Positions 1 through 64,000 of a stretch of DNA of 64,000 bases are shown piece by piece. This DNA comes from Dysgonamonadaceae bacterium. Lineage in GTDB: Bacteria > Bacteroidota > Bacteroidia > Bacteroidales > Dysgonomonadaceae. Within the stretch, counting starts at the first letter, position 1. Each line of letters opens with the position of its first letter. The notes beneath the pieces are model-generated. The model was not told the origin of the DNA. It ran no database searches and worked only from the letters and a program-made list of their open reading frames with translations. The position numbers and the translations under genes are program-made. The stretch lies in assembly GCA_031272205.1 (NCBI GenBank), contig JAISUH010000090.1, positions 1 through 64,000 of the forward strand. Direction: 5' to 3'.

Positions 1-348
1 TTTGGCGTTATCCCAGGGCTTGACGACAAAATCGCTCGCTCCCTGCTTTAATGCATTGACAGCAAGTTCGATATCGGCATAAGCGGTAAAAAGCACGACC
101 TGAATGTCGGGGTCGTACTGTTTTATTTCCGAAAGCCAGAACAGTCCTTCGTTTCCGGAGTTTATTCCGGCGGAAAAATTCATATCGAGCAGAGCCACAT
201 CGGGTTTAAATTCACGCAGAGCGGAATTTATCCGGTTTGGCGTTGAAAGCAGCGTTATCTGCTCGAAATAGTTTGAAAGCAGCATCCGCAGCGCAGTCAG
301 CACATTTCGGTTATCATCGACTATCAATATTGAGCCTTGTTTCATCAT
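1..348 (-). CDS. Response regulator, NtrC-type receiver domain (C-terminal part outside window)
   Basis: Reading leftwards from ATG at 348 (a second ATG follows at 345), 116 residues of a CheY-like receiver domain are visible before the window ends. The acidic pocket is at D11-D12 (ILIVDDNRNV), the phospho-acceptor is D55 in LLDMNFSAG, the switch Thr is T88 in VLFTAYAD, and the conserved Lys is K110 in FVVKPWDNAK. KPWDN is typical of receivers joined to a sigma-54 AAA+ domain and Fis-type HTH, so the missing part is probably an NtrC-like activator. That is inference, because the output domain is not seen. It is divergent from the alpha-2-macroglobulin gene across a 234-base spacer. Confidence 0.88.
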   Translation of the reverse strand, partial: MMKQGSILIVDDNRNVLTALRMLLSNYFEQITLLSTPNRINSALREFKPDVALLDMNFSAGINSGNEGLFWLSEIKQYDPDIQVVLFTAYADIELAVNALKQGASDFVVKPWDNAK

Positions 349-582
349 CAAAAACAAATCCCTGTTTTTCGGTTTGTAATGAATCGGTTAGACGCTTTTA
401 TGCGTTTATTTTGCAAAGTAACACTATTTTGCGGTTTTTTAGGGAAAATTCGACAGAAAAAAGTCCTGTTTTTTTAACGATCAAAACAATTTGTAGCACA
501 ACAAAAAAAGAAAACGCGCCCTACACAACCAAATTCTCCTTAAATTGTTAATAAAGAACACGCAATCCAAAAGTTTAAACGT

Positions 583-3500
583 ATGAAGAAACTGATCTTT
601 TTATTTCTCGCCGCATGTTGCGCTTCATCTTTATATCCACAAAAAAAATCACCCGTGAAATCGAACGATTACAAGCAATCGTGGGACCTTGTCTCCTCTT
701 TTGAAGAGCAATCCCTTCCCAAATCGGCCACCGCAGAAGTTGATAAAATCCTGCGGCAAGCCCTCGCGGATAAAAACAGCCCGCAAGTCATCAAAGCGCT
801 GATTCATCAGGGGAAATACAATTTAGCCATCGACGCAGAAAACGATACAATTATCTTTCACAACCTCAACGAGATGCTGCAAAAAAGCGCCGACAAGACG
901 GAGAGCGCCGTTCTCCATTCCATGCTCGGCGAGTTGTACCTTCAATATTACCAAATAGATCGCTGGCAGATTGACCAACGCACGGAACTCGGCGATTTCA
1001 TTCCGGCTGACATGAAAGAATGGACAAAAAATATTTTTTACGACAAAATAACCGCGCAGTTCAACGCCTCCTTGCAAGCACAAAGCGAATTGGAGAAAGC
1101 GTCGGTGGAAACATACTCCGCTGTGGTGGAACTGAGAACAGACTCGCGGCGATTTTACCCGTCGATGTACGATTTCCTTGCGCTCCGCGCCATAGACTGC
1201 TTCTCCCAACTAAACGCCGGTGAAGATTTGAGCCGAACCTTGGCGAAAAAAGAGATTTCGGAAGAATCGCTGTTCGAACCCATCAGCCGCTTCGTTAATT
1301 TGCCCTTCAATCCCACTCCGGAAGATTATAACCTCTGGACGCTTGAAACCTACCGAAAACTGCTATCTTCGCTGCAAGCGCGGAAAATGAACGAATCAAC
1401 CCTTTTAGTCGATTTACAGAAATTGGATTATTTGCAAAAACTTTCTTCCGCTTACAACAAATTTGCCCTTCCTTCTTTGCAAGCGATGTTAGAGCAATGG
1501 AAAGGGAAGGCGCTTAGCGTTGAAATTATAAGTAAAATATCTGATTTACAACAACTTCCTAAGGAAAGTGATACTCCCGCGCAAATCGAAAAGACGAAAC
1601 AGTTGTACGAATTGTTGAACAAGACGATTGAAAAATACCCCGATTATGAACGCATCAATCTACTCAAAAGCCGTTTGGCGCAAATCACGCAGGCTTCGCT
1701 TTGGATAGAAGGGAAGAACACGTTTTCCTTGAACGGGGAAAAAAAGGTAGAACTTGTCTATAAAAACCTGTCGAAACTCAGGCTGAAAATCTACCGGGTC
1801 GATACAAAATCATTGGCTCTTGATTATACGAAACTTCCGAAGCAATTGGTGAAAACACAAGAAGTAGCGCTTCAACAAAAACCTCCTTATGTTTTCGCGA
1901 GTGATACTACAACCCTCGACATCAACGAGTATGGAGCTTATATTGTGGAGGTTGAAACCGATAAGGACATTGAAAAACAGTACCGGTACCGGTCCAACTA
2001 CGATTTTTCCGTCTCCGACCTTTCCGCTTTTGCCCGCTCTCCGGAAAAAAACAAATACGAAATTGCAGTTGTCAATCGCATATCTGGAAAACCGATCGAA
2101 AATGCAAAAATCATTGTCTATCAACGTACAAGCACTTCGGACAACCCAAAATTAGAAGTCTTGCAGGAAACCGTAACCGACAAAAACGGAGTGGCTCAAG
2201 CAAGCGGGTTCGAACCGAATCCATCTCTATATTATCAGGTTATTAACGGAAAAGATACGGGTTCGCAACTGAGCCATTTTCCTGTACCCAATTACCCTTA
2301 TTTCAACAATTCATCGAATAACCGAGAACAAATATCCATCTTCACCGACCGGGGCATCTACCGGCCGGGGCAAACGGTTTATTTCAAGGCTGTTTCGACC
2401 ATATTGCAGGACGATAAACCCAAACTCGTTACGGCAAAAAAATATACCGTGGAACTGTTTGATGCCAACCATCAAAAAATTTCCGAAAAACAACTTACCA
2501 CAAACGAATTTGGTTCGCTTGCGGGCGAGTTTGTATTGCCGCAAAACATACTTTCGGGCAAATTCTTTCTCAAAATAGACGACGAGAGCTACGCTTCCCG
2601 CGTGGAAGAATACAAACGGCCGACGTTTGAAATCAGCTTCGATAAGATTGAAAAGACCTACAAATTCGGTGAAGTAATCAGCGTGAAGGGAAAAGCCGAG
2701 AATTTTTCGGGAATCAAACTGCAAAATACGGTCGTTTCATACACCATCAGCCGAATGCAAATTTTGCGGTGGGGATACGGGAGAGGCTACACCGGTTCAT
2801 TTGCGCAAGGCGAAACCCTTAGCGATGAAAACGGATGTTTTCAAATCAACTTCACGCCGGAAAAAGACGATAGCTCGTCCGATGTTTCGCCACTCCGCTT
2901 TCCATCGGCATTTGTGTTTAGCATCGAGGCTACCGTTACCGACCTGAACGGCGAAACACAAACCGCTTCATACGCCGTCTCCGTGGGCGATGTATCGATG
3001 TTGTTGAACGTGGATGCGGGAGACCGCATCGAAAAATCGTCGGCAATACCCATCTCCTTTTCGGCGAAAAACTTGGACGGAGCCGATATTTCCGCATCGG
3101 GAACCTATACGCTCTCATCCTTGCAAGACAACGATTCTGTCCGCACACAAATTTCACAGGGAAATTTCACGACGGGCGAACAAAAAGCGCTGCAAGCCAA
3201 ATTGAAAACGCTGCCTTCGGGAAAATACCGCATTGAACTTCAGTCGAAAGACGACTACGGAAATCCGGTAAACGCTCAAAAAGACTTCGTCCTGTATGCT
3301 TACGACGACAAAAAACCACCCCTGAAAACCAACGACTGGTATATCGAAAAAAACCTTTATTTTTCGCCCGACAATCCCGCCGAAGTCATCCTCGGCGTTT
3401 CTGACAAAGACGTGCATGTTTTGTACGAAATATGGCAGGAAACCACCCTGATAGAGCGCAAATGGATGACCTTGTCCGAAGAAAACAAATCTTTCAAAAT

Positions 3501-6477
3501 AGCTTACAAACCCGAATACAAAAACATCGTTTTTCTTTGCCTGTCCTACGTAAAAGACGAAAAATTTTTTTCGCAAAGCTCTTTCCTGAATCTCAAAACC
3601 GAGCAGAAAGACCTTGTCCTGAAATTAGATGTTTTCCGCGATAAACTGCTGCCCGGCGCAAAAGAAGAATGGCGACTGTCGATAAAAGACGCTCTGGGGA
3701 AACCCGCTTTGACAGAAGTTCTTGCCTCAATGTACGATTGGTCGCTCGATAAAATTTACAAATCGCCATTGTGGAGTTTAACAGTACCCGCCGCGAAACT
3801 CTATTTCCCCGTTATTTCGCTTAATTGCGGTTCATTCTTCGGGGACAATGAAACGTGGTATGTATCTAAAATACAAGATTATCCCACGCAAGGATTTTCT
3901 TATGATCATTTTAATTGGTATGAATTTTCTCTTTCCAATCGGATATTGACACGAGGTGCTTTGATACGAGGTTTATCAAAATCCACATCCGTCGCCAATG
4001 CAGCATCAAACAGTGTAGATGTAGCTGAATTAGAAAGCGATAAAGTGATTGTTGATGAATCAGAAGTATTCCATTCCTTCGGTGGCATTCTTCCGGCTCG
4101 CTCACAAAAATCCAATTTTGTCAGCGCAGAAGATATCACAGAAACCTCCGCCCCCCAAATCCGCCGCAATTTCAACGAAACAGCCTTCTTCTACCCGCAA
4201 CTGCGCACCAACGAAAACGGCGAGCTGCAAATCGCTTTCACCGTTCCGGAAAGCAATACGCAGTGGAAATTCCGCGTGCTGGCGCACGACAAAAACTTAA
4301 ATTCGGTACAAAACGAAGCCGTCGCCGTTTCGCGAAAAGAATTGATGGTTACGCCCAATATCCCGCGCTTCTTGCGCCATGGCGATGTTGCAACGGTCTC
4401 GGCCAAAATATCCAACCTGTCCGACACAACCGCGATCGGCACGGTTCGCTTTGTCCTCTTCAACCCCCTCACCGATGAAACAATTCCGTCGGGAGCGCTG
4501 CAACCGCAACCCTTTTCGCTGAAAGCGGGCGCATCGGGCAATGCAAGCTGGACATTCAACGTGCCCGACGGCCTCGATTTGCTGGGCCTGCGCGTCATCG
4601 CCGAAAGCGCGTTGTTTTCCGATGGCGAGCAACACGCGATAGCCATACTTCCCAAACGGATGATGCTTACCGAAAGCCTTCCGATGGATCTGAACGGGAA
4701 ACAAACCAAGCAATTCACGTTCGATCGGCTCACTGAAAACGAAAAATCAACATCGGCTGAAAATTACCGGCTAACCTTGGAATTTGCTTCCAATCCGGCT
4801 TGGTATGCCATACAGGCATTGCCCGTGTTGAGCAATCCCGACAACGAAAACGCCGTGAATTGGTTTGCTTCCTATTACGCCAACACGCTGGGACTGGTCA
4901 TTGGTCAAACCCATCCGAAAGTCTCCGCAATGATCGACGCATGGAAAAAACAGGGCGGCGATGAAGAATCATTGCTCTCGAACCTCGAAAAAAACGAAGA
5001 ACTCAAAAACGTGCTGCTCGAAGAAACCCCTTGGGTTTTGGAAGCCAAAAACGAATCGGAACAAAAACAAAAATTGTCTTTGATCTTCGACCTGAACCGC
5101 AACCAAAACCTTACATCCGCGGCAATCGCCAAATTAAAGGAATTGCAAACCGAAAACGGCGGATGGTCGTGGTTCAAAGGTTTTTATCCGAGCCGGAGCA
5201 TTACGCAATACATCCTGTACGGCTTCAACCGCCTGAACGAGCTGAAAGCCGCCCAACCCGACAACAACATTCTTTCGATGCAAAAAAAAGCCGTCGCCTA
5301 TATCGACAGTGAAGCCTTGCGCGGTTTTGAACAACTGAAAAAATACAACGGAGACTGGGAAAACATCAAAACGATTTCGACCGGCGATTTGGAATACCTT
5401 TACGTCCGTTCCGCATATACCTATCCGATGAGCAAAGAAACCTCGGAAATGTTTGATTTCTATACTTCCGTCATGATGACAAACTGGACGCAATACGGTC
5501 TGTACGAACGCTCGCTCATCGCGGCGCTTGCGCAACGAAAAGGACAAACGGCCGTCGCGCAGAGTATCCTGCAATCCTACCGCGAACATGCTACCGTTTC
5601 GGACGAAATGGGAATGTTTTGGGGCAACAACCGTTCTCACGTGTTTATGTCGCAATCGGCCGTTTCGGTACATACCTTCATTATGGATGCCTTCCTGAAA
5701 AACGGCGCGAGCACAACAGAAATGAACGATATGAAACGCTGGCTGCTGAAACAAAAACAAACGCAGTTGTGGGAATCCACACACGCCAGCATTGACGCCG
5801 TTTACGCCTTGCTGAGCACGGGAAGCGACTGGTTATCCACCGAAGGCAACACCAAAATAACCTTGGGGAAACAGATTGTTGAACCCGAAAAAGCGACGTC
5901 GGGAACGGGATATTTCAAAGAAACGTGGCAAAAGCCGGAAATTGAGGCTTCGATGGCCCGCGTCGAAGTACAAAACAATGCCGACGTACCGGCTTGGGGC
6001 GCATTGTACCTGCAATATTTCGAAGATTTGTCCCGAATCAATAAAACAGACGCTTCGCTCGACATCGAAAAAATGCTGTTCGTGGAACAAGCTGACAAAT
6101 CGGGTAAAAAACTCGTGCAGATCACCGAAAACAGCCCGTTGAAAACAGGCGACAAAGTGATTGTCCGTCTGACCGTCCGCAGCGACCGCGATCTGGATTT
6201 CGTCCATTTGAAAGATATGCGGGCTGCCTGTTTCGAGCCGGTAGAGCAAATTTCGGGCATTAAATGGCGAAACGCCGCTCCGTATTACCAGTCATCGAAA
6301 GATGCGGCCACCCATTTCTATTTCGATGTCCTGCCGCGCGGGACCTACGTTTTCGAATACGCTGTTTATGTAACCCGCACCGGCTGCTATTCCAACGGAA
6401 TCACTTCGCTGCAATGCCTCTATGCCCCGCAATTTACGTCGCACACAGCCGGAAGTATAATTAATGTTAAACAATAG
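583..6477 (+). CDS. Alpha-2-macroglobulin family protein, large exported protein lacking the thioester
   Basis: A 1964-residue exported protein. The N-terminus (MKKLIFLFLAACC) can be read as a lipoprotein signal with lipobox LAAC and Cys12, or as a short ordinary signal peptide. A signature MG2-type stretch, TDRGIYRPGQTVYFKAV, lies near residues 586-603 and is followed by Ig-like macroglobulin repeats. A conserved segment of the A2M domain (SRKELMVTPNIPRFLRHGD) begins near residue 1248. The alpha/alpha-toroid region near residues 1400-1700 includes ENGGWSWFKG at about 1523. Where thioester-forming members have CxEQ, this protein reads SNPDNENAVNW (about 1418-1428), so no covalent trap is expected. 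Bacterial relatives are periplasmic or surface protease traps; members without the thioester have unclear roles. DUF1573 follows 76 bases downstream behind its own promoter element. Confidence 0.92.
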   Translation: MKKLIFLFLAACCASSLYPQKKSPVKSNDYKQSWDLVSSFEEQSLPKSATAEVDKILRQALADKNSPQVIKALIHQGKYNLAIDAENDTIIFHNLNEMLQKSADKTESAVLHSMLGELYLQYYQIDRWQIDQRTELGDFIPADMKEWTKNIFYDKITAQFNASLQAQSELEKASVETYSAVVELRTDSRRFYPSMYDFLALRAIDCFSQLNAGEDLSRTLAKKEISEESLFEPISRFVNLPFNPTPEDYNLWTLETYRKLLSSLQARKMNESTLLVDLQKLDYLQKLSSAYNKFALPSLQAMLEQWKGKALSVEIISKISDLQQLPKESDTPAQIEKTKQLYELLNKTIEKYPDYERINLLKSRLAQITQASLWIEGKNTFSLNGEKKVELVYKNLSKLRLKIYRVDTKSLALDYTKLPKQLVKTQEVALQQKPPYVFASDTTTLDINEYGAYIVEVETDKDIEKQYRYRSNYDFSVSDLSAFARSPEKNKYEIAVVNRISGKPIENAKIIVYQRTSTSDNPKLEVLQETVTDKNGVAQASGFEPNPSLYYQVINGKDTGSQLSHFPVPNYPYFNNSSNNREQISIFTDRGIYRPGQTVYFKAVSTILQDDKPKLVTAKKYTVELFDANHQKISEKQLTTNEFGSLAGEFVLPQNILSGKFFLKIDDESYASRVEEYKRPTFEISFDKIEKTYKFGEVISVKGKAENFSGIKLQNTVVSYTISRMQILRWGYGRGYTGSFAQGETLSDENGCFQINFTPEKDDSSSDVSPLRFPSAFVFSIEATVTDLNGETQTASYAVSVGDVSMLLNVDAGDRIEKSSAIPISFSAKNLDGADISASGTYTLSSLQDNDSVRTQISQGNFTTGEQKALQAKLKTLPSGKYRIELQSKDDYGNPVNAQKDFVLYAYDDKKPPLKTNDWYIEKNLYFSPDNPAEVILGVSDKDVHVLYEIWQETTLIERKWMTLSEENKSFKIAYKPEYKNIVFLCLSYVKDEKFFSQSSFLNLKTEQKDLVLKLDVFRDKLLPGAKEEWRLSIKDALGKPALTEVLASMYDWSLDKIYKSPLWSLTVPAAKLYFPVISLNCGSFFGDNETWYVSKIQDYPTQGFSYDHFNWYEFSLSNRILTRGALIRGLSKSTSVANAASNSVDVAELESDKVIVDESEVFHSFGGILPARSQKSNFVSAEDITETSAPQIRRNFNETAFFYPQLRTNENGELQIAFTVPESNTQWKFRVLAHDKNLNSVQNEAVAVSRKELMVTPNIPRFLRHGDVATVSAKISNLSDTTAIGTVRFVLFNPLTDETIPSGALQPQPFSLKAGASGNASWTFNVPDGLDLLGLRVIAESALFSDGEQHAIAILPKRMMLTESLPMDLNGKQTKQFTFDRLTENEKSTSAENYRLTLEFASNPAWYAIQALPVLSNPDNENAVNWFASYYANTLGLVIGQTHPKVSAMIDAWKKQGGDEESLLSNLEKNEELKNVLLEETPWVLEAKNESEQKQKLSLIFDLNRNQNLTSAAIAKLKELQTENGGWSWFKGFYPSRSITQYILYGFNRLNELKAAQPDNNILSMQKKAVAYIDSEALRGFEQLKKYNGDWENIKTISTGDLEYLYVRSAYTYPMSKETSEMFDFYTSVMMTNWTQYGLYERSLIAALAQRKGQTAVAQSILQSYREHATVSDEMGMFWGNNRSHVFMSQSAVSVHTFIMDAFLKNGASTTEMNDMKRWLLKQKQTQLWESTHASIDAVYALLSTGSDWLSTEGNTKITLGKQIVEPEKATSGTGYFKETWQKPEIEASMARVEVQNNADVPAWGALYLQYFEDLSRINKTDASLDIEKMLFVEQADKSGKKLVQITENSPLKTGDKVIVRLTVRSDRDLDFVHLKDMRAACFEPVEQISGIKWRNAAPYYQSSKDAATHFYFDVLPRGTYVFEYAVYVTRTGCYSNGITSLQCLYAPQFTSHTAGSIINVKQ

Positions 6478-6498
6478 CCGTATTTTAAACGGATAACG

Positions 6499-6506
6499 TA
6501 ATTTTG
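6499..6506 (+). promoter_or_regulatory. -7 promoter element before the DUF1573 gene
   Basis: TAATTTTG matches the Bacteroidota -7 consensus TAnnTTTG and lies 47 bases before the ATG at 6554. No good -33 TTTG is visible at the usual 19-23 base spacing. It suggests the small gene can be transcribed separately from the macroglobulin gene. Confidence 0.45.
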
Positions 6507-6553
6507 TATCATAAAATTGAACTTGATAAAAACAACAAAAAATATATCGTAAA

Positions 6554-6940
6554 ATGAAAAAATCTATTTTAACTTTGATATTCAGCATCCTGCTGAGCGG
6601 AGCCTTGTTCGCCCAAAATAAGGCCGAAGCAATGTTCAAGACAACCCAATACAATTTCGGCACTGTGAAAGAAGACGGTAAAATCAATTGTGTGTTCGAA
6701 TTTGCAAACATAGGAACAGCTCCCTTAGTCGTTACCCGCGTTGGCACTTCCTGCGGATGCACAACTTCGGCTTATACGGCATCGCCTGTATTGCCGGGTA
6801 AAAGCGGGAGAATCGACATTTCATACAATACGGATAATCGTCCGGGAAGTTTCACCAAAACAATACGGGTTTATACGAATATTCCCGACACCATATATAC
6901 GCTGACCATAAAAGGTGTCGTAACGCCTAAACAGCGATAA
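6554..6940 (+). CDS. DUF1573 domain-containing exported protein
   Basis: A 128-residue protein with a clear signal peptide (MKKSILTLIFSILLSGALFAQ) and one DUF1573 domain. The family hallmark is present: a beta-strand ending in F.F.N.G..PL (CVFEFANIGTAPL), then the SCGCTT motif (residues about 70-75) and a C-terminal immunoglobulin-like fold (RPGSFTKTIRVYTNI). DUF1573 proteins are abundant periplasmic or surface proteins of Bacteroidota with an ASPM/SPD-2/hydin-like Ig fold; no enzymatic role is known. The length is normal for a single-domain member. MeaB begins 39 bases after the stop, so co-transcription is possible but no functional link is evident. Confidence 0.93.
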   Translation: MKKSILTLIFSILLSGALFAQNKAEAMFKTTQYNFGTVKEDGKINCVFEFANIGTAPLVVTRVGTSCGCTTSAYTASPVLPGKSGRIDISYNTDNRPGSFTKTIRVYTNIPDTIYTLTIKGVVTPKQR

Positions 6941-6979
6941 AGTGGCGTTCATGTTCAAAAAGAAAAAAGAAAGTTATTT

Positions 6980-8080
6980 ATGATCCACCCCGAAAACGAT
7001 GCCCACTATAAAGGACTGTCGGTCAGCAAAGGCATTTCCCAACCGCCAACTGTCAACCCCTATCTGAATACCCTCCGGCGTGCAAGACGCAAAATGTACT
7101 CGGTAGAAGAATACGTCGATGAAATCCTTCAAGGGAACATCACCGTGCTCAGTCAGGCCGTTACGCTGGTGGAGAGTTCCCGACCCGAACATCAGGAAAT
7201 CGCGCAACAAATCATTGAAAAATGCCTTCCCCACTCCGGAAAATCCATCCGAATCGGGTTCACAGGTGTACCGGGCGCAGGAAAAAGCACCTCCATCGAT
7301 GCTTTCGGGATGTACTTGGTGAAAGAGGGGAACAAATTAGCCGTTTTGGCGATTGACCCTTCCAGCGAACGGTCAGGCGGCAGCATTTTGGGCGATAAAA
7401 CCCGCATGGAACGCTTATCGATGGAGCATAACGCCTTTATCCGCCCTTCCCCAACCGCAGGATCGCTGGGCGGCGTTGCACGAAAAACCCGCGAAACAAT
7501 TATCTTATGCGAAGCAGCCGGTTTCGATTACATCTTCGTGGAAACTGTGGGGGTTGGACAATCGGAAACAGCCGTACATTCTATGGTGGACTTCTTTCTC
7601 CTGATCCAGCTTGCAGGCACGGGCGACGAACTGCAAGGCATCAAACGGGGCATTATGGAGATGGCCGACGGAATTGTTATTAATAAAGCCGACGGCGACA
7701 ATATCGAAAAGGCTAAATTAGCCCAAAGCCACTTCAGGAACGCACTGCACCTGTTTCCCGTTCCCGATTCGGGATGGACGCCCGAAGTGCTCACTTATTC
7801 GGGATATTACGGTTACGGCATCGCCGAAGTGTGGGACATGATTCACCGATATATCGATTTCGTGAAAGAGAGCGGCTACTTCATCCGCAAACGCGACGAG
7901 CAATCGAAATACCGCATGTATGAAACCATCAACGAACACTTGCGCAACGACTTTTACCAAAATCCCGAAATCGAAAAACTGATGCCTAAATTGGAACGCG
8001 ACTTGGCGGCTCACAGGAAAAGTTCGTACATTGCGGCAACGGAAGCTTTGGACAAATATTACGGAAATAAACACGTTTGA
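6980..8080 (+). CDS. meaB: Methylmalonyl-CoA mutase-associated GTPase MeaB
   Basis: A 366-residue G3E-family P-loop GTPase that guards and reactivates B12-dependent methylmalonyl-CoA mutase. The Walker A is GVPGAGKS (residues 96-103), followed by IDPSSERSGGSILGDKTRM, a diagnostic MeaB/ArgK stretch. FVETVGVGQSE is the switch/Walker B region and NKADGDN the base-recognition motif. A C-terminal helical dimerisation arm is present. The mutase genes mutA/mutB are not adjacent, so MeaB is separated from its partner here. With the CoA-transferase at 33.9-35.4 kb it fits the succinate-propionate pathway of Bacteroidales. Residues 1-38 are less conserved, so the ATG at 7094 (Met39) is a possible but unlikely alternative start. 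Confidence 0.96.
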   Translation: MIHPENDAHYKGLSVSKGISQPPTVNPYLNTLRRARRKMYSVEEYVDEILQGNITVLSQAVTLVESSRPEHQEIAQQIIEKCLPHSGKSIRIGFTGVPGAGKSTSIDAFGMYLVKEGNKLAVLAIDPSSERSGGSILGDKTRMERLSMEHNAFIRPSPTAGSLGGVARKTRETIILCEAAGFDYIFVETVGVGQSETAVHSMVDFFLLIQLAGTGDELQGIKRGIMEMADGIVINKADGDNIEKAKLAQSHFRNALHLFPVPDSGWTPEVLTYSGYYGYGIAEVWDMIHRYIDFVKESGYFIRKRDEQSKYRMYETINEHLRNDFYQNPEIEKLMPKLERDLAAHRKSSYIAATEALDKYYGNKHV

Positions 8081-8190
8081 GGTTCAAGGTTTGACGTTTG
8101 CCGTGTCGCTTTATGGCAATAGGGTGGAATGGACTGCAAAACCAAGAAACCTCATAAAAACCGCATTATTTTAACTTTTTTTACTAAATA

Positions 8191-8224
8191 GGGGGGGGTA
8201 ATTTTGAAATACTGTTTAACTTTG
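8191..8224 (+). promoter_or_regulatory. Putative promoter with an eight-G tract before the small lipoprotein gene
   Basis: TAACTTTG at 8217-8224 matches the -7 consensus TAnnTTTG, 63 bases before the ATG at 8288. A run of eight G lies at 8191-8198, where the -33 box would be expected. No TTTG with the normal spacing is present. Slippage in such a tract could change promoter strength; that is inference only. Confidence 0.4.
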
Positions 8225-8287
8225 TGGCAATTTTAAAATAAACTATTTCAAAAACAGTTTCAAATCATTTAAAAAAACAATTTAGTT

Positions 8288-8647
8288 ATGAAAAAACTTG
8301 GTTTTATGTTATTGGCCATGAGCCTGATTATGCTTTCGTGCTCGAAAGACGACAACGATTCTAACGATTCTAACGATTCTTTGGTAGGAACAAAGTGGGC
8401 ATCTACTTATGAAGGTATGACCTTCGAACTCGAATTTATGACAGAAAAAGATGTTATAGCCTCAATCACTGAGGGTTCTGCTAAGTACCAATATTCTACT
8501 ACTTATACCTATAATTCGGACAAAAAAAAGGGAGTAATCTTTTCTCCGGAAGAGGGAGCATCCGATGCTGAATTTAGCATTGACGGGAACAAATTAACCA
8601 TCTATGATGAGGATGAAGAGGACTATATTATCTTAACGAAACAATAA
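8288..8647 (+). CDS. Small lipoprotein of unknown function
   Basis: A 119-residue protein that I do not recognise beyond its export signal. It begins MKKLGFMLLAMSLIMLSC with a lipobox ending at Cys18, followed by SKDD, a typical Bacteroidota lipoprotein N-terminus. After a short Asp/Asn/Ser linker come about 90 residues rich in beta-strand patterns (VGTKWASTYEGMTFELEF, AEFSIDGNKLTIYDE). This resembles the lipocalin-like small lipoproteins common in this phylum, but the match is only by pattern. The linker is encoded by three perfect 9-base repeats (8354-8380). A strong hairpin terminator follows. It appears monocistronic. Confidence 0.85.
   Translation: MKKLGFMLLAMSLIMLSCSKDDNDSNDSNDSLVGTKWASTYEGMTFELEFMTEKDVIASITEGSAKYQYSTTYTYNSDKKKGVIFSPEEGASDAEFSIDGNKLTIYDEDEEDYIILTKQ
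8354..8380 (+). repeat. Three tandem copies of a 9-base repeat inside the lipoprotein gene
   Basis: AACGATTCT occurs three times without interruption (8354-8362, 8363-8371, 8372-8380), encoding Asn-Asp-Ser repeats just after the lipidated cysteine. Copy-number change would keep the frame and only alter linker length. Confidence 0.95.
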
Positions 8648-8671
8648 AAACCTCTACCCGACCGACATTTA

Positions 8672-8718
8672 CAAATCCGCCTGAACAAAGGGATACCCCT
8701 CTCGTTCAGGCGGATTTG
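8672..8718. terminator. Bidirectional hairpin terminator between the lipoprotein gene and coaA
   Basis: A perfect 15-bp inverted repeat (8672-8686 with 8704-8718, arm CAAATCCGCCTGAAC) encloses a 17-base loop, which can itself pair AGGG with CCCT. It lies between the convergent genes and probably ends transcription in both directions. There is no long T tract on either side. Confidence 0.75.
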
Positions 8719-8738
8719 CAATTCAATCTGATACTGTT

Positions 8739-9695
8739 TTAAATCTTCCTGATTCGCACCCCTCTTGCAAAATGCTGCTCTCCTTTTTCGAGGATCAGGT
8801 CAGCTCTGAAGCGTGTCGGGAGGATGTTTTCTTCGAGGTTCGGCAAATTGATTTCTTCCCACACCTCATTGGCGAATTGCATCAGTTCTTCTTCGGTATA
8901 AGAAACGTAGCGGTGAAAAAACGATTCGGGATTTTGAAACGCCGTCTTCTGCAATTCCTTGAAACGGTCGAGGTACCATTGCCGCAAATCTTTTTCGCCG
9001 GCATCCACATAAATGGAATAATCGAAGAAATCGGAGACAAATACCCGACGTTGCGGCTTCTTGTCTGCCGGAACCTGCAACACGTTGATTCCCTCCACAA
9101 TAAGAATATCGGGATTCTCTATCGTATGCAACTCTCCGGGCATGATGTCGTAATAAAGGTGCGAATAAACGGGCGACTCCAAGGTCTCGCGCCCCGATTT
9201 GGCTCCGGCCAAAAAAGCGAGTAGGCGCTTCGCATCGTAACTTTCGGGAAAACCTTTCCTGTTGAATAATCCGCGGCGTTCCAATTCGGCATTGGGATAC
9301 AAAAAACCGTCGGTGGTAATCAACTCCACTTTGGGTTTTTCGGGCAGCATCGACAGCAATTTCTGCAACACACGCGCCGTGGTGCTTTTCCCCACAGCCA
9401 CACTTCCGGCAATCCCGATGATGTAGGGGATACGGAGGCTCGTGTTGTGAAAAAACTGATCGCGCTCGTTATGGAGGTTGTTGTAATGCGTGAGGTGAAT
9501 TTGCAGAAGGCTGACCATCGGAAGATACACATCGTTGATCTCTTCGAGAGTCAAAGGTTCATTCATCGCCTGCAATTTCGACAGGTCGATATCTTCGGAA
9601 ATGGGGAAAAGCGGATGCTCTTCGAGCTTGCTCCATTCTTCGCGCGTGAAACTGCGGAACGGAGAGAACGTTACCTTATATGACGATTGTTCCAT
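8739..9695 (-). CDS. coaA: Type I pantothenate kinase CoaA
   Basis: A 318-residue P-loop kinase that phosphorylates pantothenate with ATP, the first and usually regulated step of coenzyme A synthesis in the cytoplasm. The Walker A is GSVAVGKS (residues 97-104) in IIGIAGSVAVGKSTTAR, typical of prokaryotic type I PanK. VELITTDGFLYPN and RRGLFNRKGFPESYD are the substrate-binding stretches conserved in E. coli CoaA. Length matches the family. The gene is transcribed alone, with a -7 element 22 bases upstream and the rplT terminator beyond that. Confidence 0.96.
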   Translation of the reverse strand: MEQSSYKVTFSPFRSFTREEWSKLEEHPLFPISEDIDLSKLQAMNEPLTLEEINDVYLPMVSLLQIHLTHYNNLHNERDQFFHNTSLRIPYIIGIAGSVAVGKSTTARVLQKLLSMLPEKPKVELITTDGFLYPNAELERRGLFNRKGFPESYDAKRLLAFLAGAKSGRETLESPVYSHLYYDIMPGELHTIENPDILIVEGINVLQVPADKKPQRRVFVSDFFDYSIYVDAGEKDLRQWYLDRFKELQKTAFQNPESFFHRYVSYTEEELMQFANEVWEEINLPNLEENILPTRFRADLILEKGEQHFARGVRIRKI

Positions 9696-9717
9696 TTGTC
9701 CTGAAATTTACAGACTG

Positions 9718-9725
9718 CAAAGATA
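9718..9725 (-). promoter_or_regulatory. -7 promoter element for coaA
   Basis: On the minus strand the sequence reads TATCTTTG, a match to TAnnTTTG, 22 bases before the coaA ATG. A TTTG about 23 bases further upstream could be the -33 box. Confidence 0.6.
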
Positions 9726-9778
9726 CGACGTTGCAAAAAACAAGCCAACAAAAACCGAATTTATTGTTCGAGCATTGA

Positions 9779-9816
9779 AAAAAAGGAAAAATTCTTGTTT
9801 GAATTTTTCCTTTTTT
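9779..9816 (-). terminator. Rho-independent terminator after rplT
   Basis: A perfect 16-bp inverted repeat (9779-9794 with 9801-9816) with a 6-base loop has A-rich and T-rich flanks, so it ends in a U tract when transcribed from rplT. The stem is A/T rich with two G-C pairs and the final G-C in its centre. Confidence 0.85.
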
Positions 9817-9844
9817 CACGATTCCTTTTTGAGGAGTGTTTTTT

Positions 9845-10189
9845 CTACTTCACCTTATCTACAATCGCTTTGAAAGCTTCGGGATGGTTCATTGCCAAAT
9901 CGGCAAGGACTTTGCGGTTGATTTCGATTTCGTTTTTGTGCAAAGCGCCCATCAGACGCGAATAAGACAAGCCGTAAATACGGGCGGCGGCGTTGATACG
10001 CTGAATCCAGAGAGCGCGGAAATTGCGCTTTTTGTTCTTGCGGTCGCGGTAAGCATAGGTCAAACCCTTTTCCCAAGTGTTTTTCGCTACCGTCCACACA
10101 TTTTTGCGTGCGCCGTAATAACCCCTTGTTAATTTTAATACTTTTTTTCTGCGGTTGCGCGATGCAACATGATTGACTGACCTTGGCAT
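9845..10189 (-). CDS. rplT: 50S ribosomal protein L20
   Basis: A 114-residue basic protein matching L20 along its full length: [19 protein letters not shown], then [10 protein letters not shown], the central [19 protein letters not shown]-like helix ([18 protein letters not shown]) and [21 protein letters not shown]20 is an early 23S rRNA-binding assembly protein. It lies 109 bases downstream of rpmI on the same strand and ends in a strong hairpin terminator. In most bacteria infC precedes the pair, but it is absent here. Confidence 0.98.
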
Positions 10190-10298
10190 AATTGCTTTTT
10201 GTTTTTGAATGTTAGCGTCCCCGCCTGCGCGAGATTCTTTTGAGCATACATCCGGTTAATAAATCTGTTTCTGAAAAAACTCGCTCGAATGTGATTGA

Positions 10299-10496
10299 TT
10301 ATTTCAATCCCAATAATACTTTCACATTCTTTTCATCTACTTTGTGAACAAGACCCGTATGCGTGAGATTTCTCTTCTGCTTTTTGGTCTTTTTCGTCAA
10401 AATATGACTTTTAAAAGCGTGCTTCCTCTTGATTTTTCCTGATCCGGTAAGGGCGAACCTCTTTTTGGCACCGGAATTAGTCTTAATTTTTGGCAT
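10299..10496 (-). CDS. rpmI: 50S ribosomal protein L35
   Basis: A 65-residue protein with the L35 pattern [20 protein letters not shown] at the N-terminus, [20 protein letters not shown] in the middle and a short C-terminal helix. It is a component of the large ribosomal subunit. It is first in a two-gene unit with rplT. The upstream sequence has a promoter and a hairpin-bearing leader, and the next gene upstream is a surface lipoprotein rather than infC. Confidence 0.98.
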
Positions 10497-10566
10497 TTTA
10501 CAGTCTTTTTTTATTGAATAATTGGATTAAAAATCCGCTCTTTTTCGAAAAGAGTTTGCAAAGATA
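10497..10566 (-). promoter_or_regulatory. Promoter and structured 5' leader of rpmI-rplT
   Basis: On the minus strand the -7 element TATCTTTG lies at 10566-10559. The approximately 55-base leader that follows can fold into two small hairpins: CTCTTTT pairing with AAAAGAG, then GGATT pairing with AATCC. A leader before L35-L20 would suit autogenous control by L20, which is known in other bacteria. Whether these hairpins bind L20 is not shown. Confidence 0.5.
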
Positions 10567-10656
10567 TACATTTTATTTTGAATTGCGAAGAAATTCTCGA
10601 AGGATTCTCAAAATATCTTGCATTTTTTTTCTTTCTCACCTTCGTACCTTCGCGCT

Positions 10657-12573
10657 TTACGGCATTTTTACGCAACGTACCGACTCTCCAATTCCGCGGG
10701 TGTCGCATATATCTGCTTCCACGATGTTATCGCTGTCAAAGTACAAGGCATACGATTGACCGCGGTCATTCGCATTGCCGGTATCGCCGACCGTACTGCT
10801 CCAATAGTAGCCGCCGCCGCCGACGTCATGGGTCTGGGGAATACCCCCGCAGAGCCGGTATCCGGCCGCGGGCAGGAACATCAGAGGGTTGGGGGCGGCG
10901 CTTTCGGTAAGGGGACTGTTACCGTTCTTGTAACCTTGGGCAGCAGCGTTCCACACCGAGGTCGCGTATAAAGCCCAGCCGTTCATTTTACCCATTACCC
11001 ATGTCGAGGCCGCCTTTCCGTCCGAAACGCGAACCCATACAAAACCCGCATTGTGGGCATAGACTGACGCGCTTGTAAGAGTAAAACGGTCGGAGGCTGT
11101 AGCGGATACCGAACCGTCGCTGTTTACAATCAAAGACCACTCGTATTGTGTAGGTACGCGGTAACCGGACGGGCAGGGATTGTTGATGTTCTGGCCGTTC
11201 GTGTAACTGATATTGGCCTGATTTGCAGGGCCACCACCATTGCCCCACATCGACGAATTATCTTTACTGGGGTTTACCCAATCGCCGGGGAGTGTCCGTA
11301 TATCATACACAAATTTGGTGTCGGTGAGCGGATTATAGGTTGCTTCGGTGTATGGGGTCGTGGTAAAGAAACTTGAGGCATCGGCCATCTCATCGCGGAG
11401 GGAATGTTTCACATCTTTGCGTCCCCATTGATAGCATCCGCCATAGACGCGGATATTTTTGTTATCGGTGTGCGGGTAGGCCATTTGCTGCTTGGGTGTG
11501 AGATCGGGGTCGCCGCCAAGGTTATAGGTCAGAAAGGTTAGGGTTGTCTTGCCATTATAGGTCGTACCTATCGGGATAACGGCTTCGTAGGACGCCCCCG
11601 TTTTTGTGGAAAATGGATAGTAATCGCCCTTACTGGCCTCTATGCGGGCAGTCAGCGTGTATTTGTAGCTCGGCAGCAGCGCCTTGACGAAAGTTACCGT
11701 GGGGCTGATGGATCTCAGTCCCGACGGAGCGTTCACCGTCAGATTTGTGAAGGCTATAGTAACGGGACTTTCTCCATTGGTAAACACGGGGCGTTGGTTG
11801 CTCGGAGTCGATGGTGCATTGGGCGCTGTCCACGAGAAGGTCTGCGCGGCAGCCGTCGCGCCCTTGGCAGGATTGGCATCGGCGGGCAACGCGAGTACGC
11901 CTTTGTATCCCGGCGTTACGGCAGCATGGGCCACGGTCGAGATATTATTGCCCGTCAGCGAAGCATCGGCAATAACCGTAAGCAGCGGGAAGCGGTGCTT
12001 AAAAATGATATTCACCATCGCCGCACCCGAACTCAGATTCACGCTTCCCACCCAATGAAGCAGGTCGTTTGACGGATCGACGGTAAGAGTCGTAGCCGGA
12101 GAACCTGCCGCACCGGGGTCAACCGTGGTATTGCAGGAATAGGCGGCTAATTTGTACTGCGCTTTCGGCAGTCCGGTGAGGGTTCCCGCCGTTCCCGCGG
12201 AAAACAGTTGTTCGGTAACGTAACTGCCGTCGGAATCTTTATAAACAACGATACGGTATTTGGTGTTAGCCGCCATCGGCGTAGTAGAGCGGGTAGCCGA
12301 CAGAGGGTCGGCCGACAGGGTACACACCAAGAAAAGGCCGTCGCCCAAGTCCTGCGTTACCGTTTCGGGATCTAAGGCCGCGCGTGTCATAAATTCCTCT
12401 CCGCCCTGCGCGATGCCACCCACAGTAAAGGTAATGCTTCCGGGGTTCAATGAAGCCCCATCACCGTCTTCCTCCGAGCAGGAGGCAAGACCATAAATCA
12501 ACGAGCCAACTAAGCAGCAAAGCCGCAAGCGGCGGTAATTTTCGCCCATAATTTGGAAAAATGTACTGTTCAT
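10657..12573 (-). CDS. FISUMP-domain lipoprotein with fimbrillin-like N-terminus
   Basis: A 638-residue predicted outer-surface lipoprotein. The signal ends with lipobox LASC at Cys32 (or Cys24 if translation starts at Met9, position 12549). Residues about 40-320 are beta-rich and resemble fimbrillin/BF2992-like surface proteins (for example FKHRFPLLTVIADASL). The C-terminal 280 residues carry the FISUMP pattern: GGCYQWGRKD, CPSGYRVPTQYEWSLI, FLPAAGYRLCGG, YYWSST and GESVRCVKMP. FISUMP domains occur in many copies in gut and rumen Bacteroidota and Fibrobacter; adhesion or polysaccharide contact is suspected but unproved. A 58-codon gene lies 58 bases upstream on the same strand. Confidence 0.88.
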   Translation of the reverse strand: MNSTFFQIMGENYRRLRLCCLVGSLIYGLASCSEEDGDGASLNPGSITFTVGGIAQGGEEFMTRAALDPETVTQDLGDGLFLVCTLSADPLSATRSTTPMAANTKYRIVVYKDSDGSYVTEQLFSAGTAGTLTGLPKAQYKLAAYSCNTTVDPGAAGSPATTLTVDPSNDLLHWVGSVNLSSGAAMVNIIFKHRFPLLTVIADASLTGNNISTVAHAAVTPGYKGVLALPADANPAKGATAAAQTFSWTAPNAPSTPSNQRPVFTNGESPVTIAFTNLTVNAPSGLRSISPTVTFVKALLPSYKYTLTARIEASKGDYYPFSTKTGASYEAVIPIGTTYNGKTTLTFLTYNLGGDPDLTPKQQMAYPHTDNKNIRVYGGCYQWGRKDVKHSLRDEMADASSFFTTTPYTEATYNPLTDTKFVYDIRTLPGDWVNPSKDNSSMWGNGGGPANQANISYTNGQNINNPCPSGYRVPTQYEWSLIVNSDGSVSATASDRFTLTSASVYAHNAGFVWVRVSDGKAASTWVMGKMNGWALYATSVWNAAAQGYKNGNSPLTESAAPNPLMFLPAAGYRLCGGIPQTHDVGGGGYYWSSTVGDTGNANDRGQSYALYFDSDNIVEADICDTRGIGESVRCVKMP

Positions 12574-12631
12574 AATCTTAAATTTTTAAATCTTTGAATT
12601 TCTAACTTCTAATTTCTAACTTCTACCTTTC

Positions 12632-12808
12632 TCAAAGTCCGTAAATCACATCGCTGTCCACGTTGCCTCCATCCTCAGGTTCTTCTATCAGAGGCTCGTT
12701 GTTAAAGTTGAGTGAAGCCGATAAGAAACCGCCTTCGAGTTCCACGTAAGTTACTCCGATAACCGGCGTTGCGTAAAGTTTGTTTCTTTCATTTGTTTCT
12801 TTGCTCAT
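12632..12808 (-). CDS. Small protein of 58 residues upstream of the FISUMP lipoprotein
   Basis: From ATG at 12808 the frame reads MSKETNERNKLYATPVIGV, then TYVELEGGFLSASLNFNN, then an acidic tail rich in Glu, Asp and Gly ending VDSDVIYGL before TGA at 12632. There is no signal peptide or membrane segment. A short Lys/Asn-rich head, a Y..P.I.V..VE.EG....S core and an acidic Gly/Asn/Asp tail form a pattern I associate with small genes beside fimbrillin or FISUMP lipoproteins in Bacteroidota. No function is known to me. The intact frame, sensible codon use and co-orientation favour a real gene. Confidence 0.62.
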   Translation of the reverse strand: MSKETNERNKLYATPVIGVTYVELEGGFLSASLNFNNEPLIEEPEDGGNVDSDVIYGL

Positions 12809-13348
12809 AAGTTCTTCTGTTTTTAAATGTTTAGTTCTTAGTTCTTAGCTTATTATACGAGTTTCCATTGCATTTTTCGCCGATTCGAAAACCGAAAAAA
12901 AACACGAACATGTATCAATTTGATTTTTTTTGAAGAGTACAGTTTTGTCGGTTTGAGCCGACGAAAAAAATTCAAGTCTATCTCTGGCTTTTCAATTTTA
13001 TTTCATTCGTCAAAAATAAGGGCTTTTTTTAAGGTTTGTATGGCAAAAACCGAAAAAAAAATCCACATTTCTGACACACAAGCACAATTTGTTTGGCTAT
13101 TTTTGCAACACTTTTGCGGAAAATTTTCAAATTGTGGATTTTTTTGCAACAAAACAGCCTGTTCGCCCAAAAAAGTTGCAATTTGCGCAACTTTTAACGC
13201 TAACGGGGGAAAACCGAGCATTGAAAAAATCACGAAACACGAAACAACATTCGACGGCTGTTAACCGAGAATCGGATTTTTTCATGTTTTATCGATTTTT
13301 TTTCCTATTTTTACCACCGATTATAAAACAGCCCCATAAGATCTGCCG
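12809..13348. other. 540-base intergenic region, AT-rich with inverted repeats, no convincing gene
   Basis: The stretch separates the divergent small gene and the antiporter gene. Short open frames exist, but they are low in complexity, overlap one another and begin without any sensible start context. Visible structure includes short GTTCTTA-type direct repeats near 12831-12848, a perfect 13-bp inverted repeat (13055-13067 with 13133-13145) and a hairpin at 13171-13195. The promoter of the antiporter is presumably in the right-hand end, but I cannot place it. Confidence 0.6.
13098..13195 (+). ncRNA. Possible small RNA: -7 element followed by a hairpin terminator
   Basis: TATTTTTG at 13098-13105 matches the -7 consensus. 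About 70 bases on, AAAAGTTGC (13171-13179) pairs perfectly with GCAACTTTT (13187-13195) over a 7-base loop and ends in T residues, like a weak terminator. No -33 box is evident. An approximately 85-base transcript is conceivable; the evidence is thin. Confidence 0.22.
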
Positions 13349-15421
13349 ATGAATCATTATCTGAACGACTTGTTGCATGAGTTTTCCACGCCTTTCAGCA
13401 ATCCGGTGCTTATTTTCACCGTGTTGCTCTCTATTGTGCTGGCGGTTCCGATTATGCTGCGGCGAATCAATGTGCCGGGCATTATCGGACTGATTGTGGC
13501 GGGAGTGATTATCGGCCCGCACGGTTTGAATATAGTGGACAACGCGAACGCCGGAGTGGAAATGTTCTCCACCATCGGGCTGCTCTACATTATGTTTATT
13601 GTGGGGTTGGAACTCGATTTGAAAGAGTTTGCCGAGAACAAGAACAAGAGTCTGATATTCGGCCTTTTCACGTTTCTTTGCCCTTTCATCCTCAGCTATC
13701 CCATTTGTCGGTATTTTTTGGAGTACAGCCACTTCACGAGCCTTATCATCGCCGATATGCTTGCGGCACACACACTCGTTACATATCCTATTATCAGCCG
13801 ATTGGGCGTTTCAAAAAATCAAGCCGTAGCCGTTACCATCGGCGGCACCATTTTGGTGGATACCACCGTATTTGTATTTTTCGCGCTTGCTCAGTCAAAC
13901 AATCGGGGAAGTCTCGAATTTTCGTATCTTATCAAGTTAGCTGCGTCCCTTGTCGTCTTTTCGTTCATCGTTTTCTTTGTCGTCCCGCGCATAGCCAAAT
14001 GGTTTTTCCAAAAAACCGAAAGCGAGAGGTATTCCACGTTTATTTTCACCTTGTTGATTGTCTTTCTCTGCGGTTTTTTGGCCAGCTTGAGCGGTATAGA
14101 GCCCATTATTGGCGCATTTGCCGCGGGATTGACCCTGAACCATCTGATTCCACATTCATCGGCATTGATGAACCGCATCGAGTTTTTCGGAAACGCGCTG
14201 TTTATCCCCATCTTCCTCATCTCGGTGGGGATGCTTGTGGATGTTTCCATCGTGTTCAACGGGACACGAACGCTTGTGGTAGCGCTGACCTTGTCTTCCA
14301 TCGCACTTTTAGGAAAATGGTTAGCCGCATTTTTCACGCAGATTACGTTTAAATACAGCCGGACACAGGGCAATCTGATTTTCGGGTTGAGCGGTTCGCG
14401 TGCAGCGGCCACGCTCGCGATCGTCATTATCGCCTACAAAGAGCATTTGGTAGGCGAACACGTGCTCAACGGCGCTATCATCCTCATTCTGATTACCTGC
14501 ATTGTGGCTTCGTTTGTAACACAAAAATCGGCAAGGAAAATCGCTATCAGCGAAGAAAACACCCCTTTACCCTCTTCGACAACAGGGCATCTTGCGCAGG
14601 AAAGAATACTTGTCCCGATAGCCAATCCGTCCCATATCGGGTTTCACGTAGAGTTGGCTCTACTGTTGAAAAACAAAAAATCGGAAAATCCCATCTCGTT
14701 GCTTGGAGTAATGCCTAATAATAAAGAGGCTGAACGAAACATCATCGGTTTCCGCAAAAAATTGCAAGAATTTGTGAACACGGCCACAGCAGCAGACGTA
14801 CAAGTGGAAATCATCACGGCCATCGACCATAATCCTGCCGGCGGCATCATCCGCATCGCCCGCGAAACCATGTCGGATATCGTCATTCTGGGATGGCCCG
14901 GCAAAGTGGGGATGATCGAACGGCTGCTGGGCGAAACGTCAGAGTCTATTATCAAGAATATGGACAAAAATCTCTTTGTTTGCCACCTCGAACATAAACT
15001 GAACACCCACAAACGCATCGTAGTCGTTTCGCCCCCGTTAGCTGAAAAAGAGGGCGGATTTGAGTTGTGGGTAAACAAAATCATCAAATTGTCGAGCGAA
15101 TTGTCGTTGCCCGTATTGCATTTGGGACATCCCGATACCAATAAAGCCATTGGGGCGACGCGGAAAAACGGAAGCCCATTTTCTTTCGTTCCTTTCGACA
15201 ATTGGATTAATCCACTGACCTGCAAAGATTTCATAAAGAAGGACGATATAATCATTCTCGTATCGGCACATGCGGGATACATTTCCCATATATCGGTGTT
15301 AGACAACCTCCCGACACGGTTTGAACGCCTCTTTCCCAATTACAGCCGCATCGTGATTTATCCGAAACAACATCTTCCCGACGTTTTGTTAGAGAGCGAC
15401 GACTACATTTTTGTACCCTGA
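13349..15421 (+). CDS. Kef/CPA2-type cation:proton antiporter with C-terminal UspA-like region
   Basis: A 690-residue protein. Residues about 20-400 form some 12 hydrophobic segments of the Na+/H+ exchanger (CPA2) fold. Typical features are the glycine-rich GIIGLIVAGVIIGPHGL, LYIMFIVGLELDL, and GIEPIIGAFAAGLTLNHL, whose acidic residues belong to the transport path. From about residue 415 the protein is soluble and reads like tandem universal-stress-protein domains (ERILVPIANPSH, then VVVSPPLAE). No RCK/TrkA-N Rossmann domain is visible, unlike KefB/KefC. A role in cation or pH homeostasis in the inner membrane is inferred. The GH10-like lipoprotein starts 16 bases after the stop. Confidence 0.9.
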   Translation: MNHYLNDLLHEFSTPFSNPVLIFTVLLSIVLAVPIMLRRINVPGIIGLIVAGVIIGPHGLNIVDNANAGVEMFSTIGLLYIMFIVGLELDLKEFAENKNKSLIFGLFTFLCPFILSYPICRYFLEYSHFTSLIIADMLAAHTLVTYPIISRLGVSKNQAVAVTIGGTILVDTTVFVFFALAQSNNRGSLEFSYLIKLAASLVVFSFIVFFVVPRIAKWFFQKTESERYSTFIFTLLIVFLCGFLASLSGIEPIIGAFAAGLTLNHLIPHSSALMNRIEFFGNALFIPIFLISVGMLVDVSIVFNGTRTLVVALTLSSIALLGKWLAAFFTQITFKYSRTQGNLIFGLSGSRAAATLAIVIIAYKEHLVGEHVLNGAIILILITCIVASFVTQKSARKIAISEENTPLPSSTTGHLAQERILVPIANPSHIGFHVELALLLKNKKSENPISLLGVMPNNKEAERNIIGFRKKLQEFVNTATAADVQVEIITAIDHNPAGGIIRIARETMSDIVILGWPGKVGMIERLLGETSESIIKNMDKNLFVCHLEHKLNTHKRIVVVSPPLAEKEGGFELWVNKIIKLSSELSLPVLHLGHPDTNKAIGATRKNGSPFSFVPFDNWINPLTCKDFIKKDDIIILVSAHAGYISHISVLDNLPTRFERLFPNYSRIVIYPKQHLPDVLLESDDYIFVP

Positions 15422-15437
15422 TTTGAAAATATAAAAC

Positions 15438-16991
15438 ATGATCACCGATATGATTACGAATTGGAAAAAACTTTTTTATCCCCTTTCTCTCATTATCTCG
15501 ATGGCTTTATTGCCGAGTTGCGGTTCTTCGAAATACACATCGCTAACACGCGTCCCCGACCCCACGCCCAAACGCGAATTTCGTGGCGCGTGGGTGCAAA
15601 CCGTCGGTCAGTCGCGTTACCGTCAGATGAACAGCGCAGAAATGAAAAATTATTTCTCGGAAATGGTGCGCAAATTCGACGAAGCAGGCATCAACGCGCT
15701 GATTTTCCAGATACGTCCCGAAGCCGACGCTTTTTATAAATCAAGCCTCGAACCATGGAGCCGCTTCCTGACCGGAAGTCAGGGGCTTGCACCCAACGAC
15801 CCGTCGTTTGACCCGCTGACTTACCTCATCGACGAGTGCCACAAGCGCGGCATGGAATTGCACGCATGGATGAATCCTTACCGCGTGAAAACCGATGTGA
15901 GCATCACGCTGGCGCCGCAGCACATCTATTGGAAGTATCCCGAACGCTTCCTTCAATACGGCAGCCAGCTCTATTTCGACCCCGGACTACCCGAAAACAG
16001 AGGGTTTATCTGCGACGTGGTGCGCGACATCGTGTCGCGTTATGACGTGGACGCTATCCACATGGACGATTATTTTTACCCCTACCCCATCGCCGGAACC
16101 CCTTTCCCCGACGACAACAGTTTTGCAACATACTCCGCATCGCAAGGCTTTGCGGCGAATCAACGCGACGACTGGCGGCGCAATAATGTGAACCTGCTCA
16201 TCCAACAAATCAAATACGCCATTGCCGGAACAAAACCATGGGTGCGCTTCGGCATCAGTCCTTTCGGTATCTACCGGAACAAACGCAGCACTCCCGACGG
16301 TTCGGGCAGCGAAACCTCAGGCTTGCAAAATTACGACGACCTGTACGCCGATATTAAGCTTTGGGTGGAAAAGGGATGGATCGACTATACCCTGCCGCAA
16401 CTCTATTGGGAAACAGGGCACAAAGCAGCCGACTACACCACACTGCTCAAATGGTGGAACGCCAATAATTACCGGAAGCCGCTGTACATCGGACAGGATT
16501 TGAAACGTAGCATCGACAAGAACGAATTGTGGGAAAAAATCCGACAGTCGCGCAACATGACCTTTGTTAACGGCAACTGTTACTGGTACGGATACCAAAT
16601 TCTCGACAACTTCGAAGGTGTGGCCGACATGATGAGAAACGACCTTCACCGCACAAAAGCGCTGATTCCCGCCTACGAAAACATGTCTGTCAAACGGCCG
16701 AAAGCCGTTAAGAAGGCCAAGGAGATTTTTACGGAAGACATGCACTTCCTGACCTGGGAATCGGACAGGCAAAACGGAAACCCCGAGTCGGCGCACTATT
16801 TTGTCGTTTACCGTTTCCACAAAGGAGAAACCGTGGACATCAACCGTTCGGAAAACATCATAGCGGTAACGCCCGACAACTTTTTTGTTCTTCCATACGA
16901 AGGCGGCAACCGGACTTACACTTACGCGGTAACAGCTTTGGACGCTTTTAAAAACGAATCGAAAGAGAAGAAAATAAAAGTAAAATTATAA
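15438..16991 (+). CDS. Glycoside hydrolase family 10-like (GHL10/DUF187) lipoprotein
   Basis: A 517-residue lipoprotein with signal LSLIISMALLPSC (Cys28). The TIM-barrel core is of the GHL10 type found in YngK-like proteins: EFRGAWVQTVGQSRY, INALIFQIRPEADAFY, HAWMNPYRV, DAIHMDDYFYPYP and WIDYTLPQLYWE. The C-terminal 90 residues look like a fibronectin-III/Ig module (HYFVVYRFHKGE, TYTYAVTALDAFKNES). Family members are suspected glycosidases acting on cell-wall or host glycans, but most are untested. The spacing to the upstream antiporter (16 bases) suggests one transcript. It converges with the lytic transglycosylase, leaving only 2 bases between the stops. Confidence 0.9.
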   Translation: MITDMITNWKKLFYPLSLIISMALLPSCGSSKYTSLTRVPDPTPKREFRGAWVQTVGQSRYRQMNSAEMKNYFSEMVRKFDEAGINALIFQIRPEADAFYKSSLEPWSRFLTGSQGLAPNDPSFDPLTYLIDECHKRGMELHAWMNPYRVKTDVSITLAPQHIYWKYPERFLQYGSQLYFDPGLPENRGFICDVVRDIVSRYDVDAIHMDDYFYPYPIAGTPFPDDNSFATYSASQGFAANQRDDWRRNNVNLLIQQIKYAIAGTKPWVRFGISPFGIYRNKRSTPDGSGSETSGLQNYDDLYADIKLWVEKGWIDYTLPQLYWETGHKAADYTTLLKWWNANNYRKPLYIGQDLKRSIDKNELWEKIRQSRNMTFVNGNCYWYGYQILDNFEGVADMMRNDLHRTKALIPAYENMSVKRPKAVKKAKEIFTEDMHFLTWESDRQNGNPESAHYFVVYRFHKGETVDINRSENIIAVTPDNFFVLPYEGGNRTYTYAVTALDAFKNESKEKKIKVKL

Positions 16992-16993
16992 CG

Positions 16994-17962
16994 TCATTTT
17001 GTAACCCATCTTTCGTCGTGCACCTTTATTTTCTCTCCTTTGCGGTAATAAAGGTCATCTTTCTTGGGGATGAGAAGGGTGTAGCTTTTTCCGGTTTTAT
17101 TGGTCAGTTTGCGGTCGCGGAGCCAAGAGTTGAAATCTTTTAGCTGGGCGTAAGTTATGCCGTGCTGCCGGGCAAACGTAGCCAGATCGGGAATCGCATC
17201 CGATATTTCAACTTTCTTAAATTCAATGGGTTTATACAATTGGTCGGGACGGATAATGAAACCGTACTTCTGTGGATTTTCGAAAATCAACTTTGCCGCA
17301 AGCATCCGAAAATAGTATCGCGAAGTTTCTTCCACTAACCAGAGGTCGAGGGCATCATCGACATTCTGCTTTTCGAGCTCGGTAGAAATCCGCCCTTGTC
17401 CGCCGTTATACGAAAGCGCCGAGGCGCTCCACGAACCGTATTTATTGTAAGACCCGCGCAGGTATCGGCAAGCGGCAAGGGTCGATTTCTCCATATCAAA
17501 GCGTTCATCTACTTCCGTCCCCACTTCCAAACCGTATTGCGGCGCCGAACTCGCCATAAACTGCCACAAACCCGCCGCACGAGCAGGCGATAAAGCGCGG
17601 GAATCGAGACTGCTCTCGATAACGGCAAGGTATTTCAAATCATCCGGCAATCCCTGTTTTTTCAGGATAGGCTCGATAATCGGGAAAATGCGGTTTGCCC
17701 GCTTGAACAGGAGCAGGGTCGTGGAATGAAAATACGTAAAGCTGTTCAGCTCCCGGTCCATCCTCTCGTGAAAATCGTAGCGGTCAAAGGTGATTTTTTC
17801 TCCCGCGAAAACCATTTCTTCCGGCACATCCACCGAAGCGGTCATCGCCATCACAAGCGGGCGACCGTTTTCCTCTTCTTCAATTTTATGGCTCGATAAA
17901 AACACGACCACAACGGTTGTCGCGATAAAAATCAGCAAGGTAAAAAGAATGTATTTTTTCAT
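16994..17962 (-). CDS. Membrane-anchored lytic transglycosylase (MltD-like)
   Basis: A 322-residue protein starting at ATG 17962 (a TTG two codons upstream is less likely). One N-terminal membrane segment (YILFTLLIFIATTVVVVFL) anchors it facing the periplasm. The SLT/goose-lysozyme domain has the catalytic Glu in LAVIESSLD (about residue 115), then SPARAAGLWQFM and ALSYNGGQGRI. A C-terminal LysM-like motif (ARQHGITYAQLKDFN, then YTLLIPKKDD) probably binds peptidoglycan. Such enzymes cut the MurNAc-GlcNAc bond to give 1,6-anhydro ends during wall turnover. It is transcribed alone. Confidence 0.94.
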   Translation of the reverse strand: MKKYILFTLLIFIATTVVVVFLSSHKIEEEENGRPLVMAMTASVDVPEEMVFAGEKITFDRYDFHERMDRELNSFTYFHSTTLLLFKRANRIFPIIEPILKKQGLPDDLKYLAVIESSLDSRALSPARAAGLWQFMASSAPQYGLEVGTEVDERFDMEKSTLAACRYLRGSYNKYGSWSASALSYNGGQGRISTELEKQNVDDALDLWLVEETSRYYFRMLAAKLIFENPQKYGFIIRPDQLYKPIEFKKVEISDAIPDLATFARQHGITYAQLKDFNSWLRDRKLTNKTGKSYTLLIPKKDDLYYRKGEKIKVHDERWVTK

Positions 17963-18340
17963 TTTCAAATTCTTTTAAGGATTTCCGGCTTTCAAATGTA
18001 GGTATTTTTCCGCAAAAGAAAAAATTCTTGACAGCAAAATCAGGGCAAAGGGGCGGACGGCGGCGCTTTGTGGCTACGAAGGGCGCTTTGATAGATAAGG
18101 GTTTCCCTTCTTAATTCTTAATTCTTAATTCTTAATTCTCAACTACCCCCCCCTTTTTCGTGCATTCGCGCATTCATATCTTCACGGCAAAATAATCGAA
18201 ATTTGAATGTTGCCCCAATGTTAAAGGATGTCGGCGGGGAAAAATACGTTGAATATTGTTATCTTTGTCGTCTGTTTTACCGAAGTAACAAGCGTTGTCT
18301 TTCAGCGCCTGAAACATTCAAAAAAAATACTTCAAAAAAA
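17963..18340. other. 378-base divergent spacer with short repeats
   Basis: This spacer lies between the divergent transglycosylase and methyltransferase genes. It holds a tandem TTAATTC-type repeat at about 18111-18138, a run of eight C at 18146-18153 and a -7 promoter element at 18260-18267. No gene is convincing. The methyltransferase frame is open back to 18203, but that part lies upstream of the promoter element and does not resemble the family. Confidence 0.65.
18260..18267 (+). promoter_or_regulatory. -7 promoter element for the RlmL-like methyltransferase
   Basis: TATCTTTG matches TAnnTTTG, 73 bases before ATG 18341. It supports the start at 18341, because the open frame further upstream would not be transcribed from here. 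Confidence 0.55.
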
Positions 18341-19681
18341 ATGAAGACGACGGAAGAATTTCCCATGATTGCCAAAACGATGGCCGAACTCGAAGACGTA
18401 TTGGCCGAAGAACTTGTCGGGCTGGGGGCAAATAACATACAAATCGGCACACGAATGGTATCGTTCACCGGCGATAAAACATTGATGTACAAAGCCAACC
18501 TGCATTGCCGGACAGCATTGCACATCCTGAAACCGATACACTCGTTCAAGGCAGAGAATGCCGACGAAGTATATGAAGCCGTAAAACAGCTCGATTGGGA
18601 TAACTATTTGTCCATCGACAAAACTTTTGCAGTGGATTCCGTGGTTTTCTCCCATATTTTCCACCACTCCAAATTTGTGGCTTACCGCGTGAAAGACGCC
18701 ATTGCCGATTATTTCACCGAAAAATACGGAAAACGGCCGTCGGTAAGCGTTTCGAATCCCGATTTGGTGTTCAATATTCACGTGGCGCACAACAAATGCA
18801 CCTTGTCGCTCGACAGTTCGGGCGAATCGCTTCACAAGCGGGGCTATCGCGTGGCGCAAACCGAAGCGCCCCTCAACGAGGTGCTGGCAGCCGGGATGGT
18901 GCTGAAATCGGGATGGCGAGGCGAAAGCGTCTTCTTCGATCCGATGTGCGGTTCCGGCACACTGATTATCGAAGCGGCGATGGTTGCTCTGGGAATCCCT
19001 CCGGGAATTCATCGGGAACATTTTGCGTTTGAAAACTGGCCTGATTTCGATCGTGAATTGTTCAGCGCCATTTACAACGACGATTCCGGTTCGCGCGAAT
19101 GTTCACAGCGTATCATCGGATCCGATATATCTCCCAAAGCCATCGCGATAGCCGAACGAAACATCAAAAGCGCCGGATTGACAAAATACATTGACTTGCA
19201 AGTAAAACCCTTCCAGCAATATACCGAAGCTCCAGCCTCAAAAGGCGTACTGATGACCAATCCTCCTTACGGAGAACGCATTAAGATAGAGGAACTTGAA
19301 CCCCTGTACGCCATGATTGGCGAGCGTTTAAAACACGTTTTTACCGGATACGAGGCTTACATTTTGAGCTACAAAAAAGAATGTTTCGACAGCATCGGCC
19401 TAAAACCGACAAGACGGTTTTTCCTTTTCAACGGCGCATTGGAATGTGAAATGCGGGAATACGAAATTTTTGCGGGAAAACGCAATCTGCGACCAAGGGA
19501 AGAAAAGCATGAACAACACCCAAGGGATGACAAACGGGAACGTTACCCGCGTGAAGACCGAATATTTGCTACAAGCAAACCGGAAGAAAAGAGAACGCGC
19601 CCTCCTTTCAAACCCAAGAGCGACAAGCGCGACGAAACGCCGAAAAAACGCTTTTTCCGTTCCGACAGAAAGGATTCATAA
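18341..19681 (+). CDS. THUMP-domain class I SAM-dependent RNA methyltransferase (RlmL/YcbY-like)
   Basis: A protein of 446 residues from ATG 18341. An N-terminal ferredoxin-like/THUMP RNA-binding region (AKTMAELEDVLAEELVGLG to about residue 165) is followed by a Rossmann methyltransferase domain. That domain has the SAM-binding loop DPMCGSGTLIIEAA and the catalytic motif NPPYGERI, the N-P-P-Y type used for base N-methylation, as in E. coli RlmL (23S G2445). The last 65 residues are a very basic, disordered Arg/Lys tail, probably extra RNA contact. The exact rRNA target cannot be read from sequence. The Dabb gene follows after 39 bases. Confidence 0.93.
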   Translation: MKTTEEFPMIAKTMAELEDVLAEELVGLGANNIQIGTRMVSFTGDKTLMYKANLHCRTALHILKPIHSFKAENADEVYEAVKQLDWDNYLSIDKTFAVDSVVFSHIFHHSKFVAYRVKDAIADYFTEKYGKRPSVSVSNPDLVFNIHVAHNKCTLSLDSSGESLHKRGYRVAQTEAPLNEVLAAGMVLKSGWRGESVFFDPMCGSGTLIIEAAMVALGIPPGIHREHFAFENWPDFDRELFSAIYNDDSGSRECSQRIIGSDISPKAIAIAERNIKSAGLTKYIDLQVKPFQQYTEAPASKGVLMTNPPYGERIKIEELEPLYAMIGERLKHVFTGYEAYILSYKKECFDSIGLKPTRRFFLFNGALECEMREYEIFAGKRNLRPREEKHEQHPRDDKRERYPREDRIFATSKPEEKRTRPPFKPKSDKRDETPKKRFFRSDRKDS

Positions 19682-19720
19682 TTTTTTTACACAGATAACC
19701 CATCGTTAAAAACAACAATC

Positions 19721-20026
19721 ATGGTTAAACATATCGTATTATTCAAATTGGCCGACGAAGCCGAAGGCAATACCAAATTGCGCAATGCCGAAATCATCAA
19801 AGAGCGGTTAGAAAACCTGAGAAACAGTATTCCGCAAATCCGAAAGATTTGTGTTCGCATCAATTCGCAAGATTCACCCGAAGGCAATTACGATCTGATG
19901 CTTGACTCGGAGTTTGACAATATGGATGACGCCAAATCATACTCCGTTCACCCAAACCACTTGAAGGTTGTGGAATTTATCACAAAAGTCCGCACGTCGC
20001 GGGCTGCCATCGACTACGAGTTCTGA
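19721..20026 (+). CDS. Dabb family protein (stress-responsive alpha/beta-barrel domain)
   Basis: A 101-residue protein with the Dabb pattern: MVKHIVLFKL at the start, then the central NYDLMLDSEFDNMDDAKSY and HPNHLKVVEFI. Dabb proteins are small dimeric ferredoxin-like barrels of mostly unknown role; some bacterial and plant relatives are cyclases or stress-induced proteins. It probably shares a transcript with the methyltransferase gene. Its last 13 bases overlap the end of the convergent histidine kinase gene, so the two transcripts have complementary 3' ends. Confidence 0.92.
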   Translation: MVKHIVLFKLADEAEGNTKLRNAEIIKERLENLRNSIPQIRKICVRINSQDSPEGNYDLMLDSEFDNMDDAKSYSVHPNHLKVVEFITKVRTSRAAIDYEF

Positions 20027-22470
20027 TTGAGAAAATCGGTTTTTATCCACTGCACAAAGGCCTCCAAATCCGACTTGAAAAGGCGCACATCTTTCTCCCA
20101 TTCGGGATAGGCTTGTTCATCCCCGTCTTTCAATGCGTTCATTTTTTGGGGAGTTTCGAGGGATATTCGGGACGAACCCAGTTGCAGCAGAAAGGGAAGT
20201 ATTTTGTGGCAAAGGCGGCGCGTCTGTGCAAAATCGGAGGCATTCACAGAACGTTGCAAACCTTGCAAATCCTCTTCGACCGTATCTGTAAACTGCTGAA
20301 GGACTTCGTTTATGCTTTCCCGATCGCCATCGAACATGGCAAATAAGGCAGGAAATTCGTCGTCGGGGTTTTCCAAAACATCCTTTTTATCTTCTCCCCC
20401 ATCGTTTTGGGTTTGCAGCGCAATATCCAAAGCCGAAAGCGTTACCGGTTTGGAAATCAATCCCGAAAAACCGGACTCTTTTGCACTCGATTCGGTAATA
20501 TCGCCATGAGCTGTGAGCAGCCACACCGGAATCTGTTCGTTTGTTTTCCGGATTGCCTTCAACACATCGTTTCCGGAAACTTTACCCATCTCCATATCGG
20601 TGAAGACGATATCGAATGCCGATGTGTCAATCGTCTCCGTATCGCATTTTTCGCACAACTCAACGCTGTGCCCCATGCGCTGCATGATTTCCACAAGGAC
20701 ATTCCCGAACGAATTATCATCTTCGAAAACAAGTATTTTTTTTGATTTTCGGGAAAGGATGTTCGTTGCTTTCAGCTTGTCCGGCGCAACCGCCCTATCG
20801 AGCGGCAATGCAACATTTACCACCGTACCTTTCCCCAGCTCCGACTCCACATTGATACTTCCTCCCATCGCAAGCGTAAGCCCTTTCGTAACATACAATC
20901 CAAAACCCGAACCCTCAACGAACACGGAATTATCCATCCGCAAAAACGGCCGGAACACATTTTCTATTTTACTCATATCCATTCCCACACCGGTGTCGGA
21001 TATCCGGAATTTAAATTTCTTCCTCCCATCTTCCACCGTCAACTCAACAGCGCCTTCCTCCGTATATTTGATGGCGTTAGAGATGATATTCGACAAAATT
21101 TGCTTAACGCCCGTATGGTCGGCACAAACAAAACATTCGCCACCGATACGGCAATCATAACGCAATTCGAGATTTTTCTCATCGGCAATCGGACGAAACA
21201 TCTCGATAATTTCGGCGCACAATTCCGGCAAATTGAAAACACTTTCCTTGGGACGATAGGCGCGTTTTTCCAAACGCGAATATTCGAGCAGATTCGACAA
21301 CATATTCAAAATGTGCCCGCCCGAATTTAATGCCGACTGCAACTGCCGTTTTTTCTCCGGATCGGGTTCTTCCACACGCCACAAATCCATATATCCTATC
21401 ATCGAGCTCAGCGGCGTTTTTATATCGTGCGATACGGAAAGAAGCAGCTTATGGCGGCTTTCCATCAATTCATCGGTCAGCTGCTTTTCTTTGATGAGAT
21501 CGTGCCTTGCTCTCCGCCCTCTAATCAAATCACCGGCGATAAGCAAGATGATGAACAATATCAGCAAAAGCGACAATCCGCCCGAATTGACGGCGAACTG
21601 AAAAATTTCGCGTGTCAATTGTTCATTGGCATAAGTCCGGGAAAAAACAGACTGCAGGGTCTCCTCGTGAAAGCGTGTGAGGAGTTGCGATATCTGGGTA
21701 AAGATATCGGCGTCGGCCACAATGAGCTGCCGCACACGCTGCTCGATCTCTGTAATTTTGCGCTGGTAATCGACTGATACCTGGTTGGTTGTAACCCTTA
21801 AATCGCGAAACATCCCCACCGTATCGATTGCTGTTTTGTGGGTAGTGCCGACATCTACTATGTGAATGGCTGTGTCGGTAGGTTGTTCGGTGGGCACGAA
21901 CACATTTTTCACCCTGTCCCAAAAACTTTTCTTTTTTACGGGTTTTTCCTGTGCCGGCAAAATGAGGCTGTCTTTTCTGATAGTAACCTCCACCGTTTCT
22001 GTATTTTTGACGTTCCCCTGGATGCTGTCGATTTTCACCTTCAAATTCCTTATCGGGTTTCTTTTACGATTGAATTGCAAAGAAAGGCGTTTCACGATGT
22101 CTTTTTTCTTTTCGAGAAGCTCGCTCACTTCTTTCAGTATGTCCTCAGGATGACCTTGGCCGGACAATATCGTTCCCAATTCTTGAATCTGGATGTCAAT
22201 ATTTTCGATGACAGCCTCATAACGCTCCAAATCGCTTTTTTTCTGGGAAAATAAATATTCGTTGGTTATGTTTTGGGCTTCCTGTATGCCGGAAATGAGG
22301 ACATTGGTTTTTCCCACAATTAACGAGAGGTCTTCCACCTCTTGCCGCTGTCCGTCGATAGCTGCGTTCATCCGTTCCAAATAAAAGAACAAGCCATAAA
22401 AATAGGCGGCGACAACAAGGAAAATCAGTATTATTTTTATCGATATTTTATGTTCGAAAGAATTTGCCAT
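20014..22470 (-). CDS. Hybrid sensor histidine kinase with receiver and Hpt domains
   Basis: An 818-residue inner-membrane sensor. Membrane segments lie at about 11-30 and 297-316, flanking a coiled-coil-rich sensory region of about 265 residues. The HisKA box is SVSHDIKTP with His348. The ATPase has N box NIISNAIKY, G1 SDTGVGMD and G2 EGSGFGLYVTKG. The receiver starts near residue 578 with acidic pair E583-D584 and phospho-acceptor D625. The C-terminal Hpt domain has RRLCHKILPF with His755. It therefore contains a complete His-Asp-His relay and needs a separate DNA-binding regulator, which is not adjacent. Its gene overlaps the end of the Dabb gene. Confidence 0.95.
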   Translation of the reverse strand: MANSFEHKISIKIILIFLVVAAYFYGLFFYLERMNAAIDGQRQEVEDLSLIVGKTNVLISGIQEAQNITNEYLFSQKKSDLERYEAVIENIDIQIQELGTILSGQGHPEDILKEVSELLEKKKDIVKRLSLQFNRKRNPIRNLKVKIDSIQGNVKNTETVEVTIRKDSLILPAQEKPVKKKSFWDRVKNVFVPTEQPTDTAIHIVDVGTTHKTAIDTVGMFRDLRVTTNQVSVDYQRKITEIEQRVRQLIVADADIFTQISQLLTRFHEETLQSVFSRTYANEQLTREIFQFAVNSGGLSLLLILFIILLIAGDLIRGRRARHDLIKEKQLTDELMESRHKLLLSVSHDIKTPLSSMIGYMDLWRVEEPDPEKKRQLQSALNSGGHILNMLSNLLEYSRLEKRAYRPKESVFNLPELCAEIIEMFRPIADEKNLELRYDCRIGGECFVCADHTGVKQILSNIISNAIKYTEEGAVELTVEDGRKKFKFRISDTGVGMDMSKIENVFRPFLRMDNSVFVEGSGFGLYVTKGLTLAMGGSINVESELGKGTVVNVALPLDRAVAPDKLKATNILSRKSKKILVFEDDNSFGNVLVEIMQRMGHSVELCEKCDTETIDTSAFDIVFTDMEMGKVSGNDVLKAIRKTNEQIPVWLLTAHGDITESSAKESGFSGLISKPVTLSALDIALQTQNDGGEDKKDVLENPDDEFPALFAMFDGDRESINEVLQQFTDTVEEDLQGLQRSVNASDFAQTRRLCHKILPFLLQLGSSRISLETPQKMNALKDGDEQAYPEWEKDVRLFKSDLEAFVQWIKTDFLNQNS

Positions 22471-22497
22471 ACCGTATTATATTCTATTTCAGACGCT

Positions 22498-22505
22498 CAA
22501 AGATA
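22498..22505 (-). promoter_or_regulatory. -7 promoter element for the hybrid kinase
   Basis: The minus strand reads TATCTTTG, 27 bases before the kinase ATG at 22470. The -33 region is not well matched. Confidence 0.5.
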
Positions 22506-22578
22506 AGAAACTTTATCCATGAATCCGCTTTTATTGAAAATTTATCTTTCGATTTGATTGTTATTGACGCTTCGGCAG

Positions 22579-23706
22579 TTACACCCACATCAATTCGCTC
22601 ATGATTCCGTCGGAGATAAAGAGGCCTTCACGCGACAATTTCAGCACGTTTTTTTCAACAGTCAGCAATCCTGCATCGATAAACTTTTGGGCGTTATCTA
22701 TAGCATATCGCCGCAGTTCTTGGCCGAAGCGCTTTTCCAAAAGCTGCAAATCCACCCCCCAAACAGTTCTCAATCCGGTCAGTATAAACTCGTTGTATCG
22801 TTCTTCTTTCGACAAGGATTCTGTTTCACGGTAAAGCGTTCCGCTTGCCATTGCCTCAATGTATCTTTTCAACGAAGCCGGGTTCCACGACCGCTCCTGC
22901 CTTGTGAAGGAATGTGCCGCAGGCCCCAGTCCGAGATAGTCTTTTCCTTGCCAGTACGATAAATTGTGGCGCGAAAACCATCCGTCACGGGCAAAATTGG
23001 ATATTTCGTAATGTGTGAATCCGTTTTTAGTCAGGTTTTCAATCAGCAGCGAAAACATGCAGTTGCTCGTTTCCTCATCCACGGGCTGTATTTTTCCCGC
23101 TTTGCGCATCAGGTAGAGCCGGGTTTTTTCTTCATAAATCAGATGGTAAGCCGAAATATGAGGAATGTTCAGTTCGATGGCTTTATCGATATTGCGCTGC
23201 CATAGTTCGAGGCTTTGCCGGGGCAGACCATACATCAAGTCGATGGATATATTCTCAAATCCGGCTTTCCGGCACGCTTTCACTGCATTTTCGGCTTGTC
23301 CGGCAGTGTGCCGCCGACTTAAAAATTTCAGTTCGTCGTCGTCGAAACTTTGTATGCCGATACTGATACGATTGAAGGGAAGGGTGCGAAGCTCGCCGAT
23401 AGTATTGTCGGATAAATCATCGGGGTTCGCCTCCAAGGTAATTTCCGCATCGGGGGCAATTTGATATTCCGAAGACAAGGCTTCGAAGATTTGCACGAAA
23501 TGCTTTTTCTGCAACCTCGACGGTGTGCCGCCTCCAAAATAAATGGTTTCCACACGCTCATCCCCTATCTCTTTTTTTCGTAGCGCGGCTTCAACGCACA
23601 AGGCATCCGTAAAAGCGTCGATTTCACGCTCGTTGGTTCCCGAGTAGAAATCGCAATAAATGCAGCGCGTTTTGCAAAAGGGGATATGAAGGTAAATGCC
23701 TGCCAA
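22579..23706 (-). CDS. hemW: Radical SAM haem chaperone HemW (TTG start)
   Basis: A 375-residue radical SAM protein. The cluster-binding cysteines are C11, C15 and C18 in IPFCKTRCIYCDF; the CDF ending and absence of the fourth cysteine separate HemW from true HemN. IYFGGGTPSRL and the C-terminal HemN-C-like region complete the family. HemW binds haem and delivers it to membrane haemoproteins. The start must be the TTG at 23706, because the cluster motif comes within 20 residues and no ATG precedes it. The TTG directly follows the stop codon of the HD gene, so translation is probably coupled. Confidence 0.94.
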   Translation of the reverse strand: MAGIYLHIPFCKTRCIYCDFYSGTNEREIDAFTDALCVEAALRKKEIGDERVETIYFGGGTPSRLQKKHFVQIFEALSSEYQIAPDAEITLEANPDDLSDNTIGELRTLPFNRISIGIQSFDDDELKFLSRRHTAGQAENAVKACRKAGFENISIDLMYGLPRQSLELWQRNIDKAIELNIPHISAYHLIYEEKTRLYLMRKAGKIQPVDEETSNCMFSLLIENLTKNGFTHYEISNFARDGWFSRHNLSYWQGKDYLGLGPAAHSFTRQERSWNPASLKRYIEAMASGTLYRETESLSKEERYNEFILTGLRTVWGVDLQLLEKRFGQELRRYAIDNAQKFIDAGLLTVEKNVLKLSREGLFISDGIMSELMWV

Positions 23707-24159
23707 TTATTCTGTTTCGGTAAGTTGTTTGTATGCTTTCAGGTATTTGCGCAACCGGACAAATTCGAAGTCGGGAATGTTGTCCCACCGGCGGATGTCC
23801 ATGTTGTCCGACAGGTCGTTGAGTTTTACGCGAACCGCCAAGGGTATGGGTTTCACACGATCCAAATAATCATCGTAGCTTTCATCGTTGCGCCGCGTCA
23901 AAGCGTCTATGGCTGCGAGTATATCGTCGGAAAAGCCTTCGCATGCGAGATCGTCAATTGTCCAAGGGGTATCTTCCACCACGTCGTGCAGAATACCCAC
24001 TATTTTTTCGGGCAAAGTTTGTCCGGCATTCATCACCCGAAACGGATGTTCGATATAGGGACGCCCGTTATTGGTGTCCAACTGTCCGGTGTGCGCTTCG
24101 ATTGCTATCAGTATAGCTCTGTTGAGTTGTTCTTTAAGGGTAATCGCCGTTTTGTTCAT
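23707..24159 (-). CDS. Small HD-domain hydrolase, SpoT/MESH1-like
   Basis: A 150-residue protein from ATG 24159. The motifs follow the hydrolase domain of RelA/SpoT enzymes: HTGQ (H23), YIEHP (H38), ILHDVVEDT (H58-D59), ALTR, and VKLNDLSDNM (D115), which corresponds to KLADRLHNM. A stand-alone domain of this size resembles MESH1 or the small alarmone hydrolases that remove the 3'-pyrophosphate from (p)ppGpp. A related HD phosphohydrolase of other specificity is also possible. It forms a two-gene unit with hemW, whose start codon directly abuts its stop. The frame is open further upstream, but that part shows no family resemblance. Confidence 0.85.
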   Translation of the reverse strand: MNKTAITLKEQLNRAILIAIEAHTGQLDTNNGRPYIEHPFRVMNAGQTLPEKIVGILHDVVEDTPWTIDDLACEGFSDDILAAIDALTRRNDESYDDYLDRVKPIPLAVRVKLNDLSDNMDIRRWDNIPDFEFVRLRKYLKAYKQLTETE

Positions 24160-24260
24160 TATTTTCTTCGATTTTATACCAGAAATAACAAAATATAAGG
24201 ATAAAATGTTGAGGCTATTCGGAGAAAAACAACCGATGGAGAAGAACAGCGTTTGTATCA

Positions 24261-24293
24261 AAAAAACGCCGTCCTGAAAAAGGGCGGCGTTTT
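24261..24293 (-). terminator. Rho-independent terminator after gap
   Basis: A 13-bp stem (24263-24275 with 24281-24293, one G-T pair) and a 5-base loop are followed on the minus strand by a run of T. It lies 23 bases after the gap stop. It is A-rich on the other side too, so it may work both ways. Confidence 0.88.
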
Positions 24294-24316
24294 ACTATCG
24301 TTGTCGGAACTTTTAT

Positions 24317-25339
<1,023 letters not shown>

Positions 25340-25382
25340 TTAAATTAATTCCTGAAATTTTTCTTTAATATTTACCGAGTTG

Positions 25383-25390
25383 CAAAGGTA
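25383..25390 (-). promoter_or_regulatory. -7 promoter element for gap
   Basis: The minus strand reads TACCTTTG, a match to TAnnTTTG, about 60 bases before the gap ATG. Confidence 0.55.
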
Positions 25391-25486
25391 CATTTTTTTT
25401 TCTGTTTTAATGAAATTATTCGTGTCAAAAACTCTAAAAATTAAGGACAAATATTCATTTTTCATTGAGTTGTTTATCGACGACTG

Positions 25487-27013
25487 TTATTCATTCTCCG
25501 GTTTGCCTTTATCAGCCGCCCCTCTCCTCACGAACGAGTGCTTGCGGCTATATACAAAATAAATTACAATTCCGATTGCCATCCAGATGATCAACCGTTC
25601 CCAACTTGCCTTGGGCAGCGATAACATCATGGCGAGGCAGACAACAATACCCAAAATGGGAACCGTCGGCACGAACGGAGTTTTGAATTTGCGCGGCACT
25701 TCCGGCATCGTCTTACGCATGATAATTACGCCGATGCAGACAAGGATAAAAGCAAACAGTGTGCCGATTGAAACCATGTGTCCCAAATCGGAGACAGGCA
25801 CAAATCCGGCAAACAGGCTGACAAAAATCATGAAGAACAAGTTGGTTTTATACGGGGTACGGAATTTCGAATGTACCTTCGAAAAGAAACGGGGCAGCAA
25901 GCCGTCGTGCGACATGGCGTAGAAAACGCGGCTTTGTCCCAAAAGCATCACCAATATCACGGATGTATATCCCGCCAAAATGGCGATGATTATGCCGTCT
26001 TGCAACCACAAGTAAGGCGTGTGGGCTATAGCCGTGGCGACGGGTTTGGCATCGTTGATAAATTCTTTGTAGTTGGCAAGGCCTGTCATTACAAAAGAGA
26101 AAACCACATAGAGCAGCGTACACACCAACAACGAGCCGAGAATACCCACCGGCATGTCCCGCTTAGGATTTTTCGCCTCTTGCGCCGCCGTGGACACGGC
26201 ATCGAAACCGATGAAAGAGAAGAAAACGACTGCCGCACCGCGCAAGATACCCGAAATGCCGTAATGTCCGAAATGTTCACTTCCCAAAAAAGACCAAAAA
26301 CCTGTTTCCCCCTCCATCAAAGCCGTTTCTCCCGGATTGGGAATGATAAACGGATTGTGATTGGCGGGATTGATGTATTTCCATCCGGCGACGATAAAAA
26401 CGAAAACCACACTCAACTTCAATATTACCAATATATTATTCATCACGGCGCTCTTCCGCGTCCCGTTAATCAAGACGAACGAAAGAAGCATGACAATAAA
26501 TATGGCGGGAAGATTTATCACGCCGTTATCGATAACCACGCCGTTCGACAGCGACAGGGTCTCGAAGGGCGAAGACAATAGTTCGTAGGGTATAAAGCCC
26601 AAATCGTGGTTAATAAGGAATTCAACCAAATACCGCGACCAACTCACCGAAACCGTTGCCGCGCCAAGCGCATACTCCAAAACAAGATCCCAACCGATAA
26701 TCCAGGCAATAAACTCGCCCATAGTGGCATAAGAATAGGTGTAGGCGCTGCCCGCCACGGGAATCATCGAAGAAAACTCCGCGTAACACAAGCCGGCAAA
26801 CATGCACCCAATGGCGGCCACCACAAAAGAAACGGTTACCGCCGGACCGGCATTGTCGGCGGCGGCAATCCCCGTCAGGGAAAACAACCCGGCGCCGATA
26901 ATCGCCCCAACGCCTAAGGCTATCAGTGATGCGTAATTCAACGACCGCTTCAATTCCTTGCCGTTATCAGCCTCGGAAATTAATTGGGTTATCGGTTTTT
27001 TTACAAATAACAT
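25487..27013 (-). CDS. APC-family amino acid permease
   Basis: A 508-residue inner-membrane transporter from ATG 27013; a frame open further upstream lies beyond the promoter element. It has about 12-13 hydrophobic segments. The first carries the substrate-binding glycine motif GVGAIIGAGLFSLTG, as in CAT/YfnA-type cationic amino acid transporters. AVVFFSFIGFDAVSTAAQEAKNPKRDMPVGI is broken here only as a pointer: the key piece is FIGFDAVSTAAQEAKNP in segment 6. The C-terminus ends in KHSFVRRGAADKG. The substrate cannot be assigned. It is monocistronic, divergent from ettA. Confidence 0.93.
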   Translation of the reverse strand: MLFVKKPITQLISEADNGKELKRSLNYASLIALGVGAIIGAGLFSLTGIAAADNAGPAVTVSFVVAAIGCMFAGLCYAEFSSMIPVAGSAYTYSYATMGEFIAWIIGWDLVLEYALGAATVSVSWSRYLVEFLINHDLGFIPYELLSSPFETLSLSNGVVIDNGVINLPAIFIVMLLSFVLINGTRKSAVMNNILVILKLSVVFVFIVAGWKYINPANHNPFIIPNPGETALMEGETGFWSFLGSEHFGHYGISGILRGAAVVFFSFIGFDAVSTAAQEAKNPKRDMPVGILGSLLVCTLLYVVFSFVMTGLANYKEFINDAKPVATAIAHTPYLWLQDGIIIAILAGYTSVILVMLLGQSRVFYAMSHDGLLPRFFSKVHSKFRTPYKTNLFFMIFVSLFAGFVPVSDLGHMVSIGTLFAFILVCIGVIIMRKTMPEVPRKFKTPFVPTVPILGIVVCLAMMLSLPKASWERLIIWMAIGIVIYFVYSRKHSFVRRGAADKGKPENE

Positions 27014-27038
27014 AGCTTTTTGATTACATTTCAGGCTG

Positions 27039-27072
27039 CAAATATACAAATTTGAAAACAAACGACGGCAAA
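27039..27072 (-). promoter_or_regulatory. Promoter for the amino acid permease
   Basis: The minus strand has TATATTTG at 27046-27039 (consensus -7), with TTTG at 27072-27069 as a -33 box, a 22-base spacer. The ATG follows 25 bases downstream. Confidence 0.6.
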
Positions 27073-27189
27073 AATAAAACAATAAGTCGCTTTTTATTCG
27101 AAAAAACATTGCAATCGACAGATTTCGTCGGCTTTTCGTAATATTTTTCCACAAACGGCTACTCTTTTCTGAAATTGAAATATAATTCG

Positions 27190-27197
27190 TACTTTTG
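27190..27197 (+). promoter_or_regulatory. -7 promoter element for ettA
   Basis: TACTTTTG matches TAnnTTTG, 32 bases before the ettA ATG at 27230. It is divergent from the permease promoter about 150 bases away. Confidence 0.6.
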
Positions 27198-27229
27198 CGG
27201 AAAGAAACCACTCATAAATTCAATTATAT

Positions 27230-28912
27230 ATGTCGGACGATAAGAAAATCATTTTCTCTATGGTGGGCGTCAACAAGACCTACCCTCCCCACAAACAAGT
27301 GCTTAAAAACATCTACCTTTCGTTTTTTTACGGCGCCAAAATCGGCATCATCGGATTAAACGGTTCCGGTAAATCAACGCTGTTGAAAATCATTGCCGGA
27401 ATAGACAAGGATTTCCAAGGCGAAATTGTGTCCGATAAAAGCTTCTCTGTCGGTTATTTGGAACAAGACCCCAAATTAGACAACGACAAAACGGTCATCG
27501 AAATCGTTCGCGAAGGGGTGCAACCCATCATGGATTTGCTGAGCGAATACGAAGAAATCAACCAAAAATTCGGCCTGCCGGAGTATTACGAAAACGAAGA
27601 CAAGATGAACTCGCTCTTCGCACGGCAAGCCGAACTGCAAGACAAACTCGATGCGGTGGATGCATGGACGATTGACAACCGTCTCGAACGTGCCATGGAC
27701 GCTCTCCGTTGCCCGCCCGAAGACCAATTGGTGAAACACCTGTCGGGGGGCGAACGCCGTCGCGTGGCTCTTTGCCGTCTGCTGCTCCAAGAACCCGACG
27801 TTCTGCTGCTCGACGAGCCGACCAACCACTTGGATGCAGAATCCATCGACTGGCTCGAACAACACCTCCAGCAATACAAAGGGACGGTTATCTGCATCAC
27901 GCACGACCGTTATTTTCTCGACCACGTAGCGGGATGGATTTTGGAACTCGATCGGGGCGAAGGCATCCCGTGGAAAGGCAATTACACCTCATGGCTCGAA
28001 CAGAAAACCAAACGCATGGAGCAGGAAGAAAAACAGGCCAGCAAACGCCGCAAAACATTGGAACGCGAGCTGGAATGGATAAACATGGCTCCCAAAGCGC
28101 GGCAAGCGAAAGGAAAAGCCCGCCTCAACTCTTACGAAAGGATGCTCAACGAAGATACGCGCGAACGCGAGGATAAATTGGAGATTTTCATCCCTAACGG
28201 CCCGCGACTGGGTAATAAAGTCATTGAAGCGCACAGCGTAGCCAAAGCTTTCGGCGATAAATTGCTGTTCGACGACCTCAATTTTGCGCTTCCTCCAAAC
28301 GGAATCGTCGGGGTTATCGGGCCTAACGGCGCGGGAAAAACCACCTTATTCCGCCTTATCCAAGGCATGGAAAAAATCGATAAAGGCTCGTTTGAAGTGG
28401 GCGAAACCGTCGCAACCGCATACGTCGATCAATCGCACGAAGCCATCGACCCCGACAAAACCGTTTACCAAGTGGTTTCGGGCGGTTCTGAATTTATTCG
28501 CGTGGGAGGCAAAGAAATCAATGCCCGCGCCTATTTGGCCCGTTTCAACTTCACGGGCGCCGATCAGGAAAAGCTTTGCGGCGTGCTGTCGGGTGGTGAG
28601 CGTAACCGCCTCCATTTGGCGCTGACACTGAAAGCCGAAGCCAATGTCCTGCTGCTTGACGAGCCAACAAACGACATCGATGTGAACACGCTCCGCGCAT
28701 TGGAGGAAGGCCTCGAAAACTTCGCCGGATGCGCCGTGGTCATCTCACACGACCGCTGGTTCCTCGACCGCATTTGCACGCACATTCTCGCCTTCGAAGG
28801 GAACAGCGAAGTCTTCTATTTCGAAGGCTCATACAGCGACTATGAGGAAAACAAAAGGATGCGACTCGGCAACGAAGAACCCAAACGGGTGAGATACCGC
28901 AAACTGCAATAG
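27230..28912 (+). CDS. ettA: Energy-dependent translational throttle protein EttA (ABC-F)
   Basis: A 560-residue soluble protein with two ABC domains and no membrane part. The first has Walker A GLNGSGKST (42-50), signature LSGGERRRVALCRLLL and Walker B VLLLDEPTNHLD. The second has GPNGAGKTT (about 364), LSGGERNRLHLAL and VLLLDEPTNDID. The arm between the first ABC halves (about 95-140) and the charged linker (KRMEQEEKQASKRRKTLE) match EttA rather than Uup or antibiotic-resistance ABC-Fs. EttA binds the ribosomal E site and gates the first elongation cycle according to the ADP:ATP ratio. The DUF5686 gene follows after 20 bases. Confidence 0.97.
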   Translation: MSDDKKIIFSMVGVNKTYPPHKQVLKNIYLSFFYGAKIGIIGLNGSGKSTLLKIIAGIDKDFQGEIVSDKSFSVGYLEQDPKLDNDKTVIEIVREGVQPIMDLLSEYEEINQKFGLPEYYENEDKMNSLFARQAELQDKLDAVDAWTIDNRLERAMDALRCPPEDQLVKHLSGGERRRVALCRLLLQEPDVLLLDEPTNHLDAESIDWLEQHLQQYKGTVICITHDRYFLDHVAGWILELDRGEGIPWKGNYTSWLEQKTKRMEQEEKQASKRRKTLERELEWINMAPKARQAKGKARLNSYERMLNEDTREREDKLEIFIPNGPRLGNKVIEAHSVAKAFGDKLLFDDLNFALPPNGIVGVIGPNGAGKTTLFRLIQGMEKIDKGSFEVGETVATAYVDQSHEAIDPDKTVYQVVSGGSEFIRVGGKEINARAYLARFNFTGADQEKLCGVLSGGERNRLHLALTLKAEANVLLLDEPTNDIDVNTLRALEEGLENFAGCAVVISHDRWFLDRICTHILAFEGNSEVFYFEGSYSDYEENKRMRLGNEEPKRVRYRKLQ

Positions 28913-28932
28913 AAAGCCTATTTTTACGCTCC

Positions 28933-30510
28933 GTGATTAGAAAAACCGGTTTTACCCTGCTGATTTTGTGGCTTTGTCTCGCCGCCGCCGCGCAAACCAC
29001 AACGGTCGAAGGCATCGTGATGGATTCCCTTTCGCAAATGCCTTTGCCCTACGCAGCTGTCTATTTCGGAAACACCACAACAGGAACGCTGAGCGATAAC
29101 GGCGGACACTTCTCGATTTCCATCCCAAACGACAGCAACTCTGTCCGAGACGTAATCATCGCCCTGTCGGATTACAAATTGCAGAAAAAAACGGTCGAGG
29201 GAGGCAAAACTTCCATTTTGACCGTGCAAATGCAGCCTTTCGACTTGCAAGAGCGTTTTGACTCTTTCGGTATGAAACCGAAATGGAAACGGTTCTACGA
29301 CTGGCTTTACAAAGCGGCAAAAATCACATCGGACGATTATATCCCCTTAGGAAACCCGAACAGCAATAAATTCGATTTTGGGCGCATCCGGACAGCCGCC
29401 AGCTACAACCACATCGAAGGGATACGTTTGCGCGGCGGCTTGGCCAGCACATCCCGCTTTCATCCGCATTTGTTTTTGCGCGGTTATGCGGCTTACGGCT
29501 TTTCGGATCAGAGACTTAAATATCGCGGCGAAGCGGTCTGGGCTTTCAACAAACCCAAATACCACGAGGACGAGTTCCCGGCCAATAACCTGCGTCTGAT
29601 TCACGAATACGACATCTACTCCTTGGGCGAAATCCACCCACATTCGCAAAACGACCAGCTGTTGTATTCGTTCCGCCATGCAAAAGGAAGTTTGGCTTAC
29701 CGCCGTTTCACGGAAATCAATTACGAAAAAGAATCCTACTCCGGTTTTTCTTATATCATCTGGCTAAACATGCGCGAGCTGAATCCGACAGGGCAACTCT
29801 CCTTCGTCTATAACGGATCGGGAGGAACAACAGACTACCTGAAAACCGCAGAAACAGGGTTCCGGTTGCGTTATTCGCCAAAAGAGGCCTTCCGGCAGAA
29901 TCGCCGCAAGAAAACACTGCTGACAACGGAAAGTCCTGTCTTCCAATTCTCCTATTCATTAGGATTGAGCATATTGGGAGGGGAATACCCTTATCACCGC
30001 ACCGAATTTTCGGCGCAAAAACAATTCCTGATGGGAGCCTTCGGTCGTATCGAAGCTACCGCTGAAATGCAGCATCTGTGGTCGAAAGCGCCCTTCCCCT
30101 TGCTCCTCTACCCCAACGCCAACCCGTCGTACCTGATCGAAAACGAGTCGTTTTCGCTATTGAGCGCCATGGAATTTATCAACGACAGCCAATACGCCGT
30201 CAAAGCTACCTACACGGCCAATAACCTGCTGCTCGCCCAAATTCCGTATCTCGACATGCTTCACGAAGTCTTTTCCATCCGCGGTATTTACGGCCGACTG
30301 AGCGATAAAAACAACCCCGCTCTCAGCGCCGGCCTGTTTGAACTTCCCCCCAACTCCCGCCTGATGGATCGCGGCTCTCCCTATTGGGAAGGCGGCGTCG
30401 GCATAGCCAATATTGCAGGCATGCTCCGCATCGACTACGTGTTCCGCCTCAGCTACCGAAACACGGAAGGGTCGCCAAATAACGGGATTCGTGTGGGCTT
30501 TACACTGTAA
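28933..30510 (+). CDS. DUF5686 / carboxypeptidase-like regulatory domain protein, short form (GTG start)
   Basis: A 525-residue exported protein. GTG at 28933 is the start, since it directly precedes a signal peptide (IRKTGFTLLILWLCLAAAAQ). Residues about 21-95 form a carboxypeptidase-like Ig domain (VEGIVMDSLSQMPLPYAAVY). The rest is an outer-membrane beta-barrel of the DUF5686 type, with the landmark YNHIEGIRLRGGLASTSRF and many alternating aromatic strands. As I recall the family, members are usually about 800 residues, so this is a shortened form; the middle part is missing, but the frame is intact and it ends GIRVGFTL. The role is unknown. It is probably co-transcribed with ettA. Confidence 0.85.
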   Translation: MIRKTGFTLLILWLCLAAAAQTTTVEGIVMDSLSQMPLPYAAVYFGNTTTGTLSDNGGHFSISIPNDSNSVRDVIIALSDYKLQKKTVEGGKTSILTVQMQPFDLQERFDSFGMKPKWKRFYDWLYKAAKITSDDYIPLGNPNSNKFDFGRIRTAASYNHIEGIRLRGGLASTSRFHPHLFLRGYAAYGFSDQRLKYRGEAVWAFNKPKYHEDEFPANNLRLIHEYDIYSLGEIHPHSQNDQLLYSFRHAKGSLAYRRFTEINYEKESYSGFSYIIWLNMRELNPTGQLSFVYNGSGGTTDYLKTAETGFRLRYSPKEAFRQNRRKKTLLTTESPVFQFSYSLGLSILGGEYPYHRTEFSAQKQFLMGAFGRIEATAEMQHLWSKAPFPLLLYPNANPSYLIENESFSLLSAMEFINDSQYAVKATYTANNLLLAQIPYLDMLHEVFSIRGIYGRLSDKNNPALSAGLFELPPNSRLMDRGSPYWEGGVGIANIAGMLRIDYVFRLSYRNTEGSPNNGIRVGFTL

Positions 30511-30702
30511 TAACTGAAAGATGTTGTTTTGTTTAATCCAAAAGGTTTTGCCACGAAGGTGCGAGGGTGCGAAAGGGGGGGCTGCTAAATTTTTTCCCCT
30601 TGTGACAAAAACATCTTTCGGCTGTCGCGCGATTCTATCGTATGGTAAGCAAAAATGCGGAACTTTTATTTCAGGAAGTTTCGCACGTTGAAAAAATCGA
30701 AT

Positions 30703-30710
30703 TATATTTG
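30703..30710 (+). promoter_or_regulatory. -7 promoter element for the alpha/beta hydrolase
   Basis: TATATTTG matches TAnnTTTG, 21 bases before the ATG at 30732. A TTTC about 20 bases upstream may act as a weak -33 box. The 192-base spacer before it has a run of seven G at 30574-30580 and short GAAGGTGCGA-type repeats, but no gene. Confidence 0.6.
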
Positions 30711-30731
30711 TAGATAGAAAAAATCAAAAAG

Positions 30732-31574
30732 ATGAAACAAATAATTTTAAGCATTATTCTATGTGTTTTTGTGTTTACATCTGCCAATGCACAGACCGCC
30801 GCGTTTACCCATACAACGGGGACATGTCTTGAAATTGACGGTGCAAGTATTTATTACGAAGAGATTGGAACTTCGGACAAACCGACTTTACTCTTGCTGC
30901 ACGGCGGCTTTGGCAATATTGAAGATATGAATTCCATTGCGCAAATGTTTGCCGACGATTACCGCATTATAGGCATCGACAGTAGAGGGCAAGGTAAATC
31001 CACTCTTGGCACAAACAAGCTGTCATACAAACGTTTACAACTTGACGTAGAAGCTGTCATAAATTATTTGCAATTGAAAGACATTGACATTATCGGATTT
31101 AGCGACGGTGGGATTATCGCCCTCCGGCTTGCCGCCGCCAACAACATTTCAATCCGAAAAATTGTTACCATTGGCGTAACATGGAGCTTGTCGGATGCCG
31201 AACTCATGGAGAAATTAATGGCAAACACAAGCCCCGAAGATTGCAGAAAAAACTTCAAGAAGAGTTTCGATTTCCACCAAAAATACAACCCACAACCCGA
31301 TTTCGACCAATTGGCCAAATGTATGCTTGAGATGTGGACAGACAAAACCGAAGACGGGTATCCGCAAGCGAACGTAGAGAAAATCAATGTTCCACTGTTG
31401 ATTATCCGAGGTAACGACGATTATATGTTCCCTCTCGAAAGCGCTTTCGAGCTGACGACAAAAGTGAAAAACTCGCTGCTGCTCAACATTCCTTTCGCTC
31501 CGCATGGAGCATTCCGAAAATATCCGCAAATTTTCGAAATCGTTACAAAAGAATTTTTGAATCATCCGGAATAA
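30732..31574 (+). CDS. Exported alpha/beta hydrolase
   Basis: A 280-residue protein with signal peptide MKQIILSIILCVFVFTSANA. The alpha/beta-hydrolase fold is clear: oxyanion stretch LLLHGGFGN, then IIGIDSRGQGKST, the nucleophile elbow GFSDG with Ser (about residue 124), the acid within IRGNDDYMF and the catalytic His in PHGAF. The substrate is unknown; periplasmic members act on esters, peptides or lactones. It is alone on the plus strand and converges with the HIT gene across a terminator. Confidence 0.9.
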   Translation: MKQIILSIILCVFVFTSANAQTAAFTHTTGTCLEIDGASIYYEEIGTSDKPTLLLLHGGFGNIEDMNSIAQMFADDYRIIGIDSRGQGKSTLGTNKLSYKRLQLDVEAVINYLQLKDIDIIGFSDGGIIALRLAAANNISIRKIVTIGVTWSLSDAELMEKLMANTSPEDCRKNFKKSFDFHQKYNPQPDFDQLAKCMLEMWTDKTEDGYPQANVEKINVPLLIIRGNDDYMFPLESAFELTTKVKNSLLLNIPFAPHGAFRKYPQIFEIVTKEFLNHPE

Positions 31575-31576
31575 GA

Positions 31577-31609
31577 CTAAAAAAGCGGATCCATTTTTCG
31601 AATCCGCTT
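31577..31609 (-). terminator. Terminator after the HIT gene
   Basis: AAGCGGAT (31583-31590) pairs with ATCCGCTT (31602-31609) around an 11-base loop. On the minus strand the stem is followed by six T, so it ends the greA-HIT transcript. The plus-strand side lacks a T run. Confidence 0.78.
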
Positions 31610-31630
31610 CTCAATATCTGTTTCCGATCA

Positions 31631-32026
31631 TCATTTCACATTCCCCCTTATCGCCTCCGCAATTTTTTCAAACTCGTCGGATGAGAGTTTCACGCGCGGA
31701 TTGGTCAGGATCAAGTCGGTCTCTTTTTGTATCGGTATCAGATGGATGTGCGCGTGCGGCACCTCCAACCCGATGACCATCACGCCAACCCGTTTGCACG
31801 GAATGGCTTTTTCGATGGCTTGCACCACTTTTTTGGAGAAAAGCGTCATTTCGGCCAGCAAATCGTCGTCCAAATCAAAAATGTAATCGGTTTCCTGCTT
31901 CGGAACAACCAAGGTATGGCCTTTCGCCATCGGGTTGATGTCGAGGAAGGCATAAAACTTATCGTTTTCCGCCACCTTATACGACGGAATTTCACCTGCG
32001 ATAATCCTGCTGAAAATACTTGCCAT
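31631..32026 (-). CDS. HIT family nucleotide hydrolase/transferase
   Basis: A 131-residue protein from ATG 32026. The N-terminus ASIFSRIIAGEIPSYKV is that of bacterial Hint/HinT proteins (compare CIFCKIIAGEIP, here with the zinc-binding cysteines replaced). The triad motif is HAHIHLIP near the C-terminus. These dimeric enzymes cleave AMP from aminoacyl or phosphoramidate adenylates. A TTG five codons upstream is open but directly abuts the greA stop; ATG is preferred. It is translated from the greA transcript, 15 bases after the greA stop. Confidence 0.95.
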   Translation of the reverse strand: MASIFSRIIAGEIPSYKVAENDKFYAFLDINPMAKGHTLVVPKQETDYIFDLDDDLLAEMTLFSKKVVQAIEKAIPCKRVGVMVIGLEVPHAHIHLIPIQKETDLILTNPRVKLSSDEFEKIAEAIRGNVK

Positions 32027-32041
32027 AATAGTATCGGTCAA

Positions 32042-32512
32042 TTAGATTGATATTTCCAAAATTTTGAATGTCAATTCACCCGAAGGCACTTTGATTTCAA
32101 CCTCGTCGCCTACTTTCTTACCCATCAAACCCTGTGCGATAGGGGTGTTCACGGCAATTTTGCCGCTCTTCAAATCGGCTTCGCTTTCCGACACCAAGGT
32201 GTAAGTCATCTCTTTGTTGGTTTTCAGGTTCTTGATCGTAACCTTATTCATAATCTGCACGCTGTCGGTACCGATAGCATTTTCATCGATCATGCGGGCA
32301 GAAGCCAACAAGGATTTCAATTGGGCTATTTTGGCCTCCAAGAGGCCTTGAGCTTCTTTCGCGGCATCATATTCCGCATTTTCCGACAAATCGCCTTTGT
32401 CGCGAGCCTCGGCTATCTGCCGAGAGATCTCCGGGCGTTTTACCGATTCCAAAAGGGTTATCTCCTCTTTCAGTTTACGAAACCCTTCTTCGGTCATGTA
32501 TGTTACCGCCAT
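32042..32512 (-). CDS. greA: Transcription elongation factor GreA
   Basis: A 156-residue protein from ATG 32512, which is preceded by a good Shine-Dalgarno (AAGGAG about 10 bases upstream, unusual in this phylum). The N-terminal coiled-coil carries YMTEEGFRKLKEEI and ARDKGDLSENAEYDAAKE, with the conserved acidic tip D-x-x-E-N. The C-terminal FKBP-like domain has PIAQGLMGKKVGDEVEI. GreA enters the RNA polymerase secondary channel and promotes cleavage of backtracked RNA. It is followed by the HIT gene. Confidence 0.98.
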   Translation of the reverse strand: MAVTYMTEEGFRKLKEEITLLESVKRPEISRQIAEARDKGDLSENAEYDAAKEAQGLLEAKIAQLKSLLASARMIDENAIGTDSVQIMNKVTIKNLKTNKEMTYTLVSESEADLKSGKIAVNTPIAQGLMGKKVGDEVEIKVPSGELTFKILEISI

Positions 32513-32584
32513 AATAAAAATCTCCTTGTTTTTTAACGAGTTAGTATTTCTTTTTGTTCCATACAAAGCGAAAGAAAAAGAATC

Positions 32585-32636
32585 CCGGCCATCGTTAATT
32601 GACCGGAACCCTCTTCCTTCAATAACTGCAAAGATA
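32585..32636 (-). promoter_or_regulatory. Promoter element and hairpin leader before greA
   Basis: The minus strand has TATCTTTG at 32636-32629. A 7-bp hairpin follows (CCGGTCA at 32606-32600 with TGGCCGG at 32591-32585, one wobble pair), then the T-rich GATTCTTTTTCTTTCG. The hairpin may be the terminator of the upstream lipoprotein gene or an attenuator in the greA leader; the sequence alone does not decide. Confidence 0.45.
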
Positions 32637-32675
32637 TGTTTTTGTTGTTATCCTGCAAAATTTAACAGGTATGTT

Positions 32676-33827
32676 TTACAACACTTTGTTTATTTCGGCC
32701 TGCAATTTCGAATAATCTTCCACACGTGCAACTACATCGCCGTTTCGATTCAAGACGAATACCGTAGGGAGGTTGCGCACGTTGTAAAGGCCAAACAACG
32801 TCGAATAGACCGTTTGCGGGTCGCGAACGGCAATCCAAGGTACGTTGAGTGCGGCATTTTTCCAAAAATGCTCGTCGGAATCGAAAGAAATTTGGTAAAT
32901 TTCCAAGCCTTTCGATTTTTGGGCGCTGTATATTTTGTTCAGCGCAAGATTATGTTCCGGCGAAAATTCCGATTTATACACCGTGAAATCCAATATCACC
33001 GCTTTACCTTTCAGAGAAGAAAGGGCTATTTTCCCGTTGTTGACATCCGGTAACTCGATATCGGGCAGCGAATTGGATTCTCTGACGGGAACATTTTTCA
33101 GGAGCTCCTGCTGTCTGCGCGATTTAAGAGCGGCTATCGTGAAATTACAGAGGTGCTTCGTGCGGGGCGTTTCGGGATAATATTGACTCCACGACGTGGC
33201 TACCGCGCCAAACATCGAATAATCCCGACGGTCATACGGGTCGAAAATCAGATAGTTATCCACCTTTTGGAAGAGTGCATAATAGGCTGCCGCACTCGAA
33301 GGATTTTCCAATATCAGCTTCGAAGCGAACGATTTATAGACGTTCAAAGCCGAATCCACATCGTTCAGATAAGTGAGGTCATCTATTGCTTTGCTCCGGT
33401 GAGCGGCGTCGATGTCCTTTATCTTTTGCGACACGAGACGCTGTTGCTCATTCACCTGCCTGATCCGGTCGTTTACCGGAGATTCTTCAACGGTAAACGA
33501 AGGGATAAAATCAGCTGCATCGGCTTTCACCTGCAACGTTTCATTGGAGTCAACGGCAAAAACGGCCGGTTGGTCGTCGATGCGAAGCTGGTAAAAATCC
33601 GGATTTTCGGGCGCCGGAGCCGAAAAGGAAAAGGCGCCTTTCTCATTCAATTGGGCAGAATCGAGCAATTGGATTCCCGCCAAATCGCGTTTTTCGAGAT
33701 AGACGGTTTTCCCGTCGGCCGATGCGAAATCGCCCTTGATTTTGAACTTCTTCCCGTCGGATTTACAAGCCGACAAGACACACAAGCCTGCAAGGCCGAG
33801 CATTAAACTGTACGATACCGATTTCAT
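32676..33827 (-). CDS. TlpA/AhpC-like lipoprotein with DUF4369 domain and no redox cysteines
   Basis: A 383-residue lipoprotein from ATG 33827 (an ATG eight codons upstream is possible); lipobox LSAC gives Cys21. The N-terminal half is a DUF4369-like beta domain (FKIKGDFASADGKTVYLEKRD), then a helical stretch, then a C-terminal thioredoxin fold (LKGKAVILDFTVYKSEFSP, then LPTVFVLNRNGDVVARVED with the cis-Pro). Bacteroidota relatives have WCGPC after LDF; here the place reads KSEFS (codons 32972-32961), so both catalytic cysteines are serines. Thiol-disulfide exchange is not expected. It lies 33 bases after the CoA-transferase gene. Confidence 0.9.
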   Translation of the reverse strand: MKSVSYSLMLGLAGLCVLSACKSDGKKFKIKGDFASADGKTVYLEKRDLAGIQLLDSAQLNEKGAFSFSAPAPENPDFYQLRIDDQPAVFAVDSNETLQVKADAADFIPSFTVEESPVNDRIRQVNEQQRLVSQKIKDIDAAHRSKAIDDLTYLNDVDSALNVYKSFASKLILENPSSAAAYYALFQKVDNYLIFDPYDRRDYSMFGAVATSWSQYYPETPRTKHLCNFTIAALKSRRQQELLKNVPVRESNSLPDIELPDVNNGKIALSSLKGKAVILDFTVYKSEFSPEHNLALNKIYSAQKSKGLEIYQISFDSDEHFWKNAALNVPWIAVRDPQTVYSTLFGLYNVRNLPTVFVLNRNGDVVARVEDYSKLQAEINKVL

Positions 33828-33860
33828 GGGTTTATGATTCAATTTATCCATTGCCGGAAC

Positions 33861-35366
33861 TTACTTTTTCAGGTAACGCCCCAAATCGGCATTCTTCATA
33901 TCTCCTGTTTCCAAAAATGCCTGATGGAAGGCATAACAGGCATACAGGTTCTGAGGCGTATGTCCTTTTTTCGTCAAGGAAACGTATTCGTGAAGCAATG
34001 GCCTGTAATCGGGATGGGCGCATTTTTCGATAATTTCAGCCGCACGGGCATACGGGCCTTTACCGCGCAAATCGGCCACGCCGTATTCGGTAACCAAAAT
34101 TTTCACCGAGTGTTCGCTGTGGTCTTCGTGCGTAACTTTGGGTACGATCGCGCTGATCAGCCCGCCTTTTGCCGTGGATGGCGTTACAAACACCGAAAGA
34201 TAGGCGCTGCGCGTGAAGTCGCCCGAACCGCCGATGCCGTTCATCATGTTTGTCCCCATCACGTGCGTGGAATTGATGTTCCCGAAAATATCGGCTTCGA
34301 TAGCCGTATTGATGCCGATAACCCCCAATCGGCGCACAACTTCGGGGTTGTTGGATATTTCCGAAGGGCGAAGCACCAATTTGTTTTTAAAGAAATCGAG
34401 ATCGAGGTAGAATTTCTCCATCGCTTCGTTGCTCAACGTGAGCGAACAACCGCTCGCAAAAGAGATGTTCCCTTGCCGCATCATATCGAGTACGGCATCC
34501 TGTATCACTTCGGTATATACCTCGAAGCGGGGGATGTTCTTATTGCCTCCCATAGCTCCCAGCACGGCATTGGCGATATTCCCCACGCCCGATTGTATCG
34601 GCAAAAATGTTGCTGGAATATCTCCTTTTCTCATTTCGGAAACGAAGAGATTGGCCACATTTTCCCCTATTTTAGAGGTGATTTCATCAACGGGAGAGAA
34701 ATGTCCGCCTTCGTTTTCGGCATTCGTTTCAACAACAAAAATTTTCTGGGGATCAACCTTCACATATTCGAGACCTATGCGGCTCTGCACTTCAAAAATA
34801 TTGATGTGCCGGCGTTTGGGGGGATCCTGCAATTCATAAATGTCGTGTATTCCTCGCAATTTCCGCGGCACCCTGCTGTTTAGTTCTACAATGACGGTTT
34901 TTGCCAATCGGCATATAGTGGGCGTGATACCCACCCCGCTCGTTGGAACAATCTCGCCCGATTCGGTAACTTCGCAGGCTTCCACAACTGCGATATCGAC
35001 CCCGCCCAAAAAACCGTAGCGGATTTCCTGCGCGAGTTGCGAAAGGTGTATATCGAAATAAACGATGGGATCGTGATCCAAATTGTTGATCGCATTCCGC
35101 ATATCTTTGTTTGTTTGGTAGGGTGTCCTGAATTTCACAGCATTAGCCCTTGCTAAAGATCCATCCAAGCTGTCGCCGGTGGACGCGCCGGTAAAGATCC
35201 CTATCTTAAATGGATTTCCCTTAGCATGTTCTTCTTCGGCACGTTTTGCCAATTCTTTGGGGACAACTTTCGGACTGCCTGCATGTGTAAAACCACTGAA
35301 TCCCACATTGTCATCGTGATTGATGAGCGCAGCGGCTTCTTTTGCACTAATATAATTTAACGCCAT
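33861..35366 (-). CDS. Acetyl-CoA hydrolase/transferase family (succinate/acetate CoA-transferase)
   Basis: A 501-residue class I CoA-transferase. It starts with ALNYISAKEAAALINHDD and GFSGFTHAGSPKVVP, has GFLGGVDIAVVEA, and the motif FEVYTEVIQDAV with the likely catalytic Glu286 that forms the CoA-thioester. QSGVGNIANAVLGAM precedes it. Close relatives (AarC, ScpC, Cat1) swap CoA between acetate, succinate and propionate; which pair is used here cannot be read from sequence. In an anaerobe with MeaB, a succinate or propionate role is plausible. It is probably co-transcribed with the TlpA-like lipoprotein gene. Confidence 0.94.
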   Translation of the reverse strand: MALNYISAKEAAALINHDDNVGFSGFTHAGSPKVVPKELAKRAEEEHAKGNPFKIGIFTGASTGDSLDGSLARANAVKFRTPYQTNKDMRNAINNLDHDPIVYFDIHLSQLAQEIRYGFLGGVDIAVVEACEVTESGEIVPTSGVGITPTICRLAKTVIVELNSRVPRKLRGIHDIYELQDPPKRRHINIFEVQSRIGLEYVKVDPQKIFVVETNAENEGGHFSPVDEITSKIGENVANLFVSEMRKGDIPATFLPIQSGVGNIANAVLGAMGGNKNIPRFEVYTEVIQDAVLDMMRQGNISFASGCSLTLSNEAMEKFYLDLDFFKNKLVLRPSEISNNPEVVRRLGVIGINTAIEADIFGNINSTHVMGTNMMNGIGGSGDFTRSAYLSVFVTPSTAKGGLISAIVPKVTHEDHSEHSVKILVTEYGVADLRGKGPYARAAEIIEKCAHPDYRPLLHEYVSLTKKGHTPQNLYACYAFHQAFLETGDMKNADLGRYLKK

Positions 35367-35414
35367 AATAGAAAAATGAATTTTTATTGATTATTATTAA
35401 GATGAGTTTTTTCT

Positions 35415-35885
35415 TCAATATCTTCTGTTTAATATTTCCGCATACAAAACAGCTTTTCGCAATTCGCCTTGCAAGCCGTCTCCGGCTAAATCGGCAATCA
35501 ATGGATGCGAGGGGCGCGTTTCTTTCGGCGACTGTTCTCCGATGCGGTCTCCGTCGAAAGGAGAATCGTCCACATACAAAGACCCTTTCAACGACGATTG
35601 ACCCTCTATGCTTGAAGTAATTGTTGAAACCGAAGGCGCAAAATTCTTTTGTTTGGGAGCCGCTTCCGCAACGGGTACAGGCTGACGCCTCCCCTTAATT
35701 TCTTTAAGTTCCCTTGCATCCTGTATCTTTCTCACAATATCGGGTATCGTGGAAGGGAAAACCGGAGACTCAGGTGCGCCTTTGTCTTGATCTTTGGTCT
35801 GCTGTTCTTTCTTCGATTTATTAAAGAAACCCAATATCGCAACAAACAAAATAACGATGAAGTAAATTATAGTCCCTGCATCCAT
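35415..35885 (-). CDS. Conserved small membrane protein of unknown function
   Basis: A 156-residue protein that I cannot assign to a family. It has one N-terminal membrane segment (GTIIYFIVILFVAILGFF) then a charged, probably disordered region with Lys, Gln and Pro and a short conserved-looking helix (PDIVRKIQDARELKEIKG). It ends ELRKAVLYAEILNRRY. Similar short anchors with a cytoplasmic tail are common in Bacteroidales near housekeeping genes. The start lies directly beside the palindromic promoter at 35893-35922. The CoA-transferase begins 48 bases downstream, so the two may be one transcript. Confidence 0.72.
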   Translation of the reverse strand: MDAGTIIYFIVILFVAILGFFNKSKKEQQTKDQDKGAPESPVFPSTIPDIVRKIQDARELKEIKGRRQPVPVAEAAPKQKNFAPSVSTITSSIEGQSSLKGSLYVDDSPFDGDRIGEQSPKETRPSHPLIADLAGDGLQGELRKAVLYAEILNRRY

Positions 35886-35892
35886 TTTTTTT

Positions 35893-35922
35893 GATTACTT
35901 TTGTGTCTCGACAAAAGTAATC
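35893..35922. promoter_or_regulatory. Perfect inverted repeat with a -7 element on each strand
   Basis: GATTACTTTTG (35893-35903) and CAAAAGTAATC (35912-35922) form an 11-bp perfect inverted repeat with an 8-base centre. Each arm contains TACTTTTG, a full TAnnTTTG match, reading outward on opposite strands: plus 35896-35903 and minus 35919-35912. The minus copy suits the small membrane protein gene (ATG 35885). The symmetry could also be an operator or form a leader hairpin. Confidence 0.5.
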
Positions 35923-35981
35923 ATTTTTTGTGAATTGGAAAATAAGAATATGGAGAAATCAAGTTTTGGCAATACGGTTAT

Positions 35982-36064
35982 AAAAAAAATCGAGAGCAAC
36001 TTCACAGCTTCTCTCGACTACTTAACCAAAACCTTAACTATGAAAAAATTTTCATTTTTTCCTT
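35982..36064 (-). ncRNA. Candidate small RNA of about 80 bases with promoter and terminator
   Basis: On the minus strand a promoter (36100-36069) is followed by about 80 bases without a gene. The segment ends in hairpin TCGAGAG (36017-36011) pairing with CTCTCGA (35996-35990) and a run of eight T (35989-35982), a model rho-independent terminator. Inside lie a small hairpin (ATGAAAA with TTTTCAT) and the stretch GTTAAGGTTTTGGTTAAG. No coding gene on that strand could use this terminator, because miaB to the right is on the plus strand. This is a free-standing non-coding transcript by inference. Confidence 0.6.
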
Positions 36065-36068
36065 GCCA

Positions 36069-36100
36069 CAAAGATAATACGTTTTCATCGCCTACGCAAT
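36069..36100 (-). promoter_or_regulatory. Promoter of the candidate small RNA
   Basis: The minus strand has ATTG at 36100-36097, a spacer of exactly 20 bases, and TATCTTTG at 36076-36069: one of the best -33/-7 pairs in the window. Predicted transcription begins near 36064. Confidence 0.65.
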
Positions 36101-36171
36101 TTTTTTCATATAAAAATTGAGGTAAAACGAAAAATTAACTTTAATTAAGATTATCTTTACACGTTTTTAAA

Positions 36172-37527
36172 ATGAATATAAATACTCAACACTCGACAAA
36201 CGACAAAAAACTATTCATGGAAACTTATGGTTGTCAGATGAATGTGGCCGATTCGGAAGTCGTTGCCGCCATTATGGAGATGGATGGATACACGCTTACG
36301 GACAACGACCGCGAAGCCGACGCCATTTTTGTAAACACTTGTTCCGTCCGCGACAATGCCGAACAGCGCGTCGTGCAGCGCTTGGAATATTTCAACGCAC
36401 TAAAAAGAAAACGCAAGGGAAAGCTTGTCGTGGGAGTTTTGGGCTGTATGGCCGAACGCCTGAAATCAGACCTCATTGAAAACCACAACGTGGATTTGGT
36501 GGTAGGCCCCGACGCTTATCTCGACCTCCCCAATCTGATGGGTTTTGCCGAACAGGGAGAAAAAGCCATCAACGTGGAATTATCGAAAACCGAAACATAC
36601 AAGGACGTTATTCCCCTGAAAATCGGAGGCGTGAATATCTCCGGATTTATCTCCATCATGCGCGGGTGTGACAAGTTTTGTACCTATTGTATCGTGCCGT
36701 TCACACGGGGACGGGAACGCAGCCGCGAACCCGAAAGCATCTTAAACGAATTACGAGAGCTGCGTCGCAAAGGCTTCCGCGAGGTTACCCTGCTCGGTCA
36801 AAACGTAAATTCGTACCGCTACACCGACGGCGACAGAATGATTGACTTCCCTACCCTGCTCGAAAAAGCAGCCAATGAAGCGCCCGACATGCGCATCCGG
36901 TTCACCACATCGCATCCGAAAGACATGACGGACGAAACGCTCGAAACGATTGCTGCACACAAAAACATTTGTAACTACATCCATCTACCCGTACAAGCGG
37001 GCAGCTCGCGCATGTTGAAAATAATGAACCGCAAATACACCCGCGAATGGTATTTGGATCGCATCGCAGCCATCAAACGAATCATCCCCGACTGCGGAAT
37101 ATCGACCGATATCATGTGTGGATTTCATTCCGAAACCGAGGAAGACCATCAGGAAACACTGTCGCTGATGCGCGAAGTTGGCTTCGACTCGGCATTCATG
37201 TTCAAATATTCCGAACGGCCGGGAACCCGCGCCGCCAAGAATTTGGAAGACGACGTGCCGGAAGATGTTAAGATACGCCGACTGCAAGAAATCATCGAAT
37301 TGCAATTGGAACTTTCGCAAAAAAGCAACGAACGCGACCTCGGCAAAACCGTAGAGGCTTTGGTAGAAGGCTTTTCCAAACGTTCACGGGAACAATTTTT
37401 CGGACGGACGGATCAAAACAAAGTCATCATCTTCGATAAGAAAGGGCACAAAATAGGCGATTTGGTAAAGCTCCGCGTTACAGGATACACTGCGGCAACA
37501 TTATTCGGCGAAGAGCTGAGTGAATAA
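36172..37527 (+). CDS. miaB: tRNA-2-methylthio-N6-dimethylallyladenosine synthase MiaB
   Basis: A 451-residue methylthiotransferase. The N-terminal UPF0004 domain has auxiliary-cluster cysteines C21 (ETYGCQMN), C57 (NTCSVRDNA) and C92 (LGCMAER). The radical SAM cysteines are C166, C170 and C173 in RGCDKFCTYC. FTRGRERSREP and the C-terminal TRAM domain (residues about 385-450, GKTVEALVEGFSKRS) bind tRNA. MiaB adds the methylthio group to i6A37 of tRNAs reading UNN codons. A near-consensus -7 element (TATCTTTA, 36152-36159) is close upstream. It converges with hemG, with 12 bases between the stops. Confidence 0.98.
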   Translation: MNINTQHSTNDKKLFMETYGCQMNVADSEVVAAIMEMDGYTLTDNDREADAIFVNTCSVRDNAEQRVVQRLEYFNALKRKRKGKLVVGVLGCMAERLKSDLIENHNVDLVVGPDAYLDLPNLMGFAEQGEKAINVELSKTETYKDVIPLKIGGVNISGFISIMRGCDKFCTYCIVPFTRGRERSREPESILNELRELRRKGFREVTLLGQNVNSYRYTDGDRMIDFPTLLEKAANEAPDMRIRFTTSHPKDMTDETLETIAAHKNICNYIHLPVQAGSSRMLKIMNRKYTREWYLDRIAAIKRIIPDCGISTDIMCGFHSETEEDHQETLSLMREVGFDSAFMFKYSERPGTRAAKNLEDDVPEDVKIRRLQEIIELQLELSQKSNERDLGKTVEALVEGFSKRSREQFFGRTDQNKVIIFDKKGHKIGDLVKLRVTGYTAATLFGEELSE

Positions 37528-37539
37528 CCGCCGAAATTT

Positions 37540-38925
37540 TCAAATCTGCCGGATCATTTTTTCGGCAAAACGCAGCCCCTGTTCCATGCGGTTAGCCATA
37601 CCGATGCCGTCGCGGAGATTTCCCAAGATGTGCAGCCCCGAAAAACGCGATTCTGCGATAGAGACAGCTTCCAAGCGTTCATCCGTAGATATTTCATATT
37701 GGGGGATAGCGTGTTTGTGGCGGAACAGACGGATAAAATCGGGATTTTTCGCAGCCGGAAATTTCAACATTCGGTGAAACTCGCGGACAACAATGTTTTC
37801 GAGTTGCGCATCGTCCCGATCAAAAATATCCGGCCTTTGAATTCCGCCCATAAAAAAGGAGAACAGCGCTCCTTTTTCGGGCGCACGCCCGTCGAAACAA
37901 GCCGACGGGAAGAGAATGCCAAGCACATCCTCGCCGTCTTTCGATGAAACCAATCCACCAAAAGCCTTGAAATCAAGCCTGTCTCTGTCATCGATGCCAA
38001 CTGCCGCCTGCACAATGGGAGCATAGCGGATATTCGTTATTTTCCGCATTATCGCTTCGTCGATGAAAGGCATTAAATCGGGTAGTGCATAAGCTCCGAC
38101 TGTAAATACTACGTGTTGTGATTGAAGGGTTTTTTTCTCTCCGTTTTCTGCGAAAATTGTTATCCACGAATGGTTTTCGTCTTTCGGCAATATGGATATA
38201 CCGTTTACAGACAAAAAAACATTTTCACTCCCAATGCGTTTCGCCAAGGCTTCGGGCAGTCGCGACAAACCGCTTTTTATCGAAAAAATACCTTTTTTGA
38301 ATGTTTTTTCTCCATTTTTCAATGCCGCTTTTTTTTCTTTCGCTTTCGCGATGGAACCGCCGATGAAACTGCCGTAGTTCTGCTCCAAATTGTAGAGTTT
38401 AGGCAAGGCATGGCGGGTAATCAACATATTGGGATCGCCTGCATAAATGCCCGAAAGGAACGGATTCACGGCATAATCGACAAAGGATTTTCCCAATCGC
38501 CGCGCCGCCAACGAAGCGACCGACTCGTCGGGATTCGTCCCCTTAGCCCGAAAAGGCTCACCCAAGATACGGAATTTATCCGAAAAAGTAAACAAAGGCG
38601 TTGTGATGCCTCCCCACAGACCATTGGGCAGCGGATGAAATTTACCGTCCTTCCAAATCCGGCGGGATTCGGCTTCCGGCTTGGCGAATTCCACTTCGCA
38701 ATCGGGCTGCAATTCATCGAAAAGATCGGATACCTCTATCGAGGAAATAACGCCCGTATTAGGCCCCGACTCAAACAGAAAACCCCGCTCGGCAAGCGTG
38801 CGGATTTGTCCGCCGACGTAATCGTTTTTCTCCAAAACGGCAACCGAAAAACCTTTTTGTTTCAAGGCGAAAGCCGTTGTTAATCCGGTCAATCCCGCAC
38901 CGATAATCAAAAAATCTTTTTCCAT
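37540..38925 (-). CDS. hemG: Protoporphyrinogen oxidase (HemY-type)
   Basis: A 461-residue FAD enzyme of the HemY/PPOX class. The dinucleotide fold is FLIIGAGLTGLTTAFAL followed by EKNDYVGGQIRT and FESGPNT, conserved in this class. The C-terminal flavin contact is SGLHILGNLRDGIGMANRMEQ. It oxidises protoporphyrinogen IX (or coproporphyrinogen III in the Gram-positive route) to the porphyrin. The partner HemN makes protoporphyrinogen, so the first substrate is likelier. It starts 14 bases after hemN and is last in the putative receptor-permease-hemN-hemG operon. The electron acceptor in an anaerobe is not known from sequence. Confidence 0.94.
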   Translation of the reverse strand: MEKDFLIIGAGLTGLTTAFALKQKGFSVAVLEKNDYVGGQIRTLAERGFLFESGPNTGVISSIEVSDLFDELQPDCEVEFAKPEAESRRIWKDGKFHPLPNGLWGGITTPLFTFSDKFRILGEPFRAKGTNPDESVASLAARRLGKSFVDYAVNPFLSGIYAGDPNMLITRHALPKLYNLEQNYGSFIGGSIAKAKEKKAALKNGEKTFKKGIFSIKSGLSRLPEALAKRIGSENVFLSVNGISILPKDENHSWITIFAENGEKKTLQSQHVVFTVGAYALPDLMPFIDEAIMRKITNIRYAPIVQAAVGIDDRDRLDFKAFGGLVSSKDGEDVLGILFPSACFDGRAPEKGALFSFFMGGIQRPDIFDRDDAQLENIVVREFHRMLKFPAAKNPDFIRLFRHKHAIPQYEISTDERLEAVSIAESRFSGLHILGNLRDGIGMANRMEQGLRFAEKMIRQI

Positions 38926-38939
38926 TTCAACATTTATTT

Positions 38940-40307
38940 TTAGACGGGGGTGGAAAACAATTTGTTTGCTCCCTGCAACAACACATCGAGCGAAGCCGCC
39001 ACATTGCGGATAAAAGGCGAGCCTTTTTCCAACATGACAAGGCCTTCTTCGTCCAAGCGAATGATTCCGTCATCCGCAAATCCCTGCATTTTTTGTTCGG
39101 AAAAAGCCGTGGCTTGCTTCACATCGGCAACGGAAATATTCATCCGCGAAGCGATTTGCCGCCAATTGATCCTCTCGTTACACATAAGGTCGGTAATCAC
39201 TTCGCGCACAATCTGTTCACGTTCCGTCAGCGCATAACCTTTCTCAACGGGAAGATGTCCGCTTTCCAGCGTTTCGATGTACTGAGCCATATTTTTTGTG
39301 TTTTGCGTATAGGCCATCGACAGTTGCGAAATGCCCGTAACGCCGAAGGCGTAAACCTGACCGGTCGTCCGGCGCGTGCAATACCCCTGAAAATTGCGAT
39401 GGAGCTCGCCCTTTTGCAAGGCGGCGTACAGTTCGTCGTCCTCGCGTACAAAGTGGTCGAGCCCAACGGCTTTATACCCGCTTTCGAACAGCAATATCCG
39501 GGCTTTTTCGAACATCCGTTCTTTTTCTTCGCGTTCCGGCAAACCCCGCTTGTCCAATACAAGTTGTCTGGGAAAGAGCGACGGGAGGTGTGCGTAAGAA
39601 AAGGTAACCAAACGGTCGGGCGACAGGTCTATCGCTTTTCCGATGGTCTTGGAAAAACGTTCTGCCGTTTGCAGCGGCAAGCCGTAAATAAAATCGAGAT
39701 TGATACGGATCTTGTTTTGCCTCAAAAATTTAAAAATCCGCTCAATGGGAAGCAATGCCGATTTGCGATTAACAGCCTTCAGCACGTTATTATCGAAATC
39801 CTGAATACCGAGGCTCATACGGTTGAATCCTGCGCCAACTAACGAAGCGAAACCGGATTCGTCCATATATCCCGGATGGCACTCGATAGCTATTTCGGGG
39901 TTCGCGATACGGTCGAAACGCGACAACAATGCTCGGTTTATTTTTTCAATAAAAGCCGCAGGGATAGCCGTCGGCGTCCCGCCGCCGTAGTGGATCTGCG
40001 CAATTTTGCGATTGGAACGGATATACCCGCAAACGAGATCGATCTCTTTCAACACCGCATCTACATAACGAGACACTTCGTCGGTCTTCGCCATCGGGTA
40101 AGAATTGCAGCCGCAATAAAAACACATTTGCCTGCAATATGGGATGTGGATGTAGAACGACAGGTGCGGCGGGTCGGTCTCGTTAGAACGGACTATCGCC
40201 TTGTGCAAATCCTCTTCCGAAAAACCCGACCTGAAAAAATTTGCCGGAGGGTAACTCGTGTAACGAGGAACGGGTACGTTGTATTTTTGTAACAAACCGG
40301 TATTCAT
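38940..40307 (-). CDS. hemN: Oxygen-independent coproporphyrinogen III oxidase HemN
   Basis: A 455-residue radical SAM enzyme from ATG 40307, which overlaps the permease stop by 4 bases (ATGA). The four-cysteine motif is complete: C58, C62, C65 and C67 in YCRQMCFYCGC. The N-terminal RYTSYPPANFF, which binds substrate and the second SAM, marks true HemN rather than HemW. HYGGGTPTAI and the HemN C-terminal domain follow. It decarboxylates two propionates of coproporphyrinogen III to give protoporphyrinogen IX without oxygen. It sits between the permease and hemG. Confidence 0.97.
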   Translation of the reverse strand: MNTGLLQKYNVPVPRYTSYPPANFFRSGFSEEDLHKAIVRSNETDPPHLSFYIHIPYCRQMCFYCGCNSYPMAKTDEVSRYVDAVLKEIDLVCGYIRSNRKIAQIHYGGGTPTAIPAAFIEKINRALLSRFDRIANPEIAIECHPGYMDESGFASLVGAGFNRMSLGIQDFDNNVLKAVNRKSALLPIERIFKFLRQNKIRINLDFIYGLPLQTAERFSKTIGKAIDLSPDRLVTFSYAHLPSLFPRQLVLDKRGLPEREEKERMFEKARILLFESGYKAVGLDHFVREDDELYAALQKGELHRNFQGYCTRRTTGQVYAFGVTGISQLSMAYTQNTKNMAQYIETLESGHLPVEKGYALTEREQIVREVITDLMCNERINWRQIASRMNISVADVKQATAFSEQKMQGFADDGIIRLDEEGLVMLEKGSPFIRNVAASLDVLLQGANKLFSTPV

Positions 40308-41530
40308 TCGCCTTCTCCTTTCTCGCTTTTCAACGCATAAACCTTCGATTGGTAAATCCAAACGTAAATGCACGAAACAAGGGCTAATAGCAATTCAAAA
40401 GCGAACAACCCGACAAAGCCGAACATATCGCCAAAACGTGAACAGCCAAAGGCTACGATCATGGAACTGAGCTGAGCGATAACGATTTGCATCGTAAAAT
40501 CAGTGCCTTCGCGGCCATCGCGCACAATATCCATCGACGCCGTATAAACCATGGTGGAAGCCATGCCGTAAGTCCCCCAAACCAATACGATGCCTATTAT
40601 CATTATCAGTCGCGTGAATCCGCCTGCAAGCGTAAAACAGAGGAAATAAGCCGCTACAAAAACAATGACGACTGAGATGATTCTCCTCGCCCGGTCTTTT
40701 CCAATCCTACGAATCAGCAAACCCGACAAAAACGAACAGACAATACCGACCGCCGAACCAAAAATACCAACCATCACGCCAATTTGCGCCATCGAGTATT
40801 TTAAATCGACCATGAGAGAGGTTAGCGTGGACAAGATACCTATTAATCCCGAATAAAACAAAAACAAAAACACAACGTGTTTCCAAATGCCTTTCTGAGC
40901 AAAAAACCGGAATGAATCCTTCCAATTAGCGCGGTTCTTGGTTTCGCGTTTGCGAAGTTTCAAATTGCGATTCAAAACCAAGGGTACAAGAGCTGCAAGA
41001 ACAAACAGGGCTACAAAAGGCAACAATTTTCCCCAGCCGACCCGATGAAAAAGCATCAGCAAAAAACCGCCGCCCACCATTCTTCCGGTAAACAAACCCA
41101 TGGTCTGCATGCTGTTCAGGAGACTGCTGTCTTTCCGTTCGAAGGAACGGGCTGCCATAGCGTCGGTAGCGATGTCTTGCGTGGCGGAAGCAACAAAGGC
41201 AAAAACCACCAGCCCGATGATAAGTGCAAACTCCGTTCTGAGGTTCAAAAATGCCACGCCAAAAATGATAAGCGCGTAAATGATCTCCGACCCGATAATC
41301 CACCGTTTGTAATCGCGAACCGAATCGGTGCGACTATCAACCCAAGGCGACCACAAGAACTTAAATATCCACGGCAATTTGATGAGTTTCAGCAAAGCGA
41401 TGGCCAATAGCGAATATTCGCCTTGACGCATCAATACCGGCAGCACCGTAGCAAAAAAACTCATGGGAATGGCCTGTGCTATATATAGCGAAAAGAAGGT
41501 GAAAAGATGATATGTTTTTTCTGTTTTCAT
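40304..41530 (-). CDS. MFS permease, AmpG/RhtX-FptX-like
   Basis: A 408-residue, 12-segment inner-membrane transporter from ATG 41530. The early signature KLIKLPWIFKFLWSPWVDS is the AmpG/siderophore-permease motif (compare PWxxKFLWSPLVD). FVASATQDIATDAMA in segment 4 is also characteristic. This branch includes AmpG (muropeptides) and the single-protein siderophore permeases RhtX and FptX. Here it lies 40 bases after a TonB-dependent receptor and overlaps hemN by 4 bases, so the cargo may be a porphyrin precursor or iron chelate. That is inference from context; sequence alone does not give the substrate. Confidence 0.9.
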   Translation of the reverse strand: MKTEKTYHLFTFFSLYIAQAIPMSFFATVLPVLMRQGEYSLLAIALLKLIKLPWIFKFLWSPWVDSRTDSVRDYKRWIIGSEIIYALIIFGVAFLNLRTEFALIIGLVVFAFVASATQDIATDAMAARSFERKDSSLLNSMQTMGLFTGRMVGGGFLLMLFHRVGWGKLLPFVALFVLAALVPLVLNRNLKLRKRETKNRANWKDSFRFFAQKGIWKHVVFLFLFYSGLIGILSTLTSLMVDLKYSMAQIGVMVGIFGSAVGIVCSFLSGLLIRRIGKDRARRIISVVIVFVAAYFLCFTLAGGFTRLIMIIGIVLVWGTYGMASTMVYTASMDIVRDGREGTDFTMQIVIAQLSSMIVAFGCSRFGDMFGFVGLFAFELLLALVSCIYVWIYQSKVYALKSEKGEGE

Positions 41531-41570
41531 TTTCCTGATGTAAAGTCGTCGATTTGCAAACAATTGAATA

Positions 41571-43703
41571 TCAGAATCGATAAGCGATACTTCCTCCTAT
41601 CGATAAGGGTTTACTCGGTTTGCCCAACTTCCGTCCCGATACTTCGTAATAATACCCCAAATACTGGGTATCTGTAAGGTTACGTCCCCATAACGAAACT
41701 TCAATCTGTTTTTTCACGGCCGCGATTTGCGCGTTAAGCAAGCCGTAAAAGGGTTGGGCGACATCGTTTTTTTCGTTCCAATACAGGGTTCCCAAACCTT
41801 TGTAATTGCAGCTAAGTGACAATTTATCGGCAAGAGCGCTGCGACGGAAGAAAAAATCATAACGTGCTCCTACCGACACGGTGTTTCGGGGAACGAAGGG
41901 CGTAAATTTTCCGGCAAAATCGTCATTGACGCCTGTGGATGAATTATAGAGCGAATATTCTTTGAATTTAGCGTGTGTGTAGCCGTAAGCAGCCGACAGA
42001 TGCAGATTTTTCCACGGATTCGCAGATACCGACAGTTCCAAACCCTTGTTCGCGCTCTTTCCCGCATTAACCATCCGAATGCCGGTTTCGGGAATCAACT
42101 GGCGAATCTGCTGGTTCTTCAAGTCGATGTAGAACAGTGCAAATTCGGTTTGCAGTCGGTTTTCAAAAAATGCCGATTTCCCGCCGATTTCATAGTTCCA
42201 ACTGCTTTCAGGGCCAAACGAGCGGTCTTTTTCGCTATCAAAAACCGTATTGAATCCGCCTGTTTTATAGCCTTTCGAAACGGTAACATAGAATTGTCCG
42301 TCCCGCATAAAATGATATTGCAACGACATTTTGGGCGTCCATTGCGAGAAAGTCATCGGGGCATCAAAATCTCCTACCGGAACGGGTGTTCCGTTGGTGA
42401 TTTTCTGCTCGCGATAGACCGAATTAGCCTTTTCCAAATCGTAGCGGATACCCGCCTCCAAAGTGAACAGTCTCCCGAATTTCAGCGTGGACTGGTGGTA
42501 GGCGGCAATGCCCCGATTGTAGTCGTCATAGCGTTTTTCCAATTTGTAGGGCGGATTGGTCATGTTCATCCATACATCCGTACTGCGGTTGATGTCGTGG
42601 TTGAACGCAAAAAAGCCAAAATGCCAGCTATACACGTCGGAATAGAGGTTTTTCAGGTTTATTTCTTGCGAAACAAGCCTCTGGGTTTCAGACTGAACAG
42701 CGTAATACTTATCATCCGGAGAAGCATCCTGATCAACATCGTAACGGTCGTCGAGCCATTGAAACGATGTGAGCGCGTATAACCAGAGTAAATCGTTGTG
42801 ATAATCCACGCGAAAACCGCTATCGTAAAGCTTGCGACGGTATTTGCTTCCGTGATCCAAGCTCACGGAATCCACCGCATTTTTCTTCTCGTTTACGTCG
42901 CCATAGGCGAAAGCTCCCTGTTCGGTATATTCAAAATTATTGGTCAATCGAAGATTCAGGTTGATTTGCGGACGCCATTCCAAACGTGTGTTCATCGAAG
43001 CGTTGTCGAGCCCGTCGGCTTTCTTTCCGGTATGTTCGTTCTTAATGAATCCGCCATAATGATTGTAATCGGCCGAAACGGTGTAACCCAGCTTGTCATT
43101 GATTTTATCGGAACGCGAAAACAAAACGTAACGCTCGTTATACGACCCGAAACGCAGGTTTACTCTCGAACCTTGGTACTTCAACGGCGATTTTGTATGC
43201 ACAAGGATAATCCCGCCCAAGGCGTTCCGCCCGTAGAGCGTACCTTGCGGGCCACGAAGAAACTCCACCTTTTCCACATCGGCAAGGTTGATATCGAAAG
43301 ACGATTTTTCGAAATGGGGGATGCCGTCCACATACATGGCCACACCCGGAGCATTCACTAACGAGCCGATGCCGCGTACAAAAACCGACGAGGTGAGGCG
43401 TGTGTCGCGGTCGATCATAATAAAATTGGGGACAAAGGCCGAAAAATCCTTTATCGTGTTCAACTGTGCCGATTGCATCTCGCTTTGCGAAACGGAGGTG
43501 GCTGAGATCGGCCGTTTCAGCTGGTTATTGGTATATTTCACCCCCAAAACGATAATGGAGTCGAGGCTGACTTGCCGCAACGAATCGACCTCATTTGCCG
43601 AAACGGCAAACGAGGGGATTAAAAGAGTGCAGGCCAATACCGTCCTGAGAAACACGTTTCGATGCCATTGTTCACCGAAACAACACTGCCGATAATTCTT
43701 CAT
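41571..43703 (-). CDS. TonB-dependent outer-membrane receptor
   Basis: A 710-residue receptor from ATG 43703 (another ATG 13 codons upstream is nearly on the predicted transcript start). A signal peptide is followed by the plug domain: FSAFVPNFIMIDRDTRLT, SVFVRGIGSLVNAPGVAMY, VDGIPHFEK and VEFLRGPQGTLYGRNALGG. Then comes a 22-strand barrel with FLRGPQGT and C-terminal GGSIAYRF ending in Phe. There is no SusC-type carboxypeptidase extension and no SusD gene, so glycan uptake is unlikely. The fold matches siderophore, haem and vitamin receptors. It is first in the unit receptor-MFS-hemN-hemG. Confidence 0.94.
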   Translation of the reverse strand: MKNYRQCCFGEQWHRNVFLRTVLACTLLIPSFAVSANEVDSLRQVSLDSIIVLGVKYTNNQLKRPISATSVSQSEMQSAQLNTIKDFSAFVPNFIMIDRDTRLTSSVFVRGIGSLVNAPGVAMYVDGIPHFEKSSFDINLADVEKVEFLRGPQGTLYGRNALGGIILVHTKSPLKYQGSRVNLRFGSYNERYVLFSRSDKINDKLGYTVSADYNHYGGFIKNEHTGKKADGLDNASMNTRLEWRPQINLNLRLTNNFEYTEQGAFAYGDVNEKKNAVDSVSLDHGSKYRRKLYDSGFRVDYHNDLLWLYALTSFQWLDDRYDVDQDASPDDKYYAVQSETQRLVSQEINLKNLYSDVYSWHFGFFAFNHDINRSTDVWMNMTNPPYKLEKRYDDYNRGIAAYHQSTLKFGRLFTLEAGIRYDLEKANSVYREQKITNGTPVPVGDFDAPMTFSQWTPKMSLQYHFMRDGQFYVTVSKGYKTGGFNTVFDSEKDRSFGPESSWNYEIGGKSAFFENRLQTEFALFYIDLKNQQIRQLIPETGIRMVNAGKSANKGLELSVSANPWKNLHLSAAYGYTHAKFKEYSLYNSSTGVNDDFAGKFTPFVPRNTVSVGARYDFFFRRSALADKLSLSCNYKGLGTLYWNEKNDVAQPFYGLLNAQIAAVKKQIEVSLWGRNLTDTQYLGYYYEVSGRKLGKPSKPLSIGGSIAYRF

Positions 43704-43756
43704 GTATTTTAAAAAAATTGCCGCAAGGACAAACAATACCATTCATTAATCGGATA

Positions 43757-43764
43757 CAAAATTA
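43757..43764 (-). promoter_or_regulatory. -7 promoter element for the receptor-MFS-hemN-hemG unit
   Basis: The minus strand reads TAATTTTG, a full match to TAnnTTTG, 53 bases before ATG 43703. It lies just after the terminator of the upstream radical SAM gene, so the receptor unit is likely transcribed independently. I see no convincing Fur or haem-regulator box. Confidence 0.55.
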
Positions 43765-43782
43765 ATGGTTACAAACGAATTA

Positions 43783-43806
43783 AAAATCACTACTTATAGT
43801 GATTTT
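43783..43806 (-). terminator. Hairpin terminator at the end of the TIGR01212 gene
   Basis: AAAATCACTA (43783-43792) and TAGTGATTTT (43797-43806) form a perfect 10-bp stem with a CTTA loop, touching the stop codon of the radical SAM gene. On the minus strand it ends in five T. The stem is A/T rich, so strength is uncertain. Confidence 0.6.
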
Positions 43807-44729
43807 CACGGCCAAAGCCGTCCTTGAACCGTGTTTCGTTCGATAAAACGCTTGATGATTTTTTCGGTCAGTTCATAATTCTTCAATCCCCAATCGGGAG
43901 CGACGAGCAGTTCCTTGGGCGATTGCGAGGCAAAGCGCTCGATGAAAAAATCGGGATTCAGCCGCTCGGCAAAATCCACACACAAATCGACGTACTCATT
44001 AAGTTCGAAGATATAAAAAGATTCGGACAGCAACTCAAACTCCTTTGCCATTGCCGTTCCACGAATAATTTGCAATTGGTGTAATTTTAGGGTTGTGAGC
44101 GGCAGCTTAGACAGTTCCGCGGCATGGTTCAACAGGTCGTCGTAAGTCTCGCCCGGCAAACCCAAAATCACATGAGCGCCGACGGGAATACCGCATGCCG
44201 CCGTCTTGATGATCGCTTCGGACGAATCCTCGAAGGTATGCTGTCGGTTGATCCGTTCCAAAGTTTTGTTGAGCGTCGATTCCACGCCGTATTCAATCAG
44301 CACAAAAGTTTTTTTGCTCAATTTCTCAAAATAATCGAGCAGCGCGTCTGGCATACAGTCGGGGCGCGTGCTGACGACTAATCCCACAACACCGGGAAAG
44401 GCTAAGGCCTCCTCGTATTTGGCAATCAGCACATCAAGGGTTTCATAGGTGTTGGTGTAAGATTGGAAATAAGCCAAGTATTTCATTTCCGGATATTTCC
44501 GCGAGAAAAAGCGGAGTCCGTCAGCCATCTGTTCCGAAACCGTTTTTTGCGGCTTTCCATACCCCGGACTGAAACTCCGGTTGTTGCAATAAGTGCAGCC
44601 GCCACGCCCCTTACTGCCGTCGCGATTGGGACAGGTAAAACCGGCGTTCACCGATATTTTCTGCACTTTATACGGAAAACGAGCGGCAAGGAACAGGGAG
44701 AAATCGCGGTATGGCTTGATGAAATTCAT
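43806..44729 (-). CDS. TIGR01212 family radical SAM protein (YhcC/YtqA-like)
   Basis: A 307-residue radical SAM protein. Cysteines C33, C45 and C48 (FTCPNRDGSKGRGGCTYC) show the extended CX11CX2C spacing typical of TIGR01212/Elp3-like members. GVVGLVVSTRPDCMPDALLDY and VIEYGVESTL-like LIEYGVESTLNKTLERINR follow, then VILGLPGETYDD. No substrate is established to my knowledge. It lies upstream of the receptor operon and downstream of ysxC on the same strand, with 67 bases between it and ysxC. Confidence 0.94.
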   Translation of the reverse strand: MNFIKPYRDFSLFLAARFPYKVQKISVNAGFTCPNRDGSKGRGGCTYCNNRSFSPGYGKPQKTVSEQMADGLRFFSRKYPEMKYLAYFQSYTNTYETLDVLIAKYEEALAFPGVVGLVVSTRPDCMPDALLDYFEKLSKKTFVLIEYGVESTLNKTLERINRQHTFEDSSEAIIKTAACGIPVGAHVILGLPGETYDDLLNHAAELSKLPLTTLKLHQLQIIRGTAMAKEFELLSESFYIFELNEYVDLCVDFAERLNPDFFIERFASQSPKELLVAPDWGLKNYELTEKIIKRFIERNTVQGRLWP

Positions 44730-44796
44730 TGTAGCGAATCAACGTTTTTTTTGAGAACAGGTAACAAGTGGAAAAATGAAGCCATACGGATATTTC

Positions 44797-45393
44797 TTAG
44801 ATACTTTTGTTGATTTCCTCAATATAATCCAACAACTCATCCCTCCCCTTTTTTGTTTCGGACGAAGTAACAAAAATGGGCGGCAGCTCTTCCCATGTTT
44901 CGAGCAATTTTTGCTTATAGGCCTCCACTTGCAAGCCTAATTTACCCGAACCTTGTTTGTCGGCTTTGGTGAAAACAACAGCAAAAGGAACGCCGTTTTC
45001 GCCCAGCCATTCAATAAATTCCATATCGATTTTTTGGGGTTCATGGCGGCTATCGACCAACACAAAAAGCGAAGTCATGGTCTCGCGGTGCAGCACATAG
45101 CTGTCGATTAACTTCCGAAGCTGTTCGCGGCTTTCCTTCCCGCGGCGGGCGTATCCGTAGCCCGGCAAATCCACCAAATACCACTCTCCATTGATGAGGA
45201 AATGGTTGATAAGCATGGTTTTCCCCGGCCGTGCAGAGGTCAGCGCCAATCCTTTCCGGTTGGTCAACATATTGATCAGGGATGACTTCCCCACATTGGA
45301 GCGTCCGATAAAAGCATATTCGGGTTTTCCGTCTTGGGGACATTTGCGGTAATCGCTGTTGCTGACTATAAATTCGGCTGTTTTTATATTCAT
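44797..45393 (-). CDS. ysxC: Ribosome biogenesis GTP-binding protein YihA/YsxC
   Basis: A 198-residue Era/EngB-type GTPase. G1 is GRSNVGKSS (30-38), G3 region is [10 protein letters not shown], and G4 is FTKADKQG. The N-terminus ([16 protein letters not shown]) matches EngB proteins. It assists assembly of the 50S subunit and is usually essential. It is followed on the same strand by the TIGR01212 gene and preceded 22 bases upstream by the symporter gene, so all three may be co-transcribed. Confidence 0.97.
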
Positions 45394-45415
45394 CTTTCTT
45401 CAAACTTCAAAAAAA

Positions 45416-46900
45416 TCATAATCTCCGTTGCAAGGGCGCATCACTGTTCGTTTTGCGCGACAGCGCCCACAAGCCCACGCCGGTCAGTGCGCCGTTGATG
45501 AGCAGCAGCTCATAGCCCACTTTGTAGGAGAAGAAGTGCAGCATCGCATATTCAAAGGCGAAACAGATGACAGGCACAGCAATAGCCACGTAAGGTACGT
45601 ATTTGTCTATCGGTTTCAATTGGGTATAAAGGCCGCAGAAATACAGTCCGAGCAGCGGCCCATAGGTATAAGACGCGAGTTTGTAGATGGCGTCGATAAT
45701 GCTGTCTGACCCGATTGCTTCGATGATCATAATGATCGCCAAGAAAGCCGCGCTCATCCCGATATGCACCAATCGGCGCGTATGGACGTTCTTTTTCTGT
45801 TGTCCGGTGTCGGAAGTGTTTTTCATTTCGAGGATATCGACGCAATAGGATGTGGTCAGCGCGGTGAGGGCCGAATCGGCGCTCGAAAAGGCGGCAGCCA
45901 CAATCCCCATGATAAAAATAGAGAACACCACCGGTCCCAGATACTGCATGGCGATAAACGGAAGGATGTTATCGGAAACTTCGGGCAGTACAATACCGTT
46001 TTGATCGGCAAAAATAAGCAACAATACGCCAAGCGAAAGGAAGAGCAGATTGATGGGCGCGAAAGCAAATCCGTAGGACACCACGTTTTTTTGCGCATCT
46101 TTCAGCGTGCGGATGGTCAGGTTTTTCTGCATCATGTCCTGATCGAGCCCCGTCATCACAATAGTGATAAACATACCACTGAAAAACTGTTTCCAGAAAA
46201 ATTGCTTGCTCGCCCAGTCATCGAACACGAAAATCCGCGAATGGGGATTGTTGGCAATCGCCGAAACCATTTCTCCCACATTCATATTCATCCGTTGACC
46301 GACCTGCCACAAAATAAGGATGAGCGCCGTAATAAACATTGTGGATTGTATGGTATCGGTCCATATAATGGTCTTGATACCGCTCTTGTGGCTGTACAGC
46401 CATATAACCAAAATAATTCCCGTAACGGTTACGGCAAACGGAACATGCCATGTATTGAAAACCAATTTCTGAAGAATGAAGGCCACAAGGTACAACCGCG
46501 CTGCTGCTCCCACAATCTTCGACAAAAGGAAAAACCACGCCCCCGTCTTATACGATTTATTACCGTAGCGCCGGTCAAGAAAACCGTAAATCGTGGACAG
46601 ATTCAACCGATAATAGAGCGGCAACAGGATATAGGCGATAACCAAATAACCGGCAAAAAAACCCAGCACCATCTGCATATAGGTCATGTCGGTATGCCTC
46701 ACCCAGCCCGGTACGGAGATAAATGTAACGCCCGATATGGATGTTCCCACCATGGCAAAGGCCACCAAATACCATGGCGATTGCTTGTTAGCGCGAAAAA
46801 AAGTATCGTTGTCCGAACTTTTACGGCTGGTCAGGTAAGAAATCAGCATCAATACGCCGAAATAAACGGCAATGATAATCAATATAAAGCTACTTTGCAT
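45416..46900 (-). CDS. Sodium:solute symporter (SSS family)
   Basis: A 494-residue inner-membrane transporter with about 13 hydrophobic segments. The LeuT-like inverted repeats of the SSS family are recognisable: VAFAMVGTSISGVTFISVPG in the first core helix, YRLNLSTIYGFLDRRYG, and AAAFSSADSALTALTTSYC, which holds the Ser/Thr sodium site in segment 8. The substrate (sugar, sialate, vitamin or amino acid) cannot be assigned. It starts 9 bases before the HAD gene's stop is reached from the other side, i.e. it follows the HAD gene closely on the same strand. Confidence 0.93.
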   Translation of the reverse strand: MQSSFILIIIAVYFGVLMLISYLTSRKSSDNDTFFRANKQSPWYLVAFAMVGTSISGVTFISVPGWVRHTDMTYMQMVLGFFAGYLVIAYILLPLYYRLNLSTIYGFLDRRYGNKSYKTGAWFFLLSKIVGAAARLYLVAFILQKLVFNTWHVPFAVTVTGIILVIWLYSHKSGIKTIIWTDTIQSTMFITALILILWQVGQRMNMNVGEMVSAIANNPHSRIFVFDDWASKQFFWKQFFSGMFITIVMTGLDQDMMQKNLTIRTLKDAQKNVVSYGFAFAPINLLFLSLGVLLLIFADQNGIVLPEVSDNILPFIAMQYLGPVVFSIFIMGIVAAAFSSADSALTALTTSYCVDILEMKNTSDTGQQKKNVHTRRLVHIGMSAAFLAIIMIIEAIGSDSIIDAIYKLASYTYGPLLGLYFCGLYTQLKPIDKYVPYVAIAVPVICFAFEYAMLHFFSYKVGYELLLINGALTGVGLWALSRKTNSDAPLQRRL

Positions 46901-46909
46901 ATAAAGTAA

Positions 46910-47539
46910 TTATAAACCAAGGAAATATTCTGTCAGTTCAGGAAACGAATCGAATTTCAACCAATAATCTCTCGTCGTCCCGAAACCGTAAGTTACCAGC
47001 ACAAAAGGCAGTCCGGCTTTCTTGGCGGACTGCGCATCGGAATCGGTATCACCCACGTAAATCGGCAGTGTCAAATGATTGCGGTCTTTCAGCAAATTCA
47101 TATTGAATTCCTTCGGCTTGAAATTCTGTCCAAATTCCATGTAATCGGTAATGAAAGGGCGCGTGCGAGTATGGTTCATAAAATTCACCAAACCGTCTTT
47201 CTCGCAATTGCTCAACAAAAGTATTTTGTACTTTTCCGATAAAAATTCCAATCCGTCGTAAACGCCTTCGAATATACGAGGCTTCATGTCGGGCACGTAT
47301 TGCTGATATTGGGCAACCACTTCGTCGAACAACTCCATTTGCCGTTCTCGCGACGCTCCGGGCACAATCGTGTCGAGCATGACGTCGGGCGCTTTCCCCA
47401 TCAAACCCTTAAGCTCGTTACGAGTTACCTGTTTATCAAAACCTTTCACGGTCAATCCCCTGTTCCAAACCACTACATAACTATCGACATTGTCCCACAG
47501 GGTGCCGTCCATATCAAAAATTAAACTGTCGGGCTTCAA
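46910..47539 (-). CDS. HAD-superfamily hydrolase, phosphoglycolate phosphatase-like (probable TTG start)
   Basis: About 209 residues. Motif I is IFDMDGTLWDN with nucleophile Asp, motif II is ILLLSNCEKDG, motif III Lys is in NFKPKEFN, and motif IV is YVGDTDSDAQSAKKAG. A helical cap follows motif I, as in Gph/PgmB-type HAD-IA enzymes. The substrate is uncertain. The frame is open upstream to 47623, but a -7 element at 47574-47567 would put transcription start near 47560, and TTG at 47539 directly precedes the first family-like residues. The symporter gene begins 9 bases downstream, so the two probably form an operon. Confidence 0.88.
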   Translation of the reverse strand: MKPDSLIFDMDGTLWDNVDSYVVVWNRGLTVKGFDKQVTRNELKGLMGKAPDVMLDTIVPGASRERQMELFDEVVAQYQQYVPDMKPRIFEGVYDGLEFLSEKYKILLLSNCEKDGLVNFMNHTRTRPFITDYMEFGQNFKPKEFNMNLLKDRNHLTLPIYVGDTDSDAQSAKKAGLPFVLVTYGFGTTRDYWLKFDSFPELTEYFLGL

Positions 47540-47566
47540 TACGCTTACTTTTTTTATTTCACGATA

Positions 47567-47574
47567 CAAAAATA
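47567..47574 (-). promoter_or_regulatory. -7 promoter element for the HAD-symporter unit
   Basis: The minus strand reads TATTTTTG (TAnnTTTG), 27 bases before the TTG at 47539. Confidence 0.55.
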
Positions 47575-48064
47575 CGCAACAATGGGGGAAAGGACAAATA
47601 ATTACCCGAATATTCCGAGACAAAGACCTTTAATTTTCGATAAGCTATGAATAAGTTCTGCCCCTTCGGGCAGGTTATCGGTGCGTTGTCTGTCCGTGGG
47701 CAACGCTTCGCTCGCCCACGGTTATGGAAATATTGCCCTTCGGACAAGTAGAGACGGGGCATGCCCCGTCTCTATTATCGACGACACCGTATTTATATGA
47801 AAATGGCATTTGTGTGCTATCGCTGTTCTCTATGGGATATGTATCCCCGAACGGGGATATTCAGGCAGCCCGGTCCCTGCAAGGGGCACACTTTATGAAC
47901 CGTATGCTTCAGCTTACGGACAGAACATTCCTCACCACCCAAAAGCCCCGCACGAGACGGCACTTACAAACCCTTATTCCCTTCCGTTCCCCTCGCCGCA
48001 TGGATTTTACCGCGAAAATAAAAATTTATAGTCCCAAAGGAGCCCGTCTTTCCGTTTTTCGTGT
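47575..48064. other. Repeat-rich intergenic region without a convincing gene
   Basis: This divergent spacer has many short inverted repeats and looks like degenerate interspersed repeat DNA. Examples are CTGCC/GGGCAG near 47660-47675, CGTGGGC/GCCCACG near 47695-47720, the 26-bp palindrome at 47749-47774, and CCCGAACGGG near 47847-47856. A plus-strand open frame covers much of it (47724-48080), but its composition follows the repeats and no protein feature is recognisable. Confidence 0.6.
47749..47774. repeat. REP-like perfect 26-bp palindrome
   Basis: TAGAGACGGGGCA and its exact complement TGCCCCGTCTCTA are joined without a loop. A decayed relative (GTAGAGAC...GTCTTTAC) is at 52351-52378, so this is a family of intergenic repeats rather than a one-off. 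Such elements can end transcripts or stabilise RNA ends. Confidence 0.75.
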
Positions 48065-48072
48065 TATTTTTG
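48065..48072 (+). promoter_or_regulatory. -7 promoter element for the lipid kinase gene
   Basis: TATTTTTG matches TAnnTTTG and lies 17 bases before ATG 48090. No clear -33 box. Confidence 0.5.
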
Positions 48073-48089
48073 TAAAGTAGAATCGAATC

Positions 48090-49037
48090 ATGGAAAAAGA
48101 GAAAATCTGCGTCATCATCAATCCCGTATCCGGAAACGAATCCAAACACAACATTCCGGATAAAGTAGCTGCGGCTTTCGACCAAAAGAATTTCGACGTT
48201 TTTTTCCGAATTACGGGGTACCCCGGCCACGCTACCGAGATCGCAAAAGACGCCGTCCGCAAAAAATACAAATACGTGATCACCGTCGGTGGCGACGGTA
48301 CAGTGAACGAAGTGGCAAAAGCGTTGATCGGCACCGACTGCACAATGGGTATCATCCCCTTCGGTTCGGGAAACGGCTTGGCACGCGACCTGCACATACC
48401 GCTCAATTCAAAAAACGCCATCAAAATCATCCTCGACGGCAACATCCGCACCATCGATTACGGCATTGCCAACGACCACGTCTTCTTCTGCACCTGCGGT
48501 GTAGGATTCGACGCTTTCATCAGCGGAAAATTCGCCGAAGAAAAATTGCGCGGCCCCTTAGGATACCTGCGTCAGGTGCTTGAAGGCGTTATCGATTTCA
48601 AATCAGACGAATACGATATTGCTTACGACGGCGGCTCGCTGAAAGAACGCGCGTTTGTGGTTACCTGCGCCAATGCCTCGCAATACGGGAATGACGCTTT
48701 TATCGCCCCCGAAGCCGATATGGAAGACGGAAAAATGAACGTTTCCATCCTGAAACCGCTCAACGCCATAGAAATCCCGCAAACCACGCTGCAGCTTTTC
48801 ACGAAAAACATCGACAAAAACAGCAAAATGATTTCGCTGCTCACCGCCGACCTCACCATTCGCCGCTCGCGCGAAGGCGTGATGCACGTGGATGGCGAAC
48901 CCATACAAACCGGAAAAGACATCCGCGTGAAAATCGTCCCGAAAGGATTGAAGATATTGGCTCCGAAAAACCCAAAAAGAGAGAAAAACAGCAAGGAAAA
49001 TATCTTCAATTCGCTGACGAGATGGCTTGGTGTATAA
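48090..49037 (+). CDS. Diacylglycerol kinase-like lipid kinase (YegS/DgkB family)
   Basis: A 315-residue soluble kinase. The nucleotide-binding motif is VITVGGDGTVNEVAKAL, followed by GIIPFGSGNGLARDL and the C-terminal HVDGEPIQ, which marks YegS/BmrU/DgkB proteins. The N-terminal INPVSGNESK is also conserved. Members phosphorylate diacylglycerol, sphingoid bases or related lipids; the Bacteroidota make sphingolipids, so a sphingosine-kinase-like role is possible but not shown. It is transcribed alone ahead of the beta-galactosidase gene, which has its own promoter. Confidence 0.93.
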   Translation: MEKEKICVIINPVSGNESKHNIPDKVAAAFDQKNFDVFFRITGYPGHATEIAKDAVRKKYKYVITVGGDGTVNEVAKALIGTDCTMGIIPFGSGNGLARDLHIPLNSKNAIKIILDGNIRTIDYGIANDHVFFCTCGVGFDAFISGKFAEEKLRGPLGYLRQVLEGVIDFKSDEYDIAYDGGSLKERAFVVTCANASQYGNDAFIAPEADMEDGKMNVSILKPLNAIEIPQTTLQLFTKNIDKNSKMISLLTADLTIRRSREGVMHVDGEPIQTGKDIRVKIVPKGLKILAPKNPKREKNSKENIFNSLTRWLGV

Positions 49038-49063
49038 TCCGTTTTTTCAACAAAAAAACGGTT

Positions 49064-49098
49064 TTTGCAGCATCGCCCGATTATATTTTCTATCTTTG
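49064..49098 (+). promoter_or_regulatory. Promoter of the beta-galactosidase gene
   Basis: TTTG at 49064-49067 and TATCTTTG at 49091-49098 are a consensus -33/-7 pair with a 23-base spacer. The ATG follows at 49131. Confidence 0.62.
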
Positions 49099-49118
49099 TA
49101 AAAACGCTTATTTATTAA

Positions 49119-52340
<3,222 letters not shown>

Positions 52341-52350
52341 CAGATGGTTT

Positions 52351-52378
52351 GTAGAGACCTGTCGTGCTATGTCTTTAC
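52351..52378. repeat. Decayed copy of the REP-like palindrome
   Basis: GTAGAGAC at the left and GTCTTTAC at the right pair as a stem with one wobble; the centre no longer pairs well. The outer arms match the 47749-47774 palindrome. It begins 11 bases after the beta-galactosidase stop. Confidence 0.55.
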
Positions 52379-52424
52379 GATTAGCAATGCCGTATCAGTA
52401 TGGCTGAAAGCCATTGAGCATCAG

Positions 52425-52463
52425 CACAGGGCGCCTGTCTGCCGACAGGCAGGGCGCCTTGTG
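52425..52463. repeat. Nested inverted repeat after the beta-galactosidase gene
   Basis: CACAGGGCGCC (52425-52435) pairs with GGCGCCTTGTG (52453-52463) with one wobble, and the 17-base centre contains CTGTC/GACAG pairing. There is no T run, so it is a hairpin element but not a standard terminator. The remaining sequence up to the thioredoxin gene (to 52631) shows nothing further. Confidence 0.6.
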
Positions 52464-52631
52464 TAAACGAACACCCCCTCACCCAAAGAGCTGAAAATGA
52501 ACTAAAAAGAATAAGGATTTATAAGTAAGGTCTTCCGCTATGGCGGAACAGGCTCTGCGAAACTTGCACGACATTCCCCCTGCATTGTACCTGCGGCAGA
52601 TCATTCTCAGGGTTTTATTATTTCCTGCAAA

Positions 52632-53117
52632 TCATTTTTTATTTTTTAGCAGTACTTCGTCGATAGCTTTTTTCAGGATGTCTTTTGGGAGTGCGCCCTG
52701 CGCTATTTGAGGCGTTTCGCCCATCGGGCAGAAAAGCAAGGAAGGGATGCTGCGGATTCCAAAGACGGCGGCCAACTCCGTCTCTTTCTCCGTATCGATT
52801 TTATAGATGTAGATTTGACCCTCATATTCTTTAGCCAAATCTTCCAAAACGGGAGCGATAGCTTTGCAGGGGCCGCACCAGTCGGCGTAGAAATCAATCA
52901 AGCAGGGCTTGTCGCCAAGGTATTCCCATTGGTCTGGATTTTTCTCGTAATCAGCCACTTTAGATATAAATCCGGCTTTTGTCAAGTGGATTGTTTTCAT
53001 CGTATTTTCGCTTTTTGTTGTCCCATTACTGCTTGATTCTTTGGTATTTCGTTGTCCGCAGGCCGCCAGCACAACCATTATACCTGCCATCAATAAAATG
53101 ATTCTGATTGAGTTCAT
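52632..53117 (-). CDS. Thioredoxin-fold lipoprotein
   Basis: A 161-residue protein with lipobox LAAC (Cys20), a Ser/Asn/Thr-rich linker and a complete thioredoxin domain. The active site is WCGPC (C81, C84) in LIDFYADWCGPCKAIAPV and the cis-proline is in GIRSIPSLLF. Anchored to a membrane facing the periplasm, it is probably a thiol reductant or oxidase partner there. Unlike the TlpA-like lipoprotein at 32.7-33.8 kb, its cysteines are intact. It follows the PorT-like gene with an 11-base gap and may belong to the LysM-PorT unit. Confidence 0.93.
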   Translation of the reverse strand: MNSIRIILLMAGIMVVLAACGQRNTKESSSNGTTKSENTMKTIHLTKAGFISKVADYEKNPDQWEYLGDKPCLIDFYADWCGPCKAIAPVLEDLAKEYEGQIYIYKIDTEKETELAAVFGIRSIPSLLFCPMGETPQIAQGALPKDILKKAIDEVLLKNKK

Positions 53118-53128
53118 GCTTTTCCGAT

Positions 53129-53827
53129 TTATTTGAATGGGATATAATACGTTAATTTTCCGTACATTACCCGGTGTGCGGCACGGCTGAACGGATCTTT
53201 ATTGGCGATGCTCGTATCGAACATGTCGCCCAGCCCGAAATAATAACGTCCTTCGAGGTTGAACGCACCGATTCCGGTATTAAATTCCAAGCCAAGACCG
53301 CCGATTATTCCGTAGTCGAAATTTTTCTGTATCTCTTTGTATTGAGGCCCGATTTGCTTTTTATCTTCGTCCGTCGTGGCGGCGTTTTCCGCCGCTGCGA
53401 TGTTTTCCGCCAAGGCCGGGCTCATATCGGCCGAATTGCCCAGCAGGAAAGCGACCTGCGGCCCAATGTTGATGATAAATCGAACGGCGCGACCCATATA
53501 AATATGCGTCATCAAGGGTATTTCCAAATAATTGAGCGTGCGGTTGTAACTGTAATCCGCATGATCTTCAAAGCTTTCTTTCCATCCGCGCTGTGTATAG
53601 TTGATTTCTGCAATCAAGCCCAAGTATTTTTCGGAAATATATTTGGCCGAAATGCCGCCCGAAATGCCCTGTTGCCGCGATTGTTGCACCTTCGGCAAAA
53701 AATCAACCGTCGAAAAGACAGCGCCGCCTCCCGCCCCAATGTACAATTGCTTCTTAAACTCGTTGTTTTGGGCGCTCAGCGAAAGCCCGAACAAAGCAAC
53801 CACGGCAAGTGCAAGAATTTTTTTCAT
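53129..53827 (-). CDS. PorT-like outer-membrane beta-barrel protein
   Basis: A 232-residue protein with signal peptide MKKILALAVVALFGLSLSAQ and alternating amphipathic strands of the outer-membrane beta-barrel (OmpW/PorT) type. Examples are QLYIGAGGGAVFSTVDF, LGLIAEINYTQRGWKES, LNYLEIPLMTHIYM and FNLEGRYYFGLGDMFD. The NYTQRGWK and YLEIPLM stretches are typical of PorT-family proteins. No cargo is known. Its ATG overlaps the stop of the LysM gene by 4 bases (ATGA), so translation is coupled. Confidence 0.9.
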   Translation of the reverse strand: MKKILALAVVALFGLSLSAQNNEFKKQLYIGAGGGAVFSTVDFLPKVQQSRQQGISGGISAKYISEKYLGLIAEINYTQRGWKESFEDHADYSYNRTLNYLEIPLMTHIYMGRAVRFIINIGPQVAFLLGNSADMSPALAENIAAAENAATTDEDKKQIGPQYKEIQKNFDYGIIGGLGLEFNTGIGAFNLEGRYYFGLGDMFDTSIANKDPFSRAAHRVMYGKLTYYIPFK

Positions 53828-55842
53828 CGACTTTTATCCACTTTGGTTATAATCTCGCTGTCGGGTTCGTAACAGACCAAATAAAGGCCGGTATTGATGA
53901 ATCCGCCCCAATTATTGACCCGGTCGAAGTGAAAAGCGAATTGCAGCGTGTTTACATTGACCTGATCGATGTTTTCTTCAAAATTCACCCCATATCGCCG
54001 TATCGCCGTCAGGAAGAAAAGCGCAGTGTCGTAACCTAACATTCCGTATTTCGGGTAGGTGTTGAGGGGCGTCCTTTTGTACCATTTTTTGAAATCGTCG
54101 TTGAAATTCTGCACGGCGGAAGATTTCTCATCGACAAAAAAGTAAGAATAGAAATATGTCCCAAACTGGTGATAATCAGTCTGAAAATGCGAATTATAGG
54201 ATTGCCATTCGGGATAACCGAACAACCGCGTAACGTATTCGGGATGGTCGCGCTGCACCGGAACCATCCCTTCGATTATCTTCCGCAAAGGAGCCGATTT
54301 TCCGGTCGTGGGGATAATCACATTATCCTTGTACTGTGTCAGGAACGGCAAAACGGCTGTCGAAAAATCGTCGCCGACAGTTACGGAGCTGTATTTGATT
54401 TTCTTCTGCTGCAAATCGTTTTTCAGAATTCCGATAAAATCATCCTTATCGTTTTCTCCTTTGGCCGACGCGATGATGACGTTGGCGTTCTTAAATGCCT
54501 GCACAAATACGTTCGACGCTTTCGTGTAAAAATACGATTGCGGCGTTACCACCTGATAGATTTGCCCGTTGTTGAGAACTTCGTTGCTTTTCGTCGGCAA
54601 GGGGATGACGTATTTGATGTTCTGTGCCTTCGCAAAATCAGACATAACTTTGATTTCCTTCTCGGAAAAACCGCCGATAATGAGGTTCAAGGACTGCATT
54701 TCCATCGTCCCAAGCAGGCTTTCCAACTTTTTCGTATCATTTACAGAGCCGATATCGAACGTGTAAAGCTCAATGCTCAAACCCTCGTTTTTCAATTTGA
54801 GCAAGGCCATCAGAAAACCTTCGTAATATTCCTGTATGCGGATGTGGTTGTTATCGCTTTTATCCAAAAACGGCATCAAAAAACCGACTTTAATCACATC
54901 GACCGAAGGGGATGTCTTTGTTTGTTGCAACAGCAAGTTGGCCTTGCTTTCTTGAGCCAGATTGTTTTGCGCCACGCTTTGAGGGCTGACCTTCACCGGA
55001 ATAACAAGGGTCATACCTGTTTTTAATTTTGAGTCCGAAATCGAAGGATTGACCTTCCGAATATCGTCCTGAGACACGTCGTATTTTTGCGCAAGGCTGA
55101 AAAGCGTTTCTTTGCGCCGGACGGTATGCAGCACGTTTTTCGTCTGCTCCACCTCTCCGGTGTATGGTGTAAAAATCTCGTTCGATTCGAAGAATGGGAT
55201 GCGAATGGTTTTCCCTGCTTGAAAAGTTTCGACCGATAATCCCGGATTGGCGACAATCACATCTTCGGGCTTCAGCTTATAGGTGCGGGAGACCGCATAG
55301 AGCGTTTCCCCCGCCGAAATGGTGTGAAAACGGTAGTTTTCCTCCTTGACCGAGCTGATGATCTTGCGCTGCGGAATTACAATCACCTGTCCCTCAACAA
55401 TTTTATCCTGAGAACCGGGATTGTATCGGTAAATTTCCGTTACCGAGGTGTTATACATCTGGGCAATGGAAAAAACGGTTTCGCCCCGCGACACGGTATG
55501 CTGAAAAGTATTGTTCTGATCAACAGGCGCTTGTTGGGATGATGACGAAGATACCGGAGTTTGCAAAGAAGTTTTATTGGCCGGAACCAGCAATTCTTGC
55601 CCGTTTTTTAACCCGTCTTTGGCTGCAGGGTTGTATTTCAGCAGTTCGCTCACCGGTACAGAAAAGGCGCGGGAAACGGCATAAAGCCCTTCTCCCGACT
55701 TCACGCTATACTTGTAAAATGTCTGTCCGTTTAGCGACACCATTTCATAAGGTATATTTTGCGCGGCAAGTGTAGTCAATGAGTGTAAGCCGAGAAAAAT
55801 CCAAACGGATAACAATACGCCCACAGTATGTCGATTTCGCAT
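53824..55842 (-). CDS. Four-LysM protein with a periplasmic-binding-protein-like (ANF receptor) domain
   Basis: A 672-residue protein from ATG 55842; the longer frame starts above the promoter element. The signal is VGVLLSVWIFLGLHSLTTLAA. Four LysM repeats lie at about residues 38-280; examples are YKYSVKSGEGLYAVSRAF, HTVSRGETVFSIAQMYN, HTISAGETLYAVSRTY and HTVRRKETLFSLAQKYD. The remaining 380 residues are a type I periplasmic binding fold (VIKVGFLMPFLDKSD, YYEGFLMALLKLK, LIIGGFSEKEIKVMSDF, YPKYGMLGYDTALFFL), as in amino-acid receptors of ABC systems. No permease is nearby. Peptidoglycan attachment plus ligand binding is inferred. Confidence 0.9.
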   Translation of the reverse strand: MRNRHTVGVLLSVWIFLGLHSLTTLAAQNIPYEMVSLNGQTFYKYSVKSGEGLYAVSRAFSVPVSELLKYNPAAKDGLKNGQELLVPANKTSLQTPVSSSSSQQAPVDQNNTFQHTVSRGETVFSIAQMYNTSVTEIYRYNPGSQDKIVEGQVIVIPQRKIISSVKEENYRFHTISAGETLYAVSRTYKLKPEDVIVANPGLSVETFQAGKTIRIPFFESNEIFTPYTGEVEQTKNVLHTVRRKETLFSLAQKYDVSQDDIRKVNPSISDSKLKTGMTLVIPVKVSPQSVAQNNLAQESKANLLLQQTKTSPSVDVIKVGFLMPFLDKSDNNHIRIQEYYEGFLMALLKLKNEGLSIELYTFDIGSVNDTKKLESLLGTMEMQSLNLIIGGFSEKEIKVMSDFAKAQNIKYVIPLPTKSNEVLNNGQIYQVVTPQSYFYTKASNVFVQAFKNANVIIASAKGENDKDDFIGILKNDLQQKKIKYSSVTVGDDFSTAVLPFLTQYKDNVIIPTTGKSAPLRKIIEGMVPVQRDHPEYVTRLFGYPEWQSYNSHFQTDYHQFGTYFYSYFFVDEKSSAVQNFNDDFKKWYKRTPLNTYPKYGMLGYDTALFFLTAIRRYGVNFEENIDQVNVNTLQFAFHFDRVNNWGGFINTGLYLVCYEPDSEIITKVDKSR

Positions 55843-55881
55843 ATTATCGAATTTAAAGGTTGGTCCTATCAAATATTTTGA

Positions 55882-55889
55882 CAAAAATA
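55882..55889 (-). promoter_or_regulatory. -7 promoter element for the LysM-PorT-thioredoxin unit
   Basis: The minus strand reads TATTTTTG with TTTC 18 bases upstream as a weak -33 box. The ATG at 55842 follows 39 bases later, which supports that start over the frame beginning at 55884. Confidence 0.55.
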
Positions 55890-55959
55890 CAAATATTATT
55901 TGGGACTGAAACTATTTTTATTTGTTCTTTAAAAAAATTTAAAGGCATGACGTTGTAGC

Positions 55960-56241
55960 TTATTCGCCCCTCAACGGCAATTTACCTTTATCTCTGTACT
56001 CTTGATAACGCTTGCCAAAGGCTTCCGATTTCTTATGTTTCTTGTATTTTCCTATAATTTTTTGGGCTTGACGATAGGTTTTCCGAGCTTCGTCCAATCG
56101 CATTTCCTGCGTTTGTTCGATGGATTTGTTCGTCAATACGGCCGCCTTTCTTGCATCGGAATCAACACCGGAGCAAGATGCTAATAACAAAGCTATTATC
56201 CCAAAAATAAGCCCTCTATTTTTGTACATTTTTTTTCTCAT
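55960..56241 (-). CDS. Small lipoprotein of unknown function
   Basis: Up to 93 residues; Met1 is at 56241 and a second ATG at 56229 is equally plausible. The signal ends LIFGIIALLLASC with Cys23 (Cys19 from the second Met). The remainder is a short Lys/Arg-rich, mostly helical region (RLDEARKTYRQAQKIIGKYKK). I do not recognise a family. It lies 12 bases after the dnaB stop on the same strand, so it is probably made from the dnaB transcript. Confidence 0.78.
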   Translation of the reverse strand: MRKKMYKNRGLIFGIIALLLASCSGVDSDARKAAVLTNKSIEQTQEMRLDEARKTYRQAQKIIGKYKKHKKSEAFGKRYQEYRDKGKLPLRGE

Positions 56242-56253
56242 TTGGCATCGCGT

Positions 56254-57798
56254 TTAAAAAGGGAGGGGCTCTTTATTGCCTTCGTTCAGGAAATCGGACG
56301 AGGAAGTTGTCGGTGGCAGCGATTTTCCGCTTCCGTTTTTGTTGTTCATGCGCGAACCCCTCTCTACATAATTTTTATTGGCCACAACATTTTCATCCGC
56401 ATTTTGGAATCGGGCGTATTCGTTATCAAACCTCATCGTCGCAATTCCCGTGGGGCCATTGCGGTGCTTTGCCACGATGATTTCGGCCATCCCGATCAGC
56501 GAATTGCCTTTGTCGTCTTCAGTAATCCGGTAATACTCAGGCCTGTGTATAAAACAAACGATGTCGGCATCCTGTTCTATCGCTCCCGATTCACGCAAAT
56601 CGGCCAATTGCGGACGTTTCCCTTCGTTGCCCTGTCGGTTTTCCACACCACGATTCAGCTGTGAAAGCGCGATGATGGGGATATTGAGCTCCTTGGCCAA
56701 GCCTTTCAAAGAACGAGAAATGATACTGACCTCCTGCTCGCGGCTGCCAAAGTTCATCCCGCTGGCATTCATCAACTGCAAATAGTCTATTATCAATACT
56801 TTAACATTTTTCTCGCGTACCAAGCGTCGTGCTTTGGTTCGCAGTTCAAACACCGACAAACTGGGAGTGTCGTCGATATAGATGGGTGCGTCGTAGAGCA
56901 ACTTCACATTTTTGTCCAAGCGTTCCCATTCATCGTCGGACAGCCGTCCGCTTTTGATGCTTTCACCTCGAATCTGGCACACATTCACAATCAGACGATT
57001 TACCACCTGCACATTAGACATTTCCAAAGAGAAAACGCCAACCGGATTTCCGCAGTCAACGGCGATGTTTTTCGCCATAGAAAGCACAAACGCCGTTTTA
57101 CCCATAGCCGGACGCGCCGCAAGAATCACCAAATCGGATTTTTGCCAACCCGACGTGAGCTGGTCTAATTCTTTGAATCTCGTCTCCAAACCGCTCATCC
57201 CGTCTTTCCTGTTGGCTGCTGCTTGAATGTTATCCATCGCCTCCTTGATGACGGAATTGATCTGAATGACCTCTTTTTTTACGTTGCGTTGCGATATTTC
57301 AAACAGGCGTCCTTCGGTATCCTGCATCAAATCGTCCACATCGATGGTCTCATCAAAGGCTTGTTGCGTAACATCGGAAGAAAAAGTGATCAGTTCGCGG
57401 GCTAAAAATTTTTGAGCAATGATGCGTGCATGATACTCGATATGCGCTGCCGAAGCCACTTTGTCTGTCAGTTCGGCAACGTATAGTGCGCCGCCCGCCG
57501 ATTCCAATTCGCCCCGGCTTTTCAGTTCTTCCACCACCGTCAGCACATCCACAGGCTTCTGTTGCATCGCCAACCCTTGGATAGCGCCAAAAATCAATTG
57601 GTGGACAGGATCATAAAAACTTTCGGGTTTCAAGATGTCACTGACGACTGAATAGGCATCTTTTTCGAGCATCAAGGCTCCCAGCACCGCCTCTTCCAAC
57701 TCACGCGCCTGCGGAGGGAGTTTACCCACATCGGGGGCGATAACGGTCTTCTCTACGATTTTTACGTTGTGTTGTTGTCTTTGATTTTTCTTTTCCAT
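56254..57798 (-). CDS. dnaB: Replicative DNA helicase DnaB
   Basis: A 514-residue hexameric helicase. The N-terminal helical domain has PPQARELEEAVLGALML and DPVHQLIFGAI. The RecA-like core has Walker A ARPAMGKT (228-235), Walker B LIIDYLQLM and the C-terminal SQLNRGVENRQ, DLRESGAIEQDADIV and KHRNGPTG motifs of DnaB. The last 45 residues are a poorly conserved Gly/Ser/Asn tail. No intein interrupts the gene. It is preceded by a -7 element 52 bases upstream. Confidence 0.97.
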   Translation of the reverse strand: MEKKNQRQQHNVKIVEKTVIAPDVGKLPPQARELEEAVLGALMLEKDAYSVVSDILKPESFYDPVHQLIFGAIQGLAMQQKPVDVLTVVEELKSRGELESAGGALYVAELTDKVASAAHIEYHARIIAQKFLARELITFSSDVTQQAFDETIDVDDLMQDTEGRLFEISQRNVKKEVIQINSVIKEAMDNIQAAANRKDGMSGLETRFKELDQLTSGWQKSDLVILAARPAMGKTAFVLSMAKNIAVDCGNPVGVFSLEMSNVQVVNRLIVNVCQIRGESIKSGRLSDDEWERLDKNVKLLYDAPIYIDDTPSLSVFELRTKARRLVREKNVKVLIIDYLQLMNASGMNFGSREQEVSIISRSLKGLAKELNIPIIALSQLNRGVENRQGNEGKRPQLADLRESGAIEQDADIVCFIHRPEYYRITEDDKGNSLIGMAEIIVAKHRNGPTGIATMRFDNEYARFQNADENVVANKNYVERGSRMNNKNGSGKSLPPTTSSSDFLNEGNKEPLPF

Positions 57799-57850
57799 GA
57801 ATCTTTTTTCCCAAAAACGAAATGAGGATGTGAAGATACCAATTTTCCCT

Positions 57851-57858
57851 CAAAGATA
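57851..57858 (-). promoter_or_regulatory. -7 promoter element for dnaB
   Basis: The minus strand reads TATCTTTG, 52 bases before the dnaB ATG; no clear -33 box. Confidence 0.5.
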
Positions 57859-57919
57859 TCCGTATTGGGGGGTATATTCTTATCAACAATTTATGAAGGG
57901 GATTTGTCGATAACTCTGT

Positions 57920-57955
57920 AAAAAGAAAGCGCTACGAATCACTCGCAACGCTTTC
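57920..57955 (-). terminator. Strong terminator at the end of the ribosomal operon
   Basis: GAAAGCG and CGCTTTC (57925-57931 with 57949-57955) pair, with inner pairing TGCGA/TCGTA extending the stem, and on the minus strand five T follow (57924-57920). A smaller hairpin CACAGC/GCTGTG at 57979-57993 ends in T residues nearer the rplQ stop and may add to it. Confidence 0.82.
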
Positions 57956-58013
57956 CGAATGTTTAACATTTTAAAAATCACAGCTTCGCTGTGGTTCCAC
58001 ATCTTGACGTAAA

Positions 58014-58667
58014 TTATTGGACCCCGTCTTCCGATGCGGTTTCCGCAGCGATTTCTTGATCCTCTTGTTGAGGAGTTTCTTTTACTTCTTCGGCTTGTTT
58101 TTCAGGCTTTTCGGCTTTGGGTTCTTCAACCTTTGCCTCTTCAACCTTCACTTCTTCAACCTTTGTCTCCTCCGCCTTTGTTTCTTCTACTTTTGCTTTT
58201 GGAGTTTTTTCTGTTTTGGGGGTTGTTTCCGCAACTTCTGATCCTGTCGCTTTTCTACGCGAGCGGCGAGTTTTGGCTTTCTTTGCCCCGGCCTCTTTCA
58301 ACATGTTTTCGTTGAAATCCACCAATTCGATGAAGCACATTGCAGCGTTATCGCCCAAACGATAGCCGGTTTTGAGTATCCGGGTATATCCGCCGGGACG
58401 ATCGCCCACTTTCTGCGAAACCGTCTGGAACAACTCCGTAACGGCTTGCTTATTTTGGAGCGCACTGAAAACAACGCGACGCGAATGGGTGGTGTCATCC
58501 TTCGATTTCGTGATGATGGGTTCAACAAATTTTCTTAATTCCTTGGCTTTAGGAACAGTCGTAAAAATACGCTTGTGCATGATGAGCGATATGGCCATGT
58601 TGGATAACATTGCTCCGCGATGCGCAGTTTTGCGTCCTAAATGATTGTTCTTTTTATTATGTCTCAT
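58014..58667 (-). CDS. rplQ: 50S ribosomal protein L17 with long C-terminal tail
   Basis: A 217-residue protein. Residues 1-125 are the L17 core: [39 protein letters not shown] and [21 protein letters not shown]. The last 75 or so residues are a low-complexity tail of VEE(T/V/A)K-type repeats rich in Lys and Glu. Long tails of this sort are common on L17 of Bacteroidota; no function is established. It is last in the operon, 5 bases after rpoA, and is followed by the terminators. Confidence 0.97.
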
Positions 58668-58672
58668 TGCTG

Positions 58673-59674
58673 TTAGTCTTTATCTAATTTATATTTCGAA
58701 ATATCCATGCCGAACGAAAGCGAAAGGCTGTCGAGCAATTCTTCAAGCTCTGTAAGCGATTTTTTTCCGAAGTTGCGGAATTTCAGCAAATCGTTCTTTT
58801 TGTGCCCTACCAATTGCCCGAGGGTCTCCACATCGGCCGCCTTCAAACAGTTGAGGGCGCGAACCGAAAGATTGAGGTCTGACAGTTTGCGTTTGAGCAT
58901 CTGCCGCATGTGCAATACTTCCTCATCGAACTCCTCGATGCTTTCGGCATCGGAAGCCTCGATCATGATTTTATTGTCGTCCGAGAACAACACAAAATGC
59001 TGGATGAGTATTTTGGCGGCTTCTTTCAGCGCTTCTTTCGGCGGTATAGAACCGTCGGTAACTATTTCGATAATTAATTTTTCGTAATCCGTCTTCTGTT
59101 CGATACGGTAATTTTCTATTTCATACTTCACATTCCGGATGGGCGTATAAATAGAGTCGATAGCTATCGTACTCACATCGTCGGGAGACAGCATAGCCCG
59201 ATTTTCATCGGCAGGGACGTAACCGCGGCCTTTGTTAATCGTGAGGTCGAGGTGTATTGAAGCCTTCTTTTCCAAATGGCAAATCTCCAATTCGGGGTTC
59301 AAAACCTCAAACCCTGTCAGTAATTTGCCAATGTCTTCGGCTTTGAACACATCCGTGCCCGAAATGCTGAGGCTTACTTTTTCGCTGTCAAATTCTTCTA
59401 CGATTCGTTTAAACCGCACCTTTTTCAGGTTAAGAATGATAGCTGTTACGTCTTCTATTACGCCCGGGATAGTGGCAAATTCATGCTCAACCCCCTCTAT
59501 TTTTACCGATGTAATTGCAAATCCTTCGAGCGAAGACAGCAGGATACGGCGTAAAGCGTTACCTACGGTAATGCCGTAACCGGGTTCAAGGGGACGAAAT
59601 TCAAATTTTCCGAAGAAAACGTCCTCTTGCAACATGATTACTTTGTCGGGTTTTTGAAATGCTAATATTGCCAT
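58673..59674 (-). CDS. rpoA: DNA-directed RNA polymerase subunit alpha
   Basis: A 333-residue protein. The N-terminal dimerisation domain has [19 protein letters not shown] and [19 protein letters not shown]; the C-terminal domain (about 255-320) has [20 protein letters not shown] and [17 protein letters not shown]. Length is standard. It assembles the polymerase and contacts UP elements and activators. The gene lies 4 bases after rpsD. Confidence 0.99.
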
Positions 59675-59678
59675 GAAA

Positions 59679-60287
59679 TTATTGTTTAGAATATAATTCT
59701 ACGATCAATTGTTCTTTAATGTTTTCGGGGATATCGGCTCTTTCGGGCAAATGCAGTAATTTACCAACGTAGCTTCCTTTATCCCACTCCAACCAAGGAT
59801 ATTTGCTGTGGTTAAAACCATCGAGCGCATTCACAATCACTTCCAGTGATTTCGATTTTTCCCTCACGCCAACCAGCTGTCCCGCTTTCACGGTGTAGGA
59901 CGGGATGTTTACCACTTTCCCATCAACCGTAATGTGACGGTGCGTTACAAGCTGACGGGCAGCTGCTCTTGTGGGCGCGACGCCCAAACGGTAAACAATG
60001 TTGTCGAGACGCGATTCGAGCAATTGGAGCAACACTTCGCCGGTGATACCGCGCGAGCGTGCAGCCCGTTCGAACGTAAGGCGGAATTGTTTTTCCAATA
60101 CGCCGTAAGTGTATTTCGCACGTTGTTTTTCACGTAACTGAATACCGTATTCCGAGGTTTTTTTCCTGCGCGAATTACCGTGCTGTCCCGGAGGATAGTT
60201 CTTTTTGGAAAGAACCTTATCGGGACCGAAAATGGGTTCGCCGAACTTGCGGGCGATTTTTGATTTTGGACCAGTATATCTTGCCAT
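59679..60287 (-). CDS. rpsD: 30S ribosomal protein S4
   Basis: A 202-residue protein. It has [20 protein letters not shown] at the start, the [21 protein letters not shown] block without the zinc cysteines (C-minus type), and the S4 RNA-binding domain ([36 protein letters not shown]). S4 starts 16S rRNA folding and represses its operon in other bacteria. A 123-base structured spacer precedes it, unusually long for this operon. Confidence 0.99.
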
Positions 60288-60410
60288 TTTACAAATTAAA
60301 CTTTTAGAACTGAAGCCTAAACTGTGCAGCCGCGATTACAGAGAAGTTGCGTTGTAATCAAATCACAGCTCAAGTTTCAATGTTGAAATGAAACTTAAAT
60401 TATTTTCTGA
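60288..60410 (-). promoter_or_regulatory. Structured spacer before rpsD, candidate S4 autoregulatory site
   Basis: Read on the minus strand, stem 1 is AAGTTTCA with TGAAACTT (60396-60389 with 60379-60372). Stem 2 is nested: CTGTG pairs with CACAG (60368-60364 with 60326-60322) and inside it GATTACA pairs perfectly with TGTAATC (60359-60353 with 60340-60334). Other gaps in this operon are 4-45 bases. S4 binds and represses its own mRNA in E. coli and Bacillus; that this is the site here is inference. Confidence 0.5.
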
Positions 60411-60800
60411 TTAAACTCTTCTTGCTTTCGGAGGACGACAGCCGTTGTGGGGCAGTGGAGTAACATCAACAATTTCAGTTACTTCTATCCCTGCGCCGTG
60501 GATGGTCCGGATAGCCGATTCGCGACCGTTACCCGGTCCTTTCACATAAGCTTTCACTTTTCTCAGGCCAAGGTCAAAAGCCACCTTCGCACAATCTTGC
60601 GCTACCATCTGGGCGGCGTAAGGCGTGTTCTTTTTTGAGCTTCTGAAACCCATTTTTCCGGCCGACGACCAACTGATTACTTCTCCGTTTTCGTTGGTCA
60701 GCGAAACGATGATGTTGTTGAACGATGACGAAATGTGAGCTTGTCCTATCGCACTCACTTTCACGTTCCTTTTTTTTGCTGCAACTGTTCTTTTTGCCAT
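60411..60800 (-). CDS. rpsK: 30S ribosomal protein S11
   Basis: A 129-residue protein with the S11 pattern: [59 protein letters not shown] and the C-terminal [18 protein letters not shown]. It forms part of the 30S platform near the mRNA exit. It starts 12 bases after the rpsM stop. Confidence 0.99.
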
Positions 60801-60812
60801 ATCTCTTACCTA

Positions 60813-61193
60813 TTATTTAGTAGCTTTTTTCTTGTTAGCAACGGTTTTCTTTTTCCCTTTACGTGTGCGGGCGTTGTTTTTTGTACTTTGTCCGCGCACG
60901 GGCAACCCGATACGGTGACGGATTCCTCGATAACAACCGATGTCCATCAGTCGTTTGATGTTCAGTTGTACTTCGGAACGAAGGTCCCCTTCTACTTTGT
61001 ATTCGCTGGAAATAATCTCGCGAATGCGTGCAGCCTGGTCGTCTGTCCAGTCTTTCACTTTGATATCTCTATCAATTTCAGCTTTTTCTAAAATGGAGTT
61101 TGCCGAGCTGCGGCCAATGCCATAGATATAAGTGAGCGCTATTTCGCCCCGCTTATTTTGCGGCAAATCGACCCCTACAATTCTTATAGCCAT
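60813..61193 (-). CDS. rpsM: 30S ribosomal protein S13
   Basis: A 126-residue protein: [18 protein letters not shown], then [19 protein letters not shown], a middle [19 protein letters not shown] and a basic tail ([17 protein letters not shown]). S13 contacts the P-site tRNA and the subunit bridge. It follows rpmJ after 45 bases. Confidence 0.99.
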
Positions 61194-61238
61194 ATATGTT
61201 CTTTATTATTTGATTACAAAATATGAATAATTTACCCG

Positions 61239-61355
61239 TTATCCCTGACGTTGTTTGTACTTGGGATTCTTTTTGTTGATGATATACAACCGGCCTTTTC
61301 TCCTTACAATCTTGCAGTCGGCCGTACGTTTCTTTAAGGATGCTCTTACTTTCAT
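61239..61355 (-). CDS. rpmJ: 50S ribosomal protein L36
   Basis: A 38-residue protein from ATG 61355: [20 protein letters not shown] then [18 protein letters not shown], ending TAA at 61239. The zinc-ligand pattern is incomplete: Cys14 is present, but the second Cys and the later Cys/His of the zinc-type L36 are replaced, so this is the non-zinc form. It lies 14 bases after infA, the usual order. Confidence 0.96.
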
Positions 61356-61369
61356 TATCGTTATGTTTT

Positions 61370-61588
61370 TTATTTGTATCTGAATGAAATTCTGCCTTTC
61401 GACAGATCATAAGGCGACATCTCCACGCGCACTCTGTCTCCCGGAAGGATACGGATATAGTGCATCCGCATTTTTCCCGAAATATGAGCCGTGATTTCGT
61501 GCCCGTTTTCCAATTCTACACGGAACATCGCGTTAGACAATGCTTCAACGATGGTGCCGTCTTGTTCTATTGCTGTTTGTTTAGCCAT
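61370..61588 (-). CDS. infA: Translation initiation factor IF-1
   Basis: A 72-residue OB-fold protein: [40 protein letters not shown] and [20 protein letters not shown]. It binds the A site of the 30S subunit during initiation. It starts 20 bases after the map stop. Confidence 0.99.
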
Positions 61589-61608
61589 TAATACCGGTTT
61601 TATTCTTT

Positions 61609-62394
61609 TTAGTTACTTGTTTCTTGAATAAATTCAAAGGTAGATAAGATATCTGCTTTCCCGTTGCGTATAGCAATCGTATGTTCGAAGTGGGCAGATG
61701 GTTTACGGTCTTTTGTGCGTACCGTCCATCCGTCGTTCTCAAACACAACATTTTTGCTTCCCATGTTAATCATCGGCTCTATGGCGATGCACAGGCCATT
61801 TTTGATTAACGGACCCGTACCGCGACGACCATAATTGGGAACTTCGGGGGCTTCGTGCATGTTGCGCCCGATGCCGTGTCCCACAAGTTCGCGCACCACC
61901 GAAAATCCTTTCGATTCGCAATAGGTCTGAACGGTCGAACCAATATCGCCTATCCGGTGTCCTTCTACCGCTTGTGCGATCCCGAGATAAAGAGACTCTT
62001 CGGTAACTTGGAGTAACTTTTTCACTTCGGGACTTACCTCGCCCACGCAAAACGTGTAGGCAGAATCGCCGCAATAACCGCGTTTGGTCGTTGTTCCGCA
62101 ATCAACGGATACAACATCGCCTTCTTTCAACGGCGTCTTGTTGGGAATGCCATGAACCACATTCTCGTTAACGGATGTGCAGATGGATTTTGGGAAACCG
62201 CCGTATCCCAAAAAAGTCGGAACAGCTCCATGATCTCTAATGAATGTTTCCGCGATTTTATCGAGTTCAAGTGTGGTAACACCCGGTTTTATGTGTTTCG
62301 ACACTTCGCCAAGGGTCATCCCCACCAGGCGATTGGCTTCGCGCATATACTCAATTTCTTCGTCGGTTTTCAATATGATCGTATTGCTATTCAT
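61609..62394 (-). CDS. map: Type I methionine aminopeptidase
   Basis: A 261-residue metalloenzyme that removes the initiator methionine. The pita-bread fold motifs are present: [22 protein letters not shown] gives the two Asp ligands within VDCGTT and [10 protein letters not shown], His within [20 protein letters not shown]-type sequence ([16 protein letters not shown]), and Glu in AIEPMINMG and HFEHTIAI. It lies between secY and infA as in many Bacteroidota. Confidence 0.98.
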
Positions 62395-62435
62395 TCTTAT
62401 CTATATCCTCTTCAAAATCTATTCTCGTGCAACGT

Positions 62436-63770
62436 TCAATAAGCGGCCATAGAACCGGTACGTCCCTTAATTTTTGCACCCGACTTCAGGAAGCCGTCGT
62501 AATGGCGCATCAATAAATGGCTTTCTATTTGCTGCAAGGTATCAAGCACCACGCCCACAAGAATCAACAACGACGTTCCCCCAAAGAAATGGGCAAACTG
62601 GTTATTGATATCAAAAAGACTGGCTATTGCGGGCAAGATTGCTATAATGGCAAGCAATATCGATCCCGGAAGCGTAATCCGCGACATGATGGTATCGATA
62701 TATTCAGCCGTTCTCTTTCCGGGTTTCACGCCGGGAATGAATCCGTTGTTTCGCTTCAAATCTTCCGCCATTTGGGTTGGATTTACCGTAATCGCCGTAT
62801 AGAAATACGTGAAAGCGATAATCAGCAGGGCGAATACCAAATTGTATGCAAAACTGTTTGAATTCATCAACGGGGCAAAAAGCTGAGCGAAAAATCCGCC
62901 GCCTTCCTTTGCCGTAAACTGGGCAAGGGTAATGGGGATAAACATGATAGCCTGTGCAAAAATGATCGGCATCACGTTTGCCGCATTCACTTTAAGCGGG
63001 ATGTACTGACGAACGCCGCCGTACTGTTTATTTCCCACGATGCGTTTTGCATACTGCACCGGCACCTTGCGCGTTCCCTGCACCAGCATGATGGCGAATC
63101 CGGTAACGAACAGCAGAAATACGATTTCAATCAAGAAAAGGATCAGTCCGCCGGGCGCGTTGAACAAGCGGTCAATCTCACCAACCAATGCGTCCGGAAG
63201 ACGGGCTATAATACCAATCAGGATGATGAACGAGATTCCATTACCCACACCTTTATCGGTGATGCGTTCTCCCAGCCAGAGTACAAACATGCTACCCGCA
63301 GCCAAAATAATGGTTGCCGGCAATACCCAGTCCCAGAAACCTCCGGGAATGGCTTGACGGATGGCTCCATAAAGATATGCAGGACCCTGCATAAGCAATA
63401 TGGCAACGGTAAGATAACGGGTGTACTGGTTCATTTTTGTTCTGCCGCTCTCTCCTTCACGCTGTAATTTCTGGAAATAGGGAATAGCTATACCCAACAA
63501 CTGCATCACGATGGATGCGGAAATATAGGGCATGATTCCCAATGCAAAAATAGATGCGTTGGAAAAAGCGCCTCCCGAAAACATGTCCAACAAGCCCAAC
63601 AGTCCTCCGCTGGCGCTGTTGCGCAATGCCACGAGATGTTCGGGGTTTACCCCCGGGAGAATCACAAACGAACCAAACCGATATACGGCCACGAAACCGA
63701 TGGTTATCAGAATCCGGGTACGGAGGTCGTCAATCTTCCAAATGTTTTTCAGTGTCTGTATGAATCTCAT
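62436..63770 (-). CDS. secY: Preprotein translocase subunit SecY
   Basis: A 444-residue, ten-segment inner-membrane channel. It has YRFGSFVILPGVNPEHL near the start, MPYISASIVMQLLGIAIPYF, the cytoplasmic loops QREGESGRTKMNQYTRYLT and GVKPGKRTAEYIDTIMSRIT, and the C-terminal SHLLMRHYDGFLKSG. It forms the Sec pore with SecE and SecG. Its ATG is only 1 base after the rplO stop. Confidence 0.99.
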   Translation of the reverse strand: MRFIQTLKNIWKIDDLRTRILITIGFVAVYRFGSFVILPGVNPEHLVALRNSASGGLLGLLDMFSGGAFSNASIFALGIMPYISASIVMQLLGIAIPYFQKLQREGESGRTKMNQYTRYLTVAILLMQGPAYLYGAIRQAIPGGFWDWVLPATIILAAGSMFVLWLGERITDKGVGNGISFIILIGIIARLPDALVGEIDRLFNAPGGLILFLIEIVFLLFVTGFAIMLVQGTRKVPVQYAKRIVGNKQYGGVRQYIPLKVNAANVMPIIFAQAIMFIPITLAQFTAKEGGGFFAQLFAPLMNSNSFAYNLVFALLIIAFTYFYTAITVNPTQMAEDLKRNNGFIPGVKPGKRTAEYIDTIMSRITLPGSILLAIIAILPAIASLFDINNQFAHFFGGTSLLILVGVVLDTLQQIESHLLMRHYDGFLKSGAKIKGRTGSMAAY

Positions 63771-63771
63771 C

Positions 63772-64000
63772 TTATTTGAGTTTTACTGCGGTTCCACCTA
63801 CCGAGGTTATTGCGGCTTCGGCTGTTTTGGAGAAAGCATGAGCTTCCACTTTCAACTTTGCCGAGAGGGTGCCTTTACCCAGAATTTTTACTAAGTGCTT
63901 CGGAGAGACAAGCCCTGCTTCCACCAGCACTGCCGGCGTAATTTCTGTTACTTTGCGGGCTTCGGCTATCTCTTGAAGTTTTTCAAGGTTGATGGCCTTA
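63772..64000 (-). CDS. rplO: 50S ribosomal protein L15, C-terminal part
   Basis: The last 75 residues of L15 run into the window from the right edge: KAINLEKLQEIAEARKVTEI, TPAVLVEAGLVSPKHLVKIL, GKGTLSAKLKVEAHAFSKTA and EAAITSVGGTAVKLK, ending TAA at 63774-63772. The N-terminal part is outside the window. Order and spacing to secY are as expected for the spc operon. Confidence 0.96.
   Translation of the reverse strand, partial: KAINLEKLQEIAEARKVTEITPAVLVEAGLVSPKHLVKILGKGTLSAKLKVEAHAFSKTAEAAITSVGGTAVKLK

Follow-up and report, generated by a model that had tools for sequence, protein, structure and literature searches.

A four-gene operon in the 64,000-nucleotide stretch of DNA analysed here (the window), from a Dysgonamonadaceae bacterium, likely serves to import a porphyrin precursor and to complete it. 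In this view, the cargo would be a tetrapyrrole intermediate, coproporphyrin(ogen) III being the most probable one; a TonB-dependent receptor would bring it through the outer membrane and an MFS permease through the inner one. HemN would then decarboxylate coproporphyrinogen III to protoporphyrinogen IX, HemG would oxidize this to protoporphyrin IX, and a ferrochelatase, encoded elsewhere in the host genome and within the operon in others, would insert iron. The operon would replace a lost early haem pathway, and its gut-type host would probably obtain the half-made haem ring from neighbouring organisms. Import of coproporphyrin(ogen) or a similar tetrapyrrole followed by completion had been proposed in a preliminary description made from the sequence alone; the proposal is supported, with the cargo and the direction of transport remaining inferences for which there are no uptake or growth data.

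The import reading rests on what the host appears unable to make. Gene absences in its genome (G000, 2.33 Mb in 101 contigs) rest on profile searches, and hemB, hemC, hemE and hemF were not found by these searches in an assembly that is 82.8% complete. The gene hemC was also missing from all 19 family genomes searched, many of them more than 97% complete, so the hemC gap is not an accident of assembly. HemN is not known to use any substrate other than coproporphyrinogen III, and a host without hemB, hemC and hemE could not supply it, which argues for import. A ferrochelatase gene (hemH) is present outside the operon, where the preliminary description had expected one.

Gene layout and late-pathway enzymes

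The receptor, permease, hemN and hemG genes lie in that order on the minus strand, as read from the window sequence and its open reading frames (Table 1). The permease ATG is at 41530, 40 nt past the receptor stop, hemN overlaps the permease gene by 4 nt (ATGA), and 14 nt separate hemN from hemG. This order, the spacings, the overlap and a -7 element upstream had all been claimed in the preliminary description and were confirmed exactly where it placed them. The window also carries a separate HemW-type radical-SAM haem chaperone gene, which is distinct from the operon hemN.

Table 1 Positions of the operon features in the window and of related features elsewhere
Feature	Location	Strand	Evidence
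TonB-dependent outer-membrane receptor, 723 aa	41571-43742	-	Pfam PF07715 (Plug), PF00593 (barrel)
MFS permease, ~408 aa, AmpG/RhtX-like	40304-41530	-	TIGR02718 156 bits, AmpG 102 bits
hemN, oxygen-independent coproporphyrinogen III dehydrogenase	38940-40307	-	TIGR00538 452 bits
hemG, HemY-type flavin protoporphyrinogen oxidase	37540-38925	-	TIGR00562 260 bits
-7 promoter box TAATTTTG (TAnnTTTG of Bacteroidota)	43757-43764	-	Sequence; fixed spacing to palindrome in relatives
Palindrome ATCACTA-N4-TAGTGAT, putative operator over -33 region	43786-43803	none	Sole window match
HemW-type radical-SAM haem chaperone gene	22579-23706		TIGR00539 306 bits
hemH (ferrochelatase) of the host genome	G000:C31:7060-8016		
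Operon of Bacteroides fragilis Q1F2 (L121)	NZ_CP018937.1 ~1,570,973-1,576,954		Converted locus coordinates
HemN-less receptor-permease-HemG(-HemH) operons	L144 5045-9630, L145 5426-10058, L147 4684-10533		
Operon with response-regulator-like gene, uncultured Dysgonomonas	L137 4914-7720		
Permease with histidine-rich insert, family f6 (G023)	L044 7231-8526		
HemN of G037	G037:C52:81619-82986		623 bits

Both late-pathway enzymes score above the curated cut-offs of their families. The hemN product passes TIGR00538 (325 bits) and can be aligned over its full length with E. coli HemN (1OLT); in this alignment the N-terminal PRYTSYP, the CxxxCxxCxC radical-SAM cluster, GGGTPT and HRNFQGY are all kept. 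The hemG product passes TIGR00562 (cut-off 98 bits), and among solved structures it matches the Myxococcus protoporphyrinogen oxidase 2IVD at 182 bits and B. subtilis 3I6D at 109 bits. HemG is thus likely a protoporphyrinogen rather than a coproporphyrinogen oxidase, an activity inferred from similarity only; its assignment as a HemY-type enzyme closest to protoporphyrinogen oxidases refines the earlier reading. Between close pairs, dN/dS is 0.03-0.11 for HemN, HemG, permease and receptor alike, which shows that all four genes are under purifying selection.

Two features of the enzymes sit less easily with the import reading. HemN requires the reduced, coproporphyrinogen form of its substrate, and no reductase for a porphyrin is found among the operon genes. 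Oxygen is the usual acceptor of HemY-type enzymes, and the hosts of the operon are probably anaerobic.

Conservation of the operon and loss of the early haem pathway

The receptor-permease-HemN(-HemG) order was found across the host family and beyond. Relatives of the permease occur in 470 stretches of a genome contig database, and neighbours were counted at the best 80 of these loci. A receptor lies ahead of the permease in 76 of 78, HemN directly follows the permease in 75 of 80, and HemG comes next in 44 of 74. Bacteroides fragilis Q1F2 has all four genes, and Parabacteroides also carries the operon. An even draw of 247 Bacteroidales genomes was searched for permease, HemN and hemC, which were present in 33, 67 and 44 genomes, respectively. 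The permease lies directly before HemN in 29 of the 33 permease genomes, and all 29 pairs are adjacent and co-directional. Holding in most of the best 80 loci and in 29 of 33 drawn genomes, the order is conserved far beyond chance.

The permease is also associated with the absence of hemC. Among drawn genomes with HemN, it is present in 26 of the 28 that lack hemC vs. three of the 39 that have it (P = 4e-13, Fisher test, relatedness ignored). The hemC-less genomes divide into 26 with HemN and permease, two with HemN alone, four with permease alone and 171 with neither (P = 2e-26, relatedness ignored), and hemC and permease occur together in only three genomes. In one of the two exceptions with HemN and neither hemC nor permease (G317), HemN-HemG is followed directly by hemE and hemA, which places this genome among the de novo ones although hemC is missing. 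On the HemN tree the hemC and permease labels interchange at least six times; about five of six phylogenetically independent pairs agree and essentially none is reversed, but the sign test reaches only P = 0.06. In families f3 and f123, the permease is absent from hemC-bearing members and present in a hemC-less one. In a wider draw of the class, strong permease matches came from five genomes; hemC was missing and HemN adjacent in all five. An unusually high HemN score (623 bits) was observed in a genome without hemC or importer, G037, whose HemN may be a contaminant or a foreign gene.

Importers of one kind were found beside different HemN lineages. In G422 (family f123, no hemC) the permease lies beside a HemN whose sister, with 100/100 support, is the HemN of G318, a de novo genome with hemC and no permease; this pair sits on a very long branch apart from every other operon HemN. 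In G385 the neighbour of the permease is a HemN that falls within a group of de novo HemNs. The permeases of G422 and G385 nonetheless group together, though with support of just 88%. The permease has become joined to clearly separate HemN lineages, and related importers beside different HemNs point to a functional link rather than to one inherited accident. Two HemNs coexist in G462, one on the hemC contig and the other in an importer operon.

The operon also varies at its downstream end, extending in pathway order by HemN, then HemG, then HemH. It ends with HemN in Dysgonomonas, with HemG in most genomes, and with a same-strand HemH in G028, G385, G472, G429, G357 and G481, among others; HemH is linked to the operon less often than HemN. 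There are also operons without HemN, which keep HemG (G294, G498) or HemG-HemH (G417), and neither HemN nor HemF was found in these three genomes. Such hosts would be unable to use coproporphyrinogen, so the range of cargo may be broader, and these operons likely import protoporphyrin(ogen), a second refinement of the preliminary description. This cargo is inferred, as is coproporphyrin(ogen) for operons that include HemN, the one in the window among them. The common theme, likewise an inference, would be a porphyrin(ogen) importer placed ahead of whichever late steps the host keeps.

Receptor, permease and promoter palindrome

The receptor has Plug and barrel domains only. The absence of a SusC extension claimed in the preliminary description held: a Pfam search found no N-terminal carboxypeptidase-regulatory-like (CarboxypepD/SusC) extension, and no SusD partner lies beside the receptor, which is flanked by the permease and an MnmL/YtqA-type radical-SAM gene. 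A SusC-type receptor is ruled out on both counts. The FRAP/NPNL boxes mark haem receptors, and a motif scan found them missing in 18 of 18 aligned receptors. The TonB haem receptor profile was rejected on these missing boxes and on score (TIGR01785, 92 bits against a cut-off of 317), and the TonB-dependent siderophore receptor profile on score (TIGR01783, 147 against 223.5). For the permease, neither RhtX/FptX (TIGR02718, 156 bits against 356, still the best NCBIfam match) nor the AmpG muropeptide permease (TIGR00901, 102 against 350) could be accepted. The AmpG/RhtX likeness described earlier thus held as a likeness, but not as membership of either family, and both proteins score below the cut-off of every named transporter family tested. 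The predicted fold of the receptor (pLDDT 78) is nearest to FyuA (TM 0.89 by target) and that of the permease (pLDDT 84) to AmpG; these model-based comparisons give only generic relatives and do not fix the cargo.

Charged residues conserved in the permease are R36, K52, K58, D66, K76, E83, D120, D124, D243, R338, E342 and D345 (numbers follow the aligned row and are one higher than when counted from the ATG start). In family f6 (L044, genome G023; L186, genome G384) the central loop of the permease contains a long histidine-rich insert, which reads HGHWFHRKRK...SHGHHKE in G023 and, judging by its sequence only, could bind metal. In Parabacteroides and Massilibacteroides loci (L079, L080, L085, L088, L114, L163) the permease is preceded by two receptors in tandem, with roughly 36% and 49% identity to the query receptors; the two perhaps differ in cargo.

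A perfect palindrome precedes the operon and is the only match at up to two mismatches in the 64 kb window, where 0.07 are expected. It lies upstream of 58 of 99 distinct related operons. Among 59 distinct sites with at most one mismatch, the spacing to the -7 box is 22 nt in 55 and 21 or 23 nt in three more, the palindrome of the window being one of those at 21 nt. No copy at up to one mismatch was found elsewhere in 2.27 Mb of loci, a scan that covered sequence near the operons only and whose single leftover match (L011) belongs to the D. macrotermitis permease promoter. The element is missing from more distant families. Here the palindrome directly follows the mnmL stop, and a role as mnmL terminator was considered and rejected because relatives keep the same spacing to the operon -7 box. 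The operon is likely under the control of a regulator binding to the palindrome over the -33 region, and the overlap of the right half-site with the expected -33 position suggests a repressor; this regulation is inferred, with no regulator found and no binding data. Such a palindromic operator of an import-completion operon appears to be undescribed. Two arrangements near it were observed: in Dysgonomonas macrotermitis (L040, L134) the receptor and permease are several kb apart and a copy of the palindrome lies before the permease itself, and in an uncultured Dysgonomonas (L137) a response-regulator-like gene follows the permease in place of HemN, with the palindrome kept.

Alternative explanations and relation to known systems

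One objection to coproporphyrin(ogen) import is that the two transport proteins are closer to siderophore systems (FyuA, RhtX/FptX) than to any haem importer. The three genomes with both hemC and permease, the HemN-less operons, the lack of a reductase in the operon and a normally oxygen-using type of HemG in a probable anaerobe also count against it. The preliminary description had named a complete early haem pathway in the genome, unconserved gene order, and receptor or permease relatives proven to carry something unrelated, for example a siderophore, as findings that would refute it. The first two were not borne out, and the third was so only in part: FyuA, the yersiniabactin receptor, is the nearest solved receptor, at 23% identity, and the permease is well under the RhtX/FptX cut-off. 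A siderophore route like FyuA/YbtX or FptA/FptX, sharing an operon with haem genes and perhaps feeding iron to haem synthesis, would account for the nearest receptor fold and the nearest permease profile. We consider it very unlikely, for the permease follows HemN and the lack of hemC, not iron metabolism, HemH, the step that uses iron, is linked less often than HemN, and the RhtX/FptX cut-off is not reached.

A general porphyrin importer, which would chiefly carry protoporphyrin IX (or haem) while HemN and HemG serve no more than a minor stream of precursor, is less remote though still unlikely. It is favored by the HemG and HemG-HemH operons of G294, G498 and G417, in genomes without HemN and HemF, and by the finding that protoporphyrin IX with iron supports growth of both P. 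gingivalis and B. fragilis (PMC13227078, PMC6460266). Against it, neither HemN nor HemG is needed after import of protoporphyrin IX or haem, yet HemN directly follows the permease in nearly all of the best loci, with its motifs intact, and tracks the loss of hemC; in addition, the receptor is without the haem-receptor boxes. Haem degradation, in which the radical-SAM protein would be a haem-opening enzyme of the ChuW/HutW type fed by a haem receptor, can be virtually dismissed. HemN is homologous to ChuW/HutW, but its 151 bits against TIGR04107 are far under the cut-off of 400 and its 452 bits against TIGR00538 well over 325, its substrate motifs are kept, and HemG and HemH are enzymes of synthesis.

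Coproporphyrin(ogen) import and completion, the reading we prefer, combines elements known separately. Haem pathways retaining only late steps are known in Porphyromonas, Bacteroides and Prevotella, as is growth on protoporphyrin IX (PMC13227078, PMC6460266). Porphyromonas gingivalis (HemD, HemN, HemG, HemH) has likewise lost the early genes and kept HemN, HemG and HemH, and its HemG can restore an E. coli hemG mutant (Kusaba 2002, cited in PMC13227078); however, no importer of precursors has been reported for this species, whereas the operon joins the late genes with a receptor and permease. The RhtX/FptX permeases and their TonB receptors (and FyuA) offer the nearest profile and fold and the same pairing of a single MFS permease with a single TonB receptor, but the operon differs in falling under the family cut-off, in having no siderophore genes noticed nearby and in its linkage to haem synthesis. 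HmuR/HmuY and other TonB haem receptors are also TonB-dependent and serve the haem needs of auxotrophs; unlike them, the operon receptor is without FRAP/NPNL and lies beside synthesis enzymes, not haem-handling proteins. Coproporphyrin from a neighbour is a growth factor for a Leucobacter auxotroph (Bhuiyan 2016, cited in PMC11139205), for which, to our knowledge, no uptake system is known; Leucobacter is an actinobacterium, whereas the operon is a candidate Gram-negative uptake system. The preliminary description had considered a dedicated import-plus-completion operon new, and no bacterial coproporphyrin importer was found in the open-access literature searched, most subscription papers being outside the search. 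The families of the parts are known; their combination and its tie to loss of the early pathway appear undescribed.

A bolder reading, toward which we lean by a narrow margin when its parts are taken jointly, is that across Bacteroidales a dedicated coproporphyrin(ogen) importer, repeatedly joined to the kept HemN (and HemG, HemH), makes up for the lost early pathway, with a private palindromic operator in the Dysgonomonadaceae/Tannerellaceae branch, and that half-made rings are exchanged as a public good in sediments and in the guts of animals. The import reading is testable in cultured strains, as the operon occurs in Bacteroides fragilis and in Parabacteroides. If true, it would explain the retention of HemN and HemG in haem-requiring Bacteroidales, which would be pointless if the cell had no supply of coproporphyrinogen, and would supply genes for the long-known use of diverse tetrapyrroles by rumen Bacteroides (Caldwell 1965; McCall and Caldwell 1977, cited in PMC6460266). 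It would also pinpoint a bacterial system for coproporphyrin uptake, along with a nutrient that is cross-fed in gut and sediment communities, and may help to bring auxotrophs into culture.
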